Shown one piece after another: positions 1-36,114 of a stretch of 36,114 bases of DNA. The stretch lies in NCBI GenBank assembly GCA_018992565.1, contig JACVGW010000001.1:1-36114 (forward strand), in the 5' to 3' direction. A program made the position numbers and the translations under genes. The notes under the pieces were generated by a model. It made no database searches. It saw only the letters and a list, made by a program, of their open reading frames with translations, and was not told the DNA's origin. Every line of letters starts with the position of its first letter. Positions within the stretch are counted from its first letter, which is position 1. This DNA comes from Theionarchaea archaeon. Lineage in GTDB: Archaea > Methanobacteriota_B > Thermococci > Methanofastidiosales > SZ-28-30.

Positions 1-476
1 TGCTTCGTCTTCCTCACTGCCAACACATCATACACGGAGAGAAGTAACAGGAAGATGATCACGGGATACACGGTCAATGATACACCAAGTAAGGCAGCAA
101 TGCCTATTGCCAGGATAACAACGCTAACCCTCTTGAACTGGGGAACAGTGTATCGCAGAATGGCTGCTATCGCTGCTATAGCCAATGATATGTAGAAATT
201 GATGAATACTGATAACATTATTGCAGTCAAGACAAATAATCCCACATACTCGGTGAAATAGTAGAGCAGAAAACTGAGCTTGAATTTTATTAGGACCAGG
301 ACCAGCAGGCTGCCAGCGATAACCATGGCGAACAAGAGAAGTGAGGTGGAGGGACGATTCCCTGATTCTATGAGCACAACATCTGCAACCCAGAACTTCC
401 TTGCCACTACAAGGGCCAATGCCTGGACAATAAGGTAGTTCACGGTCAAATAGGTTCTAAAGAGGTTCATGTACAT
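1..476 (-). CDS. Presenilin/signal-peptide-peptidase-like intramembrane aspartyl protease (A22 family), 5' part only, runs off left edge
   Basis: Manual reverse-strand translation starting MYMNLFRTYLTVNYLIVQALALVVARKFWVADVVLIESGNRPSTS... is strongly hydrophobic and ends ...FLLLLSVYDVLAVRKTK; the YD motif in SVYDVLAV is typical of archaeal presenilin homologues. Not in the ORF track because it is open at the edge. Confidence 0.65.
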   Translation of the reverse strand, partial: MYMNLFRTYLTVNYLIVQALALVVARKFWVADVVLIESGNRPSTSLLLFAMVIAGSLLVLVLIKFKLSFLLYYFTEYVGLFVLTAIMLSVFINFYISLAIAAIAAILRYTVPQFKRVSVVILAIGIAALLGVSLTVYPVIIFLLLLSVYDVLAVRKTK

Positions 477-760
477 CACTGGATAAGGTATCTCTGGTTA
501 GTTTATAAGAGTTATGATGACTGAAGGCTTTCATCAGACCCGCAGGATATCTCCTTTTTTTGAACATAGTTGCCTCACCACACAAGAAGATTATACAACC
601 CTAATGCTCAAAGAGATGTGAAACTCGGTGGATAATTGGCCCGGAAGAAGTGAAGAGTCCTATCGTACCATGGGTTCATTGCTTTGAATGGAGGTACACT
701 CTGAATCCAGCAAAATCCTTAAGTCTCCCATGACAAAAGATACTCTTAGAAGGTGTTGAT

Positions 761-2767
761 ATGGAAACCTCAATTGATAAGAAAAATGCTCCATCCTGCA
801 GATTTATGGCACTGTGTGGAAGACGCTCAGACGTGCTTCTCTTTGTACTGACAGTGCTTGTCGTGCTCTTCTTTCTGGAAACCAGCCGAGAAATGCTTGG
901 CGCCACCTATAACATGAATTTGACCACGTTTTCAATCAATAGCTCTGTTTTGATGATCTTGCTGTTCTTTTCACCTGTGTTGTACTTTTTCAAGCCTAAG
1001 ACCTTGAGAATGCCCGTGCTGATGGCAGGTGCAGGAATACTCCTGGGCTTGACCCGGCTCTTGATTGCATTCAACCTTTCTATTGGGAGCTATCTCGTGT
1101 GTAATGCCGTTGCTGTAGGGAGTGCTGGAATCTTCTTTGCTGCTTTGATTTTCGAGAGCAGAACTCATCTCACATCGCTGGAGGTTGCCCTGGCAGCCGC
1201 TTCTGGAGTGGGCATTGACCTGCTTTCTCGCATCTTAGGGAATACATTTGCTGTCACAGTGTATGGTGTCACTGCTCATGGGACAGCATCCATGGTTCTT
1301 ACGGTAATTTTGGTTGCGCTATTCCTGCTGGCCCTGACGGGCTATTTCCGTACTGCAGGAGAGTCCCCCGTTAGAGAAGAACCTTCCCAGTTCGGAACGT
1401 CCTCTGGAATACTCCTGGGCCTTGGTGTGGGCGCACTGGCGTTTCTGATGGTTGGATTCATGCTGTATCCTAATACAGTCACACGATGGGCGGGCGGAGA
1501 CTACGCAGTGACTGCTGTACTGGAAGCTGCTGCCCTTGCTGCATTTTTAGCAGTATCTCTAACCCCATACCGGAGTTATCTTCACACCAATCATGCCCTC
1601 ACTCTGGGAGGTCTCCTGATTGGGATTGCCGCATTATCTATGGCTTATTCCAGCGTGCCCCTGGTTACTGCTGGGTTGGTGGCTCTCGGTGTATTCTTCC
1701 TTCCTGCCCAAGTAGAAGAGACTGTAAGACACCTTTCCCAGAAAAGTGCAACTCTCAGGCAGATCGCCCTCGTACTGGTAGTTGGAGCTCTTGTCTTCGT
1801 AATTCTACTCTTCCTGTCTGTATTCTCGCTTACCTGGGCATTTGTGGGATTGACCTTCCTCAGAGACCAGGGAGGGATGATCATACTCTGCGCAGGTGTG
1901 CTCTTCCTGGTAGTGACCACAATACTCAGATATGTCCACGTGAAATTCGAGCCTCTTGCAGCCCCTCGGAGACCCTTCCTTGTGGCGGCGGCGGCAGTTC
2001 TCGTCCTGGTGGGTGCTGTTGCGGGAGTGTCTGCCTATACAGTAACCCCTCTCTCATCTCAAAAAGACACCTTGACCGTGATGACTTACAATATACATCA
2101 AGGGTATAACATGGATGGCAGGATCAATCCGTGGCAGATACTGCAGCCAATCCAGAAAATATCCCCAGATATCCTCGTTCTACAGGAATCTGACATGAAC
2201 AGAATATCCGGCACCAATGTGGACATTGTGCAGTGGTTATCCTGTCAACTGGAAATGTATTGCTATTTTGGGCCCTCTACAAGGGATCAGATCTATGGGG
2301 TCTGCATTCTATCCAGGTTCCCGTTATCCAATACGATAACCTACTTCATGCCCAGCATTGAAGATCAGAGAGTATTGGTTCGAGCTGACATTCAATGGGG
2401 GACGAATCCCCTGTCCATCTACGCAGTCCACATGGGGCTCAGCGAAGAAGACCGGACAGCCCAAATTGCTTTCATATTGAACATACTAGATCAAAACAGT
2501 AATCCCGTGCTCTTGATAGGAGACACGAATTCTGTGCCTGACTCTCCGCAGATAATGAAGATGACATGTGGGCTGAAGGATGCCTGGGTAGCTGCAGGTA
2601 ATTTACCCTTGGATCCTGCAGGAAACAGCTTTGATTCCCTGGAGCTGTATGAGCGCATTGACTACATTCTGATCTCGCCACAGTTGACAGCTACAAGCTG
2701 CAACGTTATTCGCGGAGTCTATGGATCTGATCACGTACCAGTCTGGGCTGAGATTGCCTGGGAATAG
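761..2767 (+). CDS. Polytopic membrane protein with C-terminal endonuclease/exonuclease/phosphatase (EEP) domain
   Basis: About 430 aa of hydrophobic segments, then LTVMTYNIHQGYNMDGR...DILVLQESD...LLIGDTNSVPDSPQ...RIDYILIS...GSDHVPVWAEI (EEP motifs). Confidence 0.85.
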   Translation: METSIDKKNAPSCRFMALCGRRSDVLLFVLTVLVVLFFLETSREMLGATYNMNLTTFSINSSVLMILLFFSPVLYFFKPKTLRMPVLMAGAGILLGLTRLLIAFNLSIGSYLVCNAVAVGSAGIFFAALIFESRTHLTSLEVALAAASGVGIDLLSRILGNTFAVTVYGVTAHGTASMVLTVILVALFLLALTGYFRTAGESPVREEPSQFGTSSGILLGLGVGALAFLMVGFMLYPNTVTRWAGGDYAVTAVLEAAALAAFLAVSLTPYRSYLHTNHALTLGGLLIGIAALSMAYSSVPLVTAGLVALGVFFLPAQVEETVRHLSQKSATLRQIALVLVVGALVFVILLFLSVFSLTWAFVGLTFLRDQGGMIILCAGVLFLVVTTILRYVHVKFEPLAAPRRPFLVAAAAVLVLVGAVAGVSAYTVTPLSSQKDTLTVMTYNIHQGYNMDGRINPWQILQPIQKISPDILVLQESDMNRISGTNVDIVQWLSCQLEMYCYFGPSTRDQIYGVCILSRFPLSNTITYFMPSIEDQRVLVRADIQWGTNPLSIYAVHMGLSEEDRTAQIAFILNILDQNSNPVLLIGDTNSVPDSPQIMKMTCGLKDAWVAAGNLPLDPAGNSFDSLELYERIDYILISPQLTATSCNVIRGVYGSDHVPVWAEIAWE

Positions 2768-2820
2768 TGGTTTTTTTTCTTTTTATTTATCTAAATCACT
2801 TTTTTATTTTCCTTTTGCCA
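2768..2820 (+). terminator. Poly-T rich transcription termination region
   Basis: TTTTTTTTCTTTTTATTTA...CTTTTTTATTTTCC directly after the EEP gene stop. Confidence 0.5.
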
Positions 2821-2956
2821 GCTCAGAGAGTCGATAAAGCCAGCCGCAAGACTTCAATGCTCCGAGTTCACTTTTGCCACACATGAATTTCTCAGGTACT
2901 CCCTCAACAGGAATGTCCGGAGAAAAGCATTATAACTCCTCATCAAAAGCTCATTC

Positions 2957-3748
2957 ATGGATACAGCTGCGCTCCAGGATCTTGCCACTGCAATCAGCAA
3001 AACCTCACGAATTGTCTCTCTAACAGGAGCTGGTATCTCTGTGGCTTCTGGCATTCCTGATTTCAGGTCGGAAGGAGGATTGTGGACCCGCTATGATCCT
3101 TCACTCTACGCATCCTACTCGAGGTTTGTTGAGGACCCTTCATACTTCTGGGAGATGCACATAGAGGTCATGCATCTCATTGACAAAGCAAGGCCCAACC
3201 CTGCACACAGAGCACTGGCCCATCTAGAAGAAGGAGGCCTCCTCAAGGGTGTAATTACCCAGAATATTGATGGACTGCACCAGGATGCAGGATGCAGCAC
3301 TGTGTACGAGCTGCACGGTACCAACAGGACGTGTTCCTGCATTGCATGTGGAAGGCAATATCCAACAAGAGAGATTGCTGCTCATATGTTCAGCTTCCAG
3401 AAAAAAGACCTCATCAGAAAGATGCGTAAGGGAGATGAAATTCCCACCTGTGAATGTGGTGGATGGATAAAACCAGATGTCATCCTCTTTGGCGAGAAAA
3501 TGCCGTACGAGACTGTTATAGCTGCAGAAGAACTTGCATCGTCCTGTGAGCTTCTCCTGGTAATAGGAACAAGTCTCAACGTTCAGCCCGCTGCATCCCT
3601 ACCTTTCACTACCAAGCACAGTGGGGGCTCAATAGCCATTATCAATAGAGAACCCACCATCCTGGACAGGATAGCCGACCACATGGTTCTGGGAATGGCA
3701 GAAGAAATCCTCCCTGACCTGGTGAAAAGAGTGGGCAGTACTATCTGA
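2957..3748 (+). CDS. cobB: NAD-dependent protein deacylase, SIR2 family
   Basis: GAGISVASGIPDFRS, TQNIDGLHQDAG, catalytic ELHGTN, zinc cysteines CSCIACG...CECGG, GTSLNVQPAAS, INRE. Confidence 0.93.
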   Translation: MDTAALQDLATAISKTSRIVSLTGAGISVASGIPDFRSEGGLWTRYDPSLYASYSRFVEDPSYFWEMHIEVMHLIDKARPNPAHRALAHLEEGGLLKGVITQNIDGLHQDAGCSTVYELHGTNRTCSCIACGRQYPTREIAAHMFSFQKKDLIRKMRKGDEIPTCECGGWIKPDVILFGEKMPYETVIAAEELASSCELLLVIGTSLNVQPAASLPFTTKHSGGSIAIINREPTILDRIADHMVLGMAEEILPDLVKRVGSTI

Positions 3749-4559
3749 GTGCAGATCTCACCTTTTCTGGAGTCAGAATACCATACTCAGTGATAAACCC
3801 TCTGAAGTATTTGAGAGGAGTTCCATCAAAGTAGTAATTCTTCACTCGAATATTCTCATGTCCTTCAACGAGGACTTCATCAGGGTCTTTTTCTTCAATA
3901 GTGACATCTCGTCTGGTAAATTTGCTGGTAGAGCATGCAACATACGTGGGGAAACACTTTGCCAGCAACTTCGTACCGATCTTATTGATAACATAATGGG
4001 GAGTAACTGAATCTGCACCTACCAGGACAAAATCTGGGTTGAACAGGGAGGCAGCAGCATCCACTATGAAAATCACTTCTATGCCATTTGCAGCCAGCGA
4101 TTCTGCCAGTAATTTCCCTTCGTAGTTTGGTCTGCTCTCTGTGACAATTAGGTAGAATGGATTTTCCTTATAGGCATGGATTAAAATCTTTTCCACTGTA
4201 GAGCTTCTGCTGTGTGTGAGCACAGTGGCTCCCTTTCTGATGAGGGAGGTGCCGTACTGTACGATGATTTCCTCTGATTTTTTCAACAGCTGAACCCTTT
4301 CTTTGGTGGTGGTTCTCACACGTTCCAGTGCTTCTTCCAGAGTCTTCCCTTCTACTGCTGCATCCAGGACGTGGAAGAGCTCATTCTGAAGGGAAACCAT
4401 GCTCCGGTGAGCATCCGAAATCTTGGAGCACTGTTCTTCAATGAGGCGGAGGAACTGCTCTCTTGACAGAAAATCCTTCTCAGTAAATCGGTACAAATAG
4501 ACGAGGGCTTTTTCAGTCAACACCGCGGCTCCAGTTACGTTATCCTCTTCAATGCTCAT
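3741..4559 (-). CDS. eIF2B alpha/beta/delta-related protein, ribose-1,5-bisphosphate isomerase-like
   Basis: TVLTHSRSSTVEKIL, VTESRPNYEGKLLAESLAANGIEV, LVGADSVTPHYVINKIGTKLLAKCF are eIF2B/R15Pi family motifs; overlaps the SIR2 3' end tail-to-tail by 8 nt. Confidence 0.82.
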   Translation of the reverse strand: MSIEEDNVTGAAVLTEKALVYLYRFTEKDFLSREQFLRLIEEQCSKISDAHRSMVSLQNELFHVLDAAVEGKTLEEALERVRTTTKERVQLLKKSEEIIVQYGTSLIRKGATVLTHSRSSTVEKILIHAYKENPFYLIVTESRPNYEGKLLAESLAANGIEVIFIVDAAASLFNPDFVLVGADSVTPHYVINKIGTKLLAKCFPTYVACSTSKFTRRDVTIEEKDPDEVLVEGHENIRVKNYYFDGTPLKYFRGFITEYGILTPEKVRSALR

Positions 4560-4700
4560 GCATAGGGGTTCTTTTCATTGTATAAGAGTGTTTGGTTCAC
4601 GTGCACAGAAAGTGACGTTGACATGCTGTGGTCCGTCAATCAGTAAGTGGGGAGGGCCATTAACACTCCGAGAACGGGACCAGATTCCCAATAACAAAAC

Positions 4701-4709
4701 ACATATAAA
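4701..4709 (+). promoter_or_regulatory. TATA box for the 4731 gene and probably the downstream bsh genes
   Basis: ACATATAAAC centred about 26 nt before the ATG at 4731, consistent with leaderless transcription. Confidence 0.6.
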
Positions 4710-4730
4710 CCTGAACTGACATCGTAGTCT

Positions 4731-5180
4731 ATGGCAGATATTATCGTCAACAGGAAGAGCTTTAAACAGCTTCCCAAGATGACCAGGGACTTCATGAAGC
4801 GAGCTTCTTCAGAAATTGACATCATAACTCGTTCTTTCACCTGGGCAGATGATGAGACTCTGGAAACCATGTACGCTCTTATAAACAAAGGCGTTAAGAT
4901 TAACATTGTAGGCAAATATGGAGATGAATCGAGAGAAGTTATAAGACAGCTGATAAAATTAGGAGCTACAGTAAAGCTTCATGAATTCGCCGGCGAAACC
5001 CGTTTTATGATCATAGATGAGAAAGAGGTTGTTTTCGCTATCAGGGAACCTCTCACTCCAACAGAACGACATTATGTTGGTATTCTGATGAAAGATGAAT
5101 CCACGTCACGAACAGTGAAACAGTACGTGTTCGATGCAATATTCAAGGAGGCTGAAGAAGCGTCATATGTCGTCTCTTGA
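4731..5180 (+). CDS. Small stand-alone PLD-like / TrmB-C-terminal-like domain protein, probably non-catalytic
   Basis: SSEIDIITRSFTWADDETLETMYALINKGVKINIVGKYGDESREVIRQLIKLGATVKLHE...TRFMIIDEKEVVFAIRE has the pattern of PLD-like domains but no HxK; overlaps the bshC start by 14 nt. Confidence 0.55.
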   Translation: MADIIVNRKSFKQLPKMTRDFMKRASSEIDIITRSFTWADDETLETMYALINKGVKINIVGKYGDESREVIRQLIKLGATVKLHEFAGETRFMIIDEKEVVFAIREPLTPTERHYVGILMKDESTSRTVKQYVFDAIFKEAEEASYVVS

Positions 5181-6687
5181 TCCCTCCCTCTATCTTTCAG
5201 GATTGCCTCTGGATTATCTCACGAACTTCTCCAGGGTTGCTTCCTATTTCTCGGCAGATTACCAGAGGATAGTACCAAAGAAGCATGCTGTGTCTGATGA
5301 AGTAATTTCTTCCATTGAGCGTTATAACCGGGAGATAGGAGCAAGTTCGCTGGTGCTTGAAAACGTTGCTCGGCTGCAGGAGAGGTCTCCAGTGGTAACT
5401 GGACAACAGCCTTGCCTGCTGACAGGACCACTGTTCGTCATATACAAGGCACTGACAGCTGTTCTCATGGCAGAGAAGTGCGGAACAGTTCCTGTATTCT
5501 GGAATGCTTCTGAAGATGATGATGCGGGAGAAGTGAACCACATCTGGGTTCACAACGGAGAGCTTGAGGAGGTTTCTGTGGCCCTGGAACCTCGACCCTT
5601 CTTCACTGCAACCATCAGCGTCCAGGAGAAAACGCACCTGATCACGATGCTCACAGAACTGACACCCCCCACCGAGTTCCGTCAGACCACTCTGAACATG
5701 ATCACTGCCTGCTCGAGGGATTTCTCCAAAATGTTTTCTCAACTCCTGTCCTCTTTATGCAGCGAATACGGACTGATCATGGTAGAACCGTATCTTTTCT
5801 GTGAGCAGACCGTTCCTCTCTACGAGGAATTGATAGCTCATCCTTTAAAGGCTGTAGCACTGGTACATAAAGCAGGCAGCAGCCTTGAAAAAATGGGATA
5901 TAAGAGACAGGTGCACAAGCAAGCAGACATGTGCAGCTTTTTCTTGCTCAGAAATGGGTACCGGCATTCAGTGACCTATGATGGGATGTTCCATGTGGGA
6001 AGTGAATCGCTCACCACTGGTGAAATGCTGGCTCACTTGCATGATCATCCGGACCAGGTCGTGTCATCAGTGATTTCCAGGCCACTTGTCCAGGATTTCC
6101 TCCTGTCAACAGGAGCATACTGCGCAGGACCGGGCGAAGTGTCGTATTTCGCCCAGATGAAAGGTGTATACGAATTCTTCAAGGTGGAAGAGCCTGCCAT
6201 CGTCCCACGACTCGGTGCAACTCTCATAGAACCCAAGGTGCAGAAAGTGTTGGATAAGTATGCTCTAGAGGTTCCCGAACTCAGAGAGCCAGAGAAAGTA
6301 GTAAAATCAATAGTGAAAGGGAATACTGGAGACTTCTTTGAAGCACAAAAGAGAGAGGTTCTTCAAATCATGAATGGAATCCAGGAATATATTACACATG
6401 TAGACAGCAGTCTGAAAAAGGCAGGCGCAGCAATGACCAATCACATTCTGCAGGATCTTGACAAATTGGAAGATAAGACAGCCTCTGCACTTAAGAGAAA
6501 GAACGAAGATGCACTGCAACAGGTAGTAAAAGCCTCTTCAAATTTATTTCCTCATAATACTCTCCAGGAGAGGATGCTCAACATATTTCAGTATTTGATC
6601 CGGTATAACACCGCTGTGGAGACAATATACGATTCATTTCGCGATGCCCTGCCAGGAGAGCATCTCATTCTCTACCTTGGTGATTGA
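5167..6687 (+). CDS. bshC: Bacillithiol biosynthesis cysteine-adding enzyme BshC homologue
   Basis: VVTGQQPCLLTGPLFVIYKALTAVLMAE...VPVFWNASEDDDAGEVNHIWV and CAGPGEVSYFAQMKGVYEFF...PAIVPRLGATLIEPKV are characteristic BshC blocks. Start trimmed from 5134 to 5167 (MSSLDPSLYLSG). Confidence 0.9.
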   Translation: MSSLDPSLYLSGLPLDYLTNFSRVASYFSADYQRIVPKKHAVSDEVISSIERYNREIGASSLVLENVARLQERSPVVTGQQPCLLTGPLFVIYKALTAVLMAEKCGTVPVFWNASEDDDAGEVNHIWVHNGELEEVSVALEPRPFFTATISVQEKTHLITMLTELTPPTEFRQTTLNMITACSRDFSKMFSQLLSSLCSEYGLIMVEPYLFCEQTVPLYEELIAHPLKAVALVHKAGSSLEKMGYKRQVHKQADMCSFFLLRNGYRHSVTYDGMFHVGSESLTTGEMLAHLHDHPDQVVSSVISRPLVQDFLLSTGAYCAGPGEVSYFAQMKGVYEFFKVEEPAIVPRLGATLIEPKVQKVLDKYALEVPELREPEKVVKSIVKGNTGDFFEAQKREVLQIMNGIQEYITHVDSSLKKAGAAMTNHILQDLDKLEDKTASALKRKNEDALQQVVKASSNLFPHNTLQERMLNIFQYLIRYNTAVETIYDSFRDALPGEHLILYLGD

Positions 6688-7350
6688 ATGGACATTCTTG
6701 TTTTCTCACCGCACCCTGATGATGCAGAACTGGGAGCAGGCGGGTTCCTCCTGGAGATGCGAAAGAGGGGGTATAGTACAGGAATTGTGGATCTAACCGC
6801 TGGAGAACTGAGCAGTACTGCCACTGCTGAAACTCGCGCAGCAGAAGCGAAAAAAGCTTCTCACCTTCTGGGTTTGGAAGTGAGGGAGAACCTGAACTTT
6901 AAAGACGGTAGTCTTTCAGATTCATATGATTTCCGATTACAGGTAGCTGAAATTATCAGGAAGAATAAACCCCGGGTAGTGTTGACCCCTTTTTATGAAG
7001 ATCGTCATCCCGATCATGTGGCCTGCTCTCTCATAGTGAAGGCTTCAGTCCTCTACGCACGCCTCAGGAAAGTGGGAGAGCCTCACTATATCAAGTATTT
7101 GTATTACTACATGTTGAATACCCCCTTTGTTCCAACCTATATCGTGGACATCTCGGATTCCTTCGAAAAGAAAATGGAAGTCCTCTCCTGCTATCACTCT
7201 CAATTTGGGGCAGAGGTCCCCCTTCTCAGAGACTACATACCTCATGTGAGAGCAAAAGCTGAATATTATGGATCACTGATAAATGTGGCATATGGCGAAC
7301 CATTTAGAGCAGAAGGATTTTTAAAAGTAAGTGATCCTGTTAATCCATGA
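6688..7350 (+). CDS. bshB: PIG-L/LmbE family GlcNAc(-malate) deacetylase, BshB-like
   Basis: MDILVFSPHPDDAELGAGGFLLEM...TAGELSS..TAETRAAEA...FEDRHPDH-like YEDRHPDHVACS; TGAATG junction with bshC. Confidence 0.9.
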   Translation: MDILVFSPHPDDAELGAGGFLLEMRKRGYSTGIVDLTAGELSSTATAETRAAEAKKASHLLGLEVRENLNFKDGSLSDSYDFRLQVAEIIRKNKPRVVLTPFYEDRHPDHVACSLIVKASVLYARLRKVGEPHYIKYLYYYMLNTPFVPTYIVDISDSFEKKMEVLSCYHSQFGAEVPLLRDYIPHVRAKAEYYGSLINVAYGEPFRAEGFLKVSDPVNP

Positions 7351-8429
7351 GAATTGGGATCACCTGTTACCCCACCTTTGGGGGGAGTGGAGTCTTGGCC
7401 TCAGAACTGGGCCGACAGCTTTCCAAGAAACATTCCGTGCACTTCATCTGCTATGCACAGCCTTTCCGCCTGGAAGGGACAGATATCCCTTTTCACAAAG
7501 TTGACGTTCTGGCATACCCTCTCTTCAAGTTCCCCCCGTACACACTGGCTCTGGCATCCAAGATGCTGGAGGTCGTTCAGGAGGAGGACCTGGACATTCT
7601 TCACGTTCATTATGCTGTTCCTCATTCAACATCTGCATACCTGGCCAAGAAGCTGCTCAAGGATTCTATCAAGGTGGTAACCACGCTGCATGGAACTGAT
7701 GTCCAGCTGGTAGGGCTAGATCCTTCATATTACAGTATAACGAAGTTTTCTATTGAGCAGGCGGATGGTGTCTCTGCAGTCTCAGAATCGCTGAAGAATT
7801 CCACCATGCAGAAATTCAACATTGAAAAGCATATGCGGGTCATATACAACTTTGTCGACCCTAACAGGTACTGGACAGAAGATCATGAAAAGAAGATAGT
7901 CACTCACATGTCCAATTTCAGGGAGGTTAAGAGGATTCCTGATGTCATTGATACCTTCTGCAAAATCTCTGCTCTGATACCGGCAGAATTGTATCTGGTG
8001 GGAGATGGTCCTGAAATACCTTTGGCTGAAGAAATGGTCAAAAAATGCAAAATACAGGACAGGACAACGTTTTTTGGAAATATACGCTCCATAGAGGAAA
8101 TACTTGCCAGGACAGATGTATTCCTTTTGCCCAGCGGACAGGAAAGCTTTGGGCTTGCAGCCCTGGAAGCTATGGCTTCTTCAGCAGCGGTCATAGCCAC
8201 CAATGTGGGAGGACTTCCTGAAGTCATTGATCACGAAGAAACAGGGTTCTTGTGCGCACTGGGAGACACGCAGACCATGGCAGAATACGCAGTGGAGCTG
8301 CTTCGTGATGAAAGCTATAGAAAGGAAATCGGCAGGAAAGCCAGGAAAAAGGTTGAAGAGCGGTTCACTCCTGGAGTTATTGTACCTCAGTATGAAGCGT
8401 TCTATGAATCAGTGCTAACCGAGTCATAG
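7347..8429 (+). CDS. bshA: N-acetyl-alpha-D-glucosaminyl L-malate synthase BshA-like GT4 glycosyltransferase
   Basis: MRIGITCYPTFGGSGVLASELGRQL, LDILHVHYAVPHSTSAYLA, VTTLHGTDVQLVGLDPSY, ISNF-like MSNFREVKR, GQESFGLAALEAMA; ATGA overlap with bshB. Confidence 0.92.
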   Translation: MRIGITCYPTFGGSGVLASELGRQLSKKHSVHFICYAQPFRLEGTDIPFHKVDVLAYPLFKFPPYTLALASKMLEVVQEEDLDILHVHYAVPHSTSAYLAKKLLKDSIKVVTTLHGTDVQLVGLDPSYYSITKFSIEQADGVSAVSESLKNSTMQKFNIEKHMRVIYNFVDPNRYWTEDHEKKIVTHMSNFREVKRIPDVIDTFCKISALIPAELYLVGDGPEIPLAEEMVKKCKIQDRTTFFGNIRSIEEILARTDVFLLPSGQESFGLAALEAMASSAAVIATNVGGLPEVIDHEETGFLCALGDTQTMAEYAVELLRDESYRKEIGRKARKKVEERFTPGVIVPQYEAFYESVLTES

Positions 8430-8522
8430 TATGCACTGCTGCGTGGATACTGAATAGAGAATCACGACGCCAGCACGAGGTAACAGCTTTACTGCAAGAA
8501 TAAGACAAAAAAAGGAAAAGGA

Positions 8523-9434
8523 TTATATTTCTACTTGCAGCCCCAGCTCATCCTGGAGCTCCTTGTATCTATTGCGGATGGTGACCTCAGTGACATTGGC
8601 CACATCTGAGACTTCCCGCTGTGTTTTTCTCTCGTCCTCCAAGATAGAAGCGATGTAGAGTGAAGCCGCCGCGATGCCTTTTGGACTCCTGCCAGAGAGA
8701 AGCTCTCTGTCAATTGCCTCCTTCAGGATTTCCGTGGCTTTCCTCTGAACTGCAGGGGATACACCCAGCTGAGAGGCAAACCGAGGCAGGTAATCCATGG
8801 GATTTGTGGGAGGGAGGTTAAAGCCCAATTCCCGCATAATATAGCGGTAATCCTTGGCAATCTCCTTTTTTTCCACTCTGGCATGCTCACTTATCTCATC
8901 CAGAGTCCGTGGCACCCTGCACTGACGACATGCAGCATAGAGGCAGGCAGATGCCATCCCTTCTATGGATCTCCCTCTGATCAAGTCTTCTTCCAGACAC
9001 CGCCTGTACAGCACTGCTGCTGCTTCCCGAATATTCTTGGGTAATTTCAGATGAGAGGACAGGCGCACGATCTCAGTCAAAGCAAAAGCTAGGTTGCGAG
9101 CAGCGGAAGAGGAAACCTTCATCCTGCTCTGCCATTTGCGCATCCTGTAAACCTGCGCCCTGCGCCTTGGAGAAAGATCTCTGCCATGAACATCCTTATT
9201 TCTCCAATCGATCTCTGTGGAAAGGCCCTTGTCATGGATCATATATGTCATGGGCGCACCAGTGCGCTCCCTTTCGTCTCTCTGTTCAGAGTCAAAAGCT
9301 CTCCACTCTGGACCCATATCGAGTATTCCTTCCTCGATCACCAACCCACAGTTGCTACACACTATCTCTGCCCTATCATAGTCCTGAACAAGGCCTTTGC
9401 TCTTGCATTCAGGACATATCTTGTCACGTAACAT
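8523..9434 (-). CDS. tfb: Transcription initiation factor IIB (TFB)
   Basis: N-terminal zinc ribbon [27 protein letters not shown]-finger/linker [19 protein letters not shown], two cyclin repeats; SD AGGTGA upstream. Confidence 0.97.
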
Positions 9435-9549
9435 AACGTCACCTAATAATATGGGTTAATCTGATTGTCAATGTACCCTACTTATTAGAATTCAATGTGT
9501 CCCGGGAACCCATTCCACTTCTCATGTTCCATATCTTCTTATAGCAGAA

Positions 9550-9560
9550 CCTATATAAAG
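9550..9560 (+). promoter_or_regulatory. TATA box facing the 3' end of the GlmU-like gene
   Basis: CCTATATAAAGC centred about 27 nt before an ATG at 9583. Confidence 0.45.
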
Positions 9561-9658
9561 CTTTCGGTTGCCATAGCTATCAATGGAACAGAAATGGAGT
9601 GTATATCCCTTTTTATCTCACATCATTTCTTTTCTGGTACTCTTTAGGAAAAGACGCC

Positions 9659-10972
9659 TCAAATATTGTCTTTCAGAAGCTTCTTCATCAACTCTAACTT
9701 CTTTTCTCTGGCAAATCGCAGTTTATTCTTCTTCTTTAGCTCAACCTGTCGTGTAAGAAGCATCGTATCAGGCTCCAGGTTCTCATCCACCATAACATGA
9801 GATCCCACAATAGAATTAGGACCAATCCTCATGCCCGGCATGATGGAGGCGTTGATACCTGTCTTGCAGTTCTCTCCCATAATACACCCGAACTTGTCCA
9901 TTCCTGTCTCCACAGACTGTGAATTGATTTTCACCTTCACTGGTTGTTCATCAAAGCGGAAGTTGGCAGTGACTGTCCCCGATCCAAAAGAACATCCATC
10001 CAGTATGATAGAATCTCCCACATAATTGGTGTGAAACCAGCAATCAGCTCCAATGTAACAATTCTTTACCTCTGTAGAGAAGCCAACCACTGTTCGTGCT
10101 CCGATATGCGAGTAGTCTCTCACCAGAGAATTGTTGCCAATAATGCATCCAGGCCCCAAATAGGCAGGTCCATGAACAGTGGCATACTCAAAGACTCGGA
10201 CGTCCTCTTCAATTATGACCTTCCCTTTTATGGTGGCTTTTTCAGAAATCTCCGCAGTTTCTGCAACCCAGGGCTGTGCCCGGTCCATAAAGTAGCGCGT
10301 AGCTTCAAAGATGTGCCAGGGATACTTGACAGCAGTCCAGAATCCATCGTACATCACGGGCGAAAACGTGAACCCTTCCTTTATCATGGAAGTGAGTGCC
10401 TTCTCATATACGTCATCATGGGCACTTTCTGTCTTTTCCAGGAATGCAAGCAGCGTATCTGCATCCCTGTGGTAGTGTACAACCAGGTTCACCAGATCAG
10501 AGGGCTCATTCCCCTCTCCAGGTTTTTCCACAATGCCCTTGACTCTGCCCTCATCAAGTATCAAATACCCGCCTGGGAAGTATTTCTGCACTTTGTATCC
10601 CAGGATGCAAGCGTCGCTTTCACTTTCCCGCGCAGCGAACATATTGCGGTATGCAGAAGAATCAAACAGGTCATTGGGGTTGACAACAAGAATTTCATTC
10701 CCTGAGATGACATCTTTTGCAGAAAGGAGAGCATCTGCCATTCCAAGAGGATGTTTTTGCACCACGTAGTCATGGGAGTCTCCAGCAACTTCTTTAATAT
10801 CTGAAATATTCTCAGGGTTAGACACAATGACAATATCATCCACTCCTGATTCCTGAGCCAAGTCAATCTGATGCAGAATGAGTTCTTTGCCCAGGAACTT
10901 GAGCAGACACTTTTCTTTCACAATGGGAAACATCCGTTTCCCTACACCACCTGCAAGGAAGACGAGCTTCAT
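9659..10972 (-). CDS. Bifunctional sugar-1-phosphate nucleotidylyltransferase/acetyltransferase, GlmU-like
   Basis: N-terminal MKLVFLAGGVGKRMFPIVKEKCLLKFLGKELILHQ, ...EKPGEGNEP..., C-terminal left-handed beta-helix hexapeptide repeats (AEISEKATIKGKVIIEEDVRVFEYATVHGPAYLGPGCIIGNNS). Confidence 0.88.
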   Translation of the reverse strand: MKLVFLAGGVGKRMFPIVKEKCLLKFLGKELILHQIDLAQESGVDDIVIVSNPENISDIKEVAGDSHDYVVQKHPLGMADALLSAKDVISGNEILVVNPNDLFDSSAYRNMFAARESESDACILGYKVQKYFPGGYLILDEGRVKGIVEKPGEGNEPSDLVNLVVHYHRDADTLLAFLEKTESAHDDVYEKALTSMIKEGFTFSPVMYDGFWTAVKYPWHIFEATRYFMDRAQPWVAETAEISEKATIKGKVIIEEDVRVFEYATVHGPAYLGPGCIIGNNSLVRDYSHIGARTVVGFSTEVKNCYIGADCWFHTNYVGDSIILDGCSFGSGTVTANFRFDEQPVKVKINSQSVETGMDKFGCIMGENCKTGINASIMPGMRIGPNSIVGSHVMVDENLEPDTMLLTRQVELKKKNKLRFAREKKLELMKKLLKDNI

Positions 10973-12324
10973 GGATCCACCTTCTCGAGAGCTTTTTCTA
11001 CCATTTGGTTTCCTTCATTCAAAAAGGTTTCCATGGCAGATAGAGATTCGGACTCACAGAGCACTCGTATCACAGGTTCTGTTCCGCTGGGCCTGATGAG
11101 GAGCCAGGAATCATCAAATTCGATGCGAATCCCATCCAACATGTTAACATCGGAGGGAGAAAGCTCGGAGAGAGAAGACTGTACCCTTTTCATGACGCGC
11201 TCTTTCTCGTGGTTGGGGCAGCGGACGCTGGATTTGGCGAAATGCATCGTGGGCAGCGAGGCAATGAACTGTCGAATCTGAGAAGGATGATCAATATTAC
11301 TGAGCAAGAAAAGAGCAGCATACAGAGAATCAGGATGCATACCTATCTCAGGCAAGATATAAACACCGACCTGCTCTACTCCGATGCAGGCATTTTTCTC
11401 CTTCAAGAGCTGCGCAACATGGACATCTCCTACCTTTCCCCGTTCAACTGTCCCCCCTGCTTTTCCTGCGGCACAATCCAGAAGTCGCCCTGTCTCCACT
11501 GTGGTGGCCACCACCTTTCTGGAGGATTCCTTCACAACCAAATAGGAAATATAAGCTATCATCTCATTATATCCAAGAAATCCCTGATTATCACAGAATA
11601 CGACCCTGTCAGCATCTCCATCGAAACATACAGCCAGATCTCCCCCTTCATCTCTGAGGTATTGTATGGTTTCCTTCAGGGTGTCTTCCCTGGGCTCTGA
11701 AGGTCGGGTGGGAAACCTCCCATCAGGAATATCATTTACAGGCAGCACAGAGATCCCCATCTTCTCGAATAACTGCGAAGCGATGTGGGAAGCAGCCCCA
11801 TTTCCTGGATCAACTACCACCTTCAGCGAAGTATCTACTGAGATTCTACCTCTGACTGCTTCAAAATAATGAGTATGGGCATTTTCATGTTTTTTCACAT
11901 GCCCCAGACTGCTCCAGGGGACTGTCCTGAATGCTTCATCAAAATAAATCCTTTCAACTAGCTGTTCCTGCTCAACAGAATACCCAATCGTTGAAGGATT
12001 CCAGAGTTTGACCCCATTGAACTCAGGGGGGTTGTGAGAAGCAGTGATCATCATGCCAGAATCCATTTTCAGTTCTCTTGTCAGGTAAGCCAGACAAGGT
12101 GTTGGTAATATCCCCAGATCTACCACATTCACGCCTGTTGAGAGAACTCCAGCAGTCAAGCTGCTCTTGATCATGTCCCTCGACAGCCGGGGATCGCTTG
12201 CTACACACACCTGAGAACCTACAGGGATTGTTGTACCCACAGCTTTCCCAAGATTCAACATACTCTCACTGGTGATCTCTTCATTGATCACTCCCCTCAC
12301 TCCGCTGGTGCCAAATAGCCTCAT
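10969..12324 (-). CDS. glmM: Phosphoglucosamine mutase / phosphohexomutase, GlmM-like
   Basis: MRLFGTSGVRGV, MITASHNPPEFNGVKLW, CFDGDADRVVFCD, GGTVERGKVGDV, RPSGTEPVIRV; ATGA-type overlap with the GlmU-like gene. Confidence 0.92.
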   Translation of the reverse strand: MRLFGTSGVRGVINEEITSESMLNLGKAVGTTIPVGSQVCVASDPRLSRDMIKSSLTAGVLSTGVNVVDLGILPTPCLAYLTRELKMDSGMMITASHNPPEFNGVKLWNPSTIGYSVEQEQLVERIYFDEAFRTVPWSSLGHVKKHENAHTHYFEAVRGRISVDTSLKVVVDPGNGAASHIASQLFEKMGISVLPVNDIPDGRFPTRPSEPREDTLKETIQYLRDEGGDLAVCFDGDADRVVFCDNQGFLGYNEMIAYISYLVVKESSRKVVATTVETGRLLDCAAGKAGGTVERGKVGDVHVAQLLKEKNACIGVEQVGVYILPEIGMHPDSLYAALFLLSNIDHPSQIRQFIASLPTMHFAKSSVRCPNHEKERVMKRVQSSLSELSPSDVNMLDGIRIEFDDSWLLIRPSGTEPVIRVLCESESLSAMETFLNEGNQMVEKALEKVDP

Positions 12325-12332
12325 GATACCAC

Positions 12333-14741
12333 CTAATCTTCTTCTTTTTTCACCACAGTGACAGCACTGACCAGATCATTATTCTCCAGAGTCATGGCGA
12401 TAACACCCTGGGTGGCCCTTCCCATCACTCGCATCCCTTTTGCAGGAATGCGGATGAGTTTTCCCTGCTGGGAGATGATCATGACTCCGTCTTCACTGAT
12501 GACAGCCCTCATGCCGGCAATACTACCGGTTCGTGGGGTAACCTTCATACACACGACACCTTTCCCTCCCCTATGCTGTACTGAATACTCAGAGAATTCC
12601 GTTCTCTTGGCATATCCCTTCTCTGTCACGGTCAGCACGCTGCCTTCCTGCGGTATGGTGACCATTCCCACCACAGCGTCCCCATGCTTCAATGTGATCC
12701 CTCGTACTCCCTGTGTATTCCGCCCCATGGGGCGCACATCTTTTTCATGGAACCTGATTGCCTTTCCTTTCCGGGTGGCAATGAACACCTCCTGCGTTCC
12801 ATCAGTACGAATAACAGTGATCAACTCATCATCCCTGAGCTGGATGGCAATGATCCCACTGGGACGAGGGTTGCCAAATTCGCTGAGAGCAACCTTCTTT
12901 ATCATACCTTCTCTGGTTACCATCAGCAGATATTCATCTTCAGGAAAGTCATCCACGGAAATGGCAGCAGTCACTTTCTCGTCTGAAATCTTCAGCAAGT
13001 TGATCAGTGGTTTTCCTCTGGCTGTACGTGAAGATGTGGGAACCTGGTACGCTTTCAACCAATAGATCTTTCCTCTGTCAGTGAAGAACAAAACATAATC
13101 ATGAGTGGAAGCTATGAACAGGTGGTCCACAAAGTCCTCTTCCTTTGTGTCAATGCCAATGACACCTTTGCCTCCTCGACGCTGCCGGCGATACTCATCG
13201 ATAGCAGTCCTCTTAATGTATCCATCGCGGGTAATGGTGATTACTACATCTTCTTCAGAAATCAGATCCTCCATGGTAAGAACGGCCCTTTCCTCCACAA
13301 GCTCTGATCTCCTCTCATCTCCGTAGTTCTCTTTGAGCTCCAGCAATTCCCCTTTAATAATTTCCAGTATCTCCGCACGACTGGCAAGGATGCTTTCCAG
13401 TCTGTGTATCTCGCTCAGCGTATCTTCAAGATCCCGGCGTAGGTTCTCACGTTCCAGCCCCACCAATCGCTGCAATCGCATATCCAGTATGGCTTTTGCC
13501 TGCTTTTCGCTGAGGTCGAATCGAGATTGAAGTGCTTCTCTGGCTTCCTCCACCTTTTCTGACTGCCGTATGATCGTAATGACTTCATCAATATTGTCCA
13601 GGGCAATAAGCAGCCCCTCCAGGATGTGAGCTTTTTCCCTGGCCTTCTTCAGATCAAATTCAGTTCTCTTTGTGATGACCTGCACTCGATATTCAATATA
13701 GTGGGTCAACATCTCCTTCAGTGAGAGGACTCTTGGTTCTCCTTCCACCAGGGCAAGCATGATGATGCCAAACGTGGTCTGTAGCTGGGTATGTTTGAAC
13801 AATTGGTTCAGGACGATTTCAGGTGCATAATCTCTGTGCACTTCAATGATGATGCGCATTCCCTCACGGTCAGATTCATCCCTCAGATCTGCTATCCCTT
13901 CAATTTTCTTTCCTCTCACCAGAACAGCAATGTCTTCTATGAGTTTTGACTTATTAACCTGGTAGGGGATTTCGGTAATGACTATTCGATTGACCCCATT
14001 CTTCTCAGAAATGTCAGTTCTGGCCCGCAGAGTCAGTTTCCCTTTTCCACTGCGGTACGCTTTCTCAATGCCGTATCTCCCATAGATCAATCCCCCTGTG
14101 GGAAAATCTGGTGCCTTTACTACCTTCATTAACCGAGTTATTGATACATCAGGGTTGTCCACCATCATAATCAACGCATCAACCACTTCACTCAAATTGT
14201 GAGGAGGAATGTTCGTTGCCATTCCTACCGCAATTCCTGAACTTCCATTTACCAGCAAGTTTGGAAGTTTCCCAGGAAGCACAAGAGGTTCTGTAAGGCT
14301 ATCATCAAAATTGGGCACAAACTCCACAGTCTCCTTATCAATATCTGCCAAAAGCTCTTGAGCTATGGGTGCCATCTTGACTTCAGTGTAGCGCATGGCC
14401 GCAGCAGAATCACCATCTACACTGCCGAAGTTGCCCTGCCCGAAAACAAGAGGATATCGCAGGCTGAAATTCTGGACCATTCGGACTAGTGAATCGTAGA
14501 CAGCCGCCTCTCCATGGGGGTGGTACTTACCCAGGACTTCTCCCACAACGCGTGCAGATTTCCGAGTAGGCTTGTCTGCAGTAAGGCCCATCCGTTCCAT
14601 TGCATACAAAATCCGCCGGTGAACTGGCTTCAGTCCATCCCTGACATCAGGAAGTGCACGACCCACAATAATAGACATAGCATAATCAATGTACGACTCC
14701 TTCATCTCTCGTTCTAAGGTCGTTTCAATAACATTGGGCAT
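12333..14741 (-). CDS. gyrA: DNA gyrase subunit A, bacterial type
   Basis: YIDYAMSIIVGRALPDVRDGLKPVHRRILYAM, ARVVGEVLGKYHPHGEAAVYDSLVRM, AAMRYTE catalytic Tyr, GyrA-box QRRGGKG, C-terminal beta-pinwheel repeats. Confidence 0.97.
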   Translation of the reverse strand: MPNVIETTLEREMKESYIDYAMSIIVGRALPDVRDGLKPVHRRILYAMERMGLTADKPTRKSARVVGEVLGKYHPHGEAAVYDSLVRMVQNFSLRYPLVFGQGNFGSVDGDSAAAMRYTEVKMAPIAQELLADIDKETVEFVPNFDDSLTEPLVLPGKLPNLLVNGSSGIAVGMATNIPPHNLSEVVDALIMMVDNPDVSITRLMKVVKAPDFPTGGLIYGRYGIEKAYRSGKGKLTLRARTDISEKNGVNRIVITEIPYQVNKSKLIEDIAVLVRGKKIEGIADLRDESDREGMRIIIEVHRDYAPEIVLNQLFKHTQLQTTFGIIMLALVEGEPRVLSLKEMLTHYIEYRVQVITKRTEFDLKKAREKAHILEGLLIALDNIDEVITIIRQSEKVEEAREALQSRFDLSEKQAKAILDMRLQRLVGLERENLRRDLEDTLSEIHRLESILASRAEILEIIKGELLELKENYGDERRSELVEERAVLTMEDLISEEDVVITITRDGYIKRTAIDEYRRQRRGGKGVIGIDTKEEDFVDHLFIASTHDYVLFFTDRGKIYWLKAYQVPTSSRTARGKPLINLLKISDEKVTAAISVDDFPEDEYLLMVTREGMIKKVALSEFGNPRPSGIIAIQLRDDELITVIRTDGTQEVFIATRKGKAIRFHEKDVRPMGRNTQGVRGITLKHGDAVVGMVTIPQEGSVLTVTEKGYAKRTEFSEYSVQHRGGKGVVCMKVTPRTGSIAGMRAVISEDGVMIISQQGKLIRIPAKGMRVMGRATQGVIAMTLENNDLVSAVTVVKKEED

Positions 14742-14770
14742 GAAATTTCATGCTTTTGTTACCATTTAAA
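14738..14770 (-). promoter_or_regulatory. gyrA promoter: TATA (CTTTAAATGG, 14765-14770) plus 16-bp perfect palindrome at the start codon
   Basis: TATA centre about 27 nt upstream of the ATG at 14741; GCATGAAATTTCATGC at 14738-14753 is a perfect palindrome overlapping the predicted TSS and start codon. Confidence 0.6.
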
Positions 14771-14928
14771 GCTTTTCAGAATGCAGGCAGAACTTCCACT
14801 GGCAACACAGGTGGCAATACACCACACTCCTCGTTGATAGTAATACACATCCAACAAGGTGAGAACGTCACCTTCAAGATGCACTATAGTCAGATTCTAT
14901 GTAAAAGAGAAGGGGTACACCCCTTCCA

Positions 14929-15174
14929 TCATGGAAATCCTGCACCTATCAATCGATCATCTCTGTCCTTGAGTTTTCGATACTCTTTCCACTGGGATTC
15001 CGTTATGATATAGAGCTCCCTCTTATCATAAGTGGGCTTGATTATCTTTATCAGGCCTTTGTTGACGTACTCCGCCACGATGTATTCCTTTGCTTGTTCC
15101 AGATACTTCACTTCGCCTCTCAAAACGCAGGCGAAGTTGAATAGTTCTGAAAGATATTCTTTCTGGTCTTCCAT
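14929..15174 (-). CDS. Small protein, possible winged-helix-like, unknown function
   Basis: 81-aa ORF with SD GGGGTGAAGTAAG before the ATG and a TATA-like ACATTTATAAGC about 65 nt upstream; composition is protein-like. Confidence 0.55.
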   Translation of the reverse strand: MEDQKEYLSELFNFACVLRGEVKYLEQAKEYIVAEYVNKGLIKIIKPTYDKRELYIITESQWKEYRKLKDRDDRLIGAGFP

Positions 15175-15347
15175 CTTACTTCACCCCATTGTTCCAATGA
15201 AGCGGAATTGGGACATCCTTCATAATTTGTTAATGCTTATAAATGTTGCGTTATATCTCCCAAAAAGCGCACAGTATGTATAAGAAAGGACATCAATCAT
15301 GTCAAGGAGTAGAAAATAGCAGAGGATGAGTAAACAAACATTCAAAT

Positions 15348-16019
15348 CTAGGGCTCCAATTGAGAAGCGAGCAGAGCTCCAATAAATGAATGAGCTTCCT
15401 CAAGTGAGGACACCTGGGGGTCCCACTGGCCATACTCTCCCTCTACAAGCAGGGTAGGAAGTCCCAGAACTTGCGCTCCTTCCAGATCTACCTGAGGTTT
15501 ATCTCCCACCATGAGGACTTCCTCGGGTTGAAGGTTAAGTTTTTCCAGTATGAGGCAGTATGGCTGAGGAAAGGGCTTGCATTGTTCTGTGTCCTCTCCT
15601 GCGATTACTATCAGATCAAAATAGCGGAGCAAAGGAAGAGAACTGATTCTCCTTCTCTTTGAATGGCTTTCGCCATCATAATCAGTGAGCAGTGCCAGCC
15701 GCACACTTGGGCTTAGAGAAGCGAGCAGAGATTCTGCATGCGGCTTTATACAGGTAGTGGAGGTGACTGAGTCCCAGTACAGGTCAGTCAAGCGCTGCTT
15801 CTGCGACAGTTCGAGATCAACACCGAATTCTTCCCACCACCTGTTGCGGTCATAAACGCCCTCGATGTTGAACCTGTAGTGAATTTCTTCCATCCTTCGA
15901 ACAGCTTCTACATATCCAGCACCATATGCCACCAGCTCTTCGCAGACTCTTTTCTTGGCCAATGCAAGATCACAGTCAGTGAGAGTCCCATCCAGATCAA
16001 AAATCACTGCCCTGAGCAT
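15348..16019 (-). CDS. HAD-superfamily hydrolase (phosphatase)
   Basis: MLRAVIFDLDGTLTDCD, LLTDYDGES, ...CKPFPQPY..., EEVLMVGDKPQVDLEGAQVLGL; start trimmed from 16037. Confidence 0.88.
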   Translation of the reverse strand: MLRAVIFDLDGTLTDCDLALAKKRVCEELVAYGAGYVEAVRRMEEIHYRFNIEGVYDRNRWWEEFGVDLELSQKQRLTDLYWDSVTSTTCIKPHAESLLASLSPSVRLALLTDYDGESHSKRRRISSLPLLRYFDLIVIAGEDTEQCKPFPQPYCLILEKLNLQPEEVLMVGDKPQVDLEGAQVLGLPTLLVEGEYGQWDPQVSSLEEAHSFIGALLASQLEP

Positions 16020-16033
16020 ATGTTCACAAAAGG

Positions 16034-16261
16034 TCACGTTCTGTGCATTCTCTTTTCAAGTTTGTCCGTTTCAGATTCTTCTTCTTTCTTCTGCCAGCAG
16101 ATTATACCATTTTTCTCAATACTTTCAATCTTTCCCTCCTCTGCCAGCCTCAATAAATTCTTTCTGACTTCAAATACCTTTGTCCCTGTCTTTTCAGCCA
16201 CTTCCGCCGTAGAAAGCGGAGAATCTGCTTCTTCCAGGATCTGCTCAATTTTCTGATACAT
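16034..16261 (-). CDS. Small winged-helix DNA-binding protein
   Basis: KIEQILEEADSPLSTAEVAEKTGTKVFEVRKNLLRLAEEGKIESIEKNGIICWQ has typical HTH/wing spacing; packed between HAD and UPF0148 genes. Confidence 0.72.
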   Translation of the reverse strand: MYQKIEQILEEADSPLSTAEVAEKTGTKVFEVRKNLLRLAEEGKIESIEKNGIICWQKKEEESETDKLEKRMHRT

Positions 16262-16525
16262 TCAAATCAACTCCTTGATAAGATGAAGGCACCTCAGAAT
16301 GTGTTCAATCTCATTTAAGTCTTTGGTTTCACCCAATCGGTCTAGAAGCTCTGCTCTCTTCAGATGAAGGGCAGCATCTGTTGTGGGCTGAGAGGATCCT
16401 TCCTCTTCTTCAGTGCAATTGGCGCAGATGGTCTTCCCATCCTTTTCAAACAATGGATAACCACACTTCTCGCAATGTCGGGAGGTCATCCTTGCTCCGC
16501 TCAGGAGTAATTGTGAAATATCCAT
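16262..16525 (-). CDS. UPF0148 / SSSCA1 (autoantigen p27)-family zinc-ribbon protein
   Basis: LLSGARMTSRHCEKCGYPLFEKDGKTICANCTEEE; leaderless TATA CTTTTAAATGTG about 25 nt upstream. Confidence 0.82.
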   Translation of the reverse strand: MDISQLLLSGARMTSRHCEKCGYPLFEKDGKTICANCTEEEEGSSQPTTDAALHLKRAELLDRLGETKDLNEIEHILRCLHLIKELI

Positions 16526-16713
16526 ATGTGGTCAGTGGGTAGCACATTTAAAAGACTATCCTAGATGGATGACTCTCCACCATCTTTGAATCAAGAACTC
16601 AAAGAAGAAAAAATAAGCTCGAGTAGGGACTTTTACCCGAACTCTTGCATCTCCAGGACTGGCCTTGGAATGACTAAACAGGATGCTCATCTGATTCTTG
16701 TGGCAGGTGCTGT

Positions 16714-16899
16714 TCACGCTTTTACCGCATGCACTCCCTGCAGCACGTTGGAATTTGCTTCTGCAGAAATCTGACATTTGTCGTCAGCCTGCTTGACATT
16801 CCTAACACTCTGAGCGATTCTCCAGTTCTCTGCCTCTTTCTGGAAGTCCAGCATTCTCTGCTTTCCAATCTCATATGAGATCATCAGGAATCCATTCAT
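16714..16899 (-). CDS. Small 61-aa protein of unknown function
   Basis: Strong SD (CAGGAGGTGTGAAAATATG) and TATA-like TAATATAAAC upstream on the minus strand; helical charged sequence. Confidence 0.55.
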   Translation of the reverse strand: MNGFLMISYEIGKQRMLDFQKEAENWRIAQSVRNVKQADDKCQISAEANSNVLQGVHAVKA

Positions 16900-17131
16900 A
16901 TTTTCACACCTCCTGAGATTTTTATCTCGATGAGTTTATATTACTATGCAATGTTAATAATGACTGGCCATGTTTATGTTTATAAACTTTTCTATTGACA
17001 TATGTAAAAGGCATTTTTATCTCATCCATCAGGATATAACAGGCAAAAAAGACTGAGTTCTAGTGCGGCACAAGTATTATAGTCCTATAATATTAACATT
17101 GAGTGCGCTTATTATCTTTCCAAGCTCATAG

Positions 17132-17177
17132 AAGATGTTCATGTTTATAACATCTTTCGATGCAAACATTTATATAC
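17132..17177 (+). promoter_or_regulatory. Inverted repeat operator candidate plus BRE/TATA
   Basis: AAGATGTT-9 nt-AACATCTT (17132-17156) abuts GCAAACATTTATATAC (TATA 17169-17176), about 25 nt before the ATG at 17198. Confidence 0.6.
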
Positions 17178-17197
17178 TGTTAAGGCGAAGTAGTATC

Positions 17198-17788
17198 ATG
17201 AGAAAGCAGGAAATGGTCAAGGTTGTCAAAGACCCAAAAGTCATTAACTCACTTAGTAACCCCAACTTCCATCGTATTCTCAACATAATGAGACAGGGGG
17301 AACTTAACGTAAAAGAAATTCACAAGCTATTTAATAAGGAGTATGAAGACAAGAAAACCCTGACATCAATATACCGTTACATGGACGCGCTTCTTGAGCA
17401 GGATCTGGTATTTGTTAGCCGGGAAGAGCTGAAACGGGGACACCTGGTGGAGCGATATTATTCCAGGACAGCGAGGTTCTTCCTCTTTGAAGACATCTCC
17501 GATGAAAACCTTATCAATGCAACATCTGATCTCTTCCAGCGAATCCACCATATTGACGACGAAGAAGCCCGAGAACTGAGAAGATTGATACAGGAAAGCG
17601 AAGAAAGCATGAGCAAACAGGCACAGGCGTTCTATGAGGCCAATGGTGACGAAGTGCTGGACTTGGAAAAGGTATTTGGATTCGAGGCAGCCCGTGCTGC
17701 AACCAAGACACTGATGCAATTCACGTTCTTCAGCAAAAACCCTGAAATAATAGAAAAAATCGGCAAAATAGTGAAGAAAAAGCTCTGA
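17198..17788 (+). CDS. ArsR-like winged-helix transcriptional regulator
   Basis: NPNFHRILNIMRQGELNVKEIHKLFNKEYEDKKTLTSIYRYMDALLEQDLVFV...GHLVERYYSRTARFFLF is wHTH-like; start trimmed from 17135 using the TATA position. Confidence 0.75.
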   Translation: MRKQEMVKVVKDPKVINSLSNPNFHRILNIMRQGELNVKEIHKLFNKEYEDKKTLTSIYRYMDALLEQDLVFVSREELKRGHLVERYYSRTARFFLFEDISDENLINATSDLFQRIHHIDDEEARELRRLIQESEESMSKQAQAFYEANGDEVLDLEKVFGFEAARAATKTLMQFTFFSKNPEIIEKIGKIVKKKL

Positions 17789-17826
17789 GTCTTATTGACT
17801 AGAAAGTCATGCTTGGGAAAGATGGG

Positions 17827-18351
17827 TCACTTGTGAGACACAACCCTGGGCTCTTTCCACTCTTCTCGCAGGATGCTGTACATAACTCCATCATGCCATC
17901 TGCCTCTGTTAAATACCGACTTTCTTATTACCCCTTCTTTGGTAAATCCAGCTTTCTCCAGCACTTTCTGGGATGCTGCATTTTCAGGGCTAGCTTCCGC
18001 CTGAACCCTCACTATGTCCTTTGAAAGAAACAAGAAGTCCACCAGTATCTTGACAGCTTCGGTGCAGTAGCCTTTTCCACGTTCTTGAGGAGACACGCAG
18101 TATCCAACAGAAAAATGTGGGCCCTGTGGGGTACACATTATCTGGCCAATCTTGGCTCCATCTTTCTTTTCAATAATGAACCACTTTTCATCAGAGCTCA
18201 ATCCTTCATACCACTTCTCCATGTCACGGAGGGAATTCTGTTCAAGGGGCTCAAACTCGCCGCCAAACTGGAGGTCATTGCTCCATGTTGTGGCCAACGG
18301 TAAGTCCTCTTTTTCCAAGACTCGTAGGTTGACAGTGACACCTTTTAGCAT
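17827..18351 (-). CDS. GNAT-family acetyltransferase (RimJ/RimL-like)
   Basis: VNLRVLEKEDLPLATTWSND...SVGYCVSPQERGKGYCTEAVKILVDFLF...ASPENAASQKVLEKAGFTKEGVIRKSVFNRGRWHDGVMYSIL. Confidence 0.9.
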   Translation of the reverse strand: MLKGVTVNLRVLEKEDLPLATTWSNDLQFGGEFEPLEQNSLRDMEKWYEGLSSDEKWFIIEKKDGAKIGQIMCTPQGPHFSVGYCVSPQERGKGYCTEAVKILVDFLFLSKDIVRVQAEASPENAASQKVLEKAGFTKEGVIRKSVFNRGRWHDGVMYSILREEWKEPRVVSHK

Positions 18352-18557
18352 TCTATCACCGTTTGGCAATCATATTCAATCTAGCTTATAAAATCTTTCA
18401 TGGATCGCTGGTAAGAGGACTCTCCTGATGGGTTGAGACCTTCTCGCCCAGCTGGTCAAGCTACGGAACAGAAAATGATGAAGGATACCTTATAGTCCTG
18501 GGTGATTGAGCAGCACTTGCACGAAAAGAGTTATAATCTATGTCTATATTACAGGTC

Positions 18558-19664
18558 ATGAGATACGCCCCATCGCTGGCCCGACGTCAACACATGATCG
18601 CATTCCTTCTGGTGGGGTGCTTGTCCATGTTGTATGCTGAGCTGTTTTCAGGAGCGTCTCGCCTCTGGTTTTTTGATCCATGGTCAGTTCTGGTCACTTT
18701 TCCTTTGTATATGGTGCATGTTATCTTCTTTTTTAATCTGGCCCTGCTTACTGCCAGGACATCACCCGTTCACTTATATTTTTGGGGGATGCTCTTCGCC
18801 CTGTACGAATCCTGGATCACTCAGGTCCTGTGGGTGGGCTATACTGCGGGCCAGCCAATTCTGAGAGCAGTTGGTGGGATTGCTCTTGGTGAATTTCTTG
18901 GCCTGGTCTTGTTTTGGCACCCTGTTATGTCCTTCATAGTACCTCTGCTGGTTTTTGAAGTGCTGATCCTCTCAATAAGTGCAGACAATGCAGAAGAGAA
19001 AGTAGTGCCCAGTCATTTCCCTTTCTTGATTCTCACCCCCAGGAACAAGAAAGTGCTTGTTTTCCTGTACATTTTGGGCTCAATATTCATGACGGTAAGC
19101 TACCAGGGAAATATCCTCCTGGGATTGACAGTACTTGGGGGTACGTATGGGATGATTTATGGGTTGTACAGGAAGGCCCGCATGTATCAGGTCACCATAC
19201 ACTCACTACACGTTGGAAAGAAAGGGTTAGCATTCATGACGGTATACATGGTTCTCTTATATGCTGCAATGTTTTTCGGGTTTGGGTACCAGCAGGGAAG
19301 AATACCTGGCCCTATGCCCATCGTGACCACCATTCTCCTCTATATTGTCATTGCTTGGTTAATATTCTCTTCTCGTCCTGCTGAGGAGTCTGTCAAAGTG
19401 CCTCCCTCCCTCATTGCGCACAGAGTATCCTTAAGAACCTACAGAACCCTTGTTGTCTTCCAGCTGATTCTCATCTGCGGGTTGGGCATTGTATATCTTG
19501 TTGTGCCCTTTTTCATGGAGGTGGCCTTTTCCCTCCTGTATGTCCTCATATGCGGTGGAGCAATATACCTTGCTTTCAAAGCTTTTCGCCTGAGAAACAG
19601 CCAAAATGAGGAATTCCTGAAGCGTATGTACTCAGAAATTTCCGCATCATGGAGACTGGACTGA
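18558..19664 (+). CDS. Polytopic membrane protein, unknown function
   Basis: About 10 hydrophobic segments; TATA TTATAAT about 24 nt before the ATG at 18558 favours this start over 18540. Confidence 0.7.
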   Translation: MRYAPSLARRQHMIAFLLVGCLSMLYAELFSGASRLWFFDPWSVLVTFPLYMVHVIFFFNLALLTARTSPVHLYFWGMLFALYESWITQVLWVGYTAGQPILRAVGGIALGEFLGLVLFWHPVMSFIVPLLVFEVLILSISADNAEEKVVPSHFPFLILTPRNKKVLVFLYILGSIFMTVSYQGNILLGLTVLGGTYGMIYGLYRKARMYQVTIHSLHVGKKGLAFMTVYMVLLYAAMFFGFGYQQGRIPGPMPIVTTILLYIVIAWLIFSSRPAEESVKVPPSLIAHRVSLRTYRTLVVFQLILICGLGIVYLVVPFFMEVAFSLLYVLICGGAIYLAFKAFRLRNSQNEEFLKRMYSEISASWRLD

Positions 19665-19837
19665 GGACAGTGGAAAGCTTTCCTCAATCTTCTCGACCTT
19701 TTTTTCCTTTCAGTATAGTCAACTTCAAAATCATACGAACCTATCAGCATGACCTGTACTGTACTGGGTATCCCGAATAGTTGACGTTATGCACAATAGA
19801 AGAGTTTAAAAGGATGATTCATCTTAACCATAACTCC

Positions 19838-20746
19838 ATGAAAAGGAATATTGTGGAGACTATAAAGGGCTACACTGATCTTACCAGGATACATTTCTGG
19901 TTCGTGTGGCCATTGCTGTTTTGCTCCGGACTTCTCCTTGCGTTCAAGGTCAATGGTAGTTTCACCTGGGGATTGACCATAAAAGCCGCTCTCATTGGCT
20001 TTCTGGGTTTTGAGGCTGGATTTGTGCTCAATGATTATGTGGACAGAAATATAGACAAGAAAGACGTCGAATTCAGTTTGACCAGATACTGGAGACCTTT
20101 CAAAGAAAGACCAATTCCATCGGGAATAATCTCGCCAACGAGAGCTGTTCAGGCCTTTGTGGTGCTTGTTGCTGCGGCCTGTATACTGGCAGTAACCCTC
20201 CCGTATCCTCATAATATATACGTTATTGCTGCAGGTGGATACTGCTATACCATGGAATACTTCTACCAGACAAGAAAGAAGAATCAGACACTTCCTATGG
20301 CCCAACTACTGGGAAGGACAGATTTTGTACTATTTCCAGTTGCAGGCTACCTTTGCTATGGTCATCCTGATAAGTACGCCCTCCTATTCTTTATTTTCTT
20401 CTACCCTCTTGCTCTGGCGCACTTGGGAGTGAATGATATTGCAGATATAGTAAATGATCGGGTCAAAAAGCTGAAGACGATACCTGTTCTCTATGGCTTG
20501 AAAGGGACCGGATACTGGGTTCTGGGGTTCACAATCCTGCATCTGCTAATCGCGCCTTTCTTCTTGAGAGAGATGGGGACTATTGCCCTGGCCAGTCTGG
20601 GAGTGACTGCGATGCTCTTGGGGGCCGTTAACTACAAGATATTAAAGGAAAAGAGCCCTCAGGCAGGATTACGGGTTCTGCCCCTGATTCACGTTACTAT
20701 GCTCACATATGGGATTTCTATTGTCGCCAGCTATGCTTTATCTTGA
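19838..20746 (+). CDS. UbiA-family prenyltransferase
   Basis: GYTDLTRIHFWFVWPLLFCSGLLL, NDYVDRNIDKKD and NDIADIVNDRVKK Asp motifs, multi-TM; start chosen from TATA GTTTAAAAG at 19804-19812. Confidence 0.85.
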   Translation: MKRNIVETIKGYTDLTRIHFWFVWPLLFCSGLLLAFKVNGSFTWGLTIKAALIGFLGFEAGFVLNDYVDRNIDKKDVEFSLTRYWRPFKERPIPSGIISPTRAVQAFVVLVAAACILAVTLPYPHNIYVIAAGGYCYTMEYFYQTRKKNQTLPMAQLLGRTDFVLFPVAGYLCYGHPDKYALLFFIFFYPLALAHLGVNDIADIVNDRVKKLKTIPVLYGLKGTGYWVLGFTILHLLIAPFFLREMGTIALASLGVTAMLLGAVNYKILKEKSPQAGLRVLPLIHVTMLTYGISIVASYALS

Positions 20747-20903
20747 TTTTGATTTCCACTGTCATGTCTATCCGGCCTGTGGACAACCGACACAATCCAC
20801 ATGAACGAAGTTGGACAGGAACCATCAACCACGTGGGAGAGCACAAGGAAAATCCTGACTCAAGGGATGCATTCATAAGTATCATCCCTCATGGACTCTA
20901 CAG

Positions 20904-21716
20904 GTGAATGCTCTGATTTACGAATTACATGACAGCCCGAAAATTCTTCCACTGGCCAAAACCCCACAACTGGCCCTGGTCATATCTTCAGTTGGAGAGG
21001 GGAACACCCCAAATAGAATCTGGGTTGATGATCCAGATACCCCAAGAAGTGCTCTTGTCTGGGATACCACTCATTGTCTCTACTTCATGGGGGACGTATG
21101 TGGACCCTTTCGGGAAGAACTGGAAAGAACACTGGCCGATGAGATCATTCCAACTGCTGCAAGAAAGAAAATCTACATCTTTAAAATCCACTATACGCCT
21201 CACTGGGAAGAAACGCTTCCGGGAATTTTTGTGTCCTTCAAGAAAAGGAAGCGGCAGCTCTATGCTTATACTGCACCTTCTGTTGAGATAAAATCACTGC
21301 CAGAAGGGTTTGAACGTAGGAAGATCAACAAGGAATTTCTGGAATCCCCCATCAAGAACAAGCTAGATCTTGTTGAAGAAATTGAATTATGCTGGAAATC
21401 CGTTGCAGATTTTCTTGATAACGGATGGGGGTTCTGCATTACCCATAACGACGAGATTGTATGCAGGTGTACTGCGGAATATGTCAGCCAGGGGAAATGC
21501 GGCATCGGCATTGAGACGGGAGAAGAATACAAACAGCTGGGATGTGCCACAGCTGCTGCATCAGCTCTGGTGGATTACTGCCTGTCACGAGGGATCACTC
21601 CTCACTGGGATAGCTGGGAAGACAACATTCCTTCCATTAAGACGGCTCAGAAGGTTGGATTTGCAAAAGTCGCAGATTTTTCTGTGTATTTCGGCAGTTT
21701 CAATTTGACAGAATGA
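20904..21716 (+). CDS. GNAT acetyltransferase (PF12746-like, zwittermicin-resistance ZmaR type)
   Basis: C-terminal GIGIETGEEYKQLGCATAAASALVDYCLSRGITPHWDSWEDNIPSIKTAQKVGF; GTG start. Confidence 0.78.
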   Translation: MNALIYELHDSPKILPLAKTPQLALVISSVGEGNTPNRIWVDDPDTPRSALVWDTTHCLYFMGDVCGPFREELERTLADEIIPTAARKKIYIFKIHYTPHWEETLPGIFVSFKKRKRQLYAYTAPSVEIKSLPEGFERRKINKEFLESPIKNKLDLVEEIELCWKSVADFLDNGWGFCITHNDEIVCRCTAEYVSQGKCGIGIETGEEYKQLGCATAAASALVDYCLSRGITPHWDSWEDNIPSIKTAQKVGFAKVADFSVYFGSFNLTE

Positions 21717-21767
21717 AGCAAATCCCTGCCTGACAGACACCACAAATAAAAGAAAAGGGAAAGGTTA

Positions 21768-23729
21768 TTAGATTTGAAGAGCGGTGTTAGCACCTTCCTG
21801 AACTGCCCTCAAAATGGATTTTGGTTCAACGCAATCTCCAATTGCCCTCAGTTTGTAGAAATCTGCTTCAATCAGTTCATCCAGAATCTTTCTCTCAGGG
21901 TAGAAACCCACCGCCAGGACTACTGCATCTGCCTTGAGTGTGTGTTCTCCGGAGGAATCTGCAATGACTACACCCTCCTTAACGATCTTCACTGCTCTTG
22001 AACCAGGCAGCATTACCACTCCAACATCTTTCAATGCTTCGCACATGAAATACCGGGCAGAAGCTCCCATATCAGGACATATAACAGGCAACTGTTCAAG
22101 AATAGTGACCTTTCCTCCTTTTTCTGCAATGAATTCTGCTGTTTCCGCACCTACTCGACCTCCACCGATAACAACTACAGCTCCCTTGGGTGTTGCAGTA
22201 CCTTCCAGAACATCCTGAAAACTGCACACGTGTTCAGAATCAGCTCCCGGAATTGACAACGTGGCAGGGACTGCTCCAGTCGCAACAATGACCACGTCAG
22301 GAGACTGACCCACAACGAAATCTGTGGTGACTTCCTTCCCCAGGACTTTTGTGACTCCTAGGGTTTCGAGCTGACGGATCTGCCAGTCAATGAATTCCTG
22401 CACTTCTTCTTTATGAGGCGGCATAACGGCTAGTAGCATCTGTCCTCCCAATTGGCCCTCCCTTTCATACAGTGTCACATTATGTCCTCGTAATTGCGCA
22501 TACATTGCTGCTGTCATCCCAGCAGGACCTCCCCCGATGACCATGACCTTCTTTGGTGTCTTCACCTTTTTGATTCGGAATATCCTTTCTCTTCCCAGTT
22601 CTGGGTTGATGGCACACGTACACGCTGCAAACCGACTGGTATCCAGATCCAGACAATGGTTGCAAGCAATGCATTTTCTTATGTCCTTGACTCTGCCTTC
22701 CTCTGCTTTCTTTGGCAATTCTGGGTCTGCTAGCAGTGCTCTTGCCATTCCCACAAGGTCTAGCTTCCCTTCGGATAGCGCCAGTTCTGCCAGATAGGGA
22801 TCATTCATCCTTCCCACTCCAATGACAGGAACATCAACCACTTCCTTCACTCCGGCAGACAGTCTCAGGTGCACCCCACGGGGAATTCGCATTGGAGGTA
22901 TGTTCCAATTGGTGGCTTCCAGTATTGAGCTTCCTGCAGAGACATTGAGAATGTCAGCGCCTGCCTCCACGAAATGGGGAGCCTGTTTCTTGGCTTCTTC
23001 CAGCTGAATCCCTGTAGAACCGAAGTAATCATCACCATTCATACGAAATGACACCGGAAAAGACTCTCCAGTTTCAGCCCGCACTTGCTCAAGTATCTCC
23101 AGCGCAAAGCGCATTCTTCCTTCAAGACTCCCACCGTATGCATCCGTTCTCTTGTTAGTATGCGGAGACAGGAATTGGTTAATCAGGTACGAATGGGCAC
23201 CGTGAATCTCTACCATGTCAAATCCAGCCTTCTTAATTCTCTCGGCCGCTGCTCCATAAGCTTCTACCAGATCTTTGATATCGCGCATCGACAGCCTGCG
23301 TGGAGTAATCATGGCCTTACCATGAGCTCCCATGAAAGCCCCTGCATGAGCCACAGGGGAAGGTGCTACTGGTTCAGAACCGTACACAGATTCAGACAGA
23401 CGTCTGCCACTGTGTATCATCTGCACGCCTGCTTTTGCCTTGTGGCCATGGAGAGCTCTTGCCAATTCTTTCAATCCGGGCATGAGATCATCACTGTAGA
23501 CTCCCAACTGGTTTGGCCTGTATTTGGCTTCAGGAACGATATAGGCACCAGCAGTCAAGATAAGTCCTGCACCGCCTTCCGCCCTTTTTTCCAAATAGTC
23601 TATCATTCGAGGTGTAACACTGCCATCATAATCTGCATATCTCACAATCATGGGTTCCATGACAATTCTGTTTTTCAATTCCATGCCTTTCACAGACAGA
23701 GAACTGAACAGCATCTGAAAGCTATCCAT
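21768..23729 (-). CDS. NADH:flavin oxidoreductase / 2,4-dienoyl-CoA reductase-like Fe-S flavoenzyme
   Basis: OYE-like TIM barrel (LKNRIVMEPM, GFDMVEIHGAHSYLINQFLSPHTNKRTDAYGGSLEGRMRF), CIACNHCLDLDTSRFAACTCAINPELG Fe-S motif, C-terminal FAD/NAD domains (VMVIGGGPAGM, VVVIGGGRVGAETAEF). Confidence 0.93.
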   Translation of the reverse strand: MDSFQMLFSSLSVKGMELKNRIVMEPMIVRYADYDGSVTPRMIDYLEKRAEGGAGLILTAGAYIVPEAKYRPNQLGVYSDDLMPGLKELARALHGHKAKAGVQMIHSGRRLSESVYGSEPVAPSPVAHAGAFMGAHGKAMITPRRLSMRDIKDLVEAYGAAAERIKKAGFDMVEIHGAHSYLINQFLSPHTNKRTDAYGGSLEGRMRFALEILEQVRAETGESFPVSFRMNGDDYFGSTGIQLEEAKKQAPHFVEAGADILNVSAGSSILEATNWNIPPMRIPRGVHLRLSAGVKEVVDVPVIGVGRMNDPYLAELALSEGKLDLVGMARALLADPELPKKAEEGRVKDIRKCIACNHCLDLDTSRFAACTCAINPELGRERIFRIKKVKTPKKVMVIGGGPAGMTAAMYAQLRGHNVTLYEREGQLGGQMLLAVMPPHKEEVQEFIDWQIRQLETLGVTKVLGKEVTTDFVVGQSPDVVIVATGAVPATLSIPGADSEHVCSFQDVLEGTATPKGAVVVIGGGRVGAETAEFIAEKGGKVTILEQLPVICPDMGASARYFMCEALKDVGVVMLPGSRAVKIVKEGVVIADSSGEHTLKADAVVLAVGFYPERKILDELIEADFYKLRAIGDCVEPKSILRAVQEGANTALQI

Positions 23730-24195
23730 TTTGGTTCACCTATAGTAGAAGACATCTCTCGCTATAAAAGTCTTTGCATTGATAATATTTGTATAATTGG
23801 AATTGCATTTTTATCCAAAATGAGAATTCACTGGAGTGAAAAGGAGACATGGCACTGAGACTGGCATCCATGGTCAGATCATATCCAGCACCACCATGGC
23901 CTCGGCTGTCTGATAATCTGCAGTGCATCCTTTTTCTCTGCTTCAGGACACGCTGCAAATGTGGCACAGCGCATGTGAGACAGTTGCTGATGACTTGAAA
24001 CCAAGAGCATTTGTACGAATTGGACCATACCATTCGAGAGATGAGCCGCGGGAAAGCAGTCGTACTCCACTCCCGCAACCACTGAAAACATAGATCAGTA
24101 TCGAGAAATGTCACGACGTCCTGTTCCCTTTCATTACGGGCGATTCAGTCTTGAAGAATGTATTTAAAGGATTCACTCCCCATACCAAGATGTGA

Positions 24196-24882
24196 ATGAA
24201 CATGAGAAAGCTTCTCAAGTATGGACTGACTGGAGTAATAGTCATAGTATCAATGATTTCAATAATCATGTACTACAGATACAGCCTCTACAAGAAAACG
24301 TATAGCAGTGAGTACTCCTATGAGATTTACATTGAGCCCGATATACCACTCAGTGACGTTGTCCTGTATATCCCGCTCCCTTTCATTGACACTGTCTCGC
24401 CAGTGGGAGACAATATTGTGGCTGAAAATCTCCAAACGCCAGAGAACCTGCACTGTAACGTGAGCACCACAGAATATGGAGTAATGCTCGAAATTACAGC
24501 TGACCGCATAGATGAACCCTCAACGATCACAGTGCTGCTACCTGCTGATTATTCCATTAATACCAGGGACTCCCTGCAAAATGAAATGGTGCTCTCTCCC
24601 AAGTATGATCTGATTCAGGTGCAGTGTGATTTCCCTTATCCTGACACGAGGGAGACTCAACTTGCCTGCTTTGAGTACGAAACCCTCATATATGCAGAGT
24701 ATATTCATGGAGGAGCTCTCAACATAGTTGTGACTCTGGAGGGGAGAAATACCTGGTGGATTCTGGGCTGGTCAGGCAACTCCTATCGCGATCAGATTCT
24801 GGCAAGAGTGGATGGAGAGAGCGGATGGCAGCCTGTGAGAGGGAAGCTCGTGCAGGGTGAGGGCCTTTATCGTTGGATCTGA
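24196..24882 (+). CDS. Membrane-anchored protein of unknown function
   Basis: N-terminal TM (LTGVIVIVSMISIIMYYRYSLY) followed by beta-rich extracytoplasmic sequence; TATA TATTTAAAG upstream. Confidence 0.65.
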   Translation: MNMRKLLKYGLTGVIVIVSMISIIMYYRYSLYKKTYSSEYSYEIYIEPDIPLSDVVLYIPLPFIDTVSPVGDNIVAENLQTPENLHCNVSTTEYGVMLEITADRIDEPSTITVLLPADYSINTRDSLQNEMVLSPKYDLIQVQCDFPYPDTRETQLACFEYETLIYAEYIHGGALNIVVTLEGRNTWWILGWSGNSYRDQILARVDGESGWQPVRGKLVQGEGLYRWI

Positions 24883-25000
24883 GTTCGTGTGTCCTGTTTT
24901 AACCCTTCTCTCCTCAGAAGTTGAAAGGTGTCACCTGTAGACAGGCCTGCTAGGAGACTGAGACGGAAAAGAATTTATACACTGCTGGCTAAACGTACGT

Positions 25001-26164
25001 ATGAAGAAACCTGTGATCATTGTGCTATTTTTGGTCTTTGCAGCGTCTGTTGTCCCACTTTATAGTCAGGCATTCGCTTTCTCTGACGAACCCTTCACCA
25101 TCACTATAGAAGTAGACAAAGGGTGCGGAGGCAAATACTTTGTCGGCGACATGCTCACTGTAACCTGGGTGGTCTCACATCCCTGTGAAATCGATTTCTG
25201 GGAGGAAGAGCCTGACGGGGTCAGAAGAAAGCTCTCATCAAGCATAATCGCCAGTGCAGGAACTGCCTCTCGCGGTTGGACACTGAAGGACTATGGATAT
25301 GGAAGAAGAGTCATTCATGCAGAAGCAGTCTCCCCTTTTGGAATGGGAAATGCATCGTGTGAGTACTACGTGTTGAAGAAAGCAGCTGATATCAGAGTTG
25401 AAGTTACTGACCAGGATGGAATGCCCATTTCCGCCGTCGACGTATTGATGGACGACACGTACATTGCTGCAACTGATGCATCAGGGAGCGTGGTCATACC
25501 AGAAGTGGAGTTCGGGGAACATACCATCACTGCCAAGTATGACAATGAAGAGCAGTCCACCAGAGTAAGAATCGCATCCACTCAAACCCAGTATGTAGAT
25601 TTCGTGTTCACCGTGGAGAAACAGGGTTCAATCAAAATCCAGGTGGTAACCCAGAACGGTGATCCAGTGGCCGACGTAGATATCTATATTGATGGGTTTA
25701 AGGAAGGTCATACTGACCCCGACGGCGTGTTCACGGTGATAGTTCCTGCAGGGGCCCACACAGTAGAGGCGAAATGGCAGAATCAGTCAGATGAACAACA
25801 TGTCACTGTCTTCAATAACCAAATGAGCTTTGCTGACCTGGTTATCACTGTGCCTGTAGAAGCCGTGCTGGGCATACGTGTGGAAGATGACGCAGGGACT
25901 CCACTCAGTGACGCAAACGTGTATGTGGACAATGTCTTTGCAGGAAGAACTGATACGCAGGGAGTAGTCCAGTACAAGACTGTCCCGGGTGCTCATACGC
26001 TGCGAGCAGAAAAACAGGGATATATAACATCTTCTTCAAATATTACAGCAGGAGAAGGTCAGACTGATGCAGTACTGGTTCTAGATCAGGAGGGAAATGC
26101 AGCTCTGTCAACAATTCTGGTGCTCGTGGGAGTTGGGTACATGCTCATGAGGAAGCGAGCATGA
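25001..26164 (+). CDS. Secreted, C-terminally anchored surface protein with three carboxypeptidase-regulatory/PEGA-like beta-sandwich repeats
   Basis: Signal peptide MKKPVIIVLFLVFAASVVPLYSQAFA; three repeats (IRVEVTDQDGMPISAVDVLMDD..., IKIQVVTQNGDPVADVDIYIDG..., LGIRVEDDAGTPLSDANVYVDN...); C-terminal TM LSTILVLVGVGYMLMRKRA; TATA ATTTATAC about 26 nt upstream. Confidence 0.82.
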   Translation: MKKPVIIVLFLVFAASVVPLYSQAFAFSDEPFTITIEVDKGCGGKYFVGDMLTVTWVVSHPCEIDFWEEEPDGVRRKLSSSIIASAGTASRGWTLKDYGYGRRVIHAEAVSPFGMGNASCEYYVLKKAADIRVEVTDQDGMPISAVDVLMDDTYIAATDASGSVVIPEVEFGEHTITAKYDNEEQSTRVRIASTQTQYVDFVFTVEKQGSIKIQVVTQNGDPVADVDIYIDGFKEGHTDPDGVFTVIVPAGAHTVEAKWQNQSDEQHVTVFNNQMSFADLVITVPVEAVLGIRVEDDAGTPLSDANVYVDNVFAGRTDTQGVVQYKTVPGAHTLRAEKQGYITSSSNITAGEGQTDAVLVLDQEGNAALSTILVLVGVGYMLMRKRA

Positions 26165-26227
26165 GTGGAGAGTAACTGCCCCGAATGTCTATTTGTACAT
26201 CACATACGAGCTGGCAGACCCCCACAT

Positions 26228-26237
26228 GTTTATATAG
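26228..26237 (+). promoter_or_regulatory. TATA box of the TPR gene (leaderless)
   Basis: GTTTATATAG centred 26 nt before the ATG at 26259. Confidence 0.65.
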
Positions 26238-26258
26238 TGAGCCCCTCCTAGTGGCACT

Positions 26259-28037
26259 ATGAGATGCAAAGCGTGTATGAGAACAATCACTCCCAGCCAG
26301 AGTCAGAGATTCTCTGGGTTTGACTTCTGCACTACATGTTACGAAGCTCTAGAATTAGAATTACTGGAGAAGAAGGAAGAAAGCACTGAACCCTTCATTT
26401 TATCGTTCTCCAATGAGAACAATCATCAATTATTCGAAGCACTCCTCAGTATAGCTTCTGAATTCGACAAAGGGGCAGCTGATACTCTGCTCCTGAGATG
26501 CAATGAAATGATAGGCCGCGATTTAGCTGGGCCTCAGGAAGTGATGGCTTGTCTGATGGGTGCCTATGCATTGCAAGAAAGCCCAGGTAAACAGCCGCTG
26601 ACCACAGCAGGTGAACTGGCAGTGTATAATATCGGCAAGAGGCTGGCGGCAGAAATATTCAAGTCAAGCAGTACGTCAATACCTGATGAGCCACTTGATG
26701 AGGAAGTCATGAGAGACCTGTTTACCCAGTTGTCCTGGCAGCGATACACTACCTGCATCGATATGTTCAACCACATAACCCCATCAGAGATTACTGGGCC
26801 AATTAATGAGTTTCTTTCCAATCTGACAAACATGTATCAGTCCATGGCAGAGACCAGGAGACTGGATTGTTCTCAGATTGATGAAGGTGTATACCTTGAC
26901 GTCCCTCCGGAACTCACTGCTTCTCTGCTTGAAACACTGGGAAATGAGCATGCGTTCAGTTCCTGGAACGAATTCAAGGAAGGGTTCCAGAAATTCCAGG
27001 ATGAGTTCCTGAGCAAGAAGATTGACCTGGTCTTTCCAGAAGGAACCCAGGATGAAAGGGAAATTCACGTTTTGATAGAAGAAGGAGAGCTGTATGTTAC
27101 TTCACAATGGGAAAAGCTCAAAGAGAAGCTTGCTTCTGAAGGCGCAGACGTTGTGGCTACACTAATGAAAGAAATGCCCCATTTCGTAGTGGAACGGGCT
27201 GTTGGGGGCATCGAAAACCTTCGAACTATCGTTGAAGAGGGAATATCTAACACTGAGAATATTGATCTGATCTTGTTGTACAGCTCGCTCCTGAAAGAGC
27301 AGGGAAATGTCCAGCAGGCGGTCACTATGTTGGAGGAAAAAGCCGCTGCTATTACTGACGAACCGCCTCTGGTTGTTGAACTCGCTCTTCAGTACATAGA
27401 AACAGGTGAAGTGGAAAAGGCTATCGAGACATTGAAGAAGGTGGCCGAAATGGAGCCAGACAACTGGCTTCACCCCATGTTCATTGCTGAAGTGTACGAG
27501 AATATGGGCAAGTTCAAAGAAGCAGTAGAATACTACAGGAAAGCCGCTGCCCTGACGTCCTCTGATCCTTATCTATTGAGTTCATTGAAGAGAGCAGAGA
27601 CGGGAGAGATACTCGCTGAGATTGAAGACCTGATCTCCAGGGAAGAATACCAGCAAGCATTAACGCTAGTGGAAAAGCACTTTGATCCTTTTGGAATAGA
27701 CATCTTCCACTACTATAAAGGAGTCATCCTTGCGAGAATGAAAGAGTCAAGAGAGGCCCTGGCCGTGATAACTGATTATCTGGACATATACAGTGATGAC
27801 GAAGAGGGCTGGTTAGAAAAAGCAGGGATTTATCTGGATCTCGGGAATTTTGCAGCTGCAGCTCGCTCTTTCAGGCAGTGTTCCATGCTGACCCCTAAAG
27901 ACGTTCGCCCTCTAGTATGGGAAGCTCTCTGCCACAAGAGACTGGGAAAGTCCAGATACTACAAGCGGTGCATTAATCAGGCTCGAAAGACTGATCCTGA
28001 AAAGACTAAGGCACTCCTCAAAGAACTTCCCTTCTGA
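26259..28037 (+). CDS. TPR-repeat protein with N-terminal zinc-ribbon-like CxxC...CxxC
   Basis: MRCKACMRTITPSQSQRFSGFDFCTTCYEALE; C-terminal TPR units (ALQYIETGEVEKAIETLKKVAEMEPDNWLHPMFIAEVYENMGKFKEAVEYYRKAAALTSSDP). Confidence 0.8.
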   Translation: MRCKACMRTITPSQSQRFSGFDFCTTCYEALELELLEKKEESTEPFILSFSNENNHQLFEALLSIASEFDKGAADTLLLRCNEMIGRDLAGPQEVMACLMGAYALQESPGKQPLTTAGELAVYNIGKRLAAEIFKSSSTSIPDEPLDEEVMRDLFTQLSWQRYTTCIDMFNHITPSEITGPINEFLSNLTNMYQSMAETRRLDCSQIDEGVYLDVPPELTASLLETLGNEHAFSSWNEFKEGFQKFQDEFLSKKIDLVFPEGTQDEREIHVLIEEGELYVTSQWEKLKEKLASEGADVVATLMKEMPHFVVERAVGGIENLRTIVEEGISNTENIDLILLYSSLLKEQGNVQQAVTMLEEKAAAITDEPPLVVELALQYIETGEVEKAIETLKKVAEMEPDNWLHPMFIAEVYENMGKFKEAVEYYRKAAALTSSDPYLLSSLKRAETGEILAEIEDLISREEYQQALTLVEKHFDPFGIDIFHYYKGVILARMKESREALAVITDYLDIYSDDEEGWLEKAGIYLDLGNFAAAARSFRQCSMLTPKDVRPLVWEALCHKRLGKSRYYKRCINQARKTDPEKTKALLKELPF

Positions 28038-28096
28038 GTTCCTACCACATAGGAGAGAGCCTAAAAGTATTTAAGCACATTGCAGCAGTGCACAGT

Positions 28097-28480
28097 ATGA
28101 GCAAAATAGATCAGCTTCTGGATGCTGCATCAGACAAGTTCACAGCCGCTGAGGTCTTGATCAACCAGGATTTCCATGAAGATGCTGTCTCACGAGTGTT
28201 TTACGGTCTCCTGTTCTGTGCCAGAGCCCTTCTGCTTACCAAGGAGGTCACAACAGAGAATCCGGATGAAATCATTGCTGCATTTGAAAGCCAGTTTATC
28301 AAGAAAAACATAGTGGAGAAAGAACTGGGTTCACTCATAAAGGATACAAAGAAACTGGCAGAGAAAGCAGACTTTTCTCCCACCTTCAGCATGCCTGAAG
28401 ACAAGATGAAGACAATGATGGAGAATGCCCAGGTGTTCATGGAACAGGTGGAAGACGTCATTAGTGAAATAGAGGAGTAG
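28097..28480 (+). CDS. HEPN-domain protein, no nucleotidyltransferase partner nearby
   Basis: DAASDKFTAAEVLINQDFHEDAVSRVFYGLLFCARALLLTKEV; leaderless TATA TATTTAAG 26 nt before the ATG at 28097. Confidence 0.72.
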   Translation: MSKIDQLLDAASDKFTAAEVLINQDFHEDAVSRVFYGLLFCARALLLTKEVTTENPDEIIAAFESQFIKKNIVEKELGSLIKDTKKLAEKADFSPTFSMPEDKMKTMMENAQVFMEQVEDVISEIEE

Positions 28481-28500
28481 TTTCTCTCTTTTATTTTTAC

Positions 28501-28525
28501 CCAGCCACATGAGCTGGCTCTTTTC
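28501..28525 (+). terminator. Hairpin plus T-rich tail after the HEPN gene
   Basis: CCAGC CACATGA GCTGG followed by CTCTTTTCT. Confidence 0.4.
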
Positions 28526-28570
28526 TGAGATTAGCAGTACTCAGGTTAAAGAGACAACCCTATCCAAAGT

Positions 28571-28579
28571 CTTATATAG
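28571..28579 (+). promoter_or_regulatory. TATA box of ABC transporter genes
   Basis: CTTATATAG centred about 25 nt before the ATG at 28600. Confidence 0.6.
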
Positions 28580-28599
28580 AATAGGAAATTCCTCATACC

Positions 28600-29259
28600 A
28601 TGTCTGCAATTACCTGTACATCACTTACAAAAACCCTGGACAAGAATTCTGTGGTGGATGATATCACCTTTGAAGTTGAAGAAGGTACCATCGCAGGTAT
28701 TCTGGGTGAAGACGGTGCTGGAAAGACTACATTGCTGAAGCTTATCACTGGACTGTTGAAACCTACATCGGGGACATGCACACTCTTTGATGCTGACGTA
28801 ACCCGGAATCCCGCCAAAGCATTGAAAGGTGTGGGTTGCATGGTAGGGGAGCCTGCATTCTATCAGGATTTGACTGCCCAGAAAAATCTGGAATTGTTTG
28901 CTGCCCTGTTCCAGACAGGTCCTGATGAAGTCATTGATCTTCTTGACATCACCTTCCCATCCACCAAGGTCCGATATTTGTCTTCCACCATGAAGAAACT
29001 CCTGGGGATTGCTGCTGCCCTTCTTGGAGAGCCCAGGTTGCTCATTCTGGACGAACCTCTGGCCCTCACTCCATCGTTTCGGGATCATGTGAAAAACTTG
29101 CTGAAGGAACAAAAAGAAAAAGGAAATACTGTCCTGGTTACCACATGCATTCCTGCTGACCTCAAGGAGCTGGCATCGTACGGTGTGGTCATCAGAGAAG
29201 GAAAACCTGTATCTCAAGGAGCAATCAAGAACCTTGATCTCAAGGGGGTGAATCCATGA
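28600..29259 (+). CDS. ABC transporter ATP-binding protein
   Basis: Walker A GEDGAGKTTLLKLITGLLKPTSG, Walker B RLLILDEP; signature degenerate (LSSTMKK). Confidence 0.9.
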   Translation: MSAITCTSLTKTLDKNSVVDDITFEVEEGTIAGILGEDGAGKTTLLKLITGLLKPTSGTCTLFDADVTRNPAKALKGVGCMVGEPAFYQDLTAQKNLELFAALFQTGPDEVIDLLDITFPSTKVRYLSSTMKKLLGIAAALLGEPRLLILDEPLALTPSFRDHVKNLLKEQKEKGNTVLVTTCIPADLKELASYGVVIREGKPVSQGAIKNLDLKGVNP

Positions 29260-30005
29260 ATGTATACCGTGTGATGAGATTTGAAACCAGTAAGCTATTC
29301 AGACAGAAAGCCGCTCATGCAGGCCTCATCGTTGTTTTTCTGGTGTGTTGCATGTACTCTGTGATAAACTGGATGACCCGCCCTGTAGGGTCTTACAGTG
29401 GAATAATGATTATCACTGACAACATCAGTCTCCAGAACAGCCTTCTTATTCTGCCCTTCCTGGCTGTTCTAATAGCGGCTACCTCCATCTGTGTGGAGCA
29501 GTCTTCTGGGACCCTGCGAACCCTGTTCACCAGGCCAGTGAAACGAGACAATGTGATAACAGGCAAGTTCCTGGCTATATTCCTGTATATGTGCCTGATT
29601 GTGTATGGAATCGCACTGATATCCTTCTTGTTCGCCATCAGATGGGGATTTCCTGAAGACTTCATATCCTTTATCCCCAGGCTGTTGCTGATCTGCCTCG
29701 TATATATCCTGATCAACATGGTAGTGGTGGCTTTCACCTTTGTGGTAGCATCTCAGACGACCAGCATTGCGCTTACCGCTCTGGCGTCCATAGGATTCTA
29801 TGTCATTTCAATGCTTGTAGAATTCTTCAGCCAGGTCCAGACATACACCTTTCTCAATAATGCCCAGACCCTGCTTCAGATGCTGCTTGGAGGACCATTT
29901 GAATTGAGGTCTGCCTATTTTTCCGTAGGAATAATCTTTATCTATATAGTGGGTCTTCTGCTGATAGCCTCCCTCCTGTGGGAAAAGAGAGATATCATGT
30001 CCTGA
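29256..30005 (+). CDS. ABC-2 type transporter permease
   Basis: Six hydrophobic segments, EQSSGTLRTLFTRPVKRDNVITGKFLAIF typical of ABC-2 permeases; ATGA overlap with the ATPase gene. Confidence 0.88.
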   Translation: MNVYRVMRFETSKLFRQKAAHAGLIVVFLVCCMYSVINWMTRPVGSYSGIMIITDNISLQNSLLILPFLAVLIAATSICVEQSSGTLRTLFTRPVKRDNVITGKFLAIFLYMCLIVYGIALISFLFAIRWGFPEDFISFIPRLLLICLVYILINMVVVAFTFVVASQTTSIALTALASIGFYVISMLVEFFSQVQTYTFLNNAQTLLQMLLGGPFELRSAYFSVGIIFIYIVGLLLIASLLWEKRDIMS

Positions 30006-30024
30006 ACCTGCGGACTATAGATTG

Positions 30025-30056
30025 CCCATTCCATTTGGAGAGAATGGGCTTTTTTC
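30025..30056 (+). terminator. Intrinsic-like terminator after ABC permease
   Basis: GCCCATTC - 10 nt - GAATGGGC perfect 8-bp stem followed by TTTTTT. Confidence 0.75.
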
Positions 30057-30239
30057 ATCATTAATTGCTCCAAAAGCTCCAGAGACAAATACGTAGAAGA
30101 AGATGCTTTCTGGATGAACGCAACTTACCAGCAGGAATGGAAATTCTTCAAAAAATCTGGAAATTCTCTCATTTTCGTATGTTCTTCTATAAGCAATAAA
30201 CCAAGAATCTCGCAAGAAGACTTGAACACTTGTACCATC

Positions 30240-30257
30240 ATGCAAACATTTATATAC
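30240..30257 (+). promoter_or_regulatory. BRE/TATA element of the GH3 transcription unit
   Basis: ATGCAAACATTTATATAC, identical over 18 nt to 17160-17177; TATA centre 24-25 nt before an ATG at 30277. Confidence 0.6.
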
Positions 30258-30430
30258 CGATTTTGACCTCTCCAATATGGAGGAAAAGACGAGAGACGAG
30301 ATACTGTGTGTTTCCACGGGGTTCACCGGGCCCCCTTTGAGGCAAGAAAGCGGTCCAATATGCCTCGGTTGTGGTGGCATTCTGGTCGTTGAGCCTTTTC
30401 TCACAGTATTTCTCTCCAGAGGTGAGAGAA

Positions 30431-31630
30431 ATGAGTTCCGTTCTAAATGTACTGCAGTGCGTTGATGATCCCTCCTGGATAAGAAGACCAGGAGAAACGC
30501 AGGAGAAAGTTCTTGAGGAAATTGTTCATGAGAATGTGAGTACTCGGTTTGGGAGGGAGTACCTGTTTAGAGAGATCAGAAGTACAGAGGATTTCAGAAA
30601 GTCTGTCCCCTTTTCTATGTACTGCGATGTTGAACCCTACATACAGAGGATGATGTGTGGGGAAAACGATGCTCTGATTACAGAACACACAGCAGCCTGG
30701 ATTGAGTCCGTTGGACTCAATAAGAAGCCAAAACTGATTCCGTACACACAGGATATGGCTGGTGGGTTCAGGGATGCATTTTTGAGGTTGTTTGCTTCCA
30801 GAGCAGAAGACTGGGCATATGTTTCAGGGAATGTGATTGCTGGGCTGGAACACCCACACATGGTAAGGGGAAATCCAGCTGGGGATATACTTGCTCTGGG
30901 AAGCAGTACACTGAAATCTACCCCTGTACTGGGAAGGGTGATCACTCCCCAGTTGCCAGAATCCGAAATTGATTGGAAAAAGAGATGGAAGAGAGCTATT
31001 CAGCAAGTTTCGAGACAGAATGTGATATCTGCCATTGTTGACCCAGTGCTCTTTTTGAAGTTTTTGCGCATGGTTCAGTCGGACAATGAGACAGTTGACA
31101 TTCGTCAATTGTGGCCTGACTTCTCCTTGGTAGTAACGACTGTAAGCGCAAGGCCATTCGAGAATGTGCTCAAGTCCCTCCTGGGCCAAGTGGAGTTCCG
31201 GAGGCTGTACTGCACTGATGAGGTTGTGGTAGGTGTTCAGCTGGATGAGAAAGGTATTGTACCCTTGCTTGACCACTGTTTTCTGGAATTCATCCCGTTG
31301 AACCAGTGGAGAGAGATGGAGCTCGAAGGAGGAACCTACAGGGAATATGACTTCGACATTGAGACAATGGAGACTGCAATTCCCGGGGAAGAATATGTTC
31401 TGGTGATGACTACATCCGGCCTATACCGATATATCCCGGGAGACACAGTTGCCATGGTCGACAATCTACACATAGAGCCCACTGGATTCATTGATGAATG
31501 GGCAGTCCTTCCAGAGACAGAGATAATGCAACAGATCGTACTGCTGAGAGAAGTAGCACGAGACAGTGCTGATTCACACCAGCTGGTAGCTGTGGAGTCT
31601 GAACCCTTGAGGTATCTCTTCAGAATCTGA
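30431..31630 (+). CDS. Divergent, C-terminally short GH3-family (auxin-responsive GH3-like) protein
   Basis: ENVSTRFGREYLFREIRSTEDFRKSVPFSMYCDVEPYIQRMMCGENDALIT... and GLYRYIPGDTVAMVD match the GH3 pattern; start trimmed to 30431 after SD AGGTGAGAGAA. Confidence 0.75.
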   Translation: MSSVLNVLQCVDDPSWIRRPGETQEKVLEEIVHENVSTRFGREYLFREIRSTEDFRKSVPFSMYCDVEPYIQRMMCGENDALITEHTAAWIESVGLNKKPKLIPYTQDMAGGFRDAFLRLFASRAEDWAYVSGNVIAGLEHPHMVRGNPAGDILALGSSTLKSTPVLGRVITPQLPESEIDWKKRWKRAIQQVSRQNVISAIVDPVLFLKFLRMVQSDNETVDIRQLWPDFSLVVTTVSARPFENVLKSLLGQVEFRRLYCTDEVVVGVQLDEKGIVPLLDHCFLEFIPLNQWREMELEGGTYREYDFDIETMETAIPGEEYVLVMTTSGLYRYIPGDTVAMVDNLHIEPTGFIDEWAVLPETEIMQQIVLLREVARDSADSHQLVAVESEPLRYLFRI

Positions 31631-31932
31631 GTCCATCCAACTACAGTGGAAGAACAATGTACGTGCCACAGCGTGCAAGAGAGAACAATACTGTGAGGGA
31701 TATATGGTCTTTCTTATAGATGTGTGCAGTCTATCGTTACAGGATTCTTATTGAGAACCCGGCAATCGGTTCCCACAAAAGTGCTTGTTATTAACTTGGA
31801 TTTTTTAATTCCTCTTAATCTCAAGGATGTTGGAGATGGGTTGCCCACACTTTCTAAGTACTAAGTAATTTACCCTAGAATGCTGGCTGTCTTGTCTTAC
31901 TATATACACTTTCTACAAAGAAAGGGGGAATG

Positions 31933-32006
31933 AAAGAGTGGGATTGAGAACAAGACGAAGGAGGTGAAATCCATGGAAGTGGTAACTTGTTTTCTTCCCA
32001 CTCTTT
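31933..32006 (+). repeat. Hairpin-displayed RBS/start element, copy 1
   Basis: Outer arms AAAGAGTGGG (31933-31942)/CCCACTCTTT (31997-32006); inner arms GAGAACAAG (31946-31954)/CTTGTTTTC (31986-31994); 31-nt loop 31955-31985. Confidence 0.85.
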
Positions 32007-32065
32007 GGAGTTGTTACTCCGCATATTCTTTGTCATGTCCCTTTTTAAACTTTTGCAGTATTTAA
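31973..32065 (+). CDS. Putative mini-ORF 1 (30 aa, MEVVTCFLPTLWSCYSAYSLSCPFLNFCSI)
   Basis: AAGGAGGTGAAATCC then ATG; below the ORF-track length cutoff; shares MEVVTC-LPTL with mini-ORF 2. Confidence 0.35.
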   Translation: MEVVTCFLPTLWSCYSAYSLSCPFLNFCSI

Positions 32066-32131
32066 TACCCGCCACATCATCATTGTTTCTGTAGTTTTTA
32101 CTCGAACCCGCAAAAAGTGCAAAAGTACCTT

Positions 32132-32164
32132 CCAGAAAATAGTCACGAGTATTCTTTTTTCTGG
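32132..32164. repeat. Inverted repeat between the two hairpin copies
   Basis: CCAGAAAA (32132-32139) / TTTTCTGG (32157-32164), 17-nt loop. Confidence 0.55.
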
Positions 32165-32192
32165 GAAAAGTCTGTGAGAAGAAGGATTGAGA

Positions 32193-32262
32193 AGAGTGGG
32201 GATTAAATAAACAAGACGAAGGAGGTGAAATCCATGGAAGTGGTAACTTGTTTACCCACTCT
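32193..32262 (+). repeat. Hairpin-displayed RBS/start element, copy 2
   Basis: Outer arms AGAGTGGG (32193-32200)/CCCACTCT (32255-32262); inner arms TAAACAAG (32208-32215)/CTTGTTTA (32247-32254); 31-nt loop 32216-32246 identical to copy 1. Confidence 0.85.
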
Positions 32263-32275
32263 CCTCAGTGTTTAA
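32234..32275 (+). CDS. Putative mini-ORF 2 (13 aa, MEVVTCLPTLLSV)
   Basis: Same SD and ATG context as mini-ORF 1, located in the copy 2 loop. Confidence 0.3.
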   Translation: MEVVTCLPTLLSV

Positions 32276-32505
32276 CTACAGTTGCATATTGGTGTTACCC
32301 CTTTTTAAGTCTTTGTAACGCTAATATAATCAAATTTTCGAAATTGAAATATCTGACCTATTTTGTGGTTTAAAGTACACATTATTTCACAATCAGATAT
32401 TATACCTGGATCACTCCACCTCAAAGCGATTTATCTGCTCATGACTTGAATATTCGCCTGTACCATCAGAGTTGCTCTTAACCACTATCAGAGACCTGCA
32501 TGTGT

Positions 32506-33036
32506 CTATTCCTGGACAAACTGCCATTCACACCATACATCTCCCGTATGTTCATCGGGAGGACACTTTATGCAGTTGCACATGATATGAGGGTTGATCT
32601 CTCTCGCAAAATTGGAAAGGTAGCTAAATCTCACCTGTTTACACGGGAACTCTGGAAATCCCTTCTTTAATCGGGTTAATTGTGTCCTGCAGTTGAGGAT
32701 CTTCAGAATACCTATACCATTTTCTACGGTAATGATTTTTTCGTGCTGATCAAGGGCCCAGCTCGTGTGGTGCAAAGCATTCATGAGAGTAGTGACAGAA
32801 AAATCTTTCATGTTCAGGATGCCTTTGAGGGCCTTTGCCTCAAGGGTTCCCATGATATTCCACACTTCAGCATCAATTTCTGCCGCGGCCTCTGTGCCAA
32901 ACCGGTTCTCAATACCAAGGAAGTACAACCCATCTACTCTCCAAATATTCCGGTTATTGAACATCATGATCTCGATCAGCTTGTCTTCAGGTAATGCTTC
33001 CAGCATGTTTCTATCTTCGTCACTGACGTATGACAT
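32506..33036 (-). CDS. DUF6125-like cysteine-containing protein
   Basis: LPEDKLIEIMMFNNRNIWRVDGLYFLGIENRFGTEAAAEIDAEVWNIMG... and C-terminal CNCIKCPPDEHTGDVWCEWQF; start trimmed to 33036 with SD GGTGGTGACTCA. Confidence 0.65.
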   Translation of the reverse strand: MSYVSDEDRNMLEALPEDKLIEIMMFNNRNIWRVDGLYFLGIENRFGTEAAAEIDAEVWNIMGTLEAKALKGILNMKDFSVTTLMNALHHTSWALDQHEKIITVENGIGILKILNCRTQLTRLKKGFPEFPCKQVRFSYLSNFAREINPHIMCNCIKCPPDEHTGDVWCEWQFVQE

Positions 33037-33131
33037 TGAGTCACCACCTGTGGCTCCACCCTTCACCATATAAGTGTTGCCCTCTTAGCCTCTCAACCGA
33101 GTCTGAACAGGTCAATTGAAGGGAGTGCACG

Positions 33132-34430
33132 TCACAGCCCACCCCAGGCTGCAGCATGCTGTCTCCACTGCGGAAATCGCCGTGGGTCCTTTGGATACCG
33201 ATCATAGATAGCTCTCAAAATGCTCATTCTACCCACAGCACGTCCAAGCTTGAAAAGGAGGGACGGATTTCTTGCTGCATTGGCCGCTGTGGTCAAGATG
33301 GTCTTCAAAGTGTAGGAGGGTTCGTTTTCTTCCAGCTCATACAGCACTTCATCGGTAATGACATTCTGCAGCAGTAATTTGAGTTCCTTAACTGAGAGAG
33401 ACACCATGAAATCTCTCAGAGGTAGTAGTGATCCAAAAATCCTCCCAAATTTCTGCATGAAATCATAGTTGTACTTCCACAGAGCCGCCACAGAGACATC
33501 CTTGCGGCGAATTGCCTCCACTGCCGTTGTGACTGCCATATGTCCTGCATTCAGGGAGGGAGCTATTCCCTCTCCCGTGAGAGGATTTGCTTGCCCCGCA
33601 GCGTCACCACACACCAGCAGGCCTGGCGCCACCATGGAAGAAAGAGGAGCTCCCAGAGGAAGAGCACCATAGCCCGTGCTATTCTTTTCCTTGACCCTGA
33701 AACACGGATAGGATTTCAAAACCTGATTCACTGCCTTCCTAAAAGGAGCACAATGAAGTGCCATTCCCCCGGCCCCCACATTCAGTTCACACTTGCCCTT
33801 GGGAAAGAACCAGAAGTACCCTGAAGGCACAATAGAATTATCAAAAATGATGGCGGCATATTCCTTGGGAATTGGCTCTTCCAGAATGACGTTCTCCTTG
33901 TATCCCAATCCGATAGATGACGAGCTGCCAAGTCCCTGCCAGAGTCCCCTGCTGAGAGCGGAGAAAACACCGCTGCAATCCACGGTTAATGTCCCGTAAT
34001 AGGACCTGCCATGGGTCTTAACGCCATGCACTCCATTTCTCCATACAGGCCCCGTTACAACTTCATGGCAGAATTCTGCACCTCTTCTGAGAAGTTCCTT
34101 CATCATGACTTGCCCAAATTGCCATCTGTCAATAGTGCACAGGGGATCCCTCACTCGAGCTACGCCCTGCGTACTGTCTACATATCCAGAGAGGGTGCAA
34201 ATCTCCAGACCTTTCAAGGAATAATAATCAAGAGAAATACTGAATTCTTTCTCAAGCCACTTCACCATCTTCAATGGTGCTAGCTCTCCACATATCTTCC
34301 TGCCAACGAATTCGCTCTTTTTTCGCTCAATAATGCAGACGGTCAGGTCTTCCTTCAACGCAGTTAACCCAGCTGCTGCTCCTGCCATTCCGCAGCCTAC
34401 AATTATGAGATCATATGAGTCCTTCGTCAT
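33132..34430 (-). CDS. Geranylgeranyl reductase-family FAD-dependent oxidoreductase
   Basis: YDLIIVGCGMAGAAAGLTALKEDLTVCIIERKKSEFVGRKICGE, VDCSGVFSAL, LLVCGDAAGQANPLTGEGIAPSLNAG. Confidence 0.9.
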   Translation of the reverse strand: MTKDSYDLIIVGCGMAGAAAGLTALKEDLTVCIIERKKSEFVGRKICGELAPLKMVKWLEKEFSISLDYYSLKGLEICTLSGYVDSTQGVARVRDPLCTIDRWQFGQVMMKELLRRGAEFCHEVVTGPVWRNGVHGVKTHGRSYYGTLTVDCSGVFSALSRGLWQGLGSSSSIGLGYKENVILEEPIPKEYAAIIFDNSIVPSGYFWFFPKGKCELNVGAGGMALHCAPFRKAVNQVLKSYPCFRVKEKNSTGYGALPLGAPLSSMVAPGLLVCGDAAGQANPLTGEGIAPSLNAGHMAVTTAVEAIRRKDVSVAALWKYNYDFMQKFGRIFGSLLPLRDFMVSLSVKELKLLLQNVITDEVLYELEENEPSYTLKTILTTAANAARNPSLLFKLGRAVGRMSILRAIYDRYPKDPRRFPQWRQHAAAWGGL

Positions 34431-34784
34431 TTCACCATTTAATTAGAGACTACTGCTTAAAAATGTTTTTATTTAATAATTGGGGCTTGCAAAATCCTTA
34501 ATCAACTTGATGATTCTCTCTAATTCTTCACATAATACAAAAGATGCTGCAATAAAGTTCTGAGATTGTTGTAAACTTTCTATGGCATCGTGCTGGAGGA
34601 ACCTTTACAACTGCAAAAGCTCACAGCCCCTCCAAATCTTGCCTACCCAGTGGAGCCGACTTACTGGCGAAAGAGCACAGAATATTGGCATATTCAGCTC
34701 GCTTGTCTATTCTCTTGGAGCCCACTGTCAGGTCAGTGCAAAAGATTTATTACAGCGTGAGTAGTATGCTGTGGAGGTTACAAC

Positions 34785-35879
34785 ATGAGATCGAGAGTTC
34801 AAGCCCTTGCAAAGACGTATGACCCTGATAACGTTCATATCGGTGTACTGGGTTCCCATTCTGCCCTTGAAGTTGGGTATGGGGCCCGGGAGGAAGGATT
34901 CAAGACTGTCGTAGTCTGTCAGAAAGGGCGGGAAAAAACCTATACCAAAAGGTTCAGGAACCTGTTTGATGAAGTCATTCTCCTAGAGAAGTTCTCTCAT
35001 ATTTCATCTCCTGATACTGTAGAAAAACTCAAGAACTTGAATACAATCTTTGTTCCAAATAGATCATTCTCAGTATACTGTGGATATGACAACATTGAGA
35101 CCACGTTTGAGGTTCCCTTGTTCGGAGCACGTCAAATGCTTCGGGCTGAAGAAAGAGATGTGCCCAAGAACCAGTACTACCTCATGGAGAAGTCAGGTGT
35201 TCCCTTTCCCAGAATAATAGAGACTCCCAACCATATTGACAGGTTAGTCATGGTGAAGTTGTCCCAGGCCAAGAAAAGGGTGGAGCGAGGATTTTTCACC
35301 TGCGCGTCATTCGAGGAATATACACGGAAATCTGAAGACCTTATCAAGAAAGGATTGATCCTGAAAGAAGACCTGGAAAAAGCAGTCATTGAGGAGTTTG
35401 TGGTGGGAGCGCTGTTCAATCTAGATTATTTCTATTCCCCCTTACATGATGACATTGAGTTCATGGGAGCAGACCAACGAATAGAAACAGACATTGAAGG
35501 AGTGCTCCATATGACAGCTGAAGAACAAAAAGCCTTTTCCAGGACTCCAACCGTCATACCCATTGGACACAGAGGACTAACGGTGCGGGAATCACAGCTG
35601 GACACTGTGTTTGAACTGGGAGAGAAATTCGCTAAAACGTGTAAGCAGGAATATCCTCCTGGAATATTCGGATGTTTCGCATTGCAGGGTGTGTTTGACA
35701 GAGATTTGAAATTCTATACTTTCGATGTGTCATTACGAGTGCCGGGAGCGCCAATTCTTCTGACCAGCTCTCCCTATACCATGTACAAGTATGGGGTGCA
35801 GATGAGTGTGGGTCGGCGCATCGCTATGGAAATCCGGGAAGCGGTGGATGCGGGGCGGTTATCAGACTGTGTCACATGA
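34785..35879 (+). CDS. purP: 5-formaminoimidazole-4-carboxamide ribonucleotide synthetase-like ATP-grasp enzyme (PurP)
   Basis: IGVLGSHSALEVGYGAREEGFKTVVVCQKGREKTY...VPNRSFSVYCGYDNIE...PLFGARQMLRAEER...EEFVVGALFNLDYFYSPL; SD GGAGGT upstream. Confidence 0.92.
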   Translation: MRSRVQALAKTYDPDNVHIGVLGSHSALEVGYGAREEGFKTVVVCQKGREKTYTKRFRNLFDEVILLEKFSHISSPDTVEKLKNLNTIFVPNRSFSVYCGYDNIETTFEVPLFGARQMLRAEERDVPKNQYYLMEKSGVPFPRIIETPNHIDRLVMVKLSQAKKRVERGFFTCASFEEYTRKSEDLIKKGLILKEDLEKAVIEEFVVGALFNLDYFYSPLHDDIEFMGADQRIETDIEGVLHMTAEEQKAFSRTPTVIPIGHRGLTVRESQLDTVFELGEKFAKTCKQEYPPGIFGCFALQGVFDRDLKFYTFDVSLRVPGAPILLTSSPYTMYKYGVQMSVGRRIAMEIREAVDAGRLSDCVT

Positions 35880-36114
35880 AATATGTGCTGGCAGGGTTGT
35901 CCACACGTGCAGTAGCAGAATCTGCAGTAAGAGCAGGGAAAGACTGTGTAGCAGTAGATTTCTTTGGAGACCTTGATCTGGAGTCTGTTTGCAGGACGAT
36001 ATCACTGCGGCGTAGATTTGGTGTATCACTGGGCTCATTCAGCCCATACTTTTTTTTGAGGGGTGCTCGGTTGGTTGATGCAGATTGCTTGATATTTGTG
36101 AGTCCTCTTGAGAA
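35876..36114 (+). CDS. ATP-grasp superfamily protein, N-terminal part, truncated by right edge
   Basis: Manual translation MKYVLAGLSTRAVAESAVRAGKDCVAVDFFGDLDLESVCRTISLRRRFGVSLGSFSPYFFLRGARLVDADCLIFVSPLE; ATGA overlap with purP. Confidence 0.7.
   Translation, partial: MKYVLAGLSTRAVAESAVRAGKDCVAVDFFGDLDLESVCRTISLRRRFGVSLGSFSPYFFLRGARLVDADCLIFVSPLE

What the first reader, a model, noticed from the sequence alone, without database searches (positions are those of the whole stretch)
31920..32320. Tandem hairpins displaying an identical 31-nt loop with perfect SD and start codon
Two elements 261 nt apart in a long intergenic region share the loop ACGAAGGAGGTGAAATCCATGGAAGTGGTAA with no differences. 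The flanks diverge but keep two stacked stems. The outer stem is GAGTGGG/CCCACTC (10 bp in copy 1, 8 bp in copy 2). The inner stem is GAGAACAAG/CTTGTTTTC in copy 1 (one G-U) and TAAACAAG/CTTGTTTA in copy 2. At the first inner-stem position outside AACAAG/CTTGTT, copy 1 has G-U where copy 2 has A-U, which fits a plus-strand RNA fold. AAGGAGGTGA is nearly an ideal complement of the conserved 16S 3' end (ATCACCTCCT). A TATA-like ACTATATAC at about 31900 would start a transcript near 31929, at the foot of copy 1. I do not recognise this as a known riboswitch or RNA family. Options include hairpin-gated translation of tiny peptides, or an RNA decoy that sequesters 30S subunits or the anti-SD.
Basis: partly seen in the sequence, partly recalled or inferred. 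Interest (0 to 1): 0.85.

Follow-up and report, generated by a model that had tools for sequence, protein, structure and literature searches.

The report
Paired archaeal RNAs with anti-Shine-Dalgarno loop
Between two genes of an uncultured archaeon lie two small RNA genes, read from the strand opposite to the one first proposed, whose hairpin loops are exactly complementary to a strong ribosome-binding site plus start codon; they look like regulators that block translation of other mRNAs, but nobody has yet seen the RNA or its targets.

Summary
The repeat is real: 44 identical bases at 31949 and 32210, inside strong two-part hairpins. The genome is a Theionarchaea MAG. A sister species has both copies in synteny. 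The two longest runs of identity between the genomes over 2.1 kb are 136 and 82 bp, and they are these elements, while neighbouring genes are about 79% identical. A coding explanation fails for copy 1: not one synonymous change.
The strand call was probably wrong. With a BRE/TATA matrix learned from this lineage's own genes, both copies carry a strong promoter on the MINUS strand at exactly the same offset (scores 13.2 and 12.3; nothing reaches 8 on plus). The predicted starts (32020, 32280) fall at the foot of a 5' hairpin and at the edge of the 82-bp identical block. The RNA therefore shows UUACCACUUCCAUGGAUUUCACCUCCUU: the complement of a near-ideal SD plus AUG, not an SD. Two further copies in the sister genome keep the loop (one with two changes), with a different outer stem that still pairs.
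Best reading: a pair of ~100-nt sRNAs that mask ribosome-binding sites, comparable to loop 2 of Methanosarcina sRNA154. Transcription, targets and function are untested. No homologue was found outside the genus.

The parts
31920..32020 (-). Candidate sRNA gene, copy 1 (predicted start 32020; 3' end inferred near 31920 in a pyrimidine-rich stretch)
   Evidence: 136 bp (31927-32062) identical to the sister genome; start predicted 25 nt from TATA centre; 3' end is inference from T-rich sequence
32165..32280 (-). Candidate sRNA gene, copy 2 (predicted start 32280; 3' end uncertain)
   Evidence: 82 bp (32199-32280) identical to the sister genome, ending at the predicted start
32041..32056 (-). BRE/TATA promoter of copy 1, GCAAAAGTTTAAAAAG
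   Evidence: 13.2 bits on matrix learned from 226 upstream regions of this lineage; 9.7e-5 of positions score as high
32301..32316 (-). BRE/TATA promoter of copy 2, ACAAAGACTTAAAAAG
   Evidence: 12.3 bits, same offset (50 nt) from the hairpin foot as copy 1
31933..32006 (-). Copy 1 hairpin: outer stem 31933-31943/31996-32006, inner stem 31946-31954/31986-31994 (minus strand: one A.C mismatch in inner stem)
31955..31985 (-). Copy 1 loop, RNA 5'-UUACCACUUCCAUGGAUUUCACCUCCUUCGU
   Evidence: identical in both copies and both genomes
32188..32267 (-). Copy 2 hairpin: outer stem 32188-32200/32255-32267, inner stem 32208-32215/32247-32254, 7-nt bulge between
32216..32246 (-). Copy 2 loop, same sequence
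32007..32020 (-). Small 5' hairpin GGAGUAACAACUCC at the predicted 5' end of copy 1
30371..31630 (+). Left neighbour (convergent), GH3-family protein
   Evidence: Pfam PF03321 4.8e-26
32506..33069 (-). Right neighbour, DUF6125 protein
   Evidence: Pfam PF19620 2.6e-37

Best explanation
The feature is a tandem pair of small non-coding RNA genes on the minus strand, each about 100 nt with its own BRE/TATA promoter. Each RNA folds into a long two-part hairpin holding out a 31-nt loop, 5'-UUACCACUUCCAUGGAUUUCACCUCCUUCGU. The loop is the exact complement of a strong translation start (AAGGAGGUGA, 5 nt, AUG, three codons). The likely action is base pairing of CACCUCC...CAU with the SD and start codon of target mRNAs, which blocks the 30S subunit. 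By complementarity the best targets are mRNAs with extended SD GGAGGUGAAA, mostly secreted proteins here. Shown: sequence, structure prediction, conservation, promoter match, complementarity. Inferred: transcription, ends, pairing in the cell, repression, targets.
For: Promoter matrix learned here gives 13.2 and 12.3 bits on minus at the same 50-nt offset for both copies, above the median (8.7) of real gene upstreams; no plus-strand hit of 8 or more in the whole intergenic region. Between the paralogs the hairpin and this promoter block are what is kept (D1, D2). The longest identical runs between the genomes are 136 and 82 bp, next 27; copy 2's run stops at the predicted start 32280. Copies 3 and 4 in the sister genome keep loop and inner stem (copy 4 with two loop changes), while the outer stem is a different sequence (GAUCUGG/CCAGAUC) that still pairs. 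The loop's complement scores as a start site in the top 4.6% of 373 gene starts and above 99.85% of random ATGs. Duplex energy with gene starts beats all 100 full shuffles on mean and top ten, and all (mean) or 98 of 100 (top ten) shuffles that keep the anti-SD part. Twenty of 24 genes with a perfect extended SD have a hydrophobic N-terminus, against 59-80 of 373.
Against: No transcript data. No single mRNA matches the whole 28-nt loop: besides the elements themselves, none in either genome within 3 mismatches over 21 nt, so strict conservation of the whole loop is not explained by one known target; both genomes are about 90% complete. Loop complementarity to start sites is the same fact seen from either strand and does not choose between them. 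Copies 3 and 4 lack a close minus-strand promoter (copy 4's best is 148 nt away; copy 3 is cut by the contig end) and have weak plus-strand ones. The U-rich block downstream on plus could be a terminator. Minus-strand copy 1 has an A.C mismatch in the inner stem.
Confidence: 0.55

Rival explanations
1. One reading: a plus-strand RNA shows an SD and AUG in a hairpin loop, gating tiny peptides (MEVVTCFLPTLW..., MEVVTCLPTLLSV) or acting as a decoy for 30S subunits.
For: The loop is a very good start site; plus folds slightly better because of G-U pairs; copies 3 and 4 have weak plus-strand TATA-like sites upstream.
Against: No plus promoter of 8 bits or more near copies 1 and 2, and the proposed TATA is not conserved. 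The peptides differ after residue 6 and end at unrelated places. Copy 1's 30 codons show no synonymous change, so coding is not the constraint.
Confidence: 0.15
2. A minus-strand RNA whose loop is a protein-binding or loop-loop (kissing) module rather than an mRNA antisense: UCCAUGGA is an 8-nt palindrome, so copies could dimerise, and CACCUCC mimics the 16S 3' tail recognised by ribosome-maturation factors.
For: UCCAUGGA is intact in all copies including the mutated copy 4. Self-duplex -13.2 kcal/mol. The 16S end of this genome, GATCACCTCCAATTCCATGGACTC, shares TCACCTCC and TTCCATGGA with the loop, in swapped order.
Against: The loop has GGAUUUCACC against 16S AGAUCACC, so the exact 16S motif is broken. 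One 16S only; the sharing may be chance.
Confidence: 0.2
3. A DNA-level site (recombination, protein-binding or repeat element) with no RNA role.
For: Two to four copies per genome, perfect loop identity.
Against: Outer stem kept by pairing but not by sequence; promoters at fixed offset; both copies at conserved synteny, no mobile gene among the neighbours tested.
Confidence: 0.1

Closest known systems
Methanosarcina mazei sRNA154 (loop 2) and sRNA41 / sRNA162
   Same: Archaeal intergenic sRNAs; sRNA154 loop 2 has an anti-RBS sequence that masks the glnA2 ribosome-binding site (review PMC5867862); sRNA162 masks a ribosome-binding site through a single-stranded linker and is confined to close relatives (PMC3510493).
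   Different: No Rfam match here; a single hairpin with one 31-nt loop covering SD, spacer, AUG and three codons; tandem pair; different lineage. Sequence homology to these sRNAs was not tested directly.
Staphylococcus aureus RNAIII and Rsa sRNAs with UCCC loop motifs
   Same: Accessible C-rich motifs in hairpin loops that pair with SD sequences (PMC3861533).
   Different: Bacterial, shorter motif; no homology known.
16S rRNA 3' end (anti-SD tail)
   Same: Shares UCACCUCC.
   Different: A 2-nt insertion breaks the rest of the tail; not an rRNA fragment by Rfam.

Membership tests
Any Rfam family | Score at or above gathering threshold | tested here: not met
   Whole window 0 matches; element region best is IMES-5 at 18 bits against 96.1
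Trans-acting RBS-masking sRNA (functional class) | Own promoter in an intergenic region | tested here: met
   Minus BRE/TATA sequence for copies 1 and 2; promoter activity not tested
Trans-acting RBS-masking sRNA (functional class) | Accessible region complementary to ribosome-binding sites | tested here: met
   CACCUCC mean unpaired probability 0.73; better than shuffles against gene starts
Trans-acting RBS-masking sRNA (functional class) | A specific target with extended pairing beyond the SD | tested here: inconclusive
   No near-perfect target; candidates with up to 12-nt SD pairing, mainly secreted proteins
Trans-acting RBS-masking sRNA (functional class) | Expressed as a discrete short RNA and changes target translation | not testable with these tools
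   No transcriptome or cultured strain available here
Plus-strand leader peptide / start-site decoy | Conserved promoter upstream on plus | tested here: not met
   Best plus score 0.8 within 200 nt of copy 1, not conserved
Plus-strand leader peptide / start-site decoy | Conserved peptide with synonymous substitutions | tested here: not met
   Zero substitutions of any kind in copy 1; peptides differ between copies

The most novel reading that the evidence does not exclude
A lineage-specific archaeal RNA pair that imitates the anti-SD of the ribosome plus the complement of AUG, and so acts as a general antisense to the strongest start sites, setting output of the secreted-protein genes as a group.
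Probability: 0.2. Interest if true: 0.75.

Novelty: new variant of a known kind. Interest (0 to 1): 0.55.

Why it matters
Few archaeal sRNAs have a known mechanism. This one carries its likely mechanism in its sequence, a loop complementary to a complete translation start, and comes with clean predictions (start sites, loop, candidate targets) that one RNA-seq set or one reporter assay could test. It also shows that a plausible structural find can be read on the wrong strand.

Tried and rejected
Rfam, gathering and relaxed: nothing. Wider homologues: exact 28-mer in the GTDB species genomes finds only the sister species; a covariance model over 115 class genomes gives only weak chance-like matches outside the genus; IMG/VR patterns find two ordinary phage gene starts or nothing; plasmids none. 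Full-length target mRNA: none; the C101 near match lies inside an open reading frame. G-U wobble as a strand test: evenly split, dropped. tRNA promoters as training set: too few, replaced by protein-gene upstreams. Small ORF on minus (MDFTSFVLF...): not conserved between copies, seen by eye. The covariance model has only the inner 6 pairs, because the outer stems did not align.

Full report
Observation. The repeat and its stems are as described. Copy 1 loop 31955-31985, copy 2 loop 32216-32246; 44 identical bases; folds beat all 200 shuffles on both strands. The window lies in a 2.8-Mb, 88% complete genome. The 28-mer occurs elsewhere in the GTDB species genomes only in Theionarchaea archaeon SZ_20-22.3, the same genus.

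Conservation. In the sister genome both copies are in the same place between the same genes. Over 31000-33100 the longest identical runs are 136 bp (31927-32062), 82 bp (32199-32280), then 27. Flanking coding DNA is about 79% identical and the left intergenic part is nearly unalignable. Constraint is thus far above that on the neighbouring proteins. A coding reason is unlikely for copy 1, because its 30 plus-strand codons show no synonymous change.

More copies. The sister genome has two more: copy 3 at a contig end and copy 4 with two loop changes. Their surroundings are an 86.6% identical 1-kb duplication. They keep AACAAG/CTTGTT and the loop, but the outer stem is GAUCUGG/CCAGAUC in place of GAGUGGG/CCCACUC, with other internal-loop sizes. 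Three stem positions thus differ on both sides and still pair. This is few independent events, but it supports a structure. No homologue was found beyond the genus.

Strand. A 16-position BRE/TATA matrix was learned by expectation-maximisation from 226 upstream regions, starting from the general archaeal consensus. It gives GCAAAAGTTTAAAAAG (13.2) and ACAAAGACTTAAAAAG (12.3) on minus, each 50 nt before the hairpin foot; about 1e-4 of positions score this high. In the intergenic region no plus-strand site reaches 8 bits; one other minus site at 31713 reaches 8.8. Twenty-five nt below the TATA centre lie 32020, the first base of GGAGUAACAACUCC, and 32280, the last base of the 82-bp identical run. 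In copy 2 the spacer between TATA and start has diverged between species while both ends are kept, as expected of a promoter. The plus reading would need the same block to be a terminator, which is possible but does not explain the BRE. Wobble pairs do not settle it. Copies 3 and 4 leave some doubt: weak plus sites, and a minus site only 148 nt off.

What the RNA would show. Read on minus, the loop is UUACCACUUCCAUGGAUUUCACCUCCUUCGU. Its complement is a better start site than 95% of 373 local gene starts (start choice there was itself SD-guided). It pairs with gene starts better than shuffles, also when the anti-SD part is held fixed. The anti-SD is mostly unpaired in the predicted fold. No full-length target exists in the assembled part. 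Genes with extended SD GGAGGTGA, the natural partners, are mainly secreted: 20 of 24 against 59-80 of 373 by hydrophobicity. That may be a property of strong SDs and not of this RNA.

Mechanism. Most likely a twin sRNA that masks ribosome-binding sites. Steps shown: structure prediction, conservation, promoter sequence, complementarity. Steps inferred: transcription, pairing in the cell, repression, targets. Rivals: plus-strand display of a start site, a kissing or protein-binding loop, a DNA site.

Known relatives. It works like loop 2 of sRNA154 and like UCCC-loop sRNAs of Gram-positive bacteria (PMC5867862, PMC3510493, PMC3861533). It is not shown to be a member of any named family. I call it a new variant of a known kind.

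Noticed in passing
L102 (G000:C47, about 5.6-8.6 kb), also L124 (C33) and L141/L142 (C119): Several tiny ORFs of 24-30 aa, M(K/R)KMEPRVEDYLDATCVASTGG..., repeated and several with a perfect SD; look like a peptide (RiPP-like) precursor array.
   Followed up: partly
G000 and G001, loci L093-L146: Genes with perfect extended SD GGAGGTGA are mostly secreted proteins (20 of 24; Fisher p about 1e-9 to 6e-12).
   Followed up: partly
L086 (16S of G000, C127:58292-59760): The 16S end and trailer GATCACCTCCAATTCCATGGACTC share TCACCTCC and TTCCATGGA with the element loop, in swapped order; cause unknown.
   Followed up: no
window 32064-32170 and 32320-32400: Intergenic stretches next to the promoters are also rather conserved (TAGTTTTTACTC; AATCAAATTTTCG...GACCTATTTT), possibly regulator sites.
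   Followed up: no
L009:702-1748 and L084:9961-11035: Copies 3 and 4 lie in an 86.6% identical 1-kb duplication that carries an HTH protein gene, broken in the copy 4 locus.
   Followed up: partly
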